Shown one piece after another: positions 1-59,423 of a stretch of DNA of 59,423 bases. The notes beneath the pieces are model-generated. The model was given only the letters and a program-made list of their open reading frames with translations, had not been told where the DNA came from and ran no database searches. Source of the DNA: Verrucomicrobiota bacterium (GTDB taxonomy: Bacteria; Verrucomicrobiota; Verrucomicrobiia; Limisphaerales; J093); assembly GCA_022710935.1 (NCBI GenBank), contig JAKLFY010000040.1, positions 1 through 59,423 on the forward strand, in the 5' to 3' direction. The number at the start of each line of letters is the position of its first letter. Positions within the stretch are counted from its first letter, which is position 1. A program made the translations under genes and the position numbers.

Positions 1-153
1 ATGGAGTCGCACAATGTGTTGGCGGGCGACGAGGACGTCGCCCCTCCGGTGCTCTGATCGTGCACACGAAGGCGTAGGAGTGGGGACGTCCTCGTCCCCG
101 ACCAATGGAGTCGCACAATGTGTTGGCCGGGCGACGAGGACGTCGCCCCTCCG
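1..153. repeat. Palindromic dispersed repeat, GACGAGGACGTC family
   Basis: Two direct copies of a unit starting ATGGAGTCGCACAATGTGTT and containing GCGACGAGGACGTCGCCCC lie at 1-50 and 105-153. The spacer carries the inverted arm GGGGACGTCCTCGTCCCC, so the block can fold into a long hairpin. The same composite recurs at 22153-22259, which shows that it is a dispersed REP-like element and not gene sequence. Confidence 0.8.
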
Positions 154-260
154 GCGTGGAGATTGACGCGCAAGCGCGGTCGCGGGGCGGCTACAGAGTG
201 ATCAGGCGTCACTGCCGGCTGATCGATCCTGGGAATGTGTGCCGGGGAATGTCTTGTGCC

Positions 261-276
261 GAAGGCCATGGCCTTC
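261..276. promoter_or_regulatory. 16-bp perfect palindrome upstream of the amidohydrolase
   Basis: GAAGGCCATGGCCTTC is self-complementary and ends 11 bases before the chosen ATG at 288. It could be an operator or simply chance in GC-rich DNA. No ribosome binding site is obvious between it and the start. Confidence 0.25.
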
Positions 277-287
277 ATAATCGCCGG

Positions 288-1868
288 ATGAGACTTTGGT
301 CTGCTGCAATTGCTGCGTCGTTGCTGATGACACTGGGCTCGGGAGGGACTGCCGCCGATTTCGATATTGTCCTGCGCCACGGACGCGTGGTCGACGGCAC
401 CGGCAACCCGGCCTCCTTCGCCGACGTGGCTGTCAAAGACGGTCGCATTGCCGTCGTGGGCCGGGTCGAAGGCCAAGCCAAGTCGGAACTCGACCTGCGC
501 GGCCTGGTGCTCGCTCCCGGCTTCATCGACGTCCATACCCATGTCGATGAACTGGCCGAGCAACCGCTGGCCGAGAACTTCATTCGGATGGGGGTGACGA
601 CTGTGGTAACAGGCAATTGCGGCGAATCCGCTCCGGACGTGAGGCGGTTCTTCGCCGATATCGAGCGGACGGGTGTCACCCTCAACACCGCCACCCTCGT
701 CGGGCACGGGACGGTCCGGGGCCGCGTCATGGGCGGGTCGTTCGACCGCGAGCCGAGCGCGGACGAGTTGGCGCGGATGAAATCCGAGGTCGGCCAGGCC
801 ATGCGCGACGGCGCAATCGGCATGTCGACCGGCCTGATCTATCCCCCCGGCAGCTTCGCCCGGACGCCGGAGATCGTCGAGTTGGCGCGCGTGGTGGCGG
901 CGCACGACGGACTCTACGCCAGTCACATGCGCAACGAAGGACGGGAGATCTTCCCGGCTCTCGACGAGGTGTTCCGGGTCGCGCGCGAGGCCGGTTTACG
1001 GGCTGAGGTCTCGCACATCAAACTGTCAGGCCCGGCGTCGTGGGGGCAGGCTGACACCGTCCTCGGGACCATCGAACGGGCTCGGGCCGAAGGATTGGAC
1101 ATCACCCAGGACCAGTACTCGTACACAGCCGCCAGCACGGGCCTGAGCCAGCTCATCCCGGACCAGGCCCTCGAGGGGGGTGCGGCCGAGTTCGCCCGGC
1201 GTCTGGCCGATCCGGCTTCGAAAGCCGATCTGATTGCCGGGATGAAACGCATCCTCGACCGCGGTGGCCGGACCAACTACGCCTATGCTGTCATCGCGTT
1301 CTGCAAACACGACCAGACCCTCAACGGTCTGAATGTGGTCGAGGCCGCGCGCGCCCGCCGCGGAAGCGACACGCTCGACGATCAGATCGAAACCATCCTC
1401 GACATCGAGCTTCGGGGCGGGGCGGACGGCGTGTTCCACGGGATCAACGAGCAGGATCTGCAGACCTTTCTGCGCCATCCCAACACGATGATCGCCTCGG
1501 ACAGCAGCGTGCGGCGGTTTGGCCAGGGTGTTCCCCACCCGCGCGGCTACGGCAACAACGCGCGGGTGCTCGGCAGGTACGTGCGCGAACTGAAAGTGCT
1601 CCGGCTCGAAGATGCCATCCGCAAGATGACCAGCCTGCCGGCGGCCACATTCCGGCTCGAGGGCCGCGGCCAATTGCGCCCCGGGGCCTGGGCGGATCTC
1701 GTGGCATTCGACCCGGCAACCATTCGGGACACGGCCACATACAACGATCCACATCATTACCCCGAAGGCATCCCGCTTGTCCTGGTGAACGGCGTGCCTG
1801 TCGTCAAAGACGGTCAGGTCACCGGCGCGCGCCCCGGCCGGCCACTGCCGCATGGAAGCCCTCTGTGA
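288..1868 (+). CDS. Exported D-aminoacylase / N-acyl-D-amino-acid deacylase family amidohydrolase
   Basis: Probable metal-dependent amidohydrolase that removes acyl groups from N-acyl-D-amino acids. The start at 288 is chosen because it opens a signal peptide (MRLWSAAIAASLLMTLGSGG); the frame runs open to 105, but that part overlaps the upstream repeat. Mature sequence shows the family order: an N-terminal beta-sandwich strand (DFDIVLRHGRVVDGTG), the metal motif FIDVHTHVDE, VVTGNCGES with the metal-bridging Cys typical of D-aminoacylases, SHMRNEG and EVSHIKLSG histidines, and MIASDSS with the late Asp. It ends with the usual C-terminal beta strand (GAWADLVAFDP). Length of 526 residues is normal. 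The exact substrate cannot be read; dihydropyrimidinase-like relatives are the alternative. No operon partner is visible. Confidence 0.88.
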   Translation: MRLWSAAIAASLLMTLGSGGTAADFDIVLRHGRVVDGTGNPASFADVAVKDGRIAVVGRVEGQAKSELDLRGLVLAPGFIDVHTHVDELAEQPLAENFIRMGVTTVVTGNCGESAPDVRRFFADIERTGVTLNTATLVGHGTVRGRVMGGSFDREPSADELARMKSEVGQAMRDGAIGMSTGLIYPPGSFARTPEIVELARVVAAHDGLYASHMRNEGREIFPALDEVFRVAREAGLRAEVSHIKLSGPASWGQADTVLGTIERARAEGLDITQDQYSYTAASTGLSQLIPDQALEGGAAEFARRLADPASKADLIAGMKRILDRGGRTNYAYAVIAFCKHDQTLNGLNVVEAARARRGSDTLDDQIETILDIELRGGADGVFHGINEQDLQTFLRHPNTMIASDSSVRRFGQGVPHPRGYGNNARVLGRYVRELKVLRLEDAIRKMTSLPAATFRLEGRGQLRPGAWADLVAFDPATIRDTATYNDPHHYPEGIPLVLVNGVPVVKDGQVTGARPGRPLPHGSPL

Positions 1869-2190
1869 GGGCGGAGACCAAGCTGTCTGGCACCGCGACT
1901 GGTATTGTGTAGCGCCCGCTTACAGTGGTTCGAGTCAGGGGTAAGCCACAAACGGCAGAGTCGTAAGCCATTGAATGCCAACGGAGATGCGCGGATGCGG
2001 CACCGCGCGGCGGCCCCGTTGTGAGCGTATCGAGTGTCGTTTCGGCTTACAACCAACCATCGGTGATGCGTGGTTTGCGAATGATAGCGAACAGCGGAAG
2101 TTGGATGTATTATCCTAGTGATCAATTGCTTACGGATGCGTGCACTGCGATCTCTGTTCCTTGGCATAACTGGTGCTTCATCTGTTTGGT
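1869..2190. other. Intergenic region, no gene seen
   Basis: 322 bases between the amidohydrolase and the first VPDSG-CTERM gene. Frames are short and without family features. It presumably holds the promoter of the gene at 2191, but no clear -35/-10 pair was identified. Confidence 0.5.
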
Positions 2191-2724
2191 ATGAACAAGA
2201 CGCTGACTGTTGCGTTCGCTCTGCTCCTGGGTCTGTGTGATGCTTCCGCGATAACTCTTCTTTACGACAGACCATTCGAGTCGAATCCGCCGCCGCAAGA
2301 AGAACCGCCTTGGATGACTGTTGATGTGGATGGGAGCGTGTTCACGTTCAAGATCACAACCAGTGCCATTCTTCAGAGCGTCTACTTCAAGGTCGAGAAC
2401 CCGGAAGGGGTCAGCATACCAGCAACCTATTCCGGTGTGGCGTCCACACGTGTGGTCAACGAGCAGAACTTCGACTACAACCTGGCATTTGACTTCGGCG
2501 TCGATTACGGCGGTGTCGGCACAGGGACCTACGCCGTCCCGTTGCTCGGTTGGGACGGAGCTTTTCTGATGTCGGGCGAAGGATTCCTCTCCGTCGCCCA
2601 GTTTGGGAACAGCATCTGGGCGGCCGATTGCGTCTCCGTGCCCGTTCCGGATGCAGGGTCCACTTTGGCTTTCCTCGGCGTCAGCCTGCTCGGCCTGAAC
2701 CAGGCGCGCCGCTACTGGCGCTGA
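2191..2724 (+). CDS. Exported protein with VPDSG-CTERM sorting tail
   Basis: A 177-residue secreted protein of unknown function. The start at 2191 gives a clean signal peptide (MNKTLTVAFALLLGLCDASA). The body is a beta-rich domain of about 120 residues. The C-terminus reads VPVPDAGSTLAFLGVSLLGL followed by basic QARRYWR, matching the VPDSG-CTERM variant of exosortase sorting signals known in Verrucomicrobiota: motif, hydrophobic helix, basic end. By family knowledge it would be cleaved and anchored or released by an exosortase, which is not in this window. The gene converges on the next one and their 3' ends overlap by 13 bases. Confidence 0.8.
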   Translation: MNKTLTVAFALLLGLCDASAITLLYDRPFESNPPPQEEPPWMTVDVDGSVFTFKITTSAILQSVYFKVENPEGVSIPATYSGVASTRVVNEQNFDYNLAFDFGVDYGGVGTGTYAVPLLGWDGAFLMSGEGFLSVAQFGNSIWAADCVSVPVPDAGSTLAFLGVSLLGLNQARRYWR

Positions 2725-3440
2725 CCGGCTCGGCCGACTGAGCTTTTGCGGCGGGCGAGGAAGGCCAAAGCGCCCAAGCTGATCCCGAGAAGCGCCAGCG
2801 TCACGCCGCCGTCCGGGACGCCGATGAAGTCCTGGTAGTGGGTCGCATCGGTCGTGTTGACGAACGCGAACAGCCTGGGGAGTTGGTGAGTCGGATTGTA
2901 GTCCAGGATCGAATTCAGCATCTTCTGCGCTTGGGCCTTGTCGAAGTTGCCTCCTGTCGCGGTGAAACTGCCTCCAGCAAGCGAGAATCTGCCGTCCTGG
3001 TTGACAGCCCCCTTCTCGTTGACAACCTCCCAGATGGCGACCTGCAGGGCTGCCGCCGTCTTCAGGTTGGCAAGCGCCGCGTCGTAGTAGAGATCCCACA
3101 ACTTTGCGATCGCCAACACTCCGGCCTCACCCATCCGAGTGTTCAAATTCCCAACGCTCTGCGGTGCTTCGGAGAGCGGCTTCAACTCGTACTTGTTGTA
3201 CTTGCCCAAATCCCCTGCGTTGTCATAGAGGTCGACGCAGAAACTCTTGAAGGCGCCCCAGCCTTCGACGTCGAGGTTGGAAATGCCGACGTAAGCGTAG
3301 TACGAACCGCCCGGGTAAGTCCCCTTTGCCGTGTAAGTGTGATCCACACCCATGAACGCCAGCTCGACCGTATCGGCCATCGCAGCGCCACCCAGCAGGA
3401 GGGAGGCCCCGACCAAGAGCCCGACGTGATGAATCGTCAC
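2712..3440 (-). CDS. Exported protein with VPDSG-CTERM sorting tail
   Basis: Secreted protein of about 243 residues. The frame is open to 3500. I favour a GTG start at 3440, which opens directly on a signal peptide (VTIHHVGLLVGASLLLGGAA, then MADT); an ATG at 3485 is the alternative. The domain contains SFCVDLYDNAG and LQVAIWEVVNEKG, a pattern I associate with thioester-like PEP-CTERM domains that end in a W-E pair. The tail is VPDGGVTLALLGISLGALAF then LARRK, a VPDSG-CTERM type signal. It is convergent with the gene at 2191-2724, overlapping by 13 bases, so the two sorted proteins may share a bidirectional end rather than an operon. Confidence 0.78.
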   Translation of the reverse strand: MTIHHVGLLVGASLLLGGAAMADTVELAFMGVDHTYTAKGTYPGGSYYAYVGISNLDVEGWGAFKSFCVDLYDNAGDLGKYNKYELKPLSEAPQSVGNLNTRMGEAGVLAIAKLWDLYYDAALANLKTAAALQVAIWEVVNEKGAVNQDGRFSLAGGSFTATGGNFDKAQAQKMLNSILDYNPTHQLPRLFAFVNTTDATHYQDFIGVPDGGVTLALLGISLGALAFLARRKSSVGRAGQRQ

Positions 3441-3500
3441 CTGAGTTTGTATGCCCGGCCTATGTCGCTGCGTCCGTCCGATCATTGGACGCACCGTCAC

Positions 3501-4002
3501 AGCACCCCGGATGCCATTTTAAGGCGAGTGAATCCTGCTCCAAGACCCGCATGCTGTAATAATCTAATCGTGAATGCCTTATAGATAGGCGAAAAAATGG
3601 CGTTTTCTGATACGCAGCGTCCGCATCTCTTACATCGGGTGCTTCATATGTTAGGAATGCCGACACATTGTAAACCCATATAGTAGTCCGCAGTTTTGTA
3701 TATAATTGATTACCAACATAGTATGCACGGAAACGGGATGTGTAAAGTTCTCCGTCACTACTCGAGCATTGAACGATTCCGGCTGAGCCGGTCGAGCGAC
3801 GCTGACAAAGAGTTCGGAATCATGGCTTTGGAGAATCGCGGGAGCACGGCGACGGCACCCCGGATGAGCGGTTGCACGGCAATTGATGGGGACCTTCTGT
3901 TCGGCCTTCTGCTCGCGTTTGCCTGCGGCGGACACGCAGGCAGTACCAAACAGCAGTATCAAATCGTCAAGGTTGAGGGGTCTCGAATGATCCGTAACTC
4001 CC
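3501..4002. other. Intergenic region left of the integrated element
   Basis: About 500 bases, partly AT-rich around 3550-3610, lie between the VPDSG-CTERM gene and the left attachment repeat. Open frames on both strands reach about 100 codons but show no domain, no signal peptide and no convincing start. Before integration this DNA lay just downstream of the tRNA-Lys gene. Confidence 0.5.
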
Positions 4003-4060
4003 TGCTGCTGAAGTGGTGCCCCGGCTAGGACTCGAACCTAGGACCAATTGATTAAGAGTC
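4003..4060. repeat. attL: Left attachment site (displaced 3' part of tRNA-Lys)
   Basis: 58 bases identical to 12130-12187, which lie inside and just past the 3' end of the tRNA-Lys gene. They cover the anticodon loop, variable region, T arm, acceptor 3' strand and CCA. The copy lacks the 5' half of the tRNA and is therefore the displaced fragment. The integrase gene begins 95 bases further on. Confidence 0.93.
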
Positions 4061-4154
4061 TGTTGCTTACGGGTTTTATCAGGTTGCATGATACTTTGCC
4101 GAATTGCGCAAGAAACCTTGTTTTGCTTAGGAAATATGCGAATTTGGCCACAGC

Positions 4155-5525
4155 ATGACACAACCAAGCAAAACCGCACCAAACGCAGAAAGTGGCCAAG
4201 AAGTGGCCAAGATTTTTCCTTCTGTCTCCCGGTTCGCCGCCGCGGTTTGGGAAAGAAAGATCACCCGCCCGACCTACACCGCCGCCGGCAAGAAGCGGCA
4301 AGTTGAAGAATGGCACGCGCGGATTCAATACGGTGGGAAGCGGAGGTGGGTTCCACTTGGTTCAAATTGCAGGCGGACCGCCGCCCGCCGCGCCGCGGAC
4401 TTCTGGCAACACCTTGTCCAATCGGGATGGGATGAAGCCCTGGCCAAGTTTTGCCCGGACCGCGCCACCGCCGACAAAGAGCCGACAATCGGCGCCCTAA
4501 TCGAAGCCGCGACAACCGCGGGCGCCGCTAAGGGCATTTCACCAAAGACGCTCCGAGGCTACGCCGTGTCCCTTCGTTGGATTGCCGCGCGTGTGTTTGG
4601 CGTCCGCGACACCGCCTCGAAATTCGACTATGCGACCGGCGGGCATGGGCAATGGCAGGCGCGAATCGACAACATTCGGTTGGACCGTCTGACCGGCGCC
4701 AAGGTCCAAGCGGCGCTTGACCGCCACATTGCCGAGGCCGCAGACAACCCGATTGCCGAGCGCAAGGCGCGCGTTTCCGCCGCGAGCCTGTTACGCCAAG
4801 CCAAAGCCCTTTTCAGCCCGCGCCTTGAACTGCCCTTTGCGAACCTGCCCCAAGTGTTCACGAAGGCCACCCCGACCGGCCCCCGGCCCGTGAAGATCGA
4901 GGGCGTTGGCAAGCCGCCCCGGTACAAGTCCACAATTGACGCCGCCTCGCTTCTACGGGACGGCAAAGCCGAGCTTGCCACGCAAGACCCTGAGGCATGG
5001 AAAGCCCTTTTGCTTGCCCTTGGCGCCGGCTTGCGGAAATCGGAAATCGACAATCTGACTTGGCCGCAAATCGACGTTCACAAGAACCTGATTCGAGTTG
5101 AAACAACCGCGACTTTCTCGCCCAAGAGCGACGATTCCGAGGGCGAGGTTTTTGTTGACGCCGGATTGATCCGCGAACTCGAGAGCTTCCGCGACAAGGC
5201 CACCGGGCTTTTCGTGATTGAAAGCGCCAAGCCGCCCCGCCCGAAGTCACCCGTCCCTTACTACCGCGGCGAAGTCGTTTATGACCGCCTCGCCGGCTGG
5301 CTTCGCATGAAGGGCATCTTGACGCACAAACCGATTCACGCGTTGCGCCGTGAATTTGGCTCGATTGTGTGCGCGTCCGCCGACGTTCACACGGCGAGCC
5401 GACAACTGCGCCACGCGGACATTGCCGTAACCTCGGCTTACTACCTTGACGGGCGAAAGCGCGCTGCCCCGCCCGTTGGCGCCATGCTTGGAACCGCAAC
5501 CGCCACCACCGCCGCCACGAAATGA
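4155..5525 (+). CDS. int: Tyrosine recombinase (satellite integrase)
   Basis: Integrase of 456 residues that would recombine the tRNA-Lys site. Residues 1-85 include an arm-binding-like region (TYTAAGKKRQVEEWHARIQY) and 120-240 a core-binding SAM-like domain. The catalytic domain shows GAGLRKSEIDNLTW with the first Arg near residue 295, HALRREFG (HxxR) near 395, LRHADI with the second His, and the nucleophile Tyr429 or Tyr430 in TSAYYLD. It lies 95 bases from the left attachment repeat, where an integrase is expected. Repeats of GTGGCCAAGAA overlap its first codons (4190-4212) and recur at the far end, so Int may repress its own gene when bound there. Start at 4155 is the first ATG; a later start is possible. 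Confidence 0.93.
   Translation: MTQPSKTAPNAESGQEVAKIFPSVSRFAAAVWERKITRPTYTAAGKKRQVEEWHARIQYGGKRRWVPLGSNCRRTAARRAADFWQHLVQSGWDEALAKFCPDRATADKEPTIGALIEAATTAGAAKGISPKTLRGYAVSLRWIAARVFGVRDTASKFDYATGGHGQWQARIDNIRLDRLTGAKVQAALDRHIAEAADNPIAERKARVSAASLLRQAKALFSPRLELPFANLPQVFTKATPTGPRPVKIEGVGKPPRYKSTIDAASLLRDGKAELATQDPEAWKALLLALGAGLRKSEIDNLTWPQIDVHKNLIRVETTATFSPKSDDSEGEVFVDAGLIRELESFRDKATGLFVIESAKPPRPKSPVPYYRGEVVYDRLAGWLRMKGILTHKPIHALRREFGSIVCASADVHTASRQLRHADIAVTSAYYLDGRKRAAPPVGAMLGTATATTAATK
4190..4212. promoter_or_regulatory. Candidate integrase arm-type sites, left
   Basis: Two tandem copies of AAGTGGCCAAG lie within the first codons of the integrase gene. The 23-bp block is repeated exactly at 12069-12091, with a variant at 12027-12050, close to the other attachment site. 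Paired direct repeats near both ends are what integrase arm sites look like. Confidence 0.6.
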
Positions 5526-6109
5526 ACACCGACCCGACCGTTTCCGAACTAGCCGCCCTGGCCGCGACGCTGAACGCCGCCGGACGAATGACACCGGACG
5601 CCGCCGCCGAGGCCGCCTTGGCCCACTGGCGCGCCGCAAACGTGCTTCTCTACACCGAGGCCGCCCGCGCGGAAGCGCAAACAAAGGAGCGCGAGGCGAC
5701 CGCCGCCGCCGAGGCGGACTTGCGCGACGCCCTGGCCGCGGTCCGCAAACCCGAGAGGTTTCCGGTCCCGCTGGACGCCGCGTTGCCCTGCTGGCTTCCG
5801 AAGCTAAAAGGCCGCACCGGCGAGGCCGCCGCCTTGTATCGTGCTTACCTGGCCGACAGTCTTACCGCCACCAAGTACCGCGGTTTGAAGGCCGCCACCA
5901 AAGACGAGGTTGCGCAACAGTACGCGCGCGACCGGCAATGGCCTTTCAACGAACAGCAGTTTGGAATGGTCGGGAGTTTGTTCCTGCAATGGTACACCCG
6001 CCGCCACGCCGCCGAGGTTGCCGCTGCCCGCGCCGCCGCTGGCCGCCGAGGCGGGCGACCGCGCAAGAAGGCGAAGGCGCGCACAAGTGGCAACCGAAAA
6101 AAACTTTGA
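5522..6109 (+). CDS. Unknown basic protein of the satellite, coupled to integrase
   Basis: A 195-residue protein that I do not recognise. Its ATG overlaps the integrase stop codon (ATGA), indicating translational coupling. Residues 1-75 are Ala/Glu-rich and probably helical. Residues 90-165 contain a more specific segment (GLKAATKDEVAQQYARDRQW, LFLQWYTRRH). The last 25 residues are very basic (GRRGGRPRKKAKARTSGNRK), suggesting nucleic-acid binding. By position it could be an accessory recombination or replication factor, but that is inference from context only. Confidence 0.65.
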   Translation: MNTDPTVSELAALAATLNAAGRMTPDAAAEAALAHWRAANVLLYTEAARAEAQTKEREATAAAEADLRDALAAVRKPERFPVPLDAALPCWLPKLKGRTGEAAALYRAYLADSLTATKYRGLKAATKDEVAQQYARDRQWPFNEQQFGMVGSLFLQWYTRRHAAEVAAARAAAGRRGGRPRKKAKARTSGNRKKL

Positions 6110-6149
6110 AAAACTTCTTGGACTGACCCGCAACCGCTAGAAACCGTCG

Positions 6150-6244
6150 TTTGCTTTCCCGCCGGCGAGCATTTGCTTTCCGGCGGTTTCGTTTTGCTTT
6201 CCGCCCGCCCCGTTTTGCTTTTCCAAGGCCGCCGTTTGCTTTCC
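6150..6244. repeat. Five 21-22 bp iterons, candidate replication origin
   Basis: The core TTTGCTTTCC (one copy with an extra T) occurs at 6150, 6172, 6193, 6214 and 6235, spaced 22, 21, 21 and 21 bases, about two helical turns, so all copies face the same side of the helix. The array lies in the only large gap of the satellite, just upstream of the HTH and primase-helicase genes. Phased iterons next to a replication gene are typical of plasmid and satellite origins. Confidence 0.72.
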
Positions 6245-6347
6245 GACCGTCCGACCGACCGTGAAAACCCGTGTGGTAAAGCTGACTCGCGTCGCAAATA
6301 GGCGCGCTAGAACGGCGCGGGTTGCGAGCGAACGAAAGGGCGAACGA

Positions 6348-6557
6348 ATGAAGAAAACAGTTGTGGAAAACGAGACGAGCGAGGCGAGACTTTATGACCC
6401 GAACGCGGTTGCGCGAGCCTTTCAATGGCACCCGGAGAGCGTTCGGCGAGCGATCCGCCAAGGGCGAATTCACGCGCTCCGGCTTGGCAACGGTTGGCGC
6501 GTCCCCAGCGACGAACTCGCGCGAATTCTCCGCGACGGGCTTCCGACCGCGAACTAA
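6348..6557 (+). CDS. Excisionase/AlpA-type helix-turn-helix protein
   Basis: A 69-residue protein with one winged HTH of the excisionase (HTH_17/MerR-like) class: LYDPNAVARAFQWHPESVRR, then AIRQGRIHALRLGNGWRVPS with the typical R-x-G-x-x-W-x-x-P wing, then DELARIL. The ATG at 6348 follows CGAACGAAAGGGCGAACGA. It sits between the iterons and the primase, where PICIs carry alpA, and is probably the switch controlling excision or replication. The primase GTG begins 7 bases after its stop codon. Confidence 0.8.
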   Translation: MKKTVVENETSEARLYDPNAVARAFQWHPESVRRAIRQGRIHALRLGNGWRVPSDELARILRDGLPTAN

Positions 6558-6564
6558 ACCCGCC

Positions 6565-8877
6565 GTGAACGCCACCGAATTTGTTTCGCTGCTAGAGGCC
6601 CGCGGGCTTCACCCGGTCCGCAACGGTTCGGGCTGGGCGTCAAAGTGCCCAAGTCACGAAGACGGGAACCCGAGCTTGTCCGTTGCCGAGGGCCGCGACG
6701 GCGCGGTTCTTGTCAAATGCCATGCGAATTGCGCCACAAAAGACGTATGCGCGGCTTTGGGTTGCACCGTGGGCGACTTGTTCCCGGCGCGCGAGAAAGC
6801 CCGTCCTAGTGGCAACGGCGCGCCGCGCGGGCGCATTGTGGCGACCTACCCTTACACCAACGAAAAGGGCGAGTTGCTTTTCGAGGTTTGCCGTTTCGCG
6901 CCAAAAGACTTCAGACAACGCCGCCCGGACCCGACCGCGCCCGGCGGTTGGAATTGGAGCGTCAAGGGCGTTCGGCGCGTCTTGTATCGGTTGCCCGAGG
7001 TTCTGGCCGCCGTCGAAACAGGCCGGCCCATTTACGTTGTCGAAGGCGAAAAAGACGTTGCCGCGCTTGTCCACGCTGGTTTCGAGGCGACAACCTGCCC
7101 GGCGGGCGCGGGCAAGTGGCGAAGCGAATACTCGGACGCCCTGGCCGGCGCCGAGGTTGTCGTTTTGCCCGACGCCGACACGCCCGGAAGGAAGCACGCC
7201 GCACAAGTGGCCCAGGCGCTTTATGGCGTGGCCCGGTCCGTCCGCGTTTGCGAACTGCCCGGCGAGTTGAACGGACGCCCGGTCAAAGATGTTTCGGACT
7301 GGTTTGCCGCCGGCGGGACGCCCGAGCAGTTGCGCGCCATGGCCGACGCGGCGCCGGAATGGACACCGACCCCGGACCCGCGCCCCGAGGGCGAACGCAA
7401 GCCCGAGGCCGGCCCGGCGCAACCGCCGGCGACGTATGCGCCGCTTGCTGCTCGGTACGGCGCGCCGCTGTTTTTCGGCGAAGGCGGGACGGTCCGAGGC
7501 GTCAACGAAAGGTTCTTTGCCGCCCTTGTCCACGCCGCCGGCGACATACTCTTTGAACCGTCCGAACGCGCCTTCTATGAATACACCGCCGCAACCGGAC
7601 TATGGGCGCGCGCGTCCGAGGAACACACCCGCGAGCGCGTCAATGCCCGGCTTGTAGCGTACGGGCGCGAAGTTGCGACGCCGCTTGAAGCAAAGGCGAC
7701 CGCCACCCGCGCGAACGCCGTCTGTTCGCATTTGAAGGCGATAGCCGAACGCCGCGGCGCCTTCGCCCACAAAGGCGACGCAATTCACCTTGCCAATGGC
7801 ACGGTTCGGTTTTCGGACACCGGGCGCGCCACCCTGGCCGCGTTCAGACCCGAGGACTTTTCAAGAAACCGTTGCCCGATACCGTTCAGCGAAACCGCCG
7901 AGTGTCCGCGGTTCATTGACTCGTTTCTACGGACCGCCTTGCCCGAGGCCGACGCCGACTTTCTGCAACGATGGGCTGGGCTGGCCCTGGCCGGCGTGAA
8001 CCCGGCGCAAAGGTTTGTCATTCTGGACGGCGCCGCCGCGACGGGAAAAAGCACGTTTGCCCGGCTCATGCAACTGCTCGTTGGCGCGGAAAACTGCGCA
8101 CAGTTGCGGACCGAACTTCTGCGCGAACGTTTCGAGTTTTTCCGCTTCGTTGGTAAGACGCTTCTACTCGCGCCCGACGTGCCCGGCGACTTCCTAGACC
8201 GGAAAGGTGCGTCCGTTTTGAAGGCCCTGGTTGGCGGCGATCCGCTTACTGCCGAAGCCAAAGGGAGCAACGAAGTCTTTTCCCTGGCCGGGACGTTCAA
8301 CGTTTTGATCACGTCAAATTCGCGCTTGCGCGTCCGGCTTGACGGCGACGCGGGCGCGTGGCGCCGCCGGGTTGTCATAGTGCGTTTCGATCAACCGCCG
8401 CCGACGGTCCGCCTCCCGAACTTCGCCGATAGGCTCGTTGCCGACGAAGGCCCCGGAATTGTCCGCTGGGCGCTTGCTGGTTTCCTTCGTGCCCGGCGGG
8501 AAATTGCCGAGACCGGCGACCTTGCTTTGACAGCCGAGCAAACCGCGCGGGTTGACGGGCTGCTGAACGAGTCTGACAGCGTGCGGCGCTTCCTGGCCGA
8601 ATGCACCGAGGCCGGCGACGGCGACGTTTCAACCACCGAGTTGACGGAAGCTTATTTCGCGTTTTGCGCGTCCCGCGAATGGACCCCGCAACCGGCCCGG
8701 ACCGTGGACCGGACTTTCTCGGACGCTATTCTCGAACTGCATGGCGCAAGTCAAAGGCACGATATTCGACGGGACCGAAAGAGCGTCCGAGGCTGGCGAG
8801 GCGTGGAATTAAGGCGCGAACCGTCCGCGCCCTTGCCCGAGGCGCCCGAGCTTGAACCGGAGGTTGCTTATGTCTGA
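6565..8877 (+). CDS. Primase-helicase (zinc-finger primase, TOPRIM, SF3-type ATPase)
   Basis: Replication protein of 770 residues for the satellite. Near residues 27-57 it has CPSHED ... C-H-A-N-C, the zinc-binding head of phage and plasmid primases. Near 158-205 a TOPRIM domain shows VVEGEKDVAAL and VVLPDADTPG. After a Pro-rich linker (about 265-290) comes a D5-like region and a superfamily-3-type helicase with Walker A GAAATGKST near 489-497 and a Walker B-like LLLAPDVPGD. A GTG start at 6565 is chosen because it follows the HTH stop codon and leaves the zinc head intact; the open frame to 6361 overlaps the HTH gene and is not needed. It is likely to act at the iterons at 6150-6244. Confidence 0.88.
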   Translation: MNATEFVSLLEARGLHPVRNGSGWASKCPSHEDGNPSLSVAEGRDGAVLVKCHANCATKDVCAALGCTVGDLFPAREKARPSGNGAPRGRIVATYPYTNEKGELLFEVCRFAPKDFRQRRPDPTAPGGWNWSVKGVRRVLYRLPEVLAAVETGRPIYVVEGEKDVAALVHAGFEATTCPAGAGKWRSEYSDALAGAEVVVLPDADTPGRKHAAQVAQALYGVARSVRVCELPGELNGRPVKDVSDWFAAGGTPEQLRAMADAAPEWTPTPDPRPEGERKPEAGPAQPPATYAPLAARYGAPLFFGEGGTVRGVNERFFAALVHAAGDILFEPSERAFYEYTAATGLWARASEEHTRERVNARLVAYGREVATPLEAKATATRANAVCSHLKAIAERRGAFAHKGDAIHLANGTVRFSDTGRATLAAFRPEDFSRNRCPIPFSETAECPRFIDSFLRTALPEADADFLQRWAGLALAGVNPAQRFVILDGAAATGKSTFARLMQLLVGAENCAQLRTELLRERFEFFRFVGKTLLLAPDVPGDFLDRKGASVLKALVGGDPLTAEAKGSNEVFSLAGTFNVLITSNSRLRVRLDGDAGAWRRRVVIVRFDQPPPTVRLPNFADRLVADEGPGIVRWALAGFLRARREIAETGDLALTAEQTARVDGLLNESDSVRRFLAECTEAGDGDVSTTELTEAYFAFCASREWTPQPARTVDRTFSDAILELHGASQRHDIRRDRKSVRGWRGVELRREPSAPLPEAPELEPEVAYV

Positions 8878-9247
8878 CCGTGACATAACCGAGAGTTTAC
8901 AGAGTTTCACCGGGTTGCACGTCTCGGACGTTTCGGACGCTACATTTTTACTCGGAGACACTCGCGCGGGGGGGGAGAGAACAGAGAAGGAAGACAGAGA
9001 AGCCAAAAACATGGAACGGTGTGGACATTTACCCGTCCGAAACGTCCGAGAACACAACCAAGCGCAACCCGCCGCGAGTCCGATCACCGACGCCGTGTTC
9101 TGGCATTTGCTGGCAACCTGGCCCGCCGCCCGAGAACACCCACGCTGGCGCGACCGGCCCGAACTCCGGCGGGAAGTGGCCCGGCTCGAACGCCGCCGCC
9201 GAGCATGGCGACCGGCGAGGTTCAGGTTTCCAAACGACAGCCAATGA
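8870..9247 (+). CDS. Small satellite protein of unknown function
   Basis: A 125-residue frame whose ATG overlaps the primase end by 8 bases. N-terminal part (MSDRDITESLQSFTGLHVSD) is polar; the C-terminal part is Arg-rich (RREVARLERRRRAWRPARFR). A run of eight G at 8968-8975 lies inside and could slip. No family is recognised. The main evidence that it is real is overlapping coupling on both sides. Confidence 0.5.
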   Translation: MSDRDITESLQSFTGLHVSDVSDATFLLGDTRAGGERTEKEDREAKNMERCGHLPVRNVREHNQAQPAASPITDAVFWHLLATWPAAREHPRWRDRPELRREVARLERRRRAWRPARFRFPNDSQ

Positions 9248-9453
9248 ACGCACGCCCACAACCCGACCGACCGCCGGACCGCCCAGGCGCCACCGACCCG
9301 AGGCCGCGAGGCATGGCGATCCGACCGACCCCGAGACTTTCACGCCGCCGCGCGTTTGCCGTGGCTGGGCTGCTGGTTCTCATGCGGGCGCTTCACGCCG
9401 GCTTGCGAGTATGCGCCCAAACCGTTGACACCCTGGAAGGCCGCCGCCTATGA
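9244..9453 (+). CDS. Small satellite protein with hydrophobic C-terminal segment
   Basis: 69 residues, ATGA overlap with the previous gene and again with the next. The first 35 residues are Pro/Arg-rich; residues 38-58 (AFAVAGLLVLMRALHAGLRV) are hydrophobic enough for one membrane segment. No family is recognised. It could be a translation-coupling artefact, but the unbroken ATGA chain argues for a gene. Confidence 0.4.
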   Translation: MNARPQPDRPPDRPGATDPRPRGMAIRPTPRLSRRRAFAVAGLLVLMRALHAGLRVCAQTVDTLEGRRL

Positions 9454-9713
9454 GACACCCGCGACAGCCCGAGCTTGACCTTGGCCCCGAGGCGCCGCCG
9501 CGGGAAATGGTAGTGGCTGGCCCCGACCTTGCCCGGACCATTGGCGAGCTTCGCGCCGCCGGGTATGAAGTTGCGGCAATGGACACCAAGGGCGCAACAT
9601 ACCGTCTGCACGTCCGGCGCGTGGCCCCCCCCCCCCTTGCCAAGAAAACTGTTACCCCCCCCCGCCCGGACGCGGTACGCGGAGGACCGTTCCTTTCTCG
9701 TGACACCCCCTGA
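9450..9713 (+). CDS. Small satellite protein with poly-C tracts (possible phase-variable frame)
   Basis: 87 residues as read. MRHPRQPELDLGPEAPPREM is followed by a compact alpha/beta stretch (VAGPDLARTIGELRAAGYEV, AAMDTKGATYRLHVRRV). A run of twelve C at 9625-9636 and one of nine C at 9655-9663 follow. As sequenced the frame stops at 9713. Losing one C moves reading to the frame that stops at 9757-9759, giving an ATGA overlap with the next gene, exactly like the other genes of this operon. So the intact product may be about 102 residues, with the present sequence either a slipped (off) state or a homopolymer sequencing error. No family is recognised. Confidence 0.5.
   Translation: MRHPRQPELDLGPEAPPREMVVAGPDLARTIGELRAAGYEVAAMDTKGATYRLHVRRVAPPPLAKKTVTPPRPDAVRGGPFLSRDTP
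9625..9663. repeat. Poly-C tracts C12 and C9
   Basis: Two homopolymer runs, 9625-9636 and 9655-9663, lie inside a small coupled ORF. Tracts of this length are classic slipped-strand mispairing sites and also common sequencing error sites. Confidence 0.9.
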
Positions 9714-9755
9714 AACCAAATTTCCGCTTTCGTTTCCGCTTTCCGCTTTTGTCCT

Positions 9756-10769
9756 ATGAGAAAACCCACAACGAAACTACTGGCCGAGAAATACAACACA
9801 ACGGCGCGGACGATCCGCAACTGGCGCCGTCAAGGCGCGCCACTAAGCGACGCGAAGGCAATGCAAACCTGGCTCGCCGGGCGCCGGTCCGCACCCCCCG
9901 CCATCGGTCCGACCAAAGCGCCGCCGAAACCACCCGCGCCACCGCAAAAGTCAACCAAAGCACCGCCGGCGCCGCCACCGCTGAAACCGAAGGCCGAGGT
10001 TGTCGGCAAGCTGGGCGCACCCGAGGCGCTGCGCCGCCTTGAAAAAGCCGAGGTTGCTGCCTTCGCAAATTTGGAGGCCGCCCTTGCAACTGGCAACGCG
10101 CTCCAAGTTCAAGCCGCAAGGCGCGGTTACTTGGAAACGACAGAGCAACTACGGAAGGCCGACTTGGCCATTACTGAAAGCCGCCGGACTTCGGGCGAAA
10201 CACTTTCACGCGCGGACGTGGAACACTTCGCCGAACGTGCGGGACGCGCCCTTGGCTTGCTGGGCTTCGAGCTTACCCAAGGTTTGGCCGGCGAGGTTGC
10301 CCGGCAGACCGAACCCGGCGCCATTATTCACTTGCTGCGAACCGCTTTCGACAACCGCTTGCGCCTCGCCCTGGCCGGCCCCGAGGACGTTGTTCCTTCG
10401 TGGCTTCGCCGGGCATTCACTAAGGGCGCCGCCCTTGGCCCCGGCGCCGAGGACTGGGTTGAAAGCTTCGCCACCCTGGCGCGCGCCTTCGTTGCAACGC
10501 ATGACGCGTCCGTTTTGGAAGCCGCCCGCCGGGCCGAACTCGAAAACGAAATGAACGCGAAGCTTTGGGCGGACGGTCTGGCCGCGTTACGGCGAGGCAA
10601 TCTTGACGAGCTGCCCGGCTTGGCCCTGGACAAGTGGAATGTAATGCGCGCGGACCTTGGCTTGCCACCGCGCCCCCGCGCCCCGACCGGCGCCGAGATA
10701 AAGCGCGCCCGAGAAATGCGCCTCGCCGGGACGCTGGCGCCCGACGCCGACGTTCCTTTGGACCCGTGA
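9756..10769 (+). CDS. HTH protein, possible terminase small subunit-like (TerS)
   Basis: 337 residues. The first 30 (TKLLAEKYNTTARTIRNWRR QGAPL) form a helix-turn-helix like those of phage DNA-packaging small subunits. Residues about 48-80 are a Pro/Lys linker (PPKPPAPPQKSTKAPPAPPP). The rest is helical, with YLETTEQLRKADLAITESRR and a long charged C-terminal part. In PICIs a TerS redirects packaging to satellite DNA. Position near the end of a satellite operon fits that role. This is inference; a replication or plasmid-partition DNA-binding protein is the alternative. The ATG overlaps the stop of the alternative frame of the preceding gene. Confidence 0.6.
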   Translation: MRKPTTKLLAEKYNTTARTIRNWRRQGAPLSDAKAMQTWLAGRRSAPPAIGPTKAPPKPPAPPQKSTKAPPAPPPLKPKAEVVGKLGAPEALRRLEKAEVAAFANLEAALATGNALQVQAARRGYLETTEQLRKADLAITESRRTSGETLSRADVEHFAERAGRALGLLGFELTQGLAGEVARQTEPGAIIHLLRTAFDNRLRLALAGPEDVVPSWLRRAFTKGAALGPGAEDWVESFATLARAFVATHDASVLEAARRAELENEMNAKLWADGLAALRRGNLDELPGLALDKWNVMRADLGLPPRPRAPTGAEIKRAREMRLAGTLAPDADVPLDP

Positions 10770-12000
10770 AATGGGCCGGTCCGTTCTATCGGCCCGACTC
10801 GCGAACGTGCGTTGTAGGGCAAGCCAGAGGCCTTCTTTTCCCGACCGGCCCGCCGAAACGGCGGTTTTCGACCGTCCGGCGCCAGAAACACCGCGCCGCG
10901 CCCGCGGACAAAACGCCGCACAAGGCCACCTAGACGCCCTGGCCCGCGCCCGTGGACGGTCCGCACCGCTGACACCCGGCCCGCCTCGAAGGGCGCACCC
11001 CGAGGCCCTGGCGCGCGCCCGTGGCCACCCTAGCAAGGTCAACGAGAGTATGGCCCGAGGTTGACGCCGAGGCCCGAGGCGCTGCCCGCCACCGCAACCG
11101 TTGGCCACCCGCCCGCCGGACGTGGCAACCGTTCGCGTCCCGGGGCGAAGAAACCGGCGGTCCGCCTCGAAACCGAAGGCCGCCGTGGCCCGGCGGACGC
11201 AACGCCCGACGCGAAGGCGCCGGCCCCCGAGACCGCCGCCGACGGAAGGAAGGCCCCGACCGTTGCCCGAGGCCCCGACTGGCCGGCGAGGCGATCCGCC
11301 CCGGCGATCACGCAAGACCGCGCGAGGCCCTGACCCCGAGACCCTCGCCCCGCCGGATGAAGGCCCGACCCCGAGGCCCCCGGCGATCATGGCCGGCGCG
11401 GCGCCACCCGTCCCGACGCCGAGGCCGGACGCCCGACCGGCCCCGAGAGGAAGGCGCCTTCCTGGCCCCAAGGCGATCCGCGCCCCGACCGGCAAGACCG
11501 GCCCCGAGACACCCCGAAGCGAGACCCGACCGGCGGGAAGGCGATCCGCCACAAGCCCCCGCCTTCGCGCCCAATTGACACGAGACGCACCGAAAGCCCC
11601 GCCGCCACCCTGGACACCCCGAGGCCGATCCGCCCCGCCGAGGCCCCGACCGCGAGGGCGACCCCCAGGCGGACCCGACGCCCCGGACCGGCGCCGCCCT
11701 GGCGCTTCGAGGCCCGGCCCGACCGCCGAGGCGATCACCCGAGGCCTTGGCCCGACCCCGAGGCCGCCGGCGATCATGGCCGGTTGGCGATCCGCCGCGA
11801 AGGCCGACCCTGGCCCGAGGCCCGACCGACGGGAAGGCGGTCCGCGACGGTAACGCCCGGCGCCCGTCGTTGTGACCCTGGCCAGCGAGGCGATCACCGG
11901 ACCGCGAGGCTGTGACTCCCGACCGGACGCCGGCGAAGTGGCAAAGACACCCTGGCTGGCGAGGCCCGCCGCTTCTCATTTTCACCCGGACTTGTGGCCA
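10770..12000. other. GC-rich repetitive tail of the satellite, no credible gene
   Basis: About 1.2 kb of extreme GC DNA built from short motifs such as CCCCGAGGCC, GAGGCGATCCGCC and GGCGATCATGGCCGG. A 33-base segment at 11364-11396 returns at 11751-11783 with one mismatch. Long open frames exist on both strands at once, but they encode only Pro/Arg/Gly low-complexity sequence, as expected when stop codons are rare. It could be a structured RNA, packaging or replication region, or decaying repeats. Confidence 0.6.
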
Positions 12001-12026
12001 AGGGCGGCGGATTTGCACCCTGAAAG

Positions 12027-12091
12027 ACTGGCCAAGAAGTGGCCAAGAAGCCCGACCGCCGCCGCGACAAGTGGCCAAGAAGTGGCCAAGA
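12027..12091. promoter_or_regulatory. Candidate integrase arm-type sites, right
   Basis: GTGGCCAAGAAGTGGCCAAG occurs at 12069-12091 as an exact match to 4190-4212, and as a close variant at 12027-12050. The pairs sit 40-100 bases inside the right attachment site, mirroring the left end. Confidence 0.6.
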
Positions 12092-12129
12092 CGCGCTTGG
12101 GATTGTCGGTCGGATTCTTCGTAACCCCT

Positions 12130-12216
<87 letters not shown>

Positions 12217-12762
12217 AGCCAATTTCTAACCACTTGCAACTTCGCATCGCCTTCGTCCCACTCGTGCAGCGCACACCTCTCCACGTCGCCCGCGTTCTGT
12301 GAACAGCACTCACGGTCTGCAACCGGCGGATTCCGGGATTCCGCGAAGTCCGAAGAGGGAACCAAACGTCTCCCCGGATGGCAAGTGGAAAACCTTCCCG
12401 TGCCCCCTGCCTTCTGATGTACATTCCGAGCGGGACTCTTTTGGGGCGCGTAAAGACCGGCGGCAGGATCCTCCGGCACAACCATTGAAACGCCGGAAGT
12501 TGAACCGCCTCTACAGCTACATTGGACGGCACAATTTTATTTCCTGCGCCCTGCGAGCTGCACAGCGGATGAACGAGCGGGCGATCCGCCGGCAGATCAA
12601 GCCGCACTGGAAGAAGCTCGAAGACGAAGTCGAGACGGCCTCGGCGAAGTTGTTGGACGGCCGAGGGCAGCCAAGGGCCAAACAAGTCAGCGAATTCGGG
12701 CCAGCTACGCCTGCGCCAGCGCGCTTGCGGTCAAGGCCCGAAGGGCTTATCGTCAATGCGTT
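12217..12762. other. Intergenic region right of the tRNA, no gene seen
   Basis: About 545 bases. Open frames of up to roughly 190 codons run through it but lack starts with ribosome sites and any recognisable motif. I see no repeats shared with the rest of the window. Confidence 0.45.
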
Positions 12763-12999
12763 ATGGAGCCGATCGTCAATCTTGAAGAGCGGCCCGGCAA
12801 AGTTGTCGGGCGGCGCGCGGCGTCGCCGGCGGATTATGACCGGCTGGTGCGCAACGCGGCGGCGCTGATGCCGCGGTTGCCGTTTCCCAAGGGCGTTGTC
12901 CGCTTTCGAACCCACGAGGAAGCCGACGCATGGACGAACGCTCACATTCTCCAGGCAGCTCTGAGGAAGGCCCGCGCACCCCAGGACGCGACGACCTGA
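12763..12999 (+). CDS. Small protein preceding a nucleotidyltransferase; probable antitoxin
   Basis: 78 residues: MEPIVNLEERPGKVVGRRAA, then a helical segment with PRLPFPKGVVRFRTHEEADA WTNAHILQAALRKA. It overlaps the following nucleotidyltransferase gene by 70 bases, which implies co-expression. Small upstream partners of such nucleotidyltransferases often act as antitoxins; that role is inferred from position. The family is not recognised. Confidence 0.6.
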   Translation: MEPIVNLEERPGKVVGRRAASPADYDRLVRNAAALMPRLPFPKGVVRFRTHEEADAWTNAHILQAALRKARAPQDATT

Positions 13000-13508
13000 C
13001 GCGTCTGTGCGCGGAGCTCAACCGCCTCGGCGCGCGTTATGTCGTGGTGGGCGGATTCGCCATCATCGAAGCTGGCTTTCCCCGGCTCACGCAGGATGTG
13101 GACCTGCTGGTGGACGTCTCGCCGGAGAACGAGGGCCGTGTCTTCGAGGCCTTGCGCAGCCTGCCTGACCGGGCGGTGGATCAACTCGATCCCGGCGACA
13201 TCGCGCGCTTCGCCGTCGTGCGGGTGGGCGATGAAATCCTCGTGGACCTGATGAAGAGCGCATGTGGAGTGGGCTACGCGGAGGCCATCAAGGATGCCGT
13301 CCATCGGTTGATCAACGGCGTCCGCATCCCATTCGCCTCGCCCCTCACGCTCTGGAAGATGAAACAGACCCCCCGGGAAAAGGACATCCCGGACCGCCTG
13401 TTCCTGCGGCAACTGCTGCTTGCCCAGGGCATCGAAGTCGAGGAGCCAGCCCCGCCCCCGCAACCGACAGGCTTGCGGGCCTGGCTCAAGCGGTGCTTTC
13501 GTGGCTGA
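12930..13508 (+). CDS. Nucleotidyltransferase (AbiEii/DUF6036-like), probable toxin
   Basis: 192 residues. Residues 22-60 show the minimal nucleotidyltransferase core: GARYVVVGGFAIIEAGFPRL followed by TQDVDLLVDVS, with the G-G and the D-x-D metal pair. Further on, FAVVRVGDEILVDLMKSACG supplies the third acidic strand and PLTLWKMKQTPREKDIPDR resembles the conserved Lys-rich end of DUF6036/AbiEii-type proteins. These enzymes transfer nucleotides to targets such as tRNA and often form toxin-antitoxin pairs. The ATG at 12930 lies within the preceding gene; a start nearer 12996 would remove the overlap but would need a rare codon. Confidence 0.75.
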   Translation: MDERSHSPGSSEEGPRTPGRDDLTRLCAELNRLGARYVVVGGFAIIEAGFPRLTQDVDLLVDVSPENEGRVFEALRSLPDRAVDQLDPGDIARFAVVRVGDEILVDLMKSACGVGYAEAIKDAVHRLINGVRIPFASPLTLWKMKQTPREKDIPDRLFLRQLLLAQGIEVEEPAPPPQPTGLRAWLKRCFRG

Positions 13509-13690
13509 TAGGGTCATTGCTGGCCACGACGAACCCGGCAACCAAGCGGGCATCGCCGCCCTCGGCGCCAGCGTTTACCTGACCAAACCCGTGGACGAGG
13601 CCCTGCTGCTCGAAGCGATCCTCCGGACCCTGAAGGGGTCGGTCCCGGAAAGCAGGAATAGCGTGAAGGGCTCGGGGAATGACGTCGGCC
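13503..13690 (+). pseudogene. Fragment of a response-regulator receiver domain
   Basis: In the frame of 13420-13776 the peptide reads AGHDEPGNQAGIAALGASVY then LTKPVDEALLLEAILRTLKG. This is the C-terminal third of a CheY-like receiver: the HD-PGN turn, the A-L-G-A helix end, and the invariant Lys-Pro of LTKPV. No phospho-acceptor half and no output domain are present. It abuts the nucleotidyltransferase stop codon, so it is a relic left by rearrangement. Confidence 0.65.
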
Positions 13691-13879
13691 TCGAAACTCG
13701 CCAGAGGTTCAGTGAACCGAGATTCGCGCAGAGGGGAACTCTCGGCGTGGCTGAGGTGCGCACTATCGACGATTGAGTTTCGTGGCCGGTCGTTTCGTCG
13801 GTTGATGGACAAGTTCGATGAACGGCGCCGTCTCTTATGGCATCGGGCAACGAACCGGAACCGCCCCGCTCACGCACCT

Positions 13880-14210
13880 TTGCCAGTTGGGTCACATCGC
13901 GGGAGGGCGGCGAACCGGCTTGCTCAAAATCCAGGTCGCGGGCAAGCGCCCGCCGTATGCCCCGTTCTTGCATCAGCACAAAGGAAATGCAGTCCGTTAG
14001 CGACCATCCCTTGTCTGGGCGTGCGCGATGGAACGCGAGCCCGGCTTCGAACCAGCGCTCACCCGCCCGCACCAATTCGTACGATGGGTCGCTCTGCGCC
14101 AATGCCACCATGGCGTGGGCCTTGGCCCGGTCAACAGGATGAGAAAAGACATTGACCATTTCCCAGAGGACGTACTCCGTGACCAGAAGCGGAGCAAAAT
14201 CGGGTCGCAT
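13880..14210 (-). pseudogene. Truncated PIN-domain (VapC-type) toxin
   Basis: The minus-strand peptide LVTEYVLWEMVNVFSHPVDR ... ERWFEAGLAFHRARPDKGWS LTDCISFVLMQERGIRRALA, then DLDFEQAG, is the C-terminal two thirds of a VapC-like PIN ribonuclease: the E-Y-V-L helix, the W-S-L-T-D-C-I-S-F metal-site Asp, and D-x-x-F-E-Q-A-G. The N-terminal strand with the first Asp (normally DTS) is missing. Exactly there the dispersed repeat GGGTCGCATCT...GGCAATTGG (14199-14292) begins, so the repeat has replaced the start of the gene. Confidence 0.72.
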
Positions 14211-14292
14211 CTCAACATGTGGCAATTGGCGTGGCGGCGCGGGCGTTGGCGGGTGTCGGCGGCGTTCGGGGGCAGCGGCCAGCTCGGCAAAC
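14199..14292. repeat. Dispersed repeat of the GGGTCGCATCT family
   Basis: The start CGGGTCGCATCTCAACATGT and the following GCGGCGCGGGCGTTGGCGGG closely match 46672-46762; the leading motif also occurs at 46486, 47653, 47995 and 50655. It interrupts a PIN toxin gene. Confidence 0.75.
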
Positions 14293-14360
14293 GAACGTGA
14301 ACAATGAGGCTGTTTCTGCTGGCAAAGCGAATCGCACACCGCAGGAATCTCAGGTTTCCC

Positions 14361-14558
14361 CTACCGAAATAAGCAGTGCTTTCTCCAGAGTGGGACTGAC
14401 AAAGAAGCGCGCTTCGAGACGCAGTCGGTTGGATGGCGGTCCAGTTCCGCGTGGACAGCCGGTGGGATCACCACTTCGCCAATCTGCTCGCGCAGCAATT
14501 CCAGTTGCCCGATGATCGCCAGATTGGAGAGCGGTGAGGTGTTACTGACCACCAGCAT
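14361..14558 (-). pseudogene. Truncated DUF3368-type toxin
   Basis: 65 codons: MLVVSNTSPLSNLAIIGQLE LLREQIGEVVIPPAVHAELD, the N-terminal third of a DUF3368 (PIN-like) toxin with its first acidic site. After residue 45 the sequence departs from the family and stops at 14361, whereas complete members have about 150 residues. It overlaps the end of the antitoxin gene by 17 bases in the usual antitoxin-toxin order. The pair is likely inactive. Confidence 0.7.
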
Positions 14559-14796
14559 AGCGGAGGTCAGCTTCGAGGTCGTCAATGGTGTATTGGCGCG
14601 GGATGCCGCGCTCGGCGAGTTCAACCCCCAAGGCATAGCGGTCCAATTTCGCCAGGCGCGCCGCATGCCCAAGGGAAAGCCAGCCGCTGGCGTAGTAGCG
14701 GCAGGCCAGCTCAATCTGCATGTGCCGCTCCCGTTCGCCGGGGCCCAAGGGCAGTCCGGCCAGCACCGTCTCGTCGAATTCCAACGTCACGCTCAT
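14542..14796 (-). CDS. UPF0175-family antitoxin
   Basis: 84 residues: MSVTLEFDETVLAGLPLGPG, then ELACRYYASGWLSLGHAARL AKLDRYALGVELAERGIPRQ YTIDDLEADLRYA. This matches the UPF0175 antitoxin pattern: an N-terminal strand, the A-x-x-Y-x-x-G-x-L-S-x-G-x-A helix, the R-x-I-P-x-x-Y turn and an acidic tail. It lies upstream of and overlaps a truncated DUF3368 toxin, its standard partner. With the toxin broken, this is an orphan antitoxin that may persist or counter homologues elsewhere. Confidence 0.82.
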   Translation of the reverse strand: MSVTLEFDETVLAGLPLGPGERERHMQIELACRYYASGWLSLGHAARLAKLDRYALGVELAERGIPRQYTIDDLEADLRYAGGQ

Positions 14797-15338
14797 GACC
14801 GATCTATGGCGCTTTTCTTAGCACACGTCAAGGGGCCGCCGCCGTTCGTCGTGCAGCGGCAACGAGCGGACTGGCGCACCAGTCCACGACGTCGCATCCG
14901 CCCCCAGACCAAGAACAGAAAGAGGAAGCAATTACAGTCAACAATGACTGATCGAACGGAACCAGAAGGGGGAGAAGGCAATGGGGTCAAGTCCATACCC
15001 TCGACCGCCATTGCGGTGCAGATCATGCGTGGAGCGCAGAACGTCATTGGCCAGTTCACCTGCATCAGCAGAGACAGCCGCGCGGTCTGGCCCGGTGCCG
15101 GATGATCTGCGGCACGCTGGTTCGACCGATATTGGGTCCGCACATGATCGTCCCGCGGACCGTCCCAAAGGGAAGGGGTACGCAACAAATACGTAATCGG
15201 GACGGTTGGGGGATTGTCGGGCATTTGGTAGAGATTGCCTATGGCAACGGGATTCCGATCGAGTCGGGGATGAAGACGATTTTGCAGGCTCGCCTCCGGA
15301 CGCCGCTTTGGGCATTATTGCGCGGTCGTATCGAGTTC
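14797..15338. other. Intergenic region with a repeat end
   Basis: No supported gene. At 14978-15000 the motif GGCAATGGGGTCAAGTCCAT belongs to the same repeat family as 46590, 48136 and 49663. The rest leads into the sensor kinase; the frame of that gene is open to 15102 but shows no protein-like features before the signal peptide. Confidence 0.5.
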
Positions 15339-17729
15339 ATGCCCTCACCGACCAGTTTTGTTTCGGCCACCCGCTGGCGGGTATTTGCCGTCGCGATGCT
15401 ATGCAGCCTGATGCCGGCGCTGCGGGCTGGGGACGCTCTGCCCCTGAAGCCCTGGAGCAGCATGATCGTCCGGGCCGTGCCCAACCAGATGTCGAATGTG
15501 GCCGGCGGCGGGGACGTGAATGGGGATGGGTTGGCGGACGTGGTGGTGGGCGGGCCGCTGGAACGTGACGGGCGTGGGCGGGTGATGGTGTTCCTCGGCA
15601 GGCGCGGCGGTCTCGCGTCAGAACCGGACTGGAACTTCGACGGCGAGCGGGCGAACTCACACCTGGGCACTGCGGTGGTCCTGGCCGACATCAACGGGGA
15701 CCGGGCGAGCGACCTCATCGTTTCGGAGTGGCAAGCGCCTACCGGCGAGACCAACGCTGAGGCGGCTATCCATGTCTTCTTCGGTGGGACCAACGGCTTG
15801 CCGGCGGCGCCGTCGCAGACGCTACGCAAACGGGCCGGGCGGTCTGAGCTGCGGTTTGTTGTCGCCGCGGCGGGCGACGTGAACGGAGATGGTTGTCAGG
15901 ACTTGGCGGTGACGGCCGCTGATCCCACCAGCCAGATTGATCAAGGGATGACCTTGATCGTTCTCCACGGATCCAAGCAGGGTTTGCAGCCCGAGCCAGC
16001 CTGGTTCGCCCATAGCGAACAGGATGGATCGGCCTTCGCCTCGGCTTTTTCGTCCGCCGGCGACGTGAATCAGGACGGCTATGGAGATCTGCTGGTGGGG
16101 GCGATGAAGTTCAACGGGCGCTACCGTTGGGGAGGCAAGGCGTACCTGTTCCTGGGTTCGGCGAAGGGGCTGGGACTTCAACCCGCCTGGACCAGCGAGT
16201 ATCCGTTGCCGGTCGATCTGGGGAAAGAAGGCGACGGGGCGCAGTTCTTTGGTTTCGGACTCGGTCCGGCGGGCGATGTGAACGGGGATGGCGTGGACGA
16301 CCTCCTGATCGGCGCCTGGCACGCCACGCACGGCGACTTCAACGAAGGGGCCGCGTTCCTGTACCTCGGTTCGACGAACACGATCGCGCAAGTGCCGGCC
16401 TGGCGTGTTGAGGGAGGCTGGCCGCGGACTTATCTGGGCGCTTCGGTGAGCAGCGCTGGCGATTTGAACGGCGACGGCTTTGGCGACGTGCTCATCGGCG
16501 TTCCGTACGCGTCGCACGAGGCAAAGGAGGAGGGCGTGGTCGCGGTGTTCTACGGGGCCAAGACCGGCCTCGGTTCGGAGCCGGCGTGGACATTTGATGG
16601 GGATCGAACCAACGGTCATCTGGGCGAGTTTGTATCGAGTGCAGGGGACGTAAACGGCGACGGCGTGCCTGACCTGCTGCTGGCAGGGACAGAGTACCCC
16701 GAGGCCGACAAACCGTTCACCCGGGTGGTCGTGGTCTATGGGCAGCGGGGCGGCCTGACCGGCGGCTCGAATTGGAGTCCGAACAAGCCGCTGTTGGTGG
16801 GCCTGGAGCAACAGATCGAGCGGGTCCCGCGCCGGATTCGTTGGGCCGCGGCGGTCTGCGGCGCGCTGCTGGTTGTGGGCGGCTTTCTCCTGGTCCAGGT
16901 TCGGTTACGACGGCAACTCGCGACGGTGATCCACGAGAACCGACAGTTGGCCGCCACCCAGGAGCGGACGCGGATTGCGCGGGACATTCACGATCATCTG
17001 GGGGCGGACTTGACACGTCTGGCAGCTCAATTGGGCCGGGCGGCAGAGACGACGGAGTCGTCGACGCTCGAGAAGCTGGGCGATTCGGCGCAGCAGACGA
17101 TCAAGACCCTCGACGAACTGGTGTGGGCGACCAACCCGGAGCAGGACACGCTCGAAGGCCTGGCCAATTACCTGGTGGAGTTCGCGCCGGGCTTTCTCGA
17201 GGCGCACGGCCTGGGGTGCGATCTGGCGCTCCCGGATCAACTCCCGCCGCTGCGGCTCCCCGCGCGCGCGCGGCACAACCTCTTCCTGATCGCCAAGGAG
17301 GCGATGCGGAACGCCGCTCAGCACGCCGCCGCCACCCGGGTGCGAGTGGCGTTAAATCTGACGGATCATGAACTCCGGCTGACCATCGAGGACGATGGCT
17401 GCGGCTTTAGCCCGGCTATTTCACACGCTTCGCGAGAAACCGTAACCGGGCTAGCCCGCATAGCAGTCCTCTTGCGAAGTCTGACTACCCTGTGCACGGA
17501 CGGGCAGGCGAATCTGCGGGTTCGAGGGGCCAACAACAACGAGCGGGCACCCGACGCGAGTCAAGTGGGAGAGCCGGCAGGTCTGGAGCTGCCTCCCGGG
17601 AACGGTCTGGGCAACATGCGTGCCCGTGCCGAAGCGCTGGGGGGAAAGCTGGTGCTCGAGCCGGCGGTTCCGCACGGCACACGGCTTTCGGTGGTGGTGC
17701 CCCTCGAGAACGGCTCAGACAGCGGCTGA
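15339..17729 (+). CDS. FG-GAP (integrin-like) sensor histidine kinase with in-frame repeat insertion
   Basis: Membrane histidine kinase of 796 residues. A signal peptide (to about residue 30, PALRAGD) leads into seven FG-GAP repeats (about 40-470) with calcium-type loops such as GDVNGDGLADVVVG and GDVNQDGYGDLLVG. A membrane helix at about 503-525 (AAVCGALLVVGGFLLVQVRL) is followed by a HisKA_3 dimerisation domain with RIARDIHDHLGADL; His551 is the phospho-acceptor. The HATPase domain follows: N box MRNAAQHAA, G1 DDGCGF, G2 GNGLGNMRARAEALGG. Between G1 and G2, residues 690-722 are encoded by a mobile palindromic element (17406-17504). A start at 15270 is the alternative. It forms a two-component pair with the regulator 11 bases downstream. 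Confidence 0.88.
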   Translation: MPSPTSFVSATRWRVFAVAMLCSLMPALRAGDALPLKPWSSMIVRAVPNQMSNVAGGGDVNGDGLADVVVGGPLERDGRGRVMVFLGRRGGLASEPDWNFDGERANSHLGTAVVLADINGDRASDLIVSEWQAPTGETNAEAAIHVFFGGTNGLPAAPSQTLRKRAGRSELRFVVAAAGDVNGDGCQDLAVTAADPTSQIDQGMTLIVLHGSKQGLQPEPAWFAHSEQDGSAFASAFSSAGDVNQDGYGDLLVGAMKFNGRYRWGGKAYLFLGSAKGLGLQPAWTSEYPLPVDLGKEGDGAQFFGFGLGPAGDVNGDGVDDLLIGAWHATHGDFNEGAAFLYLGSTNTIAQVPAWRVEGGWPRTYLGASVSSAGDLNGDGFGDVLIGVPYASHEAKEEGVVAVFYGAKTGLGSEPAWTFDGDRTNGHLGEFVSSAGDVNGDGVPDLLLAGTEYPEADKPFTRVVVVYGQRGGLTGGSNWSPNKPLLVGLEQQIERVPRRIRWAAAVCGALLVVGGFLLVQVRLRRQLATVIHENRQLAATQERTRIARDIHDHLGADLTRLAAQLGRAAETTESSTLEKLGDSAQQTIKTLDELVWATNPEQDTLEGLANYLVEFAPGFLEAHGLGCDLALPDQLPPLRLPARARHNLFLIAKEAMRNAAQHAAATRVRVALNLTDHELRLTIEDDGCGFSPAISHASRETVTGLARIAVLLRSLTTLCTDGQANLRVRGANNNERAPDASQVGEPAGLELPPGNGLGNMRARAEALGGKLVLEPAVPHGTRLSVVVPLENGSDSG
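17406..17504 (-). repeat. Palindromic element inserted in frame in the kinase gene
   Basis: 99 bases whose reverse complement matches 29430-29528 along the whole length at roughly 80-85 percent by eye, including GACTGCTATGCGGG and the TAGCCCGG...CCGGGC hairpin. The hairpin part recurs at 35389-35437. It is exactly 33 codons, has no stop in the kinase frame and lies in the ATP lid. Confidence 0.85.
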
Positions 17730-17740
17730 ACTTCACACCC

Positions 17741-18391
17741 ATGCCTGCGACATCAAAACCGATCACAGTGGCCGTCGTGGACGATGACGCCGAGTTCCGC
17801 CAACTCGTACGCGAGACGCTCCTCGGCGCCTCGGACCTTCAATGTCGGGCCGAGTGCGCGAGCGGGGAGGCGGCACTGGCGGAGTTGCCGGCCCTGCGTC
17901 CGGATGTGGTGTTGTTGGACATCGTCATGCCCGGCATCTCCGGCATCGACTGTCTGCGCCGGCTCCGGCCCTTGTTGCCGGAGGCGCGCTTCATGATGCT
18001 GACGGTGTTCGAGGATTACGACCGCATCTTCGAGTCGCTGCGGGCCGGCGCCACCGGATACCTCATCAAACGAGGCGTTGCGCCGCGATTGGTGGAATCG
18101 GTTCGGGACCTGGCCGAGGGCCAATCGCCCATTTCGCCCTCGATTGCCCGCAAAGTCATCCAGACCTTTCAGCAAGCTGCGCCGACGGATGAATTGAGCC
18201 GTCGGGAGCGGGAGATTCTCGAATGGCTGGCGCGCGGGCGCCAGTACAAGGAGATTGCCCAGGAACTCGGGGTGGCTCTCAACACCGTGCGGACCCATGT
18301 GGGGCGGATCTACAAGAAGCTGCATGTCCACAACGGGCGTGAAGCGGTCGCGAGGTTGGAGGCGAAAGCAAGGGGAGGCGGCAGCCGTTAG
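17741..18391 (+). CDS. NarL/FixJ-type response regulator
   Basis: 216 residues. The receiver domain (1-125) has the acidic pocket VAVVDDDAEF, phospho-acceptor Asp in DVVLLDIVMPG, Thr in MMLTVFED and Lys in GYLIKRG. The LuxR-type HTH (about 150-210) has ELSRREREILEWLARGRQYK EIAQELGVALNTVRTHVGRI YKKL. It begins 11 bases after the kinase stop, so the two form an operon and the regulator should be phosphorylated by the FG-GAP kinase. Receivers of this kind usually bind DNA as dimers after phosphorylation; targets are unknown, although the convergent exported-protein genes downstream are candidates. Confidence 0.93.
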   Translation: MPATSKPITVAVVDDDAEFRQLVRETLLGASDLQCRAECASGEAALAELPALRPDVVLLDIVMPGISGIDCLRRLRPLLPEARFMMLTVFEDYDRIFESLRAGATGYLIKRGVAPRLVESVRDLAEGQSPISPSIARKVIQTFQQAAPTDELSRREREILEWLARGRQYKEIAQELGVALNTVRTHVGRIYKKLHVHNGREAVARLEAKARGGGSR

Positions 18392-18484
18392 CCCGGACAC
18401 TCCGCGGCGCGACAAGACCGCGCGCAGGACTGGATCCAGTGGAATCCTGTCGGTTCAGACGGCGGGCTGCCATGCGAAAAGAAA

Positions 18485-18510
18485 AGAGCGCAGATTTGAA
18501 TCTGCGCTCT
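18485..18510. terminator. Bidirectional terminator-like hairpin
   Basis: A perfect 12-base inverted repeat, AGAGCGCAGATT and AATCTGCGCTCT, with a 2-base loop. It lies between the convergent response regulator and the exported protein gene at 18554. AAAAG precedes it, giving a short U-tract for the minus-strand transcript. Confidence 0.75.
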
Positions 18511-18553
18511 CTCCGATATCGGTGAGAATGAATATCCGAACTCTGGAAGCCGA

Positions 18554-19222
18554 TCAGCCGCGGAATCGGCGAGCGCCGGCGAACAGGACCAAACCAAGCC
18601 CTGCGATGACCGCGAATTGGCTCGGCTCAGGCACCATATAATCGTAAGTCACAGTCACCGTGCCCCAGCCCTTAAAGTCGCTCACATTGACAGTGGCATC
18701 CGACACACCGAACACCGCCCAGCCACCGTCTCCAGCGTAGTTTACGTCGAACGTGCTACCCCCGACGAACGGGGTGAAATCGAGAGGATTGACTGTGGAT
18801 GCCGAATTGCTGCCCGTGGCTTGAAGCGGGCTGCCGAAAGTCGTGAAGTCAGGACCGCTGCCCGCGGTTCCATTTGAGGCTGCCAATGGTACCGGCCCAG
18901 CGACAATGCTCCCGAACGAAATAACTGGAGCGAGTCCGGATGGGCCCAAGGCGCCGACATCCCCGACGATCCATGCCGTCGCGTTGACAGGCTTGGCCGT
19001 ATTGTTCTCAGCCGAGATGTTGGCCTGCAACGTCGCTTCGATTCCGAGTGTGACCCCCGAGAGCGTGCCCCAACCGGGATTGAATTGGGTAAGACTCACC
19101 GTCAACGGGCCAAACGGAACCGTCGTGGGATCGAAAGGCTCAGAGAACGACCTGGAGGCAGCGTTTCCTACGAATGGGATCGCCGCCACGGCAACTCCCG
19201 CCAGTATTTTTCGAATATTCAT
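18554..19222 (-). CDS. Choice-of-anchor-E-like protein with PEP-CTERM tail
   Basis: 222 residues. Signal peptide MNIRKILAGVAVAAIPFVGN, then a beta-rich domain: TTVPFGPLTVSLTQFNPGWG, LSGVTLGIEATLQANISAEN, and near the end GWGTVTVTYDYMVPEP. This arrangement matches my memory of the choice-of-anchor E domain, a secreted domain joined to various anchors. The tail VPEPSQFAVIAGLGLVLFAG then ARRFRG is a canonical PEP-CTERM signal for exosortase processing, in contrast to the VPDSG tails at 2.2-3.5 kb. It lies 26 bases after the paralogous gene 19249-20292, in one operon under the promoter at 20389-20417. Confidence 0.82.
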   Translation of the reverse strand: MNIRKILAGVAVAAIPFVGNAASRSFSEPFDPTTVPFGPLTVSLTQFNPGWGTLSGVTLGIEATLQANISAENNTAKPVNATAWIVGDVGALGPSGLAPVISFGSIVAGPVPLAASNGTAGSGPDFTTFGSPLQATGSNSASTVNPLDFTPFVGGSTFDVNYAGDGGWAVFGVSDATVNVSDFKGWGTVTVTYDYMVPEPSQFAVIAGLGLVLFAGARRFRG

Positions 19223-19248
19223 TATGGTTGTGTTAAAAATCGCGAGCG

Positions 19249-20292
19249 TTAATAGGCTCCATTATTGGCATTGTCAAGAGCGTTTTTCAGCAGCTCCTGG
19301 CACGCGCGATTCGGATCGCCTTTCGGAGTGAAACCGTCCGCGCAGAGCGCGTCATTGGCCAGTGCAATCAGCCAGGCGGCTTCGAGAAAGCCGCTGTCCG
19401 AACAGCCTGGGGCAGGGATCAGGTCTGTCGGTTGGTAAACGCCATGACGGACGTTCAGGACGAACGCCGCAAGCTGACACGCCAGTTGAGAGGCCATGTT
19501 GCTGGCCGAACGCTCGCGCAGCCACGACGAGAAGAGCTTCTTGCTTTCCGTTGTCAGGGCCCCGAAATCCTGTGGCTTCCCCGCGCCATCGACCAAACAC
19601 AGGAAGTCGAGGTAATCGAAGTCGGCTTGTGTAAGCAGGGCGAGACCGTTCTTGTTGCTCCAGAAACCGGCGGTCCCTCCACCGTACTGCTGCTCGTCCC
19701 ACGTGTACTCGTAGGTGACCGTGACTTCGCCGAATCCCCTGAAGTCTTTGACTCGAAACTCCCCATCCGATACGCCCCACACTGCCCAACCGCCCCAACC
19801 CGAGTATGCCACCGGGAACGTGCCACTGCCCAGGAACGGTTCAAAATCGTCCGGGTCCGTCGTGGATGCAGAGCCGACTTCCGTGGCTGACAACGGGCCG
19901 CCAAAATCCGTCCAATCGGGTCCGCCACCAGGCTGTGAATCCGCCGGTGCCAGCGCGACTGGTCCGGCCACCACGTAACCGAAGCTGGCAATCGGTTTGA
20001 GATCCGCGATCGGGCCTGCGGCTTCGACGTCCCCCAAGACAAATGACCTGGCCTTGAGTGTATACGGAGTGCGGTTCTCGGCAGTCATGTAGCATTCGAG
20101 AGTTGCTTTAATCTCGAGCGTAACCCTGGTCAGAAGCGAAGGATCGAACGGAAACTTCTGCAGATTCAGCACTTCCGGTCCGAAAGGGACCGTGGTGGGC
20201 GCGAAAGACGCCGTATCGGTCATGACGTACTGGGCGTTCCCGAGGATTGGCAGGATCAACGCGACAGGCAAGGCAAGCAGCTTTGTTTTCAT
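19249..20292 (-). CDS. Choice-of-anchor-E-like exported protein with C-terminal GFWSNKNG domain
   Basis: 347 residues. Signal peptide MKTKLLALPVALILPILGNA. Residues 25-195 are paralogous to the neighbour at 18554: TTVPFGPEVLNLQKFPFDPS, LTRVTLEIKATLECYMTAEN, FGEVTVTYEYTWDE. Instead of a PEP-CTERM tail it carries about 140 further residues starting GGGTAGFWSNKNGLALLTQA and including FLCLVDGAGKPQDF and LACQLAAFVLNVRHGVYQPT. The G-F-W-S-N-K-N-G start is one I have seen in secreted adhesion or ice-binding-like proteins; function is unknown. No membrane anchor is present, so the protein is probably released or bound to its partner. Confidence 0.75.
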   Translation of the reverse strand: MKTKLLALPVALILPILGNAQYVMTDTASFAPTTVPFGPEVLNLQKFPFDPSLLTRVTLEIKATLECYMTAENRTPYTLKARSFVLGDVEAAGPIADLKPIASFGYVVAGPVALAPADSQPGGGPDWTDFGGPLSATEVGSASTTDPDDFEPFLGSGTFPVAYSGWGGWAVWGVSDGEFRVKDFRGFGEVTVTYEYTWDEQQYGGGTAGFWSNKNGLALLTQADFDYLDFLCLVDGAGKPQDFGALTTESKKLFSSWLRERSASNMASQLACQLAAFVLNVRHGVYQPTDLIPAPGCSDSGFLEAAWLIALANDALCADGFTPKGDPNRACQELLKNALDNANNGAY

Positions 20293-20388
20293 GATGAGTT
20301 GGCTGGTTTGAGCGGTATAACTGATTGTGTTTTGACTCAGTTTATTTACATTCGTCCACTGTCTTTACATTTATCCCTGACGCGCCTG

Positions 20389-20417
20389 TTTATAGCGCCA
20401 GAGAACCGGGTTGTCAA
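20389..20417 (-). promoter_or_regulatory. Sigma70-type promoter for the exported-protein operon
   Basis: On the minus strand, TTGACA (20417-20412), a 17-base spacer, then TATAAA (20394-20389). This is a perfect -35, ideal spacing and a near-consensus -10. Transcription would start near 20382, leaving a leader of about 90 bases before the ATG at 20292. Confidence 0.75.
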
Positions 20418-20734
20418 ACCTGCTTACGGAGAATCATTTAGTAATGCCAGCGTAAGTGCTATGTCGGCTTGTGCGCCTTGTTGTGTAAAGTATTACCGCA
20501 CAGTTTATTGTGCGAATACGCAAACGGAACGTAAGCGCTGGTATCTACAGAAACCCCGCTTTAGCTTGAATCGAACTCCTTGGGTCAGGCCGTTGCCGTT
20601 CTCGGAACTGCGAGCGGCAGCGATGATCGACAATCAAGCGATCTCCGGCTCGATAACTCAGGTGTGAGTGGGAATCTGGGTGCTCGTCGATAGAGGCGAT
20701 TGACTCGATCGAAGACTTCGAACCAATCCCTGGG

Positions 20735-20771
20735 ACAGAAAGATCCTCGCAAGGCTTGCCCTGCGAGGGTC
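20735..20771 (-). terminator. Rho-independent terminator of the deoxyhypusine-synthase-like gene
   Basis: Read on the minus strand: GACCCTCGCA, a 10-base loop, TGCGAGGATC (one mismatch pair), then TTTCTGT. It begins 34 bases past the stop codon at 20805. Confidence 0.65.
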
Positions 20772-20804
20772 TCTTATCTCCGATTGCTGCGCGATCTCAG
20801 CACA

Positions 20805-22016
20805 TTAATCCAGCACCGGATCCGAGCCGTCGATCATCTTGACCTTGTTGTGTTGGAAGTACTCTTTGGTCAGGGCCTTGACCATACGGGCGCGCTGGTC
20901 GTAGAGGCGCCGATGCTTGCGGCGGGAATGCGTGGCCAGTGCGTAGTGTGTGAGGATCGGCATGGCCAGAGTTGTGTCGGTGTAGCAGACGACGGCGTCG
21001 GGCAGGCTTGCTGGGTCGACTTTGCCCCAGCTCACGGCCTCGCTCGGGGTGGCGCCGCTGAGGCCGCCGGTGTCGGGCCGCGCGTCCGTGACCTGGAGGA
21101 AGTAATCCTGGCCGAACTCCTTGATGCGGAGAACCTCCTGGATCTGGGGTTCGGTCTGGAGCATGAAGTTCTTCGGGCTGCCGCCTCCCCAGAGGACGAC
21201 GGCGCTCTTGCCGCCGCTGCGTTTGGCAGCGAGCACGAATGCCGTCGTCTCGTTGACATCGATCGAGGGATTGACGCGCAGCTTGTTGCCGCGCAGTTCG
21301 ACGCCGGCCACGTTCATCCCGATGGTCGAGTCTCCCGGCGACGATGTGTAACAGGGCACGCCCGCGCGGTAGGCGGCGGCCAGGACCGAGACATTCTTGA
21401 GGCCGTTCTTGCGTTCCCATTCGGCGCAGTATTTGCCCAGGAGATAGTGCAGCTCGGCCGTCCCCATTTCCTTTTGGAACTCGGGCTGAACCAGGATGTC
21501 GCGGAGGACGTCGTCCGTGGCCATGAGGGCGTCGGAGTAGGGGATGATGACGTCGTAGATGCGGACCAGGTCGTTCTCGCGCAGATCGGTGTCGTCGAAT
21601 TTGAAGCTGCCGACGTGCACCGGGTAGTTCAGGGCGAAATGCATGTCGTGATACAGATTGGCGCCGGTGGCCACGATCCAGTCGACGAACCCGGCGTTGA
21701 TAAGGGGCACGACGCAGGAGCAGCCCAGGCCGGCTGGCGTGAGCGCGCCGGACAACGTCATGCCGATGGTCACATCCGGCTCGAGCATCTTGTCTCTGAA
21801 CAACTGGCAGCCTTCCTTGAGTCGGGCGCTGTTGTACGCCAGGAAAATGTCGTCCACGATCTGCGGAAGCTTTTCCTTCCCGGTCATGCCTTTGGGGAGG
21901 ATGCGTTTGCCCGACATGTAGTCCGCCTTGTGCGGGCACTTCTTCTTCATCAGCCAATCGGGCGTCTCGGTCAGATCTTCGCGGTAGCGACGGTGTTGTG
22001 GTTTGGGTTTTGCCAT
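20805..22016 (-). CDS. Deoxyhypusine synthase family protein
   Basis: 403 residues. Family enzymes use NAD and spermidine to transfer a butylamine group; in eukaryotes and archaea onto a lysine of eIF5A, while bacterial members are often homospermidine-synthase-like. Diagnostic segments are [15 protein letters not shown] (NAD site), [14 protein letters not shown], the active-site region [10 protein letters not shown] with Lys at the catalytic lysine position, and [15 protein letters not shown], which matches the G-A-x-P-x-E-A-V-S-W-G-K of deoxyhypusine synthases. The ATG at 22016 ([15 protein letters not shown]) is the natural start; the open frame beyond it has no protein-like features. Length is slightly above the usual 340-370. 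It stands alone with its own terminator. Confidence 0.9.
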
Positions 22017-22125
22017 AAATTCCAGATGCTCGGCTCGTTTTTCGGACGTCAAGAATACGGGCGCACGCCGGGAAGCCAACCTTTTTCGCCAATCCGCGGC
22101 GGTGCATCTGGTTGTTGTCGGTGTT

Positions 22126-22259
22126 CTGTCGCCCGGTGAGGGCACCGGGCCTAGTGCTCTGATCGTGCACACGAAGGCGTAGGAGTGGGGACGTCCTCGT
22201 CCCCGACCAATGGAGTCGCACAATGTGTTGGCGGGCGACGAGGACGTCGCCCCTCCGGT
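22126..22259. repeat. Hairpin plus GACGAGGACGTC palindromic repeat copy
   Basis: A hairpin CCCGGTG..CACCGGG near 22132-22149 is followed at 22153-22259 by the composite also found at 1-153: TGATCGTGCACACGAAGGCG, the GGGGACGTCCTCGTCCCC arm, then GGCGACGAGGACGTCGCCCC. Confidence 0.85.
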
Positions 22260-22424
22260 GTGGATACTCCCGGTGTGGCAGGCAGACCCCACGCGGCGCA
22301 AACTCGATTCCAACCGACGCACTCCAGATCCACTGTCGGCAGTCTTGCATTTCCAGCCCGCATGCTTTCACATCTTGGAGCTTTCGGATTCAGCATGGTC
22401 ACACCTCGATGAAAAACGCCGGCT

Positions 22425-22533
22425 ATACAGAGCGACATAAATGATGCGGCGCCGGGTCAGGGGACCCGGCCTACAAAGGAACAGACATCGGTGTTGTAGG
22501 CCGCGTGCCCTCACGCGGCGGAACTTCTGACGT
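22425..22533. repeat. Two-hairpin REP element (copy 1)
   Basis: GGCTATACAGAGCGACATAA leads into hairpin one (GCCGGGTC..GACCCGGC), then GTAGGCCGCGTGCCCTCACG with hairpin two (CCGCGTG..CACGCGG) and GGAACTTCTGACG. The same order is found at 29313-29411, and single hairpins in opposite orientation occur at 51930-52012. It reaches to 14 bases before the start of the YhhN gene. Confidence 0.85.
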
Positions 22534-22546
22534 TGTCTTTAGAACC

Positions 22547-23212
22547 GTGAACCTCCTCGTTTTACTCGTGCTGCCGGGTGCGGCCGCGGGACTGGCGCTC
22601 TGGACGGGCCACCTGCCTTTCAAACTGGCTGTGCCGGGTCTGTGCGCGCTGATCCTCGTCGAGGCGATGCGACGCGATGCCGCCGCGCGCGGCGCCGCGA
22701 TCTGGGCTGTCGTCGCGGCCTTTGGCATGTCCATGGTCGGCGATTACTTCCTCTCGAGCCGGCGCGGGCACAGCCACTATTTCGAAGCCGGCATCGCGGC
22801 CTTCTTAGTAGCGCATCTCGGCTACTTGCGGTACTCGCTGGCTCACGGCAGGCTCGATTGGCGGGCGCTGGGGCTGTTGCTGACTGTGTTTGTGGCGTAC
22901 TTTGGGCTGGCGCTGGCGCCCGCGATCGAGAGCCGCGTGCTTTGGGCGGCGGTTCTGGCGTATTTGGCGGTCTCGTGCGTCGGTTTGGCTGCCGCGGTTG
23001 GTCTCGAACAGCCGGGGCGCGTCAAGGGCCTTTACGTCGCCGGCATCGCGCTGATTGTATTCTCCGACACGCTGATATCGTTCAGCGAATTCCTGCGCTG
23101 GCGGGAACTGAATGCCTGGATTCTGCCCACATATTATCTGGCGCACCTGTGCATTACGGCGGCAGTTCTCTTAGCGAGGATCGATCACAGGCTGTGCGCT
23201 GGTCAACTATGA
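22547..23212 (+). CDS. YhhN family membrane protein (lysoplasmalogenase-like)
   Basis: 221 residues with about eight membrane helices. Family motifs: AAFGMSMVGDYFLS with the conserved Asp, FEAGIAAFLVAHLGYLRYSL, and VAGIALIVFSDTLISFSEFL followed by ILPTYYLAHLCIT. YhhN/TMEM86 proteins include lysoplasmalogenases that cleave vinyl-ether lysolipids, though many bacterial members are uncharacterised. The GTG at 22547 is chosen because it begins the first helix (VNLLVLLVLPGAAAGLALW). The open frame extends 14 codons upstream, but those codons come from the REP element, which therefore sits in the promoter or leader. Confidence 0.82.
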   Translation: MNLLVLLVLPGAAAGLALWTGHLPFKLAVPGLCALILVEAMRRDAAARGAAIWAVVAAFGMSMVGDYFLSSRRGHSHYFEAGIAAFLVAHLGYLRYSLAHGRLDWRALGLLLTVFVAYFGLALAPAIESRVLWAAVLAYLAVSCVGLAAAVGLEQPGRVKGLYVAGIALIVFSDTLISFSEFLRWRELNAWILPTYYLAHLCITAAVLLARIDHRLCAGQL

Positions 23213-23549
23213 ATGCGGTTTCACACTACAGAGTCACTGCGATGACATCTCCGCTTCAATAGCCGCAGCCGCCCTGGCTGAACACCGCACCGACGGCGTA
23301 ATGCACCGGCCGTGCGGACAACGCCCGTCGTGCCATCCATTCGCTCAGATCGTCTTCAACCGCAAGGTAAATGGGGATGGCCAAGCGAAGCGCGCCTTGC
23401 TACGGTGTGTGCCCGTGCAAACACCAAGCATGAGGGCGGCCGAGCCCGCCCAAGGAGGAGAGTCCGCGCGGAACGTTGCGCGTTGGCCGCGCCGGGCCAC
23501 GGGAGGCGGCCCAAGCGAACCCGCACCCCGTGAGGCCGTGCGCGACGAG
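23213..23549. other. Intergenic region before the sugar transporter
   Basis: About 340 bases with no clear gene. A segment at 23430-23455 (GAGGGCGGCCGAGCCCGCCC) can fold. Frames leading into the binding-protein gene are open from 23301, but the residues are Arg/Pro-rich and not signal-like. Confidence 0.4.
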
Positions 23550-24512
23550 GTGTCCGTTCTCGTGTCGAGGCTCGGATCGTGCCTTGGGCTGCTGCTGGCG
23601 GTCGCGGTGGCGTGTTGGTGTTCCGGTTGCGGAAGACCGGAATCGGGGAAGACCGGGGAAGGGGGCGGACGCCTGTTCGGCGTCACGTTCCAGACGATGA
23701 ACAACCCGTTCTTTGTGGACTTGAACCGGGGTTTGAAGCGGGTGATCGAGGGGCGCGGGGATCGGCTGGTCACTCTGGATGCCCAGTTCAACAGTCTGAA
23801 GCAGAAGAACGACATTGCTGATTTGCTGCAACAGAGGCCGGCGGCGCTCTTCATCAACCCGGTCAACTGGGAGGGCGTCAAGGGCAGCCTGATCGAGGCC
23901 AGGCGCCAAGGCGTTCCGGCGATCATCGTGGATGCGCCCGTGAGCGATCCGGATCTTGTGCTCTGCCAGGTGGCCAGCGACAACATCGAGGCGGGGCGGC
24001 TTGCGTGCGCGGCGTTGGCCGAGGTGAATCCGAAAGCCAGGGTCGTGATTCTGCATCTCTCGGTCAACAAGGCGTGCATCGATCGCGTCGAGGGATTTCG
24101 GGCGGAGATGAGCAAGCATCCCGAGATGAAGCTTCTCGAGACGCAGGAGGGCAAAGGAACCACCGAGGGGGCGCGCCCGGTCATGCGCGATCTGCTGGGC
24201 CGGTTTCCGGAACTGGATGCGGTGTTCCCAATCAACGATCCGAGCGCTCTTGGGGCCATCTCGGCCATCGAGTCGGCGGGTCTGCTCGGCCGGGTGACGG
24301 TGGTCACCGTGGACGGCTCGACGGAAGGTGTGAGGGCGATCAAGGCCGGCAAGCTTCACTCGACGTCCGCCCAGTTCCCGGAGGAGATCGGGCGTGTGGC
24401 TGCCCAGGCGGGCTACGATCACCTGGCCGGCAAGGCGGTCGACAAGGACATCCGGATCCCGGTGAAGCTGGTCACGCGCAAGAACGCGGAGGAATTCCTC
24501 GAGGCGCCATGA
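23550..24512 (+). CDS. Sugar ABC transporter substrate-binding lipoprotein (RbsB-like)
   Basis: About 320 residues of the periplasmic-binding-protein class used for ribose, xylose and related sugars. Typical marks are LFGVTFQTMNNPFFVDLNRG, DAQFNSLKQKNDIADLLQQR, ALFINPVNWEGV, IIVDAPVSDPD, VASDNIEAGRLA and VTVVTVDGSTEGVRAIKAGK. The start is uncertain: in-frame GTG codons at 23538, 23550 and 23562 all precede the hydrophobic segment LGLLLAVAVACWCSGC, which ends in a lipobox-like Cys. It is the first gene of a binding protein, ATPase, permease set. The sugar cannot be told from sequence. Confidence 0.87.
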   Translation: MSVLVSRLGSCLGLLLAVAVACWCSGCGRPESGKTGEGGGRLFGVTFQTMNNPFFVDLNRGLKRVIEGRGDRLVTLDAQFNSLKQKNDIADLLQQRPAALFINPVNWEGVKGSLIEARRQGVPAIIVDAPVSDPDLVLCQVASDNIEAGRLACAALAEVNPKARVVILHLSVNKACIDRVEGFRAEMSKHPEMKLLETQEGKGTTEGARPVMRDLLGRFPELDAVFPINDPSALGAISAIESAGLLGRVTVVTVDGSTEGVRAIKAGKLHSTSAQFPEEIGRVAAQAGYDHLAGKAVDKDIRIPVKLVTRKNAEEFLEAP

Positions 24513-24606
24513 GTGACTTGCCCGGTTCTCGCAACCCGGCGATGCGCCGGACGCGTCGGGCACACGCCGGTCCGCGGCGGTTCATCGACACGGCGCAGAT
24601 CCAGCC

Positions 24607-26115
24607 ATGAGCATTCCCACGGCGCACTCGAGTCCGCCGCTGCTCCGCCTCGAGGGCATCCGCAAACGCTTCGGCGGCGTGGTGGCACTGGACGGTGTGG
24701 ACTTCGAGTTGCGCGCGGGTGAGATCCACGCGTTGCTGGGCGAGAACGGGGCGGGCAAGTCCACCCTCATCCGCATCCTGGGTGGCGTTCACCGTCCGGA
24801 CGCAGGCATCATCCGCGTCGACGGCCGGGAGGTTCAGATCCGCGATGTGTCGGTGGCGGACCGGTTAGGGGTGCGGGTGATTCACCAGGAGTTGTCGCTT
24901 GCCCCCAACCTGTCGGTGGCGGAGAACATCTTCCTCGGGCGCGAACCGGCGCGTCTGGGGTTATTGAGCTGGCGTCGGATGGCCGACCAGGCGGAAGCGC
25001 TGATCCGTGAGTTGGGGATGCCGGAGATCGGTCGGGTGGGGGCGTCCTTGGGGGACTTGAGCGTGGCCCAGCAGCAGATGGTTGAGATTGCGCGGGCTCT
25101 TTCGGTCAAGGCGCGTGTGTTGATTCTGGACGAGCCGACGGCGTCGCTGTCCGAGGCCGAGACGGAGGCGTTGTTTGTCAAATTGCGGCACTTGCGCAGC
25201 CAGGGGGTGGGTTTGATTTACATCACCCATCGACTCGAAGAGGTTCAGCGGTTGGCCGATCGGATCACGGTTTTGCGCGACGGACGGTCGGTCGGGTCCC
25301 AGGCTTCGGCGGAAATGAACCAGCGCCAACTGATCCGGTGGATGGTCGGACGTGATCTGAAGGATCACTATCCGCGCGCGTCCTCGAGGCCGGGGACGGT
25401 GGCGCTGCGTGTGCGGGATCTGCGCAACCCCTGGGTTCGCGGCGTGACTTTCGAGGTGCGGTTCGGCGAGGTGTTCGGCGTGGCGGGTCTGGTTGGCGCA
25501 GGCCGCACCGAGTTGGCGCGGGCGCTGTTCGGAATCGATCCGCTCGAAGGGGGGGAGATCTGGATCGAAGGCCGACTGGTTCGGATTCAGAGCCCGGGCG
25601 ACGCCCTCGAGGCGGGGCTCGTGCTGGTGCCGGAGGACCGGAAGCGGGCCGGGCTGGTGATGACCGGTTCGGTCGGGTTCAATCTGGCGCTTCCCTGGGT
25701 GCGCGATTGGATTCGCGGTATCGTGCCGGACCGCCAGCGCCGGGCCGACATCGTCTCGGGAGCGATCCGGCGCCTCGGCATCCGGGTCGCGGATCCGGAA
25801 CAGCCGGTCGGCAGCCTCTCGGGCGGCAACCAACAGAAGGTCGTCGTTGGCAAATGGATGGAGCGTCCGCCCAAGGTCCTCATTCTCGACGAGCCGACCC
25901 GGGGCATCGATGTGGGGGCGCGCGAGGAGATGTTCGCCATTATGCGGCAGTTGGTCGAGAACGGCATGGCGCTCATTCTTATCTCATCCGATCTGCCGGA
26001 AGTGTTGAACCTGTCGCATCGGCTGGCGGTGTACCGCCAGGGCCGCATCGTGCGCGAGGCGCCTGCTGGCCAGATGACCGCCGAGGACGTGATGGCGGAA
26101 CTGACGCGCAACTGA
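24607..26115 (+). CDS. Sugar ABC transporter ATPase, two-domain (RbsA/MglA type)
   Basis: 502 residues with two ABC cassettes. First: Walker A GENGAGKST near residue 45, Q loop, signature LSVAQQQMVEIARAL, Walker B VLILDEPTASLS, switch His in ITHRLEE. Second: degenerate Walker A GLVGAGRTELAR, signature LSGGNQQKVVVGKWM, Walker B VLILDEPTRGID. A normal first site and altered second loop are usual for RbsA/XylG/MglA proteins. It begins 94 bases after the binding-protein gene and ends 22 bases before the permease, in the same operon. It would energise import through the permease encoded next. Confidence 0.95.
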   Translation: MSIPTAHSSPPLLRLEGIRKRFGGVVALDGVDFELRAGEIHALLGENGAGKSTLIRILGGVHRPDAGIIRVDGREVQIRDVSVADRLGVRVIHQELSLAPNLSVAENIFLGREPARLGLLSWRRMADQAEALIRELGMPEIGRVGASLGDLSVAQQQMVEIARALSVKARVLILDEPTASLSEAETEALFVKLRHLRSQGVGLIYITHRLEEVQRLADRITVLRDGRSVGSQASAEMNQRQLIRWMVGRDLKDHYPRASSRPGTVALRVRDLRNPWVRGVTFEVRFGEVFGVAGLVGAGRTELARALFGIDPLEGGEIWIEGRLVRIQSPGDALEAGLVLVPEDRKRAGLVMTGSVGFNLALPWVRDWIRGIVPDRQRRADIVSGAIRRLGIRVADPEQPVGSLSGGNQQKVVVGKWMERPPKVLILDEPTRGIDVGAREEMFAIMRQLVENGMALILISSDLPEVLNLSHRLAVYRQGRIVREAPAGQMTAEDVMAELTRN

Positions 26116-26137
26116 ACGCCGTGCCGACGACACTGCC

Positions 26138-27064
26138 ATGAAATCGTTTCGACACCTGGCGCCGCTGCTGGTGGCGGTGGCCGTTCTGCTGGGGCTGTTT
26201 CGACTCTGGGTGCCGCGGTTCCTGAGTCCGGAGAACCTGCTGGATCTCGCCCAGCAGATTGCCGTGAACGCCATTCTCGCGAGCGGGATGACCCTGGTGA
26301 TTCTCATTGGCGGGATCGATCTTTCGGTTGGCGCGGTGGTCGCGCTGGTTGGCACGGTGACGGTCGCGTTGCTGCCGGAGTGCGGCTGGGCGGCGGCTCT
26401 GCTGGGGGGGCTGGCGGTGGCGGCCGCGTTCGGGGCCATGAACGGCGTGTGCGCGGCGAAGACGCGGATGCCGCCTTTCATCATCACGCTGGCGACGATG
26501 CTGATGGCGCGGGGGGTGGCTTTGCGTTTCAACGAGGGGCGGCCCCTGGCGGTGCCGGACTCCGAGCGGTTGTTTTTGGCCCTGGGGAATGCCCGGCTGT
26601 TCGGTGTGTTGCCTGTGCCGGTGCTGCTCATGGCGGCTGCCATGGGCGTGATGGCCGTGCTGCTCCATCGCACGCGGTTCGGGCAACATCTGTACGCGAT
26701 CGGAGGCAACCGCGAGGCGGCGCGCTTTACGGGCATCCGAATTGCGCGCAACGAGATTGTCGTCTATGTGCTGTGCGCGGCGCTTGCCGGCCTGGCCGGG
26801 GTCATTCACGCGTCACAGCTCTATTCGGCGGAGCCTGCGTCCGGACAGGGGTTCGAACTCAATGCCATCGCCGCCGTGGTTGTCGGCGGCACGAGCTTTA
26901 CGGGCGGGATCGGGACGATGCCTGGCACGCTCATCGGCGCTGTCATTATCGGCATTCTCGACAAAGGACTGAACCAGGCCGGCGTCCATTTCTCGCTGCA
27001 ATACATCGTCAAGGGACTTGTCATTCTGGCCGCCGTGTATCTCGACGTGCGGCGGCGGAAGTAG
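26138..27064 (+). CDS. Sugar ABC transporter permease (RbsC-like)
   Basis: 308 residues with about nine to ten membrane helices. Family motifs are NAILASGMTLVILIGGIDLS VGAVVAL, the hallmark of RbsC-type permeases, MPPFIITLATMLMARGVALR, and the cytoplasmic loop YAIGGNREAARFTGIRIARN with the conserved G-G-N-x-x-A-A that contacts the ATPase. The end has GIGTMPGTLIGAVIIGILDK GLN. It completes the binding protein, ATPase and permease operon. One permease gene implies a homodimer in the membrane. Confidence 0.95.
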   Translation: MKSFRHLAPLLVAVAVLLGLFRLWVPRFLSPENLLDLAQQIAVNAILASGMTLVILIGGIDLSVGAVVALVGTVTVALLPECGWAAALLGGLAVAAAFGAMNGVCAAKTRMPPFIITLATMLMARGVALRFNEGRPLAVPDSERLFLALGNARLFGVLPVPVLLMAAAMGVMAVLLHRTRFGQHLYAIGGNREAARFTGIRIARNEIVVYVLCAALAGLAGVIHASQLYSAEPASGQGFELNAIAAVVVGGTSFTGGIGTMPGTLIGAVIIGILDKGLNQAGVHFSLQYIVKGLVILAAVYLDVRRRK

Positions 27065-27205
27065 ACGCGGCGCCGTCGAGTCTTGAATTGGCGGTGGCGT
27101 GGCTGCAAACTGGCCGGGTTAGGCTGCGGACAGAACAAGTGTAACAACTCAAGAAGACCGAACATGAAAGCAGGTTCAACCACAACACGAACACCCACAA
27201 CACGA

Positions 27206-28234
27206 ATGAAGTTTCGAATTCCATTTTGCACTGGTCTCGGCCTGAGTGCGGCGCTGCTGCTGGGCGCGGTTGTCCGGGCGCAACCGATCGAGGCGCCGGT
27301 GCTCGAATCGGTGCGGTTGCAGAGCGCGGTGACAATCCGGGGGACGGTGGGGACGACCAACTGGATCATGGTGGCCGACGCGCTCAACCCGTTGGCGTGG
27401 CGGGTGTTGACGAACGTTGTGGTCGAGAGCAGTCCGTATGTGTTCATCGACACCGAGGCGGCGTCCTGGCAGCGGTATTACCAGGTGATGGCCAGCGCGG
27501 AGCCGCCCGTGACCGCGTGGGACACAAATCAATGGGCGTTCATGCCTCCCGGGACCTTCACGATGGGCAGTCCGGAAAACGAATCGGGCCGCGACGGGGA
27601 CGAAGGACCGCAGACGGAGGTGACGTTGACGGCGGGGTTTTGGATGGGGCGATACGAGGTGACCCAGAGGCAATACCTGGCCGTGATGGGAACGAACCCG
27701 TCGTTTTTTGCGGGGGATTTGGACCGGCCGGTTGAGATGGTGACTTGGGACGACGCGGTCAATTACTGCGCGGCGCTGACAGCCCAGGAGCGCGCGACGG
27801 GTCGGTTGCCGGACGGTTGGGAATACCGGCTGCCGACGGAGGCCCAGTGGGAGTATGCGTGCCGGGCAGGAACGACGACTCAGTTCTCGTATGGAGACGA
27901 TCCAGGCTACGCCCAACTGGCCGATTACGGCTGGTACGATGGCAATAGCGGATCACAGTCGCACCGCGTGGGGCAGAAGCTGCCCAATCCGTGGGGATTG
28001 TATGACATGCACGGCAACGTGTGGGAGTGGTGTTCGGATTTCTATGTCGATTCGCTTCCGGGTGGCAGCGTGGCCGATCCGGTCGGTCCGTCATCCGGTT
28101 CGAGCCGCGTGTACCGCGGGGGCTGTTGGGAATTCCCCGGGCAGTGCTGCCGTTCGGCGGACCGGCGCAGGGTCTCGCCATCGCTCGCGGACCGCACCCT
28201 CGGTTTCCGTGTCGCCGCCGTTCAAGTGCCGTGA
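27206..28234 (+). CDS. Exported FGE-sulfatase (SUMF1) domain protein
   Basis: 342 residues. Signal peptide MKFRIPFCTGLGLSAALLLG then AVVRAQ; the ATG at 27206 is chosen for it. Residues 25-105 form a beta-rich domain often seen in Verrucomicrobiota. From about 112 the formylglycine-generating-enzyme fold follows: WAFMPPGTFTMGSPENESGR, TLTAGFWMGRYEVTQRQYLA, RLPTEAQWEYACRAGTTTQF, NPWGLYDMHGNVWEWCSDFY and RVYRGGCWEFPGQCCRSADR. Cysteines occur in the late region, but the pair spacing of true sulfatase activators is not certain, so activity cannot be claimed. The gene is upstream of the sigma factor and kinase; FGE domains are frequently found with such kinases. Confidence 0.88.
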   Translation: MKFRIPFCTGLGLSAALLLGAVVRAQPIEAPVLESVRLQSAVTIRGTVGTTNWIMVADALNPLAWRVLTNVVVESSPYVFIDTEAASWQRYYQVMASAEPPVTAWDTNQWAFMPPGTFTMGSPENESGRDGDEGPQTEVTLTAGFWMGRYEVTQRQYLAVMGTNPSFFAGDLDRPVEMVTWDDAVNYCAALTAQERATGRLPDGWEYRLPTEAQWEYACRAGTTTQFSYGDDPGYAQLADYGWYDGNSGSQSHRVGQKLPNPWGLYDMHGNVWEWCSDFYVDSLPGGSVADPVGPSSGSSRVYRGGCWEFPGQCCRSADRRRVSPSLADRTLGFRVAAVQVP

Positions 28235-28434
28235 GGTCTCGGGGCTCTGTGGTGGATCCCTTCCGATGACAGCCACCGTCCCGGATTGAACCGCAAAGAC
28301 ACAGCAACAACCGGATGCGCCGCAGTCATCGACAGGATTGCGGATCACCGCGGATTCACAACAAAGGGACTCCAACAAAGCTCACCACAAAGCTTGCCTG
28401 AATTCGTTCGGGGCGGCATGGTCGCACGGAGCAC
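28235..28434. repeat. Degenerate copy of the CTCTGTGGT/ACCACAGAG repeat
   Basis: At 28243-28302 the sequence GGCTCTGTGGTGGATCCC, then CACCGTCCCGGATTGAACC, then CAAAGACACAG, is a diverged single copy of the unit tandemly repeated at 33334-33934. As there, it begins right after a gene's CCG-TGA end. Confidence 0.7.
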
Positions 28435-29250
28435 ATGGGCGCACCCGAGATCGAGACACAAACACCCCCATCCCCTTGTCCGACCTCTGTGATGGGAGCG
28501 CCATCGCCGTCGAGGCGGCCACAAGCAAGCGCGCAGGCCAACCACCGGTTCGGCACCACGCACTGGAGCGTCGTTGATGCCATTGCGGCGGGAGACAACG
28601 AGGCGGCGCGCGAGGCGTGGGAACGAGTCGCCCGGTGGTATTGGTATCCCTTGTACGCCTTTGCGCGGCGCAGCGGGGCCAGCCCCGAGGACGCAGAGGA
28701 CCTGACGCAGTCGTTTTTCGCGCACCTGCTCGAGAAAGGGGCGCTGGCCAGAGCCTCGAAGGAGCGCGGCCGGTTTCGCAGTTATCTTCTGGGCGCCTTC
28801 AGATTCCATCTCGGTTGCCAACGCCGACACGTGCGGACGCAACGGCAGGGCGGACACGTTGTTGTTGTGCCTTTCGAAATCAAGTCGGCGGAAGAGCGGT
28901 ACGCCTTCGAACCGCCCGATTGCCGAGACCCGGAGCGGTTGTATGAGCGGCGTTGCGCGTTGATCGTTCTCGAGCGCGGTGTTGACCGATTGCGGCAAGA
29001 GTTCGTTCAGAAGGGGCGCCGGGTGCTTTGGGAGCGGCTGCATCCGCTCCTGGACGGCGATCCCCCTCCCGCAGGCTATGCCCAGATCGCGGCGGACCTG
29101 GGCTTGACCGAGTCCAACGTCAGAGTGATCGTGCATCGGATGCGCTGGCGTTTGGGTGGCTTCCTGCGGGAAGAGCTTTCGCAGACCGTCTCGAACGCCG
29201 CGGAACTCGAGGAAGAACTCGAACACTTGAAGGCAGTGTTGGGCGCCTAA
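28435..29250 (+). CDS. ECF-type RNA polymerase sigma factor
   Basis: Up to 271 residues. Region 2: TTHWSVVDAIAAGDNEAARE AWERVARWYWYPLYAFARRS GASPEDAEDLTQSFFAHLLE with the D-x-E-D-L-T-Q core, then RFRSYLLGAFRFHLGCQRRH. Region 4: YAQIAADLGLTESNVRVIVH RMRWRLGGFLREEL. The extended N-terminus and C-terminal helix (AAELEEELEHLK) are typical of the planctomycete/verrucomicrobial sigma group encoded beside Ser/Thr kinases. The start at 28435 is the first ATG; 28492 is possible. The kinase gene follows after 361 bases of repeats, and by known pairings may control this sigma factor by phosphorylation. Confidence 0.87.
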   Translation: MGAPEIETQTPPSPCPTSVMGAPSPSRRPQASAQANHRFGTTHWSVVDAIAAGDNEAAREAWERVARWYWYPLYAFARRSGASPEDAEDLTQSFFAHLLEKGALARASKERGRFRSYLLGAFRFHLGCQRRHVRTQRQGGHVVVVPFEIKSAEERYAFEPPDCRDPERLYERRCALIVLERGVDRLRQEFVQKGRRVLWERLHPLLDGDPPPAGYAQIAADLGLTESNVRVIVHRMRWRLGGFLREELSQTVSNAAELEEELEHLKAVLGA

Positions 29251-29312
29251 CCCGGACATCTCACCAGTGGGGCGGTCGTGGTATTCCTGACGGTCCGAGG
29301 GTGAGATTTCCG

Positions 29313-29411
29313 GGGCTATACAGAGCGACATAAATGATGCAGCGCCGGGTCAGGGGACCCGGCCTACAAACCTGTAGGCCGCGTGCCCTCACGCGGCGGA
29401 ACTTCTGACGC
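29313..29411. repeat. Two-hairpin REP element (copy 2)
   Basis: Same order as 22425-22533: GGCTATACAGAGCGACATAA, GCGCCGGGTCAGGGGACCCG hairpin, then GTAGGCCGCGTGCCCTCACG hairpin and GGAACTTCTGACG. It lies between sigma factor and kinase genes. Confidence 0.88.
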
Positions 29412-29429
29412 TGTGTATATGTTACACAC

Positions 29430-29528
29430 CCCGTCGGTGCACATGGCGGTCAGACTGCGCGAGAGAACTGCTATGCGGGTTAGCCCGGATGTGAGACTCC
29501 GCGAAGCTTTGTGAAACATCCGGGCCAA
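29430..29528 (+). repeat. 99-bp palindromic element, intergenic copy
   Basis: Match of the element inside the histidine kinase gene (17406-17504, opposite strand). Contains GAACTGCTATGCGGGTTAGC and the hairpin GCCCGGATG...CATCCGGGC. Confidence 0.85.
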
Positions 29529-29611
29529 GGGCCCATGCAGTGGGCCTGTAACCTTCGGGGACGGACAGCAGAGGAACGGGTGCATCGCGTTTCGATGCTC
29601 TGGAATGTGGC

Positions 29612-32600
29612 ATGAAGAGAAAGGCAATCCACTGCCCGCACTGCGGGCGTCCGCTCTCGGCCGATTCGCCGGAGGGTCATTGTCCCGCCTGCCTGGCTGC
29701 AACCGTCGTGTCCCTGGCTGAAGAGGGCGCCGATGGAGACGCAGAGGAGACAGGGTCGAGCGGCGACGCGATCGAGAAGCAGCCAATACGGATCAAGGGG
29801 TACGAATTGTTCGAGGAGTTGGGCAGCGGCGGGATGGGGGTTGTGTACCGGGCGCGCCAGATCGAGGCGCGCCGCCTTGTGGCCCTCAAGGTGCTCGATC
29901 GAGGCCTCGTTCCCCCGGGCGACTCGATCGAGCGCTTTTTCCGCGAAGGCCGGATCGTCGCGAAGCTCGATCACCCTGGGATCGTCCAGGTGCACGACAT
30001 CGGCAGCGACAGGGGGCATCCCTTCTTTGTCATGGAATTGATCGAGGGGCGGAGTCTTGAAGCCGTCGCGCGGGAAGGGCCGCTGCCGGCGGAAGTTGCG
30101 GCACGCATCCTGACCCGGATTGCCCGTGCCATCGCCTACGCCCACGAGCGAAAGGTGATTCACCGCGACCTGAAGCCGTCGAACGTGATCATCGACGCCC
30201 AGGGCGAGCCGCATGTGACCGACTTCGGCCTTGCCCGGCAGTTGGATGCCAGCGCGGGGCTGACGCGCACCCGCCAGAACCTGGGCACGCCGGCCTACAT
30301 GGCGCCCGAACAAGTCAGCGGCGGCCAGGCGCCGCCGGAGCCGCGCGGCGACATCTACTCGCTGGGGGCGATGCTCTACCATCTGTTGACAGGGCGTCCG
30401 CCTTTCCAGGCCGACACCCTCGAAGCCGTCTTGCTTCAGGTGGTTGACAGGGACCCCGTTGCCCTCCGTCGCCTCAACCCGAATGTTCCGCGCGATCTCG
30501 AGGCCATCTGTCTGAAATGCCTCGAAAAGGAGCCTTCGCATCGCTACCCCACCGCCGCCGCGCTGGCCGATGACCTCGACCGCTTCCTCGATCACGCCCC
30601 GATCCGCGCGCGTCCGCTGACGTTGTTCCATCGGCTCTGGCGTCACTGTCAGCGGCGTCCGGTGGTGGCCGCGCTCGCGGCCACGTGCATGGCGGTTGCC
30701 CTCGCGGGCCTCGCGGGGGTGCTCTGGCAGTGGCGTCAAGCCGAAAGGGCCCGAGGCGACACTCAGCAGGCCAACGTCCGGCTGCAAACCTTGGTGAGCC
30801 GCCTGCGGCTCGAACAAGCCGACAACCTGGTTCGATCCGGCGAGCTTCGAGCTGCGCTGCCGCGGCTCGCCTGGCACCTGCGCGAAGTGCCCCTGCACCC
30901 CGTTACCCCGGCGCGCGTCCTCGGTCTCCTCAGCTCGTTCAATTACTTGCTGCCTTTGCGCCCGCCCATCGCCGTCGCGGCGACACCCAACTCCGCTGCC
31001 TTGAGTCCGGACGGACGGTTTGTGGCAGTGACCGGCGCGGATCGTGCCGTGCAGATGATCGATCTCGAACGCGGCCAGACCGTCACGCCCCCGCCGCGCC
31101 ATGACAAGTCGGTGCTGCGGTTGGCGTATTCGCCGGACGGTCGCTGGCTGGCCTCGAGCTCGCCGGATGGAACGGCACGGGTTTGGAACGTGACCAACGG
31201 CCAGCCTGTCTGTCCGCCGATCAAACACCCCGGCAACGTGTTCTCTCTCGACTTCGCCCCCGACGGACGACGCCTGGCCACGACGTGCGAAGGACGGGAC
31301 GGCGAATTGCCCGGCCGGCACTGGGTCTTTGTCTGGGAGCTGCCCGAGGGTAAACCCGCATGTCCCTCTTATACGAACCGCTGTTGGTTTCACGCCGTGC
31401 GGTTCAGTCCGGACGGACGCCTGATCGCGGCCGCTTCAACCGACAGGAACGCCCATATCCTGGACGCCGCCACCGGGCGTCCCTTGGGCATGCTCTCGCA
31501 TGACAGCGCGGTCGTCTCGCTCGCGTTCCCGCCGGACGGGCAGCGTCTGGCCACGGGCACCCATGATCGCGCCGCGCATCTCTGGAATGTCCGCACGCTC
31601 GAACCGATCGGTCCGCCCTTGCGCCACGACGACGCGGTCACGAGCCTCCAGTTCTCGCCCGATGGCGGCACACTGCTGACAGCCTCGCTCGATGGCTGCG
31701 CCCGTGTCTTTGATGTGACGACCGGTCAGCTTCGCTTTGCCCCGCTCCGAGTCGAAGGGCCGCTGCGCAAAGCCGCCTTCGACAACGCGGGGAACCGAAT
31801 CGTAGCGCACGGGGACGATGCCGTGGTCCGGGTTTGGGACGCCCGCACGGGGACTCCGTGTGCCATCCCCGTCAAGCACACCGCGCCCCTCTTGCTGGCT
31901 GAGTTCACCCCCGATGACCGCCGCCTGGTCACCGTTGACCAGAACGGTTTGACTCAGGTCTGGGACGCCCGGCCTGGCGCCCGGTTGCCCGTCCGGTTGG
32001 CGCACGATGAGCCGGTGATACGAGCCGCGTTCGGCGTGGCCCCGGACGAGGTGGTCGCGGTGACGCGCTCGCATCCCTTTGTGCGTTGGAATGTCCGGAC
32101 CGGCCAGCAGTTGGCGCTCGGCCCGCGTCTCGAGCGGCCGATTACAAAGGCGCTGTTCGCTCCGAATGGGGCGCGCGTTTTCGTTCAGCAGTCCGAACAC
32201 TGGGCGCAGCTCTGGGACATCGAGCGCGGCAGGCTGCTTCGTCCCAACCTGACCCTGGTGGGTACGGAAACCAACTCCGTGTTCTCGCCCGACGGGCGTT
32301 GGCTGGCCGTGAAGCGAGCCGGAGACGCCGCAATCGAGGTGATCGACGCCGCCACCGGGGGTCTGCTGCCGCACCGTCTCAAGACAGTGGAGAGGGGCTC
32401 GCACACGATCGATCTTCAGTTCAGTCCGGATGGCCGGTTCCTCTTCCACAACGAACTCTGGCTCCGCGGCCAGCTTTGGCAATTCACGCAAACCGACCAC
32501 CCCGGTCCGCCCATTCCCGTTGCGCCTGATGCGCGCGCCGCTCAATTCAGCCCGGACGGTCGCCGGCTGGCGACGGGCGGCCATGAGCCAAGCGCCCGTT

Positions 32601-33337
32601 TCTTTGACCTCGAAACAGGGGCGCAGGTCGGCCCGACGCTGGCCCATCCGCAACCGGTGCGCGAGGTCCGCTATACCCCGGACGGCAAGACGCTGGTGAC
32701 CGCAACCATCGACAACGCTGTGTGGATTTGGGATGTCGCGTCCGGAACGTTGCGTCTCCCTCCCATGCGTCTCCGGGGGGCCGTGCAGCGGGTTGACGTC
32801 AGCCCCGACGGTCAATCGTTGCTGACTCTTTCGGGCGGCGCCTTTCTCAATGTCTGGGACCTGGCGACCGGAAAGCAACGGTCCCCAAAGGTCCAGGTCG
32901 CAGGCGATTTGCTCATTGCGCAGTTTGTTGGCGCCGGACAGCGCTGGATGACTGTGACCAAGGACGGTGTCGCCATGCTGCGGGACACCGGCACCGGCCT
33001 GGTGATGAATGACCCTTTCCAACATGGCGCAGCGATTCACGACGCCCAGGTGAACGCCGACGGCACGCGCCTGCTGATGGTCGGAGCGGACCAGGCTGTC
33101 TCCATTTGGGAAATCGACCCGGTGCCCATGCCCGCGCCGGACTGGCTGGCCGGCCTGGCGGAGGCGATTGCCGGGGAGAGGACGGATCTGGATGACCTTG
33201 CAGAGCCGGTTCCGGCAGCGGCAGCGTACGAACTCAGGAAGCGACTCGAGACCGGGGTCGGAGATGATTTCTACAGCCGTTGGGCCCGCTGGTTCTTCCG
33301 CGACCGAGGGCAGGCGGCGGAAGCCGCGGGACCGTGA
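29612..33337 (+). CDS. Membrane Ser/Thr protein kinase with WD40 propeller
   Basis: 1241 residues. A zinc-ribbon head (CPHCGRPL...GHCPAC) opens the protein. The Hanks-type kinase domain spans about 64-330: glycine loop LGSGGMGVVYRA, VALKVL lysine, catalytic loop VIHRDLKPSN, DFGLAR, and GTPAYMAPEQV. A membrane helix at about 351-374 (VVAALAATCMAVALAGLAGV) puts the C-terminal part outside the cytoplasm, where about 14 WD40 repeats run from 455 to 1180 (for example VLRLAYSPDGRWLASSSPDG TARVWNV). The propeller is probably the sensing or docking part. The gene follows the ECF sigma factor, an arrangement common in this phylum. The TGA stop falls at the first bases of a 181-bp tandem repeat. Confidence 0.93.
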   Translation: MKRKAIHCPHCGRPLSADSPEGHCPACLAATVVSLAEEGADGDAEETGSSGDAIEKQPIRIKGYELFEELGSGGMGVVYRARQIEARRLVALKVLDRGLVPPGDSIERFFREGRIVAKLDHPGIVQVHDIGSDRGHPFFVMELIEGRSLEAVAREGPLPAEVAARILTRIARAIAYAHERKVIHRDLKPSNVIIDAQGEPHVTDFGLARQLDASAGLTRTRQNLGTPAYMAPEQVSGGQAPPEPRGDIYSLGAMLYHLLTGRPPFQADTLEAVLLQVVDRDPVALRRLNPNVPRDLEAICLKCLEKEPSHRYPTAAALADDLDRFLDHAPIRARPLTLFHRLWRHCQRRPVVAALAATCMAVALAGLAGVLWQWRQAERARGDTQQANVRLQTLVSRLRLEQADNLVRSGELRAALPRLAWHLREVPLHPVTPARVLGLLSSFNYLLPLRPPIAVAATPNSAALSPDGRFVAVTGADRAVQMIDLERGQTVTPPPRHDKSVLRLAYSPDGRWLASSSPDGTARVWNVTNGQPVCPPIKHPGNVFSLDFAPDGRRLATTCEGRDGELPGRHWVFVWELPEGKPACPSYTNRCWFHAVRFSPDGRLIAAASTDRNAHILDAATGRPLGMLSHDSAVVSLAFPPDGQRLATGTHDRAAHLWNVRTLEPIGPPLRHDDAVTSLQFSPDGGTLLTASLDGCARVFDVTTGQLRFAPLRVEGPLRKAAFDNAGNRIVAHGDDAVVRVWDARTGTPCAIPVKHTAPLLLAEFTPDDRRLVTVDQNGLTQVWDARPGARLPVRLAHDEPVIRAAFGVAPDEVVAVTRSHPFVRWNVRTGQQLALGPRLERPITKALFAPNGARVFVQQSEHWAQLWDIERGRLLRPNLTLVGTETNSVFSPDGRWLAVKRAGDAAIEVIDAATGGLLPHRLKTVERGSHTIDLQFSPDGRFLFHNELWLRGQLWQFTQTDHPGPPIPVAPDARAAQFSPDGRRLATGGHEPSARFFDLETGAQVGPTLAHPQPVREVRYTPDGKTLVTATIDNAVWIWDVASGTLRLPPMRLRGAVQRVDVSPDGQSLLTLSGGAFLNVWDLATGKQRSPKVQVAGDLLIAQFVGAGQRWMTVTKDGVAMLRDTGTGLVMNDPFQHGAAIHDAQVNADGTRLLMVGADQAVSIWEIDPVPMPAPDWLAGLAEAIAGERTDLDDLAEPVPAAAAYELRKRLETGVGDDFYSRWARWFFRDRGQAAEAAGP

Positions 33338-33934
33338 ATCCCGTCGATGACCGTCACCGTCCCGAATTGAACCACAGAGACACAGAGCACGCAGAGAACA
33401 GCTCTTCAATCCTGAGCGGGAACATCCGATGAACCGGCGCGTGTGGCGTGGAAGAGGTTTCGCAGGATCGGCTGGAATTCAACCGGTCTTCTCTGTGTCC
33501 TCTGCGGCTCTGTGGTGAATCCCGTCGATGACTGTCACCGTCCCGAATTGAACCACAGAGACAGAGAGCACGCAGAGAACAGCTCTTCAATCCTGAGCGG
33601 GAACATCCGATGAACCGGCGCGTGTGGCGTGGAAGAGGTTTTGCAGGATCGGCTTGAATTCAACCGGTCTTCTCTGTGTCCTCTGCGGCTCTGTGGTGAA
33701 TCCCGTCGATGACCGTCACCGTCCCGAATTGAACCACAGAGACACAGAGCACGCAGAGACGGGTTCTTCAATGCAGGGCGGGAACATCCGATGAACCGGC
33801 GACTGTGGCCTGGGGCAGATTGCTCAGGATCGGTTGGATTTCAAATGGTCTTCTCTGTGTTCTCTGCGGCTCTGTGGTGAATCCCCTTCGATGGCTGTCA
33901 CCGTCCCGAATTGAACCACAGAGACACAGAGCAA
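33334..33934. repeat. 181-bp tandem repeat, 3.3 copies
   Basis: Copies begin at 33334, 33515, 33696 and (partial) 33877, exactly 181 bases apart. Each carries GAACCACAGAGACACAGAGC near the left and CTCTGCGGCTCTGTGGT at the right, which are inverted to one another. The first two copies are almost identical, the third is more diverged. No protein is encoded. Confidence 0.92.
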
Positions 33935-34081
33935 TCTTCCCGCACAATTCCTGTAACTTTTCCCTTACGATGGCAGAGGAAGGGGCAAAACGGGCGGTGT
34001 GTCGCCGCCCGGCAGAGACAATCCGTGAACTACGTGCGGAAATCCAAAACCTCGGCTGCCTCCAGTCGCAGCACCCTCCCT

Positions 34082-35371
34082 ATGAGAAAACTCATCGTCA
34101 CCTCCCTTGCGGCTGTCGTGCTCGGCAGCCTGGTTGCCTCGGCGGCTTTGAATGTTCAGTCCGATGGCAGCGACGGCGCTTTAAACATCACGGCCGACAC
34201 CGAGATCGACCTGTCCCAGGCCGTCACCGGGACGTGGAGCGACGACAACAGCGCCAACAGCGGCATAGGCATCTACGATCCTGTGAAATGGGCTGTGGTC
34301 TACAAGTATTCGAGTGTGAGCATCGCCGCGGGCGCCACCGTCACGTTCAAGAACCACCCCAGCCGCGCCCCAGTCGTCTGGCTGGTCAGCGGCGATGTGA
34401 CCATTGACGGTACAATCAACCTCGACGGGCAGACCTTCGTGCCGCCTCCGGGATTGTCTGAGGGAGGACCGGGCGCGTTTCGGGGAGGCTCGGGGAACTA
34501 CGCGCCTGGGGCGACCGACGGGGCTGGATTCGGCCCAGGCGGAGGCGGTCGTCGAGTGGTGTCACAGACGTATGGCAGCGTCGGTGGCGCAGGCAGCTAC
34601 GGTTCGGTAGGAATGAACGGTGGTCCGATCTACGGCAACATGGCATTGATCCCCTTGGTCGGAGGCTCGGGTGGAGGTGGAAGGGCTGGGTCATACAACG
34701 ATAGTCAGGGGCACAGCGGTTGCGGCGGGGGTGGGGCAATCCTGCTCGCCTGTGGCGGGACCCTCACGATTTCGGCCTCAGGCAAGATCCAAGCCAATGG
34801 AGGTAACGGTCGAGTCAATGGCTATACAGACTATGACTACCCCAGCGGGAGCGGGGGCGGCATTCGATTGGTTGCGCATACGCTCAGCGGCAACGGCATC
34901 GTCCAGGCCCTTGGCGGATTGGGGGCGTACTACGGTGGCCTGGGACGAATCCGTATCGAGCGCGCAGCCAACACGAGCGAGCTGCAACTGACTCCTGGGA
35001 CCAGTCCCGTGAAGCTCGACGACGGTTCGACGCCGCAGCTTTGGATGCCGGACAACGGCCCGACCGTGCGCATCGTTTCGATTGGCGGAAACGCGCCGCC
35101 GGACGATCCGCGGGCGGAGTTCGGTTCTATTGGTGCGGACGTTGTCCTGCCGCAGGTGACGACCACGCCGGTGGTGATCGAGACCGTCAATGTGGAGGAG
35201 GCTTCAGTTGTCACCGTGCGCGTCACCCCCCGGTCTGACGGCAACTTTACCGAAACGGCGGCGACCGTGACGGAAGTGATCGATGACGATCCGAAGACCG
35301 TGCGTTGGACGGCGGACGTGCCGGTCAAGAACGGGTACGCGGCGATGCAGGTCAAGGTGGTCCGTCCCTAG
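34082..35371 (+). CDS. Exported Gly-rich beta-helix-like protein
   Basis: 429 residues. Signal peptide MRKLIVTSLAAVVLGSLVAS; the ATG at 34082 is preferred over the open frame from 33911, which crosses repeat DNA. Residues 25-110 include TEIDLSQAVTGTWS and WLVSGDVTIDGTINLDGQ. A Gly-rich middle (GGPGAFRGGSGNYAPGATDG, GGSGGGGRAGS) contains GCGGGGAILLACGGTLTISA, the repeated-rung style of parallel beta-helix secreted proteins. The last 100 residues are a separate beta domain. Domains of this type occur in large surface adhesins. It is followed after 75 bases by the 3441-residue surface protein, which may be its partner. Confidence 0.75.
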   Translation: MRKLIVTSLAAVVLGSLVASAALNVQSDGSDGALNITADTEIDLSQAVTGTWSDDNSANSGIGIYDPVKWAVVYKYSSVSIAAGATVTFKNHPSRAPVVWLVSGDVTIDGTINLDGQTFVPPPGLSEGGPGAFRGGSGNYAPGATDGAGFGPGGGGRRVVSQTYGSVGGAGSYGSVGMNGGPIYGNMALIPLVGGSGGGGRAGSYNDSQGHSGCGGGGAILLACGGTLTISASGKIQANGGNGRVNGYTDYDYPSGSGGGIRLVAHTLSGNGIVQALGGLGAYYGGLGRIRIERAANTSELQLTPGTSPVKLDDGSTPQLWMPDNGPTVRIVSIGGNAPPDDPRAEFGSIGADVVLPQVTTTPVVIETVNVEEASVVTVRVTPRSDGNFTETAATVTEVIDDDPKTVRWTADVPVKNGYAAMQVKVVRP

Positions 35372-35388
35372 CGCGCATGTTCACCAAC

Positions 35389-35437
35389 TAGCCCGGTTAC
35401 GGTTCCTAGCGAAGCGTGAGAAGTAACCGGGCTAGCA
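35389..35437. repeat. Hairpin part of the 99-bp palindromic element
   Basis: CTAGCCCGGTTAC and GTAACCGGGCTAG arms around AGCGAAGCGTGAG. It matches the hairpin half of the elements at 17406 and 29430. It lies between two surface-protein genes and could also act as a transcription attenuator. Confidence 0.8.
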
Positions 35438-35446
35438 ATTCGCAAC

Positions 35447-38400
35447 ATGAAACCAATGCACCGCGGCATGACGGCCCAGGCAGAATCGGAATCGCGCTCC
35501 GCCCGGTGGATCTCGATGCGGCTTTGGATGGCAGCGCTGGCCGGGTGGCTGGCCTTGCCGTGCGCCCTCGGGCAAGAAGACCTGCTGCTGCGCGAGGCGT
35601 TTTCGCGCGAGATCTCGATCCTCGTCGGCGGGGTGCAATCGCCTGCGGTCAAAGAGATTGCCTCGCGCGAGGTGTCGGTGTTCATCGGAGAGGAACCCGT
35701 GCCCCCTTATGCACAGGCCCTGAGCCGCGAGTTGAGCGTGCTGGTCACGACGCCGACCGCCCCGGCGCGGATCACGCAATTGGTTGTCACACCGAGTCCG
35801 ACCGGCGAAAGCGTCACGCTGTCGTGGGAAGGGTACAACCAATGGGCCGAGCACGACGTGATGCGGTACGACATCTACATGCAGTCGCAGGCTTTCGGCG
35901 ACGTGACCGGGTTGACGCGATACACCTTCGTGCCGAGCGAGACCTTCAGCCTCACGCTGACCGGGCTCGAACCCTGGCAGGACCGCTGTTTCGCCGTCGT
36001 GCCGGTCGATGCACTCGAGAACTACGATCACACGGTCGATTATGCGGCGGCGTACATCATCGCGCGGGAGACGTTCTCGCGTGAGTTGTCGGTGTTCGTG
36101 GGTGGGGAACCGGAACCGCCGTACCAACAGGCGATCAGCCGCGAGTTGAGCGTGCTGGTTACGACGCCGTCCGCCCCGGCGCGGATCACGCAATTGGTCG
36201 TCACACCGAGTCCGACCGGCGAGAGCGTCACGCTGTCGTGGGAAGGGTACAATCAATGGGCCGAGCACGACGTGGCGCGGTACGACATCTACATGGGCAA
36301 TCAGGCCTTTAGCGATGTGACCGGGCTGACCCGATACGCCACCGTGCCGAGCGAGACCTTCAGCCTCGATCTGACCGGGCTCGAGCCCTGGCAGGACCGT
36401 TTCTTCGCCGTCGTGCCGGTCGATGCACTCGAGAACTACGATCACACGGTCGATTATGCGGCGGCGTACATCATCGCGCGCGAGGCGTTCTCGCGTGAGT
36501 TGTCCGTTTTTGTGGGTGGGGAACCCGTGCCGCCGTACCAGCAGGCGATCAGCCGCGAGTTGAGCTTGCTGGTGCCCACGGGCGAGGTGCCCGCGCCGGT
36601 GACGGGTCTGGGCAGCACCTTTATGGCTGTCAGTTCCACGCGCGCGTTTGCGGCGATCGACCTGGACTGGACCGGCTACAACGAGATCGGGCAGCACGAC
36701 GTGGTGCGCTATCGCATCTACGCCGGCCCGGCCTACTTCGACGACGTCACCAACATGGACCCGATCGGTTACGCGCCGGCCGACACCTGGCAGTGGACCT
36801 TGCGGGGCCTGACACCGCTCCGCGTCTACCATGTGGCCGTGGTGGCCGAGGACGCGCTCGAACAGTGGAATCCGGTCGTCCGTTCCGCTTCAGCCCAGGC
36901 CTCGATCGGGTCGTTGGGCGAAGTGCGGCAATTGGCGGCCGCGTGCGGGGTCGACACGCTCCGCTTCACATGGATGGCGCCGGATGGCGCCGATCCCGCG
37001 GTGAACGATTTCCTGGCTGAGTACCGGGTCTATTTCGCGGGCGCGACGGCGCCGGTCGTGCTCGACCGGTTCACGACCGAGCACACTGTTTCGGGGCTGT
37101 CGCCCGCGCACGGGTATCCGTTCCGGATCACCACGATGAACAAGTTTGGGGAGGAAAGCGGCGGGGCGTCGTTGCTGGCTGCGACTCTCCTCGAACATCC
37201 GGCCAATCTCGCGGCTGAGCCCTATGACCGGATGGTCCGGCTGACTTGGGATCACGCGCAACCGATCGAGTTGGTGCAGTGGTACGCGGTCTATGCGGCG
37301 GAAGCGAACTTCGCGTCGGTGGCGGGCATGACGCCCGTCGTCCACACCCGGGCCGCGCAGGCGGACCTGAGCGGGCTTGAAAACGGGCGGACCTACTACT
37401 TCGCGGTGACCACCGTCAACACGGCTGGCTGCGAAGTTGATACCGTGCATACCATCAGCGCCGTGCCGAACCCGCGGGTAGACGAATTCGCCGATCTCGA
37501 GACCACGGAAGTGGTCGCGCCGGCGCTTGCTTACCCAGAACAAGCCGTGATGTTGAGTTGGCGGGTGACAAACGTAGGGCTGGCAGCCACTACGCTGGAG
37601 GACCGCACTCAAGTAACGGGCTGGACAGACCGGGTTGTGCTTTCGCTGGACGAGGTTGCGGGCAATGCGGACGATGTGACGGTGGCCGACGTCCGGCATA
37701 GCGGTGGCCTGGCTGTTGGAGAGACTTATCTCGCGGAAGCCATTGTCACCATCCCTCGGGTGCCGCCGGGCATCTATTCCGTGTTCGTTGTCAGCGACGC
37801 GCTCGATGAAGTGTATGAGTATCAGAATGCGGCGAGCAACCTCGGAATGGCAGAGCAACGCCTGAGCGTTCGGTTGGTCCACCCGGTTGAGCCTCGGACG
37901 ATTCATGAATTGGGCACGTTGACGGTGGCGATCACACCGCTGATGCCCACCCCGCCGGGCGGGCGGTTCACCTACAGCTTGGTCGAAGCGCCCCCGGGGG
38001 TCACGGGCGATTCAGGGACGGGGACGGGTTCTTGGACACCGAGCGAGGAACAGGGGCCGGGTGTCTATGTGATCAAAGTCAAAGTTACCGACAACGGCAT
38101 GCCGCCCCTGCAACAATTGGTTGAGATTGGCGTGACCGTGCTCGAGGTGAATGAGCCGCCCACCTTCGGCCCGGTCGCTGATCGGGCGTTGAACACCCTC
38201 GCCCCGGTGGCGGTGCAACTTACCGCCAGCGACCCCGATATTCCCCAGCAAGCGCTGACCTTCAGCCTCGACGCCTCCGCCCCTCCCGGCGCATCAATTG
38301 ACGCCGAGACCGGGCTGTTCACTTGGACCCCGGCCGCTGAAAGTGCGGATGGCACGTATTCGTTCACCGCACGGGTGCAGGACAGCTTCGCTCCGGCGGC

Positions 38401-41400
38401 CGAAGCCAGTGTGACGCTGCGGATTGCGTTGGACCGGGTGCCGCCTCGAGTCGTCTCGGTCTCGCCTTCCGGCAGCCGGGTCACGCCTCTAAGTTTCTTC
38501 GACGTGGTGTTCGATGAAGCGGTTGATGCCAGCGTGTTCGCCGCGGGCGATGCCACTCTCACGGGTCCTTCGGGCAGTGCGGCCTTCATCGGCTTGAGCC
38601 AGTCCGATGCCGCCACCTTGCGTTTCTCCTTTGAAAGCCAAACTGCTTCCGGTCCTTACGCGTTCCGCTTGCTCCCGACAATTCGCGACTTGGCCGGGAA
38701 CCGGATGGACACCGACGGTGACGGATTGGGGGGCGAGACTGATGACGACGTGCTCACATCTGCTGTCGGCCTGACCATCGTAGACCTAATCGTGCCGCAA
38801 GTGTCGACGCCGGCTCAAGCGGATCCGGGCGCGCTCGCTGCTTTCGAGTGGACGGTGCGCAACCAAGGCACAGCGCCGGCAACGGGCACTTGGCGGGACA
38901 CTCTCTATTTGTCCGCCGACACGGAGCTGGGCGGAGACCTGGCGTTGGGGACCTTCGCGTTCAATTCCGCCATCGCCGGTGGCGAAGCGGAGACGCGCAC
39001 AGCGCAAGTGCTTGTCCCCGCAACGGCGCCGGCCGGGGATCTATTCCTTGTGGTTGTGACCGACTCAGCCAATGACGTTAACGAAGTAGAGGAGGACAAC
39101 AATGTTGGCGTCAGCGGCACCGCGGTGTCGGTGCCGGTGCGGTTGACCCTGGCACCGGCCTCGGGCGAATTGCGCGAGGACCAATCCTTGACTGTGACAG
39201 TCGCACGGAGCGGTCAGCGTGAGGCGGCGCTCGATGTGGGTCTGGTCACCAGTGACGCGACCGAAGTCGCCGTGCCCGCTCAAATCACCATCCCGGCTGG
39301 CCAGGGCTCAGCCAGCTTCACGGTGCGGGCTGTGGCGGATGGTATAGTGGATGGAACACAGGCGGCCACGATTACGGCGGCAGCGGGTGGTTTTGCACCC
39401 GTGACGGCCCAGTTTGTGGTGATCGACGCAGAAGTGCCACAGTTGGCCTTGCAGGCTGCCAGCACGACGGTCCCCGAGGGATTGATCTTGAATCTCTCGG
39501 TGAGTACTCCGCTGGTACAAGCGACCGACTTGACCGTGACGCTGAGCAGTGAATGGCCGAACCAACTGATTGCACCGGTCACGGTCATCATTCCTGCCGG
39601 CCAGAACACCGCCCCTTTTCTCGTGGCGGCTGCGGAGGACACCTTGGTCGAGGGTGGCAAGAGCTACACCATCACGGCCTCTGCCGTGGGGCATCTGGCG
39701 GGTGTCCTCGATGTCACGGTCCAAGACGACGACGTGCCTCTGGTGACATTGGCGTTCTCGAAGACGACACTTAGCGAAGGCGACGGTTCCCAGGCCGCCG
39801 TGGGTACGGTGAGCCGGGACGCTGCCACCGATCGCGCGCTCACGGTCCGGATCGAGCCCGATGCGCCGGGTCTGCTTTTGCCCCTGGACGTCGAGATTCC
39901 CGGCAGTGCGGTCAGTGCGAGCTTCGCCATCGGCGTTGTGGATAATACGGCAGTCGACGGCTTGCGGCAGTTGGAGGTCCGCGGGTTGGTCATCGAGTCC
40001 GGCGGCGACCGGGTGTTGTCGGTCACTGAGACCGTTGGGGTCACCATCACCGACGACGACGGGCCGACTCTCAAGGTGGCTTTCGACCGGGCCTTGGTGA
40101 AGGAGGGCCTTGATCCAGCCGCGCACCTGACAGTCTCGCGCAATACCGATCCAACGGAGCCATTGGCAGTCGAATTGCTCTGCGGCGACGCAGCCGAGTT
40201 GACGGTTCCCTCCGTAGTCACCATCCCGGCTGGACAGACCTCTGTGACAGTGGGTGTCGCCTCACTGGACGACGGTGTGACCGATGGAAGCAAGATGGTC
40301 ACCGTTACGGCCCGGGCGGCGGGCTACACCGAAGGCATCGGCACGATTGTCGTGTCCGACATGAACCTGCCGGACTTGGCGGTGACCAAGGTGGAAGGCC
40401 CAGCGGATGCGGACACGGAGTCCTTTGTGTCGCTCACTTACCGGGTTGAGAATCAAGGCGCTCAACCGGCGGGACCTCAGTGGGCCACCCGTCTGTTTCT
40501 TTCGGACGATCCGATTCCGGGCGACGACCTGCTGGTCGGAACCTACGATTTCGTCGGCACCATCCCCCCGGGACAGTACTACGAGCAGAGCGTTTCGGTT
40601 CGGATGCCGACGCGAGCAGGTGAGTACTGGGTCGTCGCCGAGGTTGATGTGGCAGGCCAAATCAGCGAGACGCTCGAAGATAACAACCGTCGCATCGCCG
40701 CCCAGCCCATTCGGGTGCAGTCCGCCTACCTGGCGACCGTCGCGACGGAAATCGAGACCGCTTTGGCCAACACGGCGATTCCCTTAACCGGTTGGGCGGT
40801 GAGATCCAACGGACTCCCGGCGTCGGAGGGCTCGTTCGTCAACATTCACGTCTACGTGCGCGGAACCCATCGTGTCATTTCCGCGTTGGTCGATCGCCAG
40901 GGTCGTTTTGCCACGACCTGGCAGCCGCTGCCCAACGAGGCCGGCTTTTATGAAATCGGGGCTGCGCATCCGGGCGAGGCCGACGCGCCGGTGCAGGATA
41001 CGTTCCTGCTTGTCGGGATGAGAATCGAGCCGGCGGAGTCGGATGTGCGGATTGTTGAAGGCAGCAGTGTCAAGGGACAGCTTCGGCTGGTGAATCTCAG
41101 CAACGAGCCGCTGACGGGGCTGAGCTGGAACGTGATCGAGGCACCGGCGAATCTGACGCTGTCTGGAGAATTGAGCGCGGCTTCGCTCCCCCCGCTGGGT
41201 GAAGTGGTTCTCAGCTACGCAATGACGGCGCACGATGCGTCCACGCCGCGTGGCGCGATTCGTCTCCGAGTTGAAAGCGTCCAAGGCGCCGTCGCCGAGG
41301 CTGGTCTCGATGTCTCCGTGGAAGCGCTGCGTCCGCGCCTGGCAGCCGAACCGGACCATCTGCGAACCGGGATGCCACGCGGCGTTGCGAGGACCGTCGA

Positions 41401-44400
41401 ATTCACTGTGTTGAACATCGGGGGGCTCGCCAGTGGGCCGCTGAACGTGGTTCTGCCGACGGTCGATTGGATGACGGTGGTGACGCCCAGTCCATTACCC
41501 TCACTCGAACCGGGTGATTCGACGCAGGTTAGCCTGTTGCTCACCCCGCCGGCTGACCTGGCGCTCGGTCCTTACGAAGGAAGCCTGCATGTCGGCAACG
41601 ATTCTGTCGGCATCACCGTGCCGTTCACCTTCCGCGCGATCTCGGAAGCGATCGGCGATCTGCGGCTGACGGCGGTGGACGAGTTGACCTTCTATGCGGA
41701 AGGTTCGCCGAAATTGACCGGCGCGGCTGTGGTTGTGCGGGACCCGGTGACGCAAACCGAAGTCGCCGGAGGTCTGACGGACGCGAGCGGCGAGTTCTTC
41801 GCCGCCGGTTTACCGGAAAACTACTACGAGATCGAGGTGACGGCCGAGAAGCACTCGGTCTACAAAGGCACCCATCTGCTCGTCCCAGGTGAAGTCAACG
41901 AAGTCCGGGCCTTTCTGTCACGCCAGACCGTTACCTACTCATGGACGGTGAAGCCGATCGAGGTCGAGGACAGGTACCACATCGAAATCGAGACAACCTT
42001 CGAGACGGTTGTTCCGCTGCCCGTGGTCACAGTCGAGCCATCCGTCATTGACCTGGCACTGATTACGGCCAGCGAGACGCAGGTGGACATCAAGATCACC
42101 AATCACGGCTTGATTGGTGCAGAGAATGCGCGGCTTTCCTTCCCGACACACCCGCTCTGGGAGTTCGTTCCACTCATCGGGGAGGTTGGCCTGCTGCCGG
42201 CCAGGAGTTCGCTGGTCGTTCCAGTGACCATTCGTCGGATCGCCGGATCGATAGGCCTGGCAGGTCAACCTCGACTGGCGAACGGAAACGAAGGAGCTTG
42301 CACGATAAGCGCTGGCCTGGATTGGTCGTTGGTTTGTGGTCCGGATCGGCGCTGGTACCGCGTACCAGTCCTGGTCATCAACGCACGCGGCAATTGTGGC
42401 GCTCCAGGCAGCGGAACGTGGGGTGGAGGACCGGGTAACGGCTCGTCGGGAACGCCCTTTGTCACACTACCAAGCCATCCAACCTCCACACCGTGCAGTC
42501 AGTGCGATCCAGAGGCCTTTCGCCCGACCTGTGTTGGTGCAGAGTTTGGGATCAATCTCGGTCAGATCGAGGATGACATCCTCAGTTTGATCAACAAGAT
42601 GTTCCCGCCTTACTTCAGGATAATGGACGCGAACATAGATTTCACGGTAGAGGGCGAACTCTGCGATTGCTGCGAGGACGAGAAGCTGGGTCGCGAGGGG
42701 GAACTGAGTGGGGGTATAACTGCGGGCGTGGAGCTTGGCTTAGGGTTCTCCACGCCGGACGACCTCTTCGAGTGGGAGTGGGAAGCGCCGGGATTCGGCG
42801 AGATCGAGGTCGAGTTCGAGGCGTTTGCCGGCATCAAGCTGGACCTCTCGGGTTCGGGGACGGCGAAGCTGGTGTGGGAGTGTTTTGAGATCGCCCCGGA
42901 GCTTTGCGTAGAGTTTGAACTTGCAGCAGAGATTGGACCGACAATCGAGCTGACGGGGAGCATTGAAGCAGAGGCGGACGGGCTGGAGTGGGAGGGAGAG
43001 ATTACTGGAACTCTCAAGCTAACGACGACCGCCAAGGCGGTGTTGAGCGGGTGTGGCGATGGGATCGAAGGAGAGGCGTGTTTTGACGACCTTGTGGCGG
43101 CGATCGAAATCAGCGGGAGTGTGACCGCTCCCGGCCAGGCAGCGAGGACCATTTCCATTAGCCTAAGCAAACAAGTGGTGCCTGGAAACTGCAATGGCGA
43201 TCCAGCACCCAGTGGGCTGATGGCCAGGGGTGCGCACCGGATGCCTGCTCTCAGTGGTGCCCGCCCAACGGCGGATGCAGGTTATACCAGGCCGTACAGG
43301 ATCATTCGCGCACAGGAACACTACCTGACTAGTCTGGGGCGGTTCGACGGGCGCACGATCCGCGAGGTGCTAGCGGCGGCCGCACTTGCCGAGGCAGATG
43401 ACGGCGTCTGCGCGCGCGTTAAACTCCGCCTCGAACAGGATGCTGTCATTAGTCGCGACGCGTTCCGGGCAACACTCGAGATCCAAAACTCGGACGCTTC
43501 GGCGCTCACAGACATCGATGTGCAGGTGCGGGCCTACAATGCGATGGGACACGACGCGAGTGAGCTTTTTGACGTGCGACCACCCAGCCTGTCTGGCCTG
43601 AGTGGTGTGGACGGCACCGGCGTGCTGGCGGGTGGCATCATCGGGTCCGCCCGCTGGATTCTCATCCCCACTGTCGACGCGGCACCGGCCACGCCGGTGA
43701 TCTATGCAATCGGTGGCCAGTTCAGCTACACGCAAGGACAGACCCGGGTACAGATCCCGTTGGCACCGGTGAACATCACCGTCCTGCCGACGCCGCGGCT
43801 CTGGGTGAAGTATTTCCACCAGCGGGACGTTTACAGTGACGATCCGTTCACGGATGAGACCGAGCCCAGCATTCCGTTCAATCTGGCGGTGATGATCGAG
43901 AATCGCGGCGAGGGAACCGCCCGGAACATGCGGATCACCTCCGCCCAGCCCAGAATTGTTGAGAACGAAAAGGGATTGCTGATTGACTTCAAGCTGATTG
44001 CGACAGAAGTCGCTGGCCAGAACATGACACCCTCGATGACGGCCAGCTTTGGTGACATTCTGCCGGGGAATTCGAAGGTTGGGCGTTGGTTGATGACATC
44101 GACGCTGCAAGGCCTTTTCCTCGACTACACAGCGCGGTTCGAGCACGTGGATGGCTTGGGGAACCCGCGTCTGTCACTCATTGAGGACCTGAGCATCCAC
44201 GAATTGATCCGGTTGGTCCATGCGGGCGGGTCCTTCGACGACGGGAAGCCCGACTTCTTCGTCAATGCGGTGCCTGATCTGCTCGACTTGGGCGACACGC
44301 TTTACCAGAGCAACGGGATGACCAACGAAGTCGAGCGCGTGGACGAAGCAGTGGTCGAGGGTGCGCTCCTTCCGGGCAGCCTGAGCGTGGTCGTCGCCGC

Positions 44401-45772
44401 TGCCATGCCCGCCGGCTGGGGTTACTTGCGCATCCCCGACCCCGCCCAGGGCCAATACCGGTTGGCGGGAGTCGTTCGCTCGGATGGTGTGGCGATACCG
44501 CTCGACGTGAATGTGTGGACCACCGACCGCACGTTCCTGGGCATGGGAAAACGCCCGCGCCGCGAATACCTGTTGCACTTGCTCGATCACGGCAGTACGG
44601 GACGCTACACCGTCCATTACGAGGAAGCCCCGGTTGCCGACAGCACTCCACCGCTCAGTGCCGTGAACTCGCTACCCGCCGAAAGCCCGGCGACTTTCCC
44701 GGTGACCTGGACAGGCAGCGATGAACCGGGCGGTGCCGGCCTGGCTTTCTTCGATGTCTTTTACTCCCAAGATGGCGCGACACCGGTGCCGTGGATCGAG
44801 CGTACCTTGTTGCAGGGCGCATTCTTTACCGGGCAATTGAATAGCCACTACGCCTTCTTCACGCGCGCAACCGACCGGGCCGGCAATCGTGAGGCGGGGC
44901 CTTCCGAACCGGATGCCGCGACGCGGGTCTCCTACGGGTCGAGCGGGCCTTCCATCGCAGAGATCCCCGACTGCGTCACCGACGAGGACCTGTCTCTGGC
45001 GGTGCCTTTCAGCGTGGGTGATCCGGACACTCCCTTAGCTGACCTGATAGTCAGAGTCGAGTCCTCGAACCTCACCTTGTTCCCGACGACACATCTCAGA
45101 GTGGCCGGCACGGGGGAGCAGCGCACGCTGCAGTTGGTGCCGGCGTCCGACCGCTCCGGGGCGGCGACTATCACGCTCGCGGTGAGCGATGGATCCAACA
45201 CCGCCCGCCGGACCTTCACCATTACCGTCCGCCCAGTGAACGATGCGCCGACGGCTGGCCCCGACATTGTGCAGCGCTCGTTCGGGCGGAGCACGAAAGT
45301 GGCGGTAGCCGAGTTGTTGCTCAATGATACTGATCCGGAGTTCGACTCGCTCAGGATCGCGGCTGTATCACCAGTTTCAGTCCAAGGCGCCTCAGTCAGC
45401 CTGGCTGATGGCTGGATCTTCTATCAGCCCGGACCGGAGGTGAACGACGAGGACGCCTTCACATACACAGTGATTGACGCCAAAGGCGCGACCGCGATCG
45501 GGACCGTCACCGTGCAGGTAATCGACCCCGGATCGCAGGAGGGCTTCAATCGCCTTGCTCCGCCTGTGGTGCATGACGGGAAGGTGTGGCTGCGCTATCT
45601 CGGGGTTCCAAACCGCTGGTACACCGTCCAGCGAATTGCAGACCTCGGCGACCCGCGGTGGGAGACGGTGGGCTCGGTGCTCGCCAACGAACGTGGTCTG
45701 TTCGACTTTGTCGACGATCACCCACCGATGAGCGCGGCCTATTATCGCGCAGTTGACGGCGCGCAGCAATGA
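35447..45772 (+). CDS. Giant multidomain surface protein (FN3, CARDB, Calx-beta, cadherin-like)
   Basis: 3441 residues, probably exported (hydrophobic MRLWMAALAGWLALPCALGQ near residues 24-43). Residues 45-380 alternate a motif SRE-[LIV]-SV-[FL]-V (seen as EPPYQQAISRELSVLVTT) with FN3 domains (RITQLVVTPSPTGESVTLSW, two near-identical copies). More FN3 domains follow to about 665. CARDB-type domains lie at about 685-808, 1115-1232 and 1642-1762; cadherin/putative-Ig at 818-995; a Big_5-like domain at 998-1118; about four Calx-beta domains at 1232-1638; a carboxypeptidase-regulatory-like domain at 2068-2160. A Cys-rich segment (GELCDCCEDEKLG) near 2405 precedes an acidic region to 2580. Near 3250-3365 is a cadherin-like tandem domain (NDAPTAGPDIVQRSFGRSTK). 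No PEP-CTERM tail is seen. Likely adhesion or cell-envelope role. Confidence 0.88.
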   Translation: MKPMHRGMTAQAESESRSARWISMRLWMAALAGWLALPCALGQEDLLLREAFSREISILVGGVQSPAVKEIASREVSVFIGEEPVPPYAQALSRELSVLVTTPTAPARITQLVVTPSPTGESVTLSWEGYNQWAEHDVMRYDIYMQSQAFGDVTGLTRYTFVPSETFSLTLTGLEPWQDRCFAVVPVDALENYDHTVDYAAAYIIARETFSRELSVFVGGEPEPPYQQAISRELSVLVTTPSAPARITQLVVTPSPTGESVTLSWEGYNQWAEHDVARYDIYMGNQAFSDVTGLTRYATVPSETFSLDLTGLEPWQDRFFAVVPVDALENYDHTVDYAAAYIIAREAFSRELSVFVGGEPVPPYQQAISRELSLLVPTGEVPAPVTGLGSTFMAVSSTRAFAAIDLDWTGYNEIGQHDVVRYRIYAGPAYFDDVTNMDPIGYAPADTWQWTLRGLTPLRVYHVAVVAEDALEQWNPVVRSASAQASIGSLGEVRQLAAACGVDTLRFTWMAPDGADPAVNDFLAEYRVYFAGATAPVVLDRFTTEHTVSGLSPAHGYPFRITTMNKFGEESGGASLLAATLLEHPANLAAEPYDRMVRLTWDHAQPIELVQWYAVYAAEANFASVAGMTPVVHTRAAQADLSGLENGRTYYFAVTTVNTAGCEVDTVHTISAVPNPRVDEFADLETTEVVAPALAYPEQAVMLSWRVTNVGLAATTLEDRTQVTGWTDRVVLSLDEVAGNADDVTVADVRHSGGLAVGETYLAEAIVTIPRVPPGIYSVFVVSDALDEVYEYQNAASNLGMAEQRLSVRLVHPVEPRTIHELGTLTVAITPLMPTPPGGRFTYSLVEAPPGVTGDSGTGTGSWTPSEEQGPGVYVIKVKVTDNGMPPLQQLVEIGVTVLEVNEPPTFGPVADRALNTLAPVAVQLTASDPDIPQQALTFSLDASAPPGASIDAETGLFTWTPAAESADGTYSFTARVQDSFAPAAEASVTLRIALDRVPPRVVSVSPSGSRVTPLSFFDVVFDEAVDASVFAAGDATLTGPSGSAAFIGLSQSDAATLRFSFESQTASGPYAFRLLPTIRDLAGNRMDTDGDGLGGETDDDVLTSAVGLTIVDLIVPQVSTPAQADPGALAAFEWTVRNQGTAPATGTWRDTLYLSADTELGGDLALGTFAFNSAIAGGEAETRTAQVLVPATAPAGDLFLVVVTDSANDVNEVEEDNNVGVSGTAVSVPVRLTLAPASGELREDQSLTVTVARSGQREAALDVGLVTSDATEVAVPAQITIPAGQGSASFTVRAVADGIVDGTQAATITAAAGGFAPVTAQFVVIDAEVPQLALQAASTTVPEGLILNLSVSTPLVQATDLTVTLSSEWPNQLIAPVTVIIPAGQNTAPFLVAAAEDTLVEGGKSYTITASAVGHLAGVLDVTVQDDDVPLVTLAFSKTTLSEGDGSQAAVGTVSRDAATDRALTVRIEPDAPGLLLPLDVEIPGSAVSASFAIGVVDNTAVDGLRQLEVRGLVIESGGDRVLSVTETVGVTITDDDGPTLKVAFDRALVKEGLDPAAHLTVSRNTDPTEPLAVELLCGDAAELTVPSVVTIPAGQTSVTVGVASLDDGVTDGSKMVTVTARAAGYTEGIGTIVVSDMNLPDLAVTKVEGPADADTESFVSLTYRVENQGAQPAGPQWATRLFLSDDPIPGDDLLVGTYDFVGTIPPGQYYEQSVSVRMPTRAGEYWVVAEVDVAGQISETLEDNNRRIAAQPIRVQSAYLATVATEIETALANTAIPLTGWAVRSNGLPASEGSFVNIHVYVRGTHRVISALVDRQGRFATTWQPLPNEAGFYEIGAAHPGEADAPVQDTFLLVGMRIEPAESDVRIVEGSSVKGQLRLVNLSNEPLTGLSWNVIEAPANLTLSGELSAASLPPLGEVVLSYAMTAHDASTPRGAIRLRVESVQGAVAEAGLDVSVEALRPRLAAEPDHLRTGMPRGVARTVEFTVLNIGGLASGPLNVVLPTVDWMTVVTPSPLPSLEPGDSTQVSLLLTPPADLALGPYEGSLHVGNDSVGITVPFTFRAISEAIGDLRLTAVDELTFYAEGSPKLTGAAVVVRDPVTQTEVAGGLTDASGEFFAAGLPENYYEIEVTAEKHSVYKGTHLLVPGEVNEVRAFLSRQTVTYSWTVKPIEVEDRYHIEIETTFETVVPLPVVTVEPSVIDLALITASETQVDIKITNHGLIGAENARLSFPTHPLWEFVPLIGEVGLLPARSSLVVPVTIRRIAGSIGLAGQPRLANGNEGACTISAGLDWSLVCGPDRRWYRVPVLVINARGNCGAPGSGTWGGGPGNGSSGTPFVTLPSHPTSTPCSQCDPEAFRPTCVGAEFGINLGQIEDDILSLINKMFPPYFRIMDANIDFTVEGELCDCCEDEKLGREGELSGGITAGVELGLGFSTPDDLFEWEWEAPGFGEIEVEFEAFAGIKLDLSGSGTAKLVWECFEIAPELCVEFELAAEIGPTIELTGSIEAEADGLEWEGEITGTLKLTTTAKAVLSGCGDGIEGEACFDDLVAAIEISGSVTAPGQAARTISISLSKQVVPGNCNGDPAPSGLMARGAHRMPALSGARPTADAGYTRPYRIIRAQEHYLTSLGRFDGRTIREVLAAAALAEADDGVCARVKLRLEQDAVISRDAFRATLEIQNSDASALTDIDVQVRAYNAMGHDASELFDVRPPSLSGLSGVDGTGVLAGGIIGSARWILIPTVDAAPATPVIYAIGGQFSYTQGQTRVQIPLAPVNITVLPTPRLWVKYFHQRDVYSDDPFTDETEPSIPFNLAVMIENRGEGTARNMRITSAQPRIVENEKGLLIDFKLIATEVAGQNMTPSMTASFGDILPGNSKVGRWLMTSTLQGLFLDYTARFEHVDGLGNPRLSLIEDLSIHELIRLVHAGGSFDDGKPDFFVNAVPDLLDLGDTLYQSNGMTNEVERVDEAVVEGALLPGSLSVVVAAAMPAGWGYLRIPDPAQGQYRLAGVVRSDGVAIPLDVNVWTTDRTFLGMGKRPRREYLLHLLDHGSTGRYTVHYEEAPVADSTPPLSAVNSLPAESPATFPVTWTGSDEPGGAGLAFFDVFYSQDGATPVPWIERTLLQGAFFTGQLNSHYAFFTRATDRAGNREAGPSEPDAATRVSYGSSGPSIAEIPDCVTDEDLSLAVPFSVGDPDTPLADLIVRVESSNLTLFPTTHLRVAGTGEQRTLQLVPASDRSGAATITLAVSDGSNTARRTFTITVRPVNDAPTAGPDIVQRSFGRSTKVAVAELLLNDTDPEFDSLRIAAVSPVSVQGASVSLADGWIFYQPGPEVNDEDAFTYTVIDAKGATAIGTVTVQVIDPGSQEGFNRLAPPVVHDGKVWLRYLGVPNRWYTVQRIADLGDPRWETVGSVLANERGLFDFVDDHPPMSAAYYRAVDGAQQ

Positions 45773-45792
45773 CCCTGGTCGGCAATAGCACA

Positions 45793-46506
45793 ATGAACAC
45801 CCACACAGTCCTACTGCTCGGCTTACTCGGGCCAATGCTCGTCACCCGGAGCGCTGAATTCACTTACTCCGCTCTGAATTTACCCGTGCCCGACGGCAGC
45901 TCAGCGGGCTTGGCTCATGTTCAACGGATCAGTGCCACCGAACTTGCGGGGCCGATTGCAAATCTGAGTGTCAGCCTCTCCATTGATGGCCTGGGGCCGA
46001 GCGGGGCATTCAACGGCGATCTCTATGTCACACTCCAGCACGAGTCGGGTGCGTTTGCGGTGTTACTGAACCGTCCGGGCCGAACGCTCGGAAACGCATG
46101 GGGCTATGGTGACAACGGTCTGGATGTCACCTTCACTGGCGTCGACGGCGCACCTGATATCCATACTTACCGGCTTACGCTTGGAGGTCCGCCAGCGGGA
46201 CCGCTCACTGGCACGTGGGCAGCGGACGGTCGGATTGCCGATCCAAATGAGGTGACCGAAAGCTCACCAAGGTTGGCGTCTCTGGGCTCGTTCTTGGGAA
46301 CTGAGGCGAGCGGCACATGGATGCTGTTCGTGGCCGATCTTGAGCCTGGTGGAAAGGCTGTGCTCGAGTCGTGGTCGCTTGACATCTCGCTTGTCCCCGA
46401 GCCGACCCATTGGGCCTTCGTCGTGGGCCTCGGGTTGCTGACTTGGCGTGCCTGGCGCAGATGCCGGTCCGGCGAAAAGCCAATCGGGTCGCATCTAAAT
46501 AGTTGA
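45793..46506 (+). CDS. PEP-CTERM protein with P-domain-like fold; 3' end in a repeat
   Basis: 237 residues. Signal peptide MNTHTVLLLGLLGPMLVTRS; an earlier ATG at 45769 overlaps the giant gene's stop, so the two are probably cotranscribed. The domain GAFNGDLYVTLQHESGAFAV LLNRPGRTLGNAWGYGDNGL DVTF ... ASGTWMLFVADLEPGGKAVL ESWSLDISL resembles the proprotein-convertase P-domain. The tail is VPEPTHWAFVVGLGLLTWRA WRRCR, a PEP-CTERM signal. The last residues (PIGSHLNS) and the stop codon are supplied by the dispersed repeat at 46486, which has landed at the gene's end just beyond the sorting signal. Confidence 0.85.
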   Translation: MNTHTVLLLGLLGPMLVTRSAEFTYSALNLPVPDGSSAGLAHVQRISATELAGPIANLSVSLSIDGLGPSGAFNGDLYVTLQHESGAFAVLLNRPGRTLGNAWGYGDNGLDVTFTGVDGAPDIHTYRLTLGGPPAGPLTGTWAADGRIADPNEVTESSPRLASLGSFLGTEASGTWMLFVADLEPGGKAVLESWSLDISLVPEPTHWAFVVGLGLLTWRAWRRCRSGEKPIGSHLNS

Positions 46507-46612
46507 CAAATGGATGTCTGCCTTTGGGAGGCAATGAGGCCAAGTCCGTGCGATGGACGGTCGGGCTGAGTGACTGGGTGGTGAAAGGCAATGGGGTCGT
46601 CTCTAAACATTC
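46486..46612. repeat. GGGTCGCATCTAAA repeat, copy overlapping a gene end
   Basis: GGGTCGCATCTAAATAGTTG then ACAAATGGATGTCTGCCTTT and CGGTCGGGCTGAGTGACTGG matches 47995-48110 and 50655-50755. It ends near 46610 in GGCAATGGGGTCGTCTCTAA, the start motif of the same family. Confidence 0.88.
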
Positions 46613-46671
46613 AACAAGTTCGTCGATCGACGCAGCCCTGGGGGGGAATGGAGGTTGGGCACTCTCTTCAG

Positions 46672-46762
46672 AGGGCCAGCGTGGTCGCGTCTCGACATGT
46701 GACAATTACCGCGGCGGCGCGGGCGTTGGCGGGAGTCGGCGGCGATCGGGGGCGGCGGACAG
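46672..46762. repeat. Dispersed repeat, second copy of the 14.2-kb type
   Basis: GTGGTCGCGTCTCGACATGT then GCGGCGCGGGCGTTGGCGGG matches 14199-14292. The 46507-46916 gap holds only such repeats; no gene is seen in it. Confidence 0.75.
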
Positions 46763-46916
46763 ATCGGTCAGCGTGAAGAACGGCGCTGTCTCTTTCGGGG
46801 AGGGTTGAATTGGGTAAGCACAAGTGAACTGGGGTCACATCGCGACAATCGACAATTGACGCGGCCGTGAAGCGGAAGTGACTCTCAAGCCACGGCCAGG
46901 TCATCGAGGATTGAAA

Positions 46917-47345
46917 TCAGCCACGTTCAACGCCGACCTTCCGCAGTGCTTCACGGGCCGTGAGTATGGGAATGCCCTGGAAGGCCCCCATGGTTAGCAG
47001 GTCCTGGTCTCCAGACACGATGGCCTCCGCGTCGGCTGCGAGCGCGCAGGCCAGGACGGGTAGGTCCTCCGGGTCGCGCAATTCCGGCGGAACGGCCAAA
47101 GTCGCCGGCGCCACGACGGTAACCTTCTCGGCCAGTTTCTGCGCGAGCTGGTCGGCCGTTGTGCGTTGCGCGGTAATGCGATCAACGAACTTGGGACGCG
47201 CGATGACGCTGGCGAACTCAGCCAGCAAGTCGGGGGACAGCACGAGTTCCGCTTTGCCGCTGGCCACCGCCTCCAAGAGGCGCGCCGAGGGACCCTGCCA
47301 GAGCGAAGCGGATACGAGCGTGTTCGTGTCAGCGACCAGCCTCAC
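46917..47345 (-). CDS. PIN-domain toxin (COG1569-type)
   Basis: 142 residues: MRLVADTNTLVSASLWQGPS with the first metal Asp, SPDLLAEFASVIARPKF with the conserved Glu, and RDPEDLPVLACALAADAEAI VSGDQDLL with the last acidic cluster. This is the putative toxin component, PIN family, an RNase of toxin-antitoxin systems. Its start overlaps the end of the antitoxin gene by 17 bases, the usual antitoxin-first order. Length and all acidic positions are intact, so it is probably active. Confidence 0.87.
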   Translation of the reverse strand: MRLVADTNTLVSASLWQGPSARLLEAVASGKAELVLSPDLLAEFASVIARPKFVDRITAQRTTADQLAQKLAEKVTVVAPATLAVPPELRDPEDLPVLACALAADAEAIVSGDQDLLTMGAFQGIPILTAREALRKVGVERG

Positions 47346-47580
47346 GCGCCCGTTTTTCCGCCCGTACCGTTTTCACCTCCGCCTCGATTTCCTCCGCGGT
47401 CATTGGCACGCCGGGTTGGGCTCGAATTTGGCGCACGATCTCGAAGAAGTTCCGCGAGCCGGTTTCCGCAGCCAGTTCGCGTGCGATGAGGGTGGCGAGG
47501 CGCTTGGGGTCCAGCAAACCCTTCGCCTTCGCTTGGGCAGCGACGGACTCCGGCAATTCGAGTTCAAGCGTGACGCTCAT
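47329..47580 (-). CDS. Antitoxin of the PIN toxin at 46917
   Basis: 83 residues: MSVTLELELPESVAAQAKAK GLLDPKRLATLIARELAAET, then NFFEIVRQIRAQPGVPMTAE EIEAEVKTVRAEKRAREA. The N-terminal strand and two helices resemble ribbon-helix-helix antitoxins, and the charged C-terminal helix would cover the toxin. The start at 47580 is chosen for the MSVTLELELP strand. Overlap with the toxin gene indicates cotranscription and autorepression by the complex, as in related modules. Confidence 0.82.
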   Translation of the reverse strand: MSVTLELELPESVAAQAKAKGLLDPKRLATLIARELAAETGSRNFFEIVRQIRAQPGVPMTAEEIEAEVKTVRAEKRAREAGR

Positions 47581-47759
47581 AACGCCCAATACATGACAGC
47601 AGCACGCTCCTTCTGTCAACCTGCAGTCCCGGGCGCAGGAGTCCCAGAAAGAGCCAATAGGGTCGCATATCAACATTCGACAATTGGCGCTTCAGGCAGG
47701 CGCGGCACTGCGGTGCGTGGCGGTTGGGCGGGCGGCAGGCATGGTCGGTATGATGAGCC

Positions 47760-47955
47760 TCTGCGACCCCCGCGGGGTCGGGGGGACCGATTCGGCGCCG
47801 CGTACCGGGGGTGTCGCCCGCCGACGCGGGTCCGCCCCCCGGCTCATGGCTGGCAAGCCTCGGGCTTGCGTGACGGAAGAACGCATGCGCCGGTTCGAGA
47901 CCGCGGCTCGTCGGCACACAACGCTGCGTCCTTCTTTCGCCCCTCCGGGCTTGAG
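47760..47955. ncRNA. Cluster of strong hairpins, possible structured RNA or mobile repeat
   Basis: Perfect stems CGACCCC-CGC-GGGGTCG (47764-47780) and GCAAGCC-TCG-GGCTTGC (47853-47869), and a smaller GCCC-CTCC-GGGC (near 47939), follow within 200 bases. Regular spacing of stable stems suggests a folded RNA or a multi-hairpin mobile element; strand cannot be decided. Confidence 0.4.
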
Positions 47956-47994
47956 CGTCTCTGCCGGATGTTGCCCACCGTTGAATTGGCGGGA

Positions 47995-48133
47995 AGCCGA
48001 TGGGGTCGCATCTAAAGAGTTGACAAATGGATGTCTGCTTTTGGGAGGCAATGAGGTCAAGTCCGTGCGATGGACGGTCGGGCTGAGTGACTGGTTGGTG
48101 GGTTGACTGCAACGCGCTCATTGGGTCCGTGGA
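47995..48133. repeat. GGGTCGCATCTAAA repeat copy
   Basis: GGGGTCGCATCTAAAGAGTT, GACAAATGGATGTCTGCTTT, GGACGGTCGGGCTGAGTGAC and TTGACTGCAACGCGCTCATT match 50655-50787 over the whole length with few changes. Confidence 0.9.
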
Positions 48134-48135
48134 CA

Positions 48136-48420
48136 AGGCAATAGGGTCAGATCCATACATATGACAATTGGGGATGGCAAGGCGGCAGCGAGTGCCGGTG
48201 TGGCGGTGCGGATGCGCCCGTCCGGGCCTCGGATTTGCCGTGCAGGTGCCAGGGCTGCCCTGACGGCCTGTTGCCTTGCAGCCTGGTGGAAGGCCGGTCC
48301 CGTCGGGGGAGCGGCACAGTTCACCGGGCTGGTGCTGCGGACGGGCCCTGCCTGCGCCAAGGCTTCCGCCTCCGCTCTTCGAGCTGCGGCGGACAAGCCG
48401 GCAGGCAGGCGTCCGCGGTT
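48136..48420. repeat. About 280-bp repeat, copy A
   Basis: GATCCATACATATGACAATT GGGGATGGCAAGGCGGCAGC through CTTCGAGCTGCGGCGGACAA matches 49663-49945. The inner part CCTGGTGGAAGGCCGGTCCC is shared almost unchanged. Confidence 0.88.
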
Positions 48421-48801
48421 CGGGTCGGAGCGCGGGCCGCTGGCCCGCAGCCGGTGCGGACAACGGGCTGATTGTACGGACGGTACGATTCACCGTGTCC
48501 GTTCTGCGGACGGGACGTCCGCGGTCCGGGCACGAGCGGGGGCCGCTGGCCCGCAGCCGGTGCGGACAACGGGCTGGGTGAGGCGGTAAACCGGTCAGCC
48601 CTTACTATTGACTCTAGGATGCGACAAAAGGACACAGCGAACCGTGGGAGCGGGCAGGTGGAATGGCGAGCCGGGGACAGCGTGTGCGCGTTCGTAAGGG
48701 ACCTGGGTGGGCGCGTCTCCATCGGCGTGCCGCCGGCAGGGAAGCTTGCCGGCCAGCAGGTCGCGGCCACCCCGTTGCGCGAACTCGAGGCGCTGGTGCC
48801 G

Positions 48802-49296
48802 TTACAGGTCCTCGGGTCTGAAGACCGTGATGTCGGGAATCGAATCGAATTGCGGGTCAGCCGTGGCCAGCAGGTTCACCCCGACACGCAGTCCGACGGC
48901 GAGGTTCAGCGAATCATTGGTCAGCAACCCGTGCATCCGTTGGAGTTCAATGGCCTTGGTGAAGTCCGCACTCTCCACGGCGAGCACGAACAAATCGCCA
49001 GAGAGGAGGTCTTCGACCTCCTGACGGTATTGGGTCAATTGCCGCACGGGGGCCGGATTCTCGGCCAGGGCTTTGGCTGGATTCGATCCGGAAAGCCCCC
49101 GGCTCCGCGCCTCTTGCATCATGCGGCGGTGGCAGACCTCCGCCAGCAGAATGGTCGTAAGAACGCCGCTGACCTCGCGCTGCGCACACCGATGCAAGAG
49201 CCGGCGGCACTGCGCGGACATGGCGCGCTTGGCGTCAATGAGAACGTTGGCGTCAATGAGCACCCGCGCGCCTGCTGGGATGGCGTCCAGGTTCAT
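48802..49296 (-). CDS. PIN-domain toxin
   Basis: 164 residues. GARVLIDANVLIDAKRAMSA gives the first Asp of a PIN nuclease, TTILLAEVCHRRMMQEA the conserved Glu, and LTNDSLNLAVGLRVGVNLLA TADPQFDSI the late Asp pair. It is longer than minimal VapC because of a helical insert (about 65-110). Its start overlaps the upstream small gene's stop by 4 bases, the signature of an antitoxin-toxin operon. All acidic positions are kept, so it should be active. Confidence 0.83.
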   Translation of the reverse strand: MNLDAIPAGARVLIDANVLIDAKRAMSAQCRRLLHRCAQREVSGVLTTILLAEVCHRRMMQEARSRGLSGSNPAKALAENPAPVRQLTQYRQEVEDLLSGDLFVLAVESADFTKAIELQRMHGLLTNDSLNLAVGLRVGVNLLATADPQFDSIPDITVFRPEDL

Positions 49297-49532
49297 TGCT
49301 CAAAGACGTCCGCCTCCATGCTAGCGCGAAACTGCTCTGGTGTGAGCGCGAAATCCGGCGTGGAGAGGAAGCGCCGCAGGCCGGCGCCCGTGGCGCCGGT
49401 TGCGGGCCCTGCCGTGTCGCCATTCGGCTCCAAAACCGTCAGCAGCGCGTGGGCTTTCGTGGGCAGCGTGACGGCACCGCGCGGCCAGACCCGCCCGTGG
49501 TCCAATTCCACTTCAACCGTCGTATAGCGCAT
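49293..49532 (-). CDS. Probable antitoxin of the PIN toxin at 48802
   Basis: 79 residues: MRYTTVEVELDHGRVWPRGA VTLPTKAHALLTVL, then a Gly/Ala linker and RFLSTPDFALTPEQFRASME ADVFEQ. The first half resembles short antitoxins that bind DNA with a beta-hairpin (DHG-x-V); the tail could cover the toxin. It overlaps the toxin start by 4 bases (ATGA). I do not recognise a named family for certain. Confidence 0.7.
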   Translation of the reverse strand: MRYTTVEVELDHGRVWPRGAVTLPTKAHALLTVLEPNGDTAGPATGATGAGLRRFLSTPDFALTPEQFRASMEADVFEQ

Positions 49533-49975
49533 GGCGAAATTCTACCATCCAAACCCGCCTCTGCAAGCGCACGGAACACGGGCAGCAGCCGGCGTGAGGA
49601 GGCTCATTTCAGTACGGAGTACGGCAGGGGTTTTCAAAACACGCCACAAAGAACATTAGAAAAGGCATGGGGGGCAGATCTATACATGTGACAATTGGGG
49701 ATGGCAAGGCGGCAGCACGTGGCGGTGTGGCGGTGCAGATGCCTCGGTTCTTGCCTCGGATTGGCCGTGGTCGTGCCAGGGCTGCGCTGAGGGCTTGTCG
49801 GCTTGCAGCCTGGTGGAAGGCCGGTCGCGTCGGGGCAACGGCACAGTTCACCGCGTTTGTGCCGCGGACGGGCGCCGCCTGCGCCAAAGCTTGCGCCTCC
49901 GCTCTTCGAGCTGCGGCGGACACGCCGGCAGGCAGGTCGGATGGAAGAGGGAGGGTTCATTGGAGGCGTCCCGGC
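49533..49975. other. Intergenic region with repeat copy B
   Basis: Mostly the repeat at 49663-49945. The first 130 bases show nothing recognisable. Confidence 0.6.
49663..49945. repeat. About 280-bp repeat, copy B
   Basis: Partner of 48136-48420, starting GGCATGGGGGGCAGATCTAT and running to CGGCGGACACGCCGGCAGGC. By eye roughly 80 percent identical with no large gaps. Confidence 0.88.
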
Positions 49976-50281
49976 TTAAACGGTCCGCAGTCTGGTTTCG
50001 AGGAGGGGGCCATGATCGCGTTTGGCGTGCAGGACGGCAAACACCACTGGCTCGTCGTCAATCACCTGATAGAATACCGCGTGCGGAAACCGTCGGAGGT
50101 TGGCCCGGCGCCAGTTGCCGAACCGGATGCTGTGGCGCAGCGGATTCCCGGCAATCCCATCAATGACGCGGTGGACCTCATCTACGAAATCGCTGCCCAG
50201 CCCCGGCTGCTGGGCAGCGTACCAGCGCGCTTCGCGCTCGATGTCCGCTCTAGCGAGCGGATGCCTTCGGGGTGCGCTCAT
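49976..50281 (-). CDS. ParE/RelE-type toxin
   Basis: 101 residues: HPLARADIEREARWYAAQQP GLGSDFVDEVHRVIDGIAGN PLRHSIRFGNWRRANLRRFP HAVFYQVIDDEPVVFAVLHA KRD. This is the RelE/ParE fold in order: two N-terminal helices with W-Y, P-x-x-x-x-x-x-x-x, R-R-F-P-H-A-V-F-Y, and a final strand. It overlaps the upstream antitoxin gene by 32 bases. Family members either poison gyrase (ParE) or cut mRNA at the ribosome (RelE); sequence alone does not decide. Confidence 0.87.
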   Translation of the reverse strand: MSAPRRHPLARADIEREARWYAAQQPGLGSDFVDEVHRVIDGIAGNPLRHSIRFGNWRRANLRRFPHAVFYQVIDDEPVVFAVLHAKRDHGPLLETRLRTV

Positions 50282-50531
50282 CCGCGAGCTGGCGCTTCAG
50301 GTTCTCGAAGTAGTCGGGCTCGAAAGGAACCGCGATGCCTGGGTTGGCGGTGAATTCAGCAAGGCGCCGGTCGAGTTCGGCAACCAGTTCCGGCGGCTCC
50401 TGCCAGTCGGCCTCGGCGCCGGCACTGGTGCCCGGTTTGGACGCCAGGAAGCTCCTGAACCACTGGGCCAACCGGATCAGTTCGGTGGCCGGCAACTGCT
50501 GGATTTGTTGCTCGATTTGATCGACGCTCAT
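50250..50531 (-). CDS. Antitoxin of the ParE/RelE toxin
   Basis: 93 residues: MSVDQIEQQIQQLPATELIR LAQWFRSFLA, then a linker and ELVAELDRRLAEFTANPGIA VPFEPDYFENLKRQLADE. The I-x-x-L-P-x-x-E-L-x-x-L-x-x-W helix is typical of small antitoxins partnered with ParE-type toxins. It precedes and overlaps the toxin gene. Complete length. Confidence 0.8.
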   Translation of the reverse strand: MSVDQIEQQIQQLPATELIRLAQWFRSFLASKPGTSAGAEADWQEPPELVAELDRRLAEFTANPGIAVPFEPDYFENLKRQLADERTPKASAR

Positions 50532-51092
50532 GGCAGGAACTTAGCGCCAACGGCTGCTGGGAGCGAGGGTTTTTCGAGGCGATGGGGCAGGCTCGTCCGC
50601 GGACGGGGGCGGTTCACGCAAAGGCCCAAAGACGCCAAGACGGTCAGCGAACGCCATTGGGGTCGCATCTAAATAGTTGACAAATGGATGTCTGCTTTTG
50701 GGATGCAATGAGGTCAAGGCCGTACGATTGACGGTCGGGCTGAGTGACTGGTTGGTGTGTTGACTGCAACGCGCCCATTGGGTTCGTGGACGCGTTCGCG
50801 GGTGTTGGCGGCGCTCGGAGGCAGCGGCCAACCGGGGATCGCTGACGGGCGGGATCGAGCACGACACTCTCAGAAGCGCGCAACAATTGACCGGTCACCG
50901 CGTGTCGTTTGTCCCAGGACCGGGAGTGCTGCGCCAGACTTTCTGCGCTGGCCAGCGGTTTATCGTACACCTTCAATTTGTCCGGGCAGAATACCCCGGC
51001 CTCTTGGTGCTGCTCGCCACGAATCGATGAAGTGGGCGATGAAGTGGGAGATAAAGTCCAAGCCGAATCATGTCTGTACTCCAGGGCGGCGG
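50532..51092. other. Intergenic region with repeat copy
   Basis: Holds the repeat at 50655-50835 and otherwise no supported gene. Short direct repeats GATGAAGTGGG occur at 51026 and 51038. Confidence 0.6.
50655..50835. repeat. GGGTCGCATCTAAA repeat joined to GTTGGCGGCG repeat
   Basis: Matches 47995-48133 for about 130 bases and then continues into GCGGGTGTTGGCGGCGCTCG and CAGCGGCCA, the second half of the 14199-14292 type. This links the two repeat variants into one element. Confidence 0.85.
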
Positions 51093-51764
51093 TCAGTTGC
51101 CGGCTCGGGCTTTGATCTCGAGTTTGCCGTCTTTGATGGCGATGGATTCGATTTTGCGGAGGGTCGCCATGCTGTTGGCGTCCTTGTAGACGTTCTGAGC
51201 CAGGTTTTGCTGGCGCAGCCCCGCCATGAATTGCTCGGGCACGGCCTCGCCCTTGACTTCGAGACTCTGGATCGTCACGAGCAGGGCGCCGTTGGTCATC
51301 GACGCGCTCAAGCCGGCCGAGCCGTTGAGGTAGCGGCCCCGGGCCATCCGGGCAAACCAGGGCAGCGGCAGTTCATCGAGCGGGTAACTGATCTGGCCTT
51401 TGACCTGGTCGCCGTCGATCGCGATGTGGACTCGGTCCTTGAGCATCGCGAAGTCGGGCGCGGCGGCAATCAGGGCGTTGATTTCGTTTCCGCCGAGGAC
51501 CAGCGGTTCGGCGGGGGTCCCGGCATCGAGGGCGGATTGGAAGGCTTTGAATTGTTGCTGGGCGGCGGCGGCCTCCTCGGCCGAGATCTCCACCGCCGGC
51601 AGGGTCATCGGACTCGAATCGGTGTACCTTTGGATCACCTGTTTGGCGACGGAGCGGACGCCCAGGTAGAGGCCGGCCAGGCCGAGGATCACAACCACCA
51701 CGAGGGTCAAACATCCGTAGAAGAAACAACCGCGGCCTTTGCGGGGGGGAACAGCTTGATTCAT
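51093..51764 (-). CDS. Membrane-anchored protein of unknown function
   Basis: 223 residues. MNQAVPPRKGRGCFFYGCLT precedes one membrane helix (about 17-36, LTLVVVVILGLAGLYLGVRS). The remainder should lie outside the membrane: EISAEEAAAAQQQFKAFQSA LDAG, LVLGGNEINALIAAAPDFAM and a beta-rich second half with HIAIDGDQVKGQISYPLDEL. The Arg/Lys and Cys-rich N-terminus is of a form often seen in small planctomycete and verrucomicrobial membrane proteins. No function is known to me and no neighbour suggests one. Confidence 0.75.
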   Translation of the reverse strand: MNQAVPPRKGRGCFFYGCLTLVVVVILGLAGLYLGVRSVAKQVIQRYTDSSPMTLPAVEISAEEAAAAQQQFKAFQSALDAGTPAEPLVLGGNEINALIAAAPDFAMLKDRVHIAIDGDQVKGQISYPLDELPLPWFARMARGRYLNGSAGLSASMTNGALLVTIQSLEVKGEAVPEQFMAGLRQQNLAQNVYKDANSMATLRKIESIAIKDGKLEIKARAGN

Positions 51765-51843
51765 AGAACGTGGGCTTGTTTATGCGCGGTGCATCATCCC
51801 GCAGCACCGGGCGGAAGACAACGCGAAAATCGGCCTCAAGTCA

Positions 51844-52015
51844 TTAGCCCGCATTTCTCACCAACTTTTGATGTCATCTGACCGGTCACCGTCACATTTG
51901 ACCTGAAATGCGGGCTCATCAGAACTGTTCTTGCGCCGCGTGGGGGCACGCGGCCTACACCATGAGCATGAACACCTGTTATTGTAGGCCGGGTCGCCTG
52001 ACCCGGCGTTCACCC
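51844..52015. repeat. REP-like palindromes
   Basis: TTAGCCCGCATTTCTCACC at 51844 pairs with AAATGCGGGCT near 51906-51916. Then GCCGCGTGGGGGCACGCGGC (51935-51954) and GTAGGCCGGGTCGCCTGACC CGGC (51984 onward) are the two hairpins of the 22425/29313 element in reversed order. The gap 51765-52061 holds no gene. Confidence 0.8.
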
Positions 52016-52061
52016 ATGTGACACCTCTTCGACCTGCTTCGTAAGGATTCAGAGAATCGGC

Positions 52062-53261
52062 TCATTGAAGAGGCGCGAACGCCGGCTCGCCCCGGCGCAG
52101 GACGAAGTCGTGTCCCCGCATCAGGATGTCGTGTCGGTACTGATGGCGCAACGCGTCCACGATGCCCGCCAGGCGGCGGCGGGCGTCGCGTTGGGCCGTC
52201 GCGCGATCGAGCGGGAGTTCGGGATGGGCGAGGCCGTCGTAGAGGTTCGACAGTTTCAACGAGACCAGGCGCAGGCTGACGCGCCGGCGCCAGGCGCGTC
52301 GCAACATCCGGTTGAGCCGCGTGTAGACATCGGTCTCGAGATCCGTCGGCTCGACCAGGCTTTCGCTGACCTGGTCTTCGGCGAAATCGTTGTAGCGCAC
52401 CTTGACCGTGAGTGTGCGAATGCTTTTGGCGTCCGCGCGGGCCTTGGCAAACAGGGTATCCGCCATCCGTTGCAGGACGGCGTCGAGATACGCTTCGTCG
52501 GTCTGATCCTGGGCGAAGGTTTCCTGCTGGCTGTAACTCTTGGCCGGTTGGCTGGCGGGGACAACGGGGCGGTCATCGATGCCGTTGGCGAACCGATGCA
52601 ACTGGGGCGCGGCGCCGCCGACCAACAGGCCCAGCCAATCGACCGGCGTGGCGGCGACCTGGCGGATGAGGGCGAGTCCGGCCGCGTCGAGGCGCTCGGA
52701 GGTCTTGGGCCCCACGCCCGGCAGCCAGCGGTTGGGCAGGGGATGCAAAAACGACACCTCGCTTCCCGGCGACACGCACTCGAAGGCGGCCGGCTTGTGG
52801 AGTTTCGATGCGATTTGGGTGACGAGTTTGCTGGTGCCGATGCCTTCGCTGACGCTGATCTTGAGCGATTGGCGAATGGCGTCACGGATGGTGGCGGCGA
52901 CTTCGAGCGGCGGACGCCGCACAGCCGTGAGATCGAAGTACCCCTCATCGATCGAGCAGATTTCGACGTCGGGCGTGAAATCGTAGGCGTAGCTGAACAT
53001 CCAGCGCGAAAAGCGCTCGTATTTGTCGAAGTCGCCCGGCAGCACGATGAGCTGCGGACAGAGCTTGCGCGCCCGCACGGTGGGCATCGGCGTGTAAATC
53101 CCGAAACGCCGCGCCTCGTAAGACGCGCTGGCCACAATGCCGCGTTTCTCGCCGCCGACGGCGACGGGTTTGCCGCGCAACCGCGGATCCGCCGCCTGCT
53201 CGACCGCCGCGAAGAAGGCGTCGGCATCCAGATGCACCAGGCTATGAAACCACGGATTCAC
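52062..53261 (-). CDS. dinB: Y-family DNA polymerase (DinB/Pol IV-like)
   Basis: 399 residues. Translesion polymerase with catalytic motifs LVHLDADAFFAAVEQ (first Asp near residue 12) and EICSIDEGYFDLT (Asp-Glu pair), VSEGIGTSKLVTQIASKLHK PAAFE, and the helix-hairpin-helix LPNRWLPGVGPKTSERLDAA G. The little-finger domain follows (KSYSQQETFAQDQ ... IRTLTVKVRYNDF). No obvious C-terminal clamp-binding peptide is seen. It begins 13 bases after lexA, so it is SOS-controlled. The name follows the DinB family; UmuC/ImuB-type relatives were considered, but the acidic triad is complete, unlike ImuB. Confidence 0.93.
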   Translation of the reverse strand: MNPWFHSLVHLDADAFFAAVEQAADPRLRGKPVAVGGEKRGIVASASYEARRFGIYTPMPTVRARKLCPQLIVLPGDFDKYERFSRWMFSYAYDFTPDVEICSIDEGYFDLTAVRRPPLEVAATIRDAIRQSLKISVSEGIGTSKLVTQIASKLHKPAAFECVSPGSEVSFLHPLPNRWLPGVGPKTSERLDAAGLALIRQVAATPVDWLGLLVGGAAPQLHRFANGIDDRPVVPASQPAKSYSQQETFAQDQTDEAYLDAVLQRMADTLFAKARADAKSIRTLTVKVRYNDFAEDQVSESLVEPTDLETDVYTRLNRMLRRAWRRRVSLRLVSLKLSNLYDGLAHPELPLDRATAQRDARRRLAGIVDALRHQYRHDILMRGHDFVLRRGEPAFAPLQ

Positions 53262-53274
53262 GCCTTTTCGGTGG

Positions 53275-53922
53275 TTACACCTTCACTTTCCGGATCAGCC
53301 CCACCATCACCCCCTGGATCACCAGTTCGCCGACCGGGTGGAGCCTGGGGTAGCGGGGATTCTCGGCCTTCAGGCACGGCGGACGCCCCCGTTCCTGGAC
53401 GAATGTCTTGAGTGTCGATTCGTTATCGATCAATGCCGCCACGACATCGCCGTGACGCGGCATCTTGCCATGCTCGAGCACCACCAGATCGCCGTCGACA
53501 ATGTGGCGTCCAATCATCGAATCGCCCCGCACTTCGAGCGCGAAGGTGCGCGGGGTGGGGCGGATCCCCAGTGTGTCCAGATCGACCGCCACGCATCCGC
53601 GGGCTTCCTGCCGGCGATCCTCGGCCAGACCGGCGGGGATGGTTCCGTAGACGGGCAATCGCGCCAGGCGCCGCCCCAGCGCCCGCGCCGTCGCCCAATC
53701 GTCGTCGGCGGCGTCCACGATCGACAGGGCTCGGGCGCGTCGGGGCGCGCCGGCCAAGGCGCCTTTGCGGCGCAGGGCGGCGACGTGATCGGCGGCGGCC
53801 TTGACACTGCGGAAGCGGAAATGCGCGGCGATTTCCCGGAAGGTGGGGGCCGCGCCGGCGTTGTCGATGGTCTGCCCGATGAACTCGAGCACGTCCTGCT
53901 GCCGATGAGTCAGGGTCTTCAT
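53275..53922 (-). CDS. lexA: LexA repressor
   Basis: 215 residues. Winged HTH: MKTLTHRQQDVLEFIGQTID then PTFREIAAHFRFRSVKAAAD HVAALRRKG. The self-cleavage site is Ala97-Gly98 in GTIPAGLAED; the catalytic pair is Ser135 in RGDSMIG and Lys172 in STLKTF. It would repress itself and dinB, and be cleaved with RecA after DNA damage. The ATG at 53922 is the only start giving the standard LexA N-terminus. Only two bases separate it from the 22-bp palindrome 53925-53946, leaving no room for a ribosome binding site, so the mRNA may be leaderless. Confidence 0.95.
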   Translation of the reverse strand: MKTLTHRQQDVLEFIGQTIDNAGAAPTFREIAAHFRFRSVKAAADHVAALRRKGALAGAPRRARALSIVDAADDDWATARALGRRLARLPVYGTIPAGLAEDRRQEARGCVAVDLDTLGIRPTPRTFALEVRGDSMIGRHIVDGDLVVLEHGKMPRHGDVVAALIDNESTLKTFVQERGRPPCLKAENPRYPRLHPVGELVIQGVMVGLIRKVKV

Positions 53923-53924
53923 GA

Positions 53925-53946
53925 TTACTATACAGATGTATAGTAA
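53925..53946 (-). promoter_or_regulatory. Candidate LexA operator at the lexA start
   Basis: Perfect dyad: arms TTACTATACA and TGTATAGTAA around GA. The minus-strand arm contains TATAGT, which could serve as a -10 element placing the transcription start at or next to the ATG at 53922. Its position makes it the obvious autoregulatory operator. The sequence differs from the TGTTC-N4-GAACA motif that I recall reported for Verrucomicrobia. Confidence 0.78.
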
Positions 53947-53974
53947 TTGGAACCGGTGGTTTGGCAAGGACAAT

Positions 53975-53990
53975 CCTGTTAAACAACAGG
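53975..53990. promoter_or_regulatory. Second dyad upstream of lexA
   Basis: CCTGTT-AAAC-AACAGG, perfect 6-base arms, 53 bases upstream of the lexA ATG. It might be a second operator or a hairpin in an upstream transcript. Confidence 0.45.
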
Positions 53991-54400
53991 TGACTTGTCC
54001 CAAAGTCAAACTAGACGCAAATAAGAGGGAAGTGACGGAAAATGAGGGGGTTGCGTCTTGGAATTTAGGCGAACCGGGAATGGCGACCTGTCCCGATGTT
54101 TCGCCACTTGTCCCGATTTTGTCTGGCAAACGCTTGCCTGCAAATGAAGCACTTACAGAGAAAACGGGACAAGTCTCATGCTGCTTTTGGGGGTGGTAGG
54201 TGGTAGCCTGTTTCTAGCCGCTTCTGTCGTTGGGGGGGGGCATACGTGGGGGACGCCAAAGGGCCGCACCCTGGCCGCACCCTGGCCGCATACGCCCCGC
54301 CGGGCATTCGCCGTTGTCATGGCCATCAAACCGCTGGCCGCCTCCGAAGCGATTTCGCCCACAATCGAGAGCTATAAGCCAGACTTAAACAAAAGCCCCG
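53991..54400. other. Intergenic region with inverted repeat and G9 tract
   Basis: ACTTGTCCCG (54106-54115) is inverted at 54165-54174 (CGGGACAAGT), with the TTTT/AAAA extension offset by one base. TGTCCCGAT also occurs at 54089. G9 lies at 54232-54240. No gene seen; the inverted repeat resembles the end of a mobile element. Confidence 0.5.
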
Positions 54401-54593
54401 GCCAGGTCCGCGCGGATCGTGGCCAGTTGCCGGGGGCTGGTGGCCGGCGGCGCGGCTGCGGCGCATTCGCGAGTCTCGGGGCTGGCCAAGACCAATCGCC
54501 TCCGAAAGACGCGCCAACGGGGCCGCCAGAGGCCAAGTCATCGTGTCGCGAGGGCGCTTCCGGGCGGGTTTGTCGAAAAGGGCGGGGTGCCGG
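54401..54593. repeat. About 195-bp repeat R1
   Basis: First of four related copies (others 55006-55200, 55471-55670 and partial 56365-56447). Shared blocks are GCGCATTCGCGAGTCTCGGG, ATCGCCTCCGAAAGACGCG and GCGCTTCCGGGCGGGTTTGT. Confidence 0.88.
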
Positions 54594-54738
54594 CAATCGT
54601 GCACACGCGTTGATATCAGGAAGGCTGTCGATCGACTCAAGAGGAAGACCATGACTCGAGTTAAGGGGCATGAACTCTGGAAACCGAACTCTTGAGAATT
54701 GTTGCGGAGCAAAACGGCCTCAACTACGTTGGCACCTG

Positions 54739-54912
54739 ATGTTGACCCTCGATGAGCTTTTCGCACTTGATCCTCCCGGAGGTTTGACCGACGAGGAGTT
54801 GGGCGAGTGGTGGCTTAAGCATCTCTCAGAGCCAGACGGCAGCATCATCATGCGTGACGACTACGGCCCAACCACCGACCACGTCAGCGCGCCCGACCAG
54901 CCAAAGTCATAG
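54739..54912 (+). CDS. Small acidic protein of unknown function
   Basis: 57 residues: MLTLDELFALDPPGGLTDEE LGEWWLKHLSEPDGSIIMRD. The pattern of helix, Pro-Gly, Asp-Glu-Glu and Trp-Trp is protein-like and not simple composition. The frame is open upstream to 54670, but ATG 54739 gives the sensible N-terminus. It sits between repeats R1 and R2. I do not recognise it; small DUFs or immunity-type proteins are possible. Confidence 0.5.
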   Translation: MLTLDELFALDPPGGLTDEELGEWWLKHLSEPDGSIIMRDDYGPTTDHVSAPDQPKS

Positions 54913-55005
54913 ACCCAGCCTCGGGCCGTACCAAGTCCGTCACCGATTCATTGCCCGTGAGAACCGCGCGCTGGCGGCGTTGCTGCCAGGGCGATGCGGA
55001 CCGCC

Positions 55006-55200
55006 GGCCGGGGCCGCGCGAATCGGTGCCGATGGCCGGGGCTTTGGGCCGGCGGCGTGCTGTGGCGCATTCGCGAGTCTCGGGGCTGGCCCAAGATACC
55101 AATCGCCTCCGAAAGACGCGCCTACGGGGCTGCCAGAGGCCAGGTCATCGTGTCGCGAGGGCGCTTCCGGGCGGGTTTGTCGCAAAGGGCGGGGCGCTGT
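55006..55200. repeat. About 195-bp repeat R2
   Basis: Copy of the R family. Begins in GGCCGGGGCCGCGCG and ends in GGTTTGTCGCAAAGGGCGGG. Confidence 0.88.
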
Positions 55201-55470
55201 GGGCGTCGCTGCCAGGGAAATGCCCCGTAACTCAGGTGGCTGGCCACGGGGCTGCTGCGTTCGACACCGCCACCGGCTCCCGCAGCATCGAGTCGAAGCT
55301 CATCCATACCCGCTGCAACGTCAAAGAAAATCGGCTCGCCATGAGGATTGCATTCTAGTCCGCAGCGGTCGGGATTTTGGAGTTTTTGGCTTCGCGGTGG
55401 TCACGAGTCCATGAAACACGCGGGCTAGGAAGCTGCGCGCCTGAAGCCGCGCACATCAACCACCGCCTCG

Positions 55471-55670
55471 CCGGCCAGGGCCGCGCGGATCGTGGCCAGT
55501 GGCCGGGGCTTTGGGCCGGCGGCGTGGCCGTGGCGCATTCGCGAGTCTCGGGGGTGGCCAAGATACCAATCGCCTCCGAAAGACACGCGAACGGGGCCGC
55601 CAGAGGCCAGGTTATCGTGTCGCGAGGGCGCTTCCGGGCGGGTTTGTCGAAAATGGCGGGGCGCTGGTGA
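55471..55670. repeat. About 195-bp repeat R3
   Basis: Copy of the R family, begins CCGGCCAGGGCCGCGCGGAT and ends in GGTTTGTCGAAAATGGCGGG. Confidence 0.88.
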
Positions 55671-55804
55671 CAAAGGCGCGAGGGCGAGCATTAGAAGCGC
55701 CAGGCTTGCGGCTGGGCGGTGGCCGTGGGCATGCGCTGCGAGTACACTCTCGACTGGCTTTTGTTCTCCCATGATGCCGCCTGGAAGCCTACAGTGCCGG
55801 CGTG

Positions 55805-55972
55805 ATGCGTGTGTTCGCCCTCGCCAAGATCATTTTTTACGGCGCGATGTGCGCCGTGCCGGTTGTGATCTGTATCTTGGGCTGCCTGTTCTACGGTCTC
55901 TTGGGATTGATTCCTCTGGCTATGCTCATCTGGGGCTTGGCCGGCATTGCCCGAGAATCCGCCCGCGGATGA
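55805..55972 (+). CDS. Small two-helix membrane protein
   Basis: 55 residues, too short for most gene callers: MRVFALAKIIFYGAMCAVPV VICILGCLFYGLLGLIPLAM LIWGLAGIARESARG. Two hydrophobic stretches (about 6-29 and 31-47) with a short turn and a charged C-terminal end make it a likely membrane microprotein. It overlaps the next small frame (TTG at 55947) by 26 bases, suggesting a two-gene unit. The family is not recognised; its setting among repeats invites comparison with small toxins or immunity proteins, without direct evidence. Confidence 0.55.
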   Translation: MRVFALAKIIFYGAMCAVPVVICILGCLFYGLLGLIPLAMLIWGLAGIARESARG

Positions 55973-56216
55973 CTCCCGCTCTGCCTTCGCGAGATGGCTT
56001 TCTGAGCAACTCCTCGATACCAGCCTCGGGCACGGCCGAGTCCGTCACCGATTCATTGGTCCTGACGGACGCCTCGCCGAGAGCGAAGGCATGATGATCG
56101 TCGTTGCCCGTGAAGGAGAGAACATTCACCAATTCATCAGGGGCTTTCCAGAGACCGACCGTGAACCTGAAGACATGCGAGCAGGGATGTTGGTCTGCCA
56201 GAGAAATGCCCCGTAA
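55947..56216 (+). CDS. Small protein of unknown function, 3' end in a repeat
   Basis: 89 residues from a TTG start: MPENPPADDSRSAFARWLSE QLLDTSLGHGRVRHRFIGPD GRLAESEGMMIVVAREGENI HQFIRGF. The segment TSLG..RVRHRFI recurs in degenerate form at 54916-54953, a sign that an older duplicate has been destroyed. The last residues (CQRNAP) and stop come from the repeat 56196-56242. The family is unknown and the start is weak, so the call is tentative. Confidence 0.45.
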   Translation: MPENPPADDSRSAFARWLSEQLLDTSLGHGRVRHRFIGPDGRLAESEGMMIVVAREGENIHQFIRGFPETDREPEDMRAGMLVCQRNAP

Positions 56217-56242
56217 CTGAGGTGGCTGGCCACGGGGCTGCT
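56196..56242. repeat. 47-bp repeat, second copy
   Basis: GAAATGCCCCGTAACT and AGGTGGCTGGCCACGGGGCT are shared with 55210-55256. GTGGCTGGCCAC is self-complementary. Confidence 0.85.
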
Positions 56243-56699
56243 GCTAAGGTGCGGTGCCGGAGGTGGCCCACCCGGAACCGCTGCTGCGTTCAAGGGCGGC
56301 GCACGCCTCGCGCAGCATCGGCGGTTTGGCTATGCGCCGAGCGTCGCGGCGTCAAGCGAATTCGCTGGCCGCTCGGATCGTCGCCAGTGGCCGGGGCGGC
56401 AGGCCGGCGGCGTGCTGTGGCGCATTCGCGACTCTCGGGGGGGGCCATCGTACGGAGGACGGGCATGGTGTCTTGTGCCAGGGCCTCGAACCTGTCAAGT
56501 GCGGCGCGGAGCGATGTCGAGTCGATGGTGATGGGGATCGTGGCTGTTGAGTCGGTTTCGGGCCAAAGGCTGGCGCTCAGTTTGGCGAATCTTCCCGAGT
56601 TCTTCCTTCGTGAGCGGCTCCGGCCATCCGCTGCGAGTACAATCCCGACTGGCCTTTGTTTTAATGCTTTGACAGGCGGGGGCTTTTTCTTAGCCTGCC
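56243..56699. other. Intergenic region with partial repeat R4
   Basis: 56365-56447 is a shortened, more diverged R copy (GTGGCGCATTCGCGACTCTC). The remainder shows no gene. Confidence 0.6.
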
Positions 56700-57563
56700 A
56701 TGAAACAAGCAAAACATATGAGATTCGGCATCAACACATTCCTCTTCACCTCTCCGTTCACCAACAAGAGCACGCCGCTCTTTAAGACTTTCAAGAAGTG
56801 GGGATTCGACACGGTCGAGCTCGCCATCGAGGCGCCGGAACACATCGATCCGCAGTACGTGAAAGACGAGTTGGACAAGGCCGGTCTGGCGTGCGGCTCC
56901 GTGTGCGCCGCGCTGGGTCCCGACCGGGATTTGCGGGGCACGCCGGAGGCGCAGGCGAACTCGATGGCCTATCTGAAGGGGTTGATCGATCAGATGGTGG
57001 TTCTCGACTGTCCGTCGCTGATCGGGCCGGTGTATTCGGCTGTGGGGCGCGCCGACGCGGTCGAGCCGGCCGATTACAAGCGGCAATGGAAGACGGTGGT
57101 CAAGAACTTGAAGCAACTCTGCAAGTACGCCGAGAGCAAGGGCCGGCAGATCTGCATGGAACCGCTCAACCGGTTCGAGACGGACTTCATCAACACGGCG
57201 GATCAGGCGTTGGCGATGGTGAAAGACGTGGGCAGTCCGGCGGTGAAACTCCACCTCGATACGTTCCACATGAACGTCGAGGAGAAGTGCCAGGCGACGG
57301 CGATTTTGAAGGCCGGCAAGTTGCTGGGCCACTTCCACGCCTGCGGCAGCGATCGCGGCACGCCCGGCAACGACCACATCGATTGGGCGCCGATCGCGGC
57401 GGCTCTGAAGAAGATCAAGTACAACGGCGATGTTGTGATCGAGTCGTTCACCAAGGATGTCAAAGTCATCGCCAAAGCCGCGGCGATCTGGCGGCAGATC
57501 GAGCCGAGTCGCGACGAGATCGCGGTGAAGGGACTCAAGTTCTTGAAGAAGACGCTCGGCTGA
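56700..57563 (+). CDS. Sugar epimerase/isomerase, D-tagatose/D-psicose 3-epimerase family (TIM barrel)
   Basis: 287 residues of the AP-endonuclease-2-like TIM barrel. Metal ligands are readable in order: Glu in ICMEPLNRFETDF, Asp in VKLHLDTFHMNVEE, His in GHFHACGSDRGTPGNDHIDW, and Glu in DVVIESFT. The FHMN and C-x-S-D-R-G-T-P-G patterns are those of ketose 3-epimerases. A start at 56718 (MRFGINTF) is also possible. It lies 105 bases upstream of the DUF1080-ThuA gene. The pair could process a rare sugar or keto-sugar, the epimerase adjusting the released monosaccharide. The exact substrate is unknown. Confidence 0.9.
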   Translation: MKQAKHMRFGINTFLFTSPFTNKSTPLFKTFKKWGFDTVELAIEAPEHIDPQYVKDELDKAGLACGSVCAALGPDRDLRGTPEAQANSMAYLKGLIDQMVVLDCPSLIGPVYSAVGRADAVEPADYKRQWKTVVKNLKQLCKYAESKGRQICMEPLNRFETDFINTADQALAMVKDVGSPAVKLHLDTFHMNVEEKCQATAILKAGKLLGHFHACGSDRGTPGNDHIDWAPIAAALKKIKYNGDVVIESFTKDVKVIAKAAAIWRQIEPSRDEIAVKGLKFLKKTLG

Positions 57564-57668
57564 GCCGTCTACGCACAAGTCGAGGGACCGCGGGATGCGC
57601 GGACGGGCGCGGATGGAGCATCCGTGTGTTCGGCGCCTGCCGCGGTCTCATATTGAATCAAATCGCCT

Positions 57669-59204
57669 ATGAAAATGCCTCTTCGTTTGTCGGGTTTCCT
57701 TGCGGCCTTCGGGATCGCCGCCCTCGCCGCGGTGTCGGACGACGGTTTCAAGCCGATCTTTAACGGCAAGGATTTGTCCGGTTGGCAGGGCAACCCGGAG
57801 CTGTGGTCGGTTCAGGACGGCGCCATCACGGGTGTGACGAAGGCGGACACGAAGCTGTCGCACAACACGTTTCTGGTTTGGGCGGACGGTGTGGTGGACG
57901 ACTTCGAGCTGCGTCTCTCCTACCGGATCGTCAACGGCAACTCGGGCATCCAGTACCGCAGCAAGACGGCTGAGCCGGGCAAGTTCGGCCCCGTTGTGGG
58001 GGGGTACCAGGCTGATTTCGAGGCCGGCAAGACTTACAGCGGCATCCTGTACGAGGAGCGCGGGCGCGGCATCCTGGCCGAGCGCGGGCAGAAGACGGTG
58101 CTGAAGGCCGACGCGGCGGACCCGAACAAGGTGAAGATCGAGGTGGCCGGGTCGGTGGGCAAGTCCGAAGAGATCCAGGGCAAGATCAAGCATGAGGACT
58201 GGAACGAGTATGTCATTATTGCCCGAGGCAATCACCTGCAGCATTTCATCAACGGCGCACAGACTGTGGATGTCGTCGACGAGCATGCGGCCAAGGCGAG
58301 CCGGTCGGGCGTGTTGGCGTTCCAGATTCACGTTGGGCCGCCGATGACCGTTCAGTTCAAGGACGTGCGGCTCAAGCGGCTCAAGCTGGCGGACCGGAAG
58401 AAGATCGTGCTGACGGCGGGGACGGCGAGCCACGGGAGCGGCGATCACGAGCACATGGCGGGCATGCTGCTGTTGGCCAAGTGCCTGGCCGATCACCCGG
58501 GCGTTCTGACCGCCTGCTATTTCAACGGGTGGCCCAAAGACCCGACGGCGTACGACAATGCGGATGCGATCGTGATCTACTCGGACGGCGGCGGCGGGCA
58601 TCCGTTTGTCCAGGGCAATCGTCTCGAGATCCTCGGCGAGAAGATCCGGAACGGCGCTGGCCTCGGCTTGTTGCACTATGCGGTCGAGGTGCCCAGGGAG
58701 AAGGGGGGCAAGCAGTTTCTCGAATGGGCTGGCGGGTATTTCGAAGCGCACTGGTCAGTGAACCCGTTCTGGCATCCGCAATTCGACAACCTGCCCGACC
58801 ACCCGGTCACCCGCGGGGTGAAACCGTTCGGCGTGGTGGACGAGTGGTATTATCACATGCGGTTCCCGGAAGGGATGAAAGGCGTGACGCCCATTCTGAG
58901 CGCGCTGCCGCCCGCGGAGACATTGAACCGTCCGGACGGCCCGCACAGCGGCAATCCCGAGGTCCGAAAGTCCGTGCTCGAACGCAAGGAACCGCAGCAC
59001 GTGATGTGGGTGTTCGATCGTCCGGATGGCGGACGCGGATTTGGGTTCACGGGCGGTCACAGCCACAAGACCTGGGGGAACGACGACTTTCGGAAGGTGG
59101 TGCTCAACGCCATTGTCTGGATTGCGCATGCCGAGGTCCCGCCCGGCGGCGTCCAGTCGGCGGTTGCACCCGCCGATCTCAAGCCGAACCTCGATTCGAA
59201 GTGA
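57669..59204 (+). CDS. Exported DUF1080 (3-keto-disaccharide hydrolase) - ThuA fusion protein
   Basis: 511 residues. Signal peptide MKMPLRLSGFLAAFGIAALA. Residues 25-235 are DUF1080: FKPIFNGKDLSGWQGNPELW SVQDGAITG, FELRLSYRIVNGNSGIQYRS, VGGYQADFEAGKTYSGILYE ERGRGIL, a lectin-like fold that in characterised members hydrolyses 3-keto-glycosides. Residues 240-495 are ThuA-like, a class-I-amidotransferase-like fold: DAIVIYSDGGGGHPFVQGNR, GLGLLHYAVEVPREKGGKQF, DHPVTRGVKPF, GRGFGFTGGHSHKTWGNDDF. The two domains are usually separate genes; fused forms are known in Verrucomicrobiota and Planctomycetes. With the epimerase upstream it suggests periplasmic oxidised-sugar degradation. Confidence 0.9.
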   Translation: MKMPLRLSGFLAAFGIAALAAVSDDGFKPIFNGKDLSGWQGNPELWSVQDGAITGVTKADTKLSHNTFLVWADGVVDDFELRLSYRIVNGNSGIQYRSKTAEPGKFGPVVGGYQADFEAGKTYSGILYEERGRGILAERGQKTVLKADAADPNKVKIEVAGSVGKSEEIQGKIKHEDWNEYVIIARGNHLQHFINGAQTVDVVDEHAAKASRSGVLAFQIHVGPPMTVQFKDVRLKRLKLADRKKIVLTAGTASHGSGDHEHMAGMLLLAKCLADHPGVLTACYFNGWPKDPTAYDNADAIVIYSDGGGGHPFVQGNRLEILGEKIRNGAGLGLLHYAVEVPREKGGKQFLEWAGGYFEAHWSVNPFWHPQFDNLPDHPVTRGVKPFGVVDEWYYHMRFPEGMKGVTPILSALPPAETLNRPDGPHSGNPEVRKSVLERKEPQHVMWVFDRPDGGRGFGFTGGHSHKTWGNDDFRKVVLNAIVWIAHAEVPPGGVQSAVAPADLKPNLDSK

Positions 59205-59336
59205 CATTTAGCGAGGCTTCGCCTCAGACCAAGGAGGCGTGTGAAAAACTCGTGGCCGCTGGGTGGCAACCACGGTCACCGGCACCCGACGCCTCGCTAA
59301 GTACGCTAGTTCATAAGTCCGCACACGTATTTTTTC
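59205..59336. repeat. Inverted repeat downstream of the DUF1080-ThuA gene
   Basis: TTTAGCGAGGC (59207) is inverted as GCCTCGCTAAG (59291), making an approximately 95-base hairpin-capable unit, and may be an insertion-sequence end or terminator. Confidence 0.5.
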
Positions 59337-59423
59337 TCAAGCCGCCACCGCCAACTCCGTGGTTCTTGGTGTGGCGAACTTGGACAGCAGTTCATTCAAG
59401 TCGCTGCGGGTGAACTTCCACTG
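59337..59423 (-). CDS. C-terminal end of a possible transposase (partial)
   Basis: The minus strand from the window edge reads QWKFTRSDLNELLSKFATPR then TTELAVAA and stop. W-K-F-T-R-x-D-L is the style of the end of IS630-type transposases, and an inverted repeat lies just beyond it. Only 28 codons are visible, so this is tentative. Confidence 0.35.
   Translation of the reverse strand, partial: QWKFTRSDLNELLSKFATPRTTELAVAA

Follow-up and report, generated by a model that had tools for sequence, protein, structure and literature searches.

Helically phased repeats paired with an integrase-overlapping gene in an integrated element of a Verrucomicrobiota bacterium

The element and its repeat array

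The window analysed here, a stretch of 59,423 nucleotides of a Verrucomicrobiota genome, carries an integrated element of 8.1 kb flanked by an 85-nt direct repeat, the two copies of which are 89% identical. The attL-side copy lies at 3983..4067 and the attR-side copy at 12110..12194, where it overlaps a tRNA-Lys gene (12141-12216). The order of features is integrase, ORF195, repeat array, HTH_17 gene, primase-helicase, small ORFs and the gene of a 337-aa protein, all named genes being on the + strand. The tyrosine integrase (4155..5525; PF00589, E 4.5e-9) is followed by ORF195 (5522..6109), a member of an uncharacterised family that begins inside int with a 4-nt ATGA overlap, in the manner of IOLG, and that we propose as the binder of the array. 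The 69-residue HTH protein pointed out in an earlier, sequence-only reading of the window is real: it is an AlpA/excisionase-like HTH_17 protein (6348..6557; PF12728, E 3.6e-8). The primase-helicase (6565..8877, GTG start) has Toprim-like, D5_N and DUF5906 (E 9.6e-14) matches, and it seems to be mosaic, with two halves that can be exchanged, its relatives often matching either the Toprim half only (residues 1-290) or the helicase half only (residues 290-770). The 337-aa protein (9756..10769) has a weak terminase-small-subunit match (phrog_57, E 0.052). A TerS gene is clear at locus L170 (phrog_57, E 1.7e-13), which belongs to the only other genome of the same genus among the matches listed, and because of this gene 'phage satellite' is a fair label for the element, judged from genes alone.

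Short tandem repeats are found near both ends of the element. Two copies of AAGTGGCCAAG lie at the int end (4190..4211, + strand), and 11-bp repeats lie at the other end, in a repeat stretch spanning 11992-12090, with three exact copies and one with two mismatches at 12026..12090 (+ strand). Variants of the AAGTGGCCAAG type occur at the same place near int in the related loci L117 and L170, and these tandem 11-bp repeats are probable integrase arm-type sites.

The array itself (6150..6244, + strand) consists of five TTTGCTTT cores starting at 6150, 6172, 6193, 6214 and 6235. The steps of 22, 21, 21 and 21 reported by the sequence-only reading are confirmed, and the 8-mer is exact in all five copies, with the small correction that the extended core reads TTTGCTTTTC in the fourth copy and TTTGCTTTCC in the four others. 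The array is indeed beside the replication genes, between the ORF195 stop at 6109 and the HTH gene, the primase starting about 320 bp further on at 6565. Not one of 200 dinucleotide-shuffled sequences gave a chain as good as that of the window (p = 0.005, the floor of the test), and paired TTTGCTTT cores 11-14 bp apart are unique to the array within the whole 7.52-Mb genome (four forward matches, none in reverse and none for a backward control). When core gaps were called without a spacing rule, the 33 gaps clustered at multiples of 10.5 bp (R 0.78), the best value of a period search on the same gaps being 11.6, not 10.5. The same-face spacing includes three-turn gaps of 31-33 bp, which points to binding of double-stranded DNA. 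The proposal that the copies share one helix face stands, in the form of a functional-looking array of protein sites that is conserved in relatives.

A gene that seems to travel with the array

ORF195 was present in 13 of 313 genomes of the order in a single-sequence search; a first profile found it in 16 of 384 genomes of the class and a second profile in 45 of 313 genomes of the order, while a phylum-wide search found it in 2 of 357 genomes, including that of the window. No relatives were found in viral contigs, plasmids or phages. This family of integrase-overlapping genes has so far been seen in the class of the element. Searches of Pfam, NCBIfam and PDB gave neither a family match nor a recognised DNA-binding domain, the PHROG match is to an uncharacterised family at E 0.011 only, and a single-sequence AlphaFold2 model was poor (pLDDT 55.9), too poor for a fold search. 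The ATGA overlap with int recurs in L172, L178, L184, L187 and L190, and the gene upstream of ORF195 matches PF00589 in 10/10 further loci, below the curated cut-off in L180 and L191.

Arrays follow the ORF195 stop at p<=0.01 in 10 of the 14 first hits and in 8 of 15 further rows (7/14 distinct) of profile-found relatives, the gap set for both having been chosen after the first loci had been read, and the further loci having been read by eye before scoring (L198 over 400 bp instead of 260). These further loci use other words at the same spacing: AAGCATC, TTATGCT (33/33), TGCCGGA, TTCGCT and TTCGTTTTT. In a test fixed beforehand on 32 new second-profile hits, which left out L247 (no DNA downstream), 9/32 had an array at p<=0.01 and 13/32 at p<=0.05, compared with 3/400 and 16/400 control segments taken after other long ORFs of the same loci (400 of 698 candidate segments; loci with fewer than three copies counted as p = 1). 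No array was detected in the other 19 of the 32 new hits, which were above p 0.05. Nor did an array follow ORF195 in L171, L174, L176, L179, L185, L186, L188, L189, L193, L194 and L195; among the array-less rows some are truncated, and the L179 protein resembles an integrase.

The sequence-only reading had taken the array as the probable origin, with the HTH protein or the primase recognising it, and had suggested looking for co-variation of iterons and primase in related elements. Primase homologs were gathered from 286 genomes of the class, 320 genomes of the order and two named loci, giving 77 loci; the 800 bp upstream were testable in 73 of them. Floor-level arrays were present in 3/73 loci, namely the window, L117 (primase 61% identical to that of the window) and L133, which are exactly those with ORF195 there. 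Three others (L045, L051 and L140) had arrays at a nominal 0.03-0.05, as chance alone would give. Scanning more widely brought in L061, which has ORF195 as well. In L170, the same five iterons at 22/21/21/21 are kept together with ORF195 (58% identity) and the HTH protein (68% identity), and the Toprim-DUF5906 primase is replaced by an AAA_25 helicase. The array is therefore absent beside related primases unless ORF195 is present, the very outcome that the sequence-only reading had named as refuting its proposal, and this absence, together with the helicase exchange in L170, led us to reject the primase as cognate protein. The array is real and conserved; the recognition of a satellite array of protein sites was sound, and its assignment as the primase origin is not supported.

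At primase loci that lack ORF195, the wider scan also returned seven phased arrays. Inspection covered four of them (L059, L067 and L120 were left out), and these four (L127, L130, L134 and L146) were rejected, as each lies within a reading frame, or where one ends, close to a terminase-like gene. Look-alikes of iterons occur elsewhere: the 21-bp tandem repeats at 7104-7400 of L176, upstream of its ORF195, and at 10539 of L127 can be read as coding repeats of 7 residues in open frames. Three TTTGCTTT words at 21-bp steps were also seen in 16 IMG/VR contigs (L101-L116), in a scan made without a control, and a search of these 16 contigs for a primase relative found none.

Sequence similarities among loci separate the neighbouring genes in the same way. 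With cores aligned in register by hand, iteron similarity followed ORF195 similarity (rho 0.45, p 0.0005, 17 loci; 0.45, p 0.003, when thinned to 14), and it followed neither the HTH protein (rho -0.07, p 0.68, 16 loci) nor the integrase (rho 0.02, p 0.41, 13 loci), these p values, like the others given here, being optimistic because related loci are not independent. HTH and integrase similarities were correlated with each other (rho 0.60, 13 loci). These correlations point to two pairs that seem to travel together: the array goes with ORF195, and the integrase with the AlpA-like HTH protein, Int and AlpA behaving like a single co-inherited excision module. Taken with the downstream arrays, the comparative case for pairing the array with ORF195 is strong. 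Occurrence of the iteron core at the int promoter was also considered, since TTTTGCTT and AAGCAAAA stand on either side of the int start of the window element, and was dropped, this arrangement not being conserved in L117.

Probable control of the HTH-helicase operon

Two further features accompany the array. Downstream of the last iteron and ahead of the HTH gene, 7 of 17 loci have a TGNTA motif at 38-42 nt from the last core; when spacings longer by one or two helical turns are counted too, the number rises to 12/17 (shuffle mean 0.72, 0/5000 as high). In the window the motif is an extended -10-like TGGTA (6274..6278, + strand), which begins 39 nt past the first base of the last iteron and is a putative promoter of the HTH-primase operon. 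The motif was first spotted by eye on the same 17 loci; of the 13 new ORF195 hits with p<=0.05, 4 have it in the phase set. A sigma-70 consensus scan of the window found no promoter, including at 6274..6278. The second feature is a terminator-like hairpin with a T-tail inside the array, seen in 9/17 loci where 0.8 were expected. That of the window (CCGCCGG-14-CCGGCGG, 6159..6186, + strand, with a T-rich tail to 6195; -20.6 kcal/mol, z -2.57) is interleaved with iterons 1-3. Because of the woven-in hairpin and the downstream TGNTA, the array appears to stand at the end of an int-ORF195 unit and at the start of an HTH-helicase unit.

Starting from what is directly observed (an array that accompanies ORF195 and co-varies with it, is in helical phase with TGNTA and has a hairpin embedded in it), we consider it probable, with confidence somewhat better than even, that the array is a same-face operator for ORF195, an IOLG-like protein controlling, and probably activating, the early HTH-helicase operon. 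ORF195, encoded just upstream, would bind the five same-face copies, TGNTA would be the promoter element of the HTH(AlpA-like)-helicase operon, and bound ORF195 would control this early operon, probably by activation rather than repression. Such control would make ORF195 a switch for excision and replication.

The element resembles the PICMIs of Vibrionaceae, which, in the sections of PMC10803314 cited here, carry int, an int-overlapping iolg (ATGA), alpA and prim, with alpA-up1-prim forming the early regulon. The alpA profiles of that work include HTH_17 and its prim profiles include DUF5906, membership asking for AlpA as PF05930 or PF12728 and for a primase with DUF3987 and/or DUF5906; the overlap with int is of 1, 4 or 13 nt in 21/35 subfamilies, and the iolg of PICMI115 is essential for excision, its function being unknown (PMC10803314, same sections). 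The window has the same order of int, int-overlapping gene, AlpA and primase, ORF195 being likened to iolg by position and overlap; as judged from domain matches alone, PF00589, AlpA (PF12728), a DUF5906 primase and the ATGA int overlap are all found in the element. However, PICMIs are integrated next to fis, whereas the att repeat of the window element overlaps tRNA-Lys, so that by definition it falls outside the PICMIs. It also differs from PICMIs in that its relatives have a TerS gene and in having a phased repeat array before the HTH gene; the word 'iteron' has no match in the main text of PMC10803314. How a helper switches on alpA-up1-prim, and how integrase, AlpA and the int-overlapping product work together, are given as open questions for PICMIs (PMC10803314, in part). 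Should ORF195 be a gene of the PICMI iolg kind, a DNA target and a putative promoter for it are now in hand.

Could ORF195 act on the same operator as a repressor of the HTH-helicase operon, keeping the element latent? The same association data would fit, and ORF195 is translationally coupled to int by the ATGA overlap, int-iolg having been proposed to be constitutive in PICMI115 (PMC10803314, as far as the cited sections go). However, the copy nearest to the putative -10 lies upstream of it and not over it, at 38-42 nt in 7/17 loci. A binding position upstream of the -10 is more usual for activators, and we regard repression as unlikely.

A candidate replication origin and remaining readings

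Alternatively, replication could start at the array, its iterons being bound by ORF195 or the primase as initiator. In iteron plasmids, the origin has direct repeats of some 21 bp that all face the same side of the helix, and the window array resembles such origins as a set of phased direct repeats of that length; it adjoins replication genes, and its same-face spacing would suit binding of an initiator. The AT-richest 40-mer of the element (6085-6124) is just upstream, and a DnaA-box-like TTTTCCACA lies at 6362, 118 bp downstream. This signature of a DUE and DnaA box is present in the window but not conserved over 17 loci, neither for AT-rich flanks (mean percentile 0.77 upstream and 0.73 downstream of the arrays) nor for DnaA boxes (1 seen, 0.40 expected). 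Unlike an iteron plasmid origin, the array also has as its next downstream gene an HTH regulator and not an initiator. Nor does it appear to follow the primase: it is kept when the helicase is exchanged in L170, and primase homologs without ORF195 lack it. An origin at 6150 is in our view unlikely.

A better candidate lies 3' of the primase, where exact 18-nt inverted arms made of TCGGACG units at 9-bp steps are placed 94 nt apart: the left arm (8922..8939, + strand) has two units 9 bp apart, and the right arm (9034..9051, - strand) is its exact reverse complement. The layout is shared by L117, where both arms differ by an identical change of base. As the window arms are inside an ORF conserved in L117 (orf131, 39% identity), constraint on the orf131 protein may contribute to their conservation. 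At 8868 (60% AT) and 8992 (57.5% AT) the element has two of its 12 AT-richest 40-mers, only the one at 8992 being between the arms. In a test that took in 74 of the 77 primase loci, exact inverted arms of at least 12 nt were found around the primase stop in 15/74 loci vs 2/70 control windows (loci with arms include the window, L117, L009, L043, L045, L129, L138, L140 and L144); tandem units of 8 or 9 bp make up the arms at 12 of these 15 loci, whether or not the element carries ORF195. L170 has other repeats after its helicase, and its longest inverted arm is not significant (p 0.134). These pairs are candidate replication origins that would travel with the primase, and the origin of the element is more likely to be there than at the 6150 array. 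In a Gram-negative PICI, the origin is immediately 3' of pri-rep and has two iteron sets with an AT-rich stretch between them (PMC6092414, in the portion cited); the window arms at 8922-9051 match these two sets, and the element shares with such PICIs int, an AlpA-like HTH protein, a primase-helicase and, in some cases, TerS. The 6150 array is no part of this scheme: it is an additional array, distinct from the arms, that precedes the HTH gene and goes with ORF195. The PLE of Vibrio cholerae has iterons and a separate partner, RepA, for which neither a primase nor a helicase role is predicted (PMC7145576, likewise in part). Our element would be similar as a satellite with iterons and a proposed separate partner, but PLE has a RepA_N initiator and ORF195 matches no such family.

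Autoregulation by the HTH_17 protein through the array is suggested by the position of its gene directly downstream and by the AlpA of a Gram-negative PICI, which activates its own promoter (PMC6092414, in part); an HTH_17-like ORF is indeed found upstream in 45/77 primase loci. Yet none of the 41 primase loci that have this ORF and no same-strand ORF195 has a floor-level array in the 800 bp upstream, and with the rho of -0.07 this led us to reject the HTH protein as cognate and makes autoregulation very improbable. It is more improbable still that the array is only an intrinsic terminator with recurring T-tracts, acting as RNA: the hairpin and T-tail of 9/17 arrays, and the stability of that of the window, would fit, but 8/17 arrays have no such hairpin, and neither helical phasing over 3-5 copies nor T-tract-free cores (TGCCGGA, AAGCATC) would be needed for termination. 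Arm-type sites and TerS packaging sites can both be short repeats in satellites, and L170 has its TerS gene, but the array lies 2 kb from the att core, separate 11-bp repeats are present near both ends and near int in L117 and L170, and these repeats with the integrase rho of 0.02 led us to reject the integrase as cognate. An arm or packaging site is in our view likewise very improbable.

Going beyond operator control by ORF195, we tentatively suggest, at a little less than even confidence, that ORF195 founds a new family of sequence-specific DNA-binding satellite regulators encoded by integrase-overlapping genes, the site specificity of which would diversify together with the phased array before the alpA-helicase promoter. 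This module would stay fixed while helicase and origin are swapped as a second module, and integrase and AlpA would form a third. If true, satellites of this lineage would keep a regulator-operator pair fixed while swapping their replication machinery. The 3' arms place a candidate origin downstream of the primase. A literature search found no described satellites of this kind in this lineage.

Other parts of the element have repeats of their own. Three near-copies of TTTCCGCTTTC are found at 9721-9752, in an AT-richer stretch ahead of the 337-aa gene. The region 10800-12000 is very GC-rich (up to 81% GC) with a strong A-over-T skew; the ORFs scanned there are without a good family match, and it contains internal 35-nt repeats at 11362 and 11749.

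Follow-up and report, generated by a model that had tools for sequence, protein, structure and literature searches.

Two C runs in the predicted disordered tail of a small gene upstream of a terS-like gene in a putative phage satellite of a Verrucomicrobiota bacterium

Introduction

Two long runs of C lie near the 3' end of a small gene, designated smORF2, that immediately precedes a terS-like gene, and the locus raises the question of what a change in the length of either run would do to the two genes. The window is the whole stretch of DNA that was analysed, 59,423 nucleotides of contig JAKLFY010000040.1 (assembly GCA_022710935.1). An earlier note on this DNA had proposed phase variation that turns smORF2 on and off and that could also alter coupled expression of the terS-like gene. 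The reading preferred here, with slightly more confidence than doubt, is that the C runs represent proline codons prone to slippage, located in the disordered C-terminus of smORF2 and ahead of terS in a phage satellite integrated at a tRNA gene.

Table 1. Features of the element in the window, and homologues of smORF2 in other genomes
Feature	Position	Strand	Length	Remarks
Left att repeat	3983..4067	+
Tyrosine integrase	4155..5525	+
Primase/helicase	6361..8877	+		phrog_6088, 3.6e-81; start uncertain
smORF1, small membrane-like ORF	9313..9453	+		ATGA-coupled to smORF2; start inferred
smORF2, small gene	9450..9713	+	87 aa	conserved domain residues 1-58 (9450-9623); tail from 9624 variable
C12 tract	9625..9636	+		sequence run list
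Alternative (f1) tail frame	9637..9759	+		open to ATGA over terS-like start; entered only when one C is lost or two are gained
C9 tract	9655..9663	+		sequence run list
Block conserved with C81	9668..9717	+		between tract and terS; local alignment of upstream regions, 0/500 shuffles as good
Three TTTCCGC heptamers	9721..9746	+		directly before terS; C81 has two
terS-like gene	9756..10769	+	337 aa	own phrog_57 match weak (0.052); 41% identical to C81 homologue (phrog_57, 3.4e-6)
Right att repeat	12110..12194	+		overlaps tRNA-Lys(ctt) gene 12141-12216
Homologue G012:C81			82 aa	C8 at same place; nearest relative
Homologue G012:C91			159 aa
Homologue G011:C105			77 aa
Homologue G011:C188			78 aa
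Homologue G046			68 aa
Homologues G268 (two)			71 and 80 aa
Homologue G193			92 aa
Homologue G608	L039 1408-1641	-	77 aa	ATGA-coupled to terS-like gene 850-1411 (-)

The satellite element

The integrated element is approximately 8.2 kb in size between its att repeats, with the gene order tyrosine integrase, an unmatched ORF, a xis-like HTH ORF, primase, a repeat-rich stretch, smORF1, smORF2 and the terS-like gene. An integrase with att repeats at a tRNA gene and a replication gene of its own, two of the features by which a satellite with its own terS is recognised, are both present. No match to capsid or tail genes was found among the ORFs scanned, which extend to the end of terS; the identity of terS is assigned through the C81 homologue. 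Fold matches of the terS-like protein were helical and uninformative, its model being poor (mean pLDDT 58), and were set aside. Rfam yielded tRNA only, and a second terS-like copy was not found in the organism's own genome. IMG/VR, searched with terS, primase and three smORF2 queries, returned no close relatives, and the exact flank pattern of the tract gave 0 matches in its viral contigs. Phage records (terS and smORF2 queries) and plasmid records (smORF2 query) gave no match. A primase search of genome contigs found one planctomycete contig, in which smORF2 was not recognised by eye in the three forward-frame translations. The second half of smORF1 is conserved in C81 and C91 (SRRRA...LHA.LR.CA.TVD.LEGR).

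A repeat-rich stretch resembling an iteron origin lies downstream of the replication gene in the window (8900-9060) and in L014 (1218-1348), L011 (1826-1969), L015 (1918-2046) and L012 (1760-1824). The iteron-like repeats are 9-11 nt long and often surround a palindrome, for example CCCCCCCTATATAGGGGGG; the stretch in the window also holds a perfect 18-nt inverted repeat (8922-8939/9034-9051) flanking G8, and the ORF at 8852-9247 is possibly no gene. Positions 10770-12100, from terS to the tRNA, hold approximately 1.3 kb of low-complexity sequence rich in G+C (GAGGCCCGACC-like), in which no gene is evident. In the C81 element terS is followed by a gene (L016 9998-10510, +) like a phage head scaffolding protein (phrog_673, 2.6e-9), which makes capsid remodelling by the satellite possible. 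PEP-CTERM-like tails on proteins in the window suggest a Verrucomicrobia-like host.

C tracts and reading frames

Re-reading of the sequence confirmed C12, C9 and the frame starting at 9450 as the earlier note had described them; the ORF encodes 87 aa as sequenced and its stop codon occupies 9711-9713. The two tracts are separated by 18 nt, a locally unusual spacing, and both sit within the coding frame of smORF2, as the tracts of phase-variable homopolymer loci do; C12 encodes residues 59-63. The in silico frame test also reproduced the predicted effect of losing one C, namely a 102-aa frame ending as ATGA over the terS-like start, in which the TGA at 9757-9759 overlaps the ATG at 9756 of the 337-aa ORF. 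A first tract of 11 or 14 C, or a second tract of 8 or 11 C, yields 102-103 aa and an end on the terS ATGA; C10 or C13 in the first tract gives 83-84 aa, and the other tested lengths fall overall at 83-88 aa. Depending on the phase, translation would stop 42 or 52 nt ahead of the terS start or overlap it by 4 nt. The ATGA coupling reported for other genes of the operon is present at 5522 (integrase and next ORF) and at 9450 (smORF1 and smORF2).

The ATGA ending is weak as a coincidence. The TGA frame remains open from C12 to the terS start in 0.40 of 5000 dinucleotide shuffles, and 186 of the 692 ATGs in the window are ATGA, so that the chance level for this one frame is about 0.1. The tract itself was compared with the 7.52-Mb genome, where C/G runs of at least 10 number 14 and runs of at least 12 number three (12, 12, 17; counts merged by hand). 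An independent-base estimate, calculated by hand with the window GC content of 63.5%, would allow approximately 105 and 11, respectively, so that a single C12 is unremarkable genome-wide. Of 14 genomes examined in the family, 11 contain runs of at least 11. Very long C/G runs, which may not be real, lie inside contigs of related genomes (G001:C7:23493-23537, G001:C12:96449-96514, G003:C3:180115-180149).

Domain and tail of smORF2

The homologues align across residues 1-58 and diverge beyond. An AlphaFold2 model of smORF2, built from 9 aligned sequences only, predicts a beta-alpha-beta-beta core over residues 18-57 (E18-23, H24-36, E39-47, E50-57), with block-mean pLDDT of 80-89 for residues 21-60 and 54-56 past residue 60, and the tail beyond the domain is predicted to be disordered. 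The protein has no family match, and a fold search in PDB and BFVD gave no match at E <= 0.001. Since the domain ends before the first tract, a change in tract length cannot break the predicted domain, which is retained at every length tested, the tail alone being altered. A simple on/off switch of smORF2, as the earlier note had proposed, is accordingly rejected. Codon usage over 9637-9713 scores 0.178 in the sequenced frame vs -0.158 in the alternative frame (training values 0.297 +/- 0.134 in frame and 0.059 +/- 0.187 out of frame).

Homologues and coupling to terS

A domain profile search across 320 genomes of the order found matches in 7, at 10 loci if the window is counted; G078 (E 8.1e-4, internal stop), weak class-level matches outside the order and G091 were left out of the homologue count. 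Eight of the nine homologues are short (68-92 aa), with tails unlike one another, and the ninth, C91, has 159 aa. A C run of at least 8 is found in C81 alone, where C8 occupies the same site. Short homologues without poly-C had been named beforehand as the observation that would speak against phase variation, and this is nearly the situation encountered, as seven of the eight short forms lack such a run.

A terS-like gene follows smORF2 in the window, in C81 (phrog_57, 3.4e-6), in C91 (phrog_57, 1.7e-13) and in G608, where it matches the terS family phrog_4102 at 8.3e-4; among the other homologues the next gene was scanned in G193 only, and had no terS match. Different terS families thus accompany smORF2, phrog_4102 being that of G608. 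Natural ATGA coupling to the next gene occurs in one of the nine homologues, the distant G608, so that coupling of smORF2 to a terS-like gene is possible as such. In C81 none of the frames from C8 reaches terS, the three giving differing short tails only, and in C91 the smORF2 frame continues past the terS start. The terS or next gene of C81, C91 and G193 starts ATGA, yet the smORF2 frame ends elsewhere; the ATGA there therefore mainly reflects an A-initial second codon. The interpretation in the earlier note is partly supported: its account of tracts and frames is right, a terS-like gene does follow smORF2, the nearest relative has C8 at the corresponding site, and G608 is coupled, but the on/off switch is not supported and C81 and C91 show no coupling to terS.

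The block upstream of terS

Differences between the window and C81 in the block after the tracts are distributed 11/4/4 by position, with the 11 falling at codon position 3 of the alternative frame (hypergeometric 0.0066 for this class, approximately 0.02 over three frames). This bias, absent between the window and C91 (9/6/8) and between C81 and C91 (8/7/8), suggests evolution as if the alternative frame were coding. The in-frame tail of C91 resembles the alternative-frame tail of the window, which also favours a real peptide; against one stand the lack of bias in the two other pairs, the codon usage up to 9713 and, in C81, a frame that closes immediately after C8. The block could also be a DNA site before terS rather than a peptide. 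The upstream regions of C91 and G026 are similar (9/500 shuffles as good), and no smORF2 was recognised before terS in G026. No Shine-Dalgarno-like stretch ahead of terS was seen by eye. The TTTCCGC repeats are absent from C91 and G193, and G193 shows no similarity to the block.

Alternative explanations

On the preferred reading the tail would be loosely constrained, and the C runs would for that reason be free to grow and shrink. A length change would replace the last 25-45 residues, for a total of 83, 87 or 102 aa, and would shift the stop within a range from 52 nt ahead of the terS start to a 4-nt overlap with it; smORF2 would be neither switched on nor off, and TerS output would be affected, if at all, as a by-product or through mild tuning. 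The end of domain conservation at the tract, the varied homologue tails, the codon usage of the sequenced frame and the C8 of C81 support this reading; the third-position bias against C81, the likeness of the C91 tail, the coupling in G608 and the alignment of only 9 sequences count against it. The main rival, unlikely though to be taken seriously, is that the assembled tract length is wrong or that a slip has become fixed in this copy, in which case the coupled 102-aa form with ATGA over terS would be the real or ancestral gene. The alternative frame is open to that ATGA and carries the third-position bias, and G608 raises the possibility that the genuine form in the window is the coupled one; PMC11140927 reports that read accuracy already falls at homopolymers of 8 on three platforms. 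Against an error or fixed slip stand the codon usage favouring the sequenced frame to 9713, the uncoupled state of C81, C91, G193 and others, and the chance level of the coincidence.

Adaptive phase variation, in which slippage flips the tail, couples or uncouples terS translation and sets the efficiency of satellite self-packaging, is considered improbable. Two close tracts, the C8 that C81 has at the corresponding site, a coupled stop in one of three phases and the recurrence of terS behind smORF2 in four loci are consistent with it. C81, however, has no frame from C8 to terS, eight of nine homologues have no C run of at least 8, and the tract lies at the 3' end past the domain, whereas gene-inactivating tracts, poly-A/T in PMC2831843, are described as biased to the 5' end. 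Still harder to credit is a satellite slippage switch on its own packaging, in which C-run length would determine if ribosomes that finish smORF2 terminate at the start of terS, and the population would always mix weak and strong packagers. About as improbable as adaptive phase variation is conservation of 9668-9753 as DNA (a packaging start site or terS leader), with the C runs merely in the preceding spacer: the shuffle results for C81 and for C91 with G026, the heptamers and the missing Shine-Dalgarno-like stretch would fit, but C91 and G193 lack the heptamers, G193 lacks the similarity, and the third-position bias suggests coding. A sequence CCC-C favours +1 ribosomal slippage, and the direction is right, since skipping one base takes a ribosome out of the sequenced frame and into that of the ATGA. 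Programmed slippage of this kind, which would leave the DNA unchanged and yield small amounts of a 102-aa protein terminating at the terS start, is the least probable of the explanations; in C81 the +1-shifted frame stops at once.

Comparison with known systems

Like the phase-variable poly-G/C contingency loci of, for example, Campylobacter and Neisseria, as described in PMC8355987 and PMC5084427, smORF2 has long poly-C in a coding frame, where a one-base change shifts the frame. Unlike in those loci, the tract lies past the folded domain at the 3' end, the domain is kept in all phases, the nearest relative does not share the downstream effect, and a single assembled tract length is at hand. 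Were the tract to vary in length and to control TerS output, the packaging step of a satellite would be under a contingency switch, of which a literature search found no case. As it stands, the locus is a probable slippage-prone tail, mainly useful as a caution, because a shift of one base is expected to lead to an ATGA by chance about 1 time in 10.

PICIs are phage satellites with a terS of their own. The element resembles satellites of that kind in its integrase at a tRNA gene, xis-like HTH ORF, primase and terS-like gene, and in the lack of capsid and tail matches among the ORFs scanned; it differs in that smORF2 has no family match. As a small satellite with excision and replication genes it is also like the marine PICMI satellites (PMC10803314), for which that report states that no terS homologue was found; unlike them, the present element has a terS-like gene.
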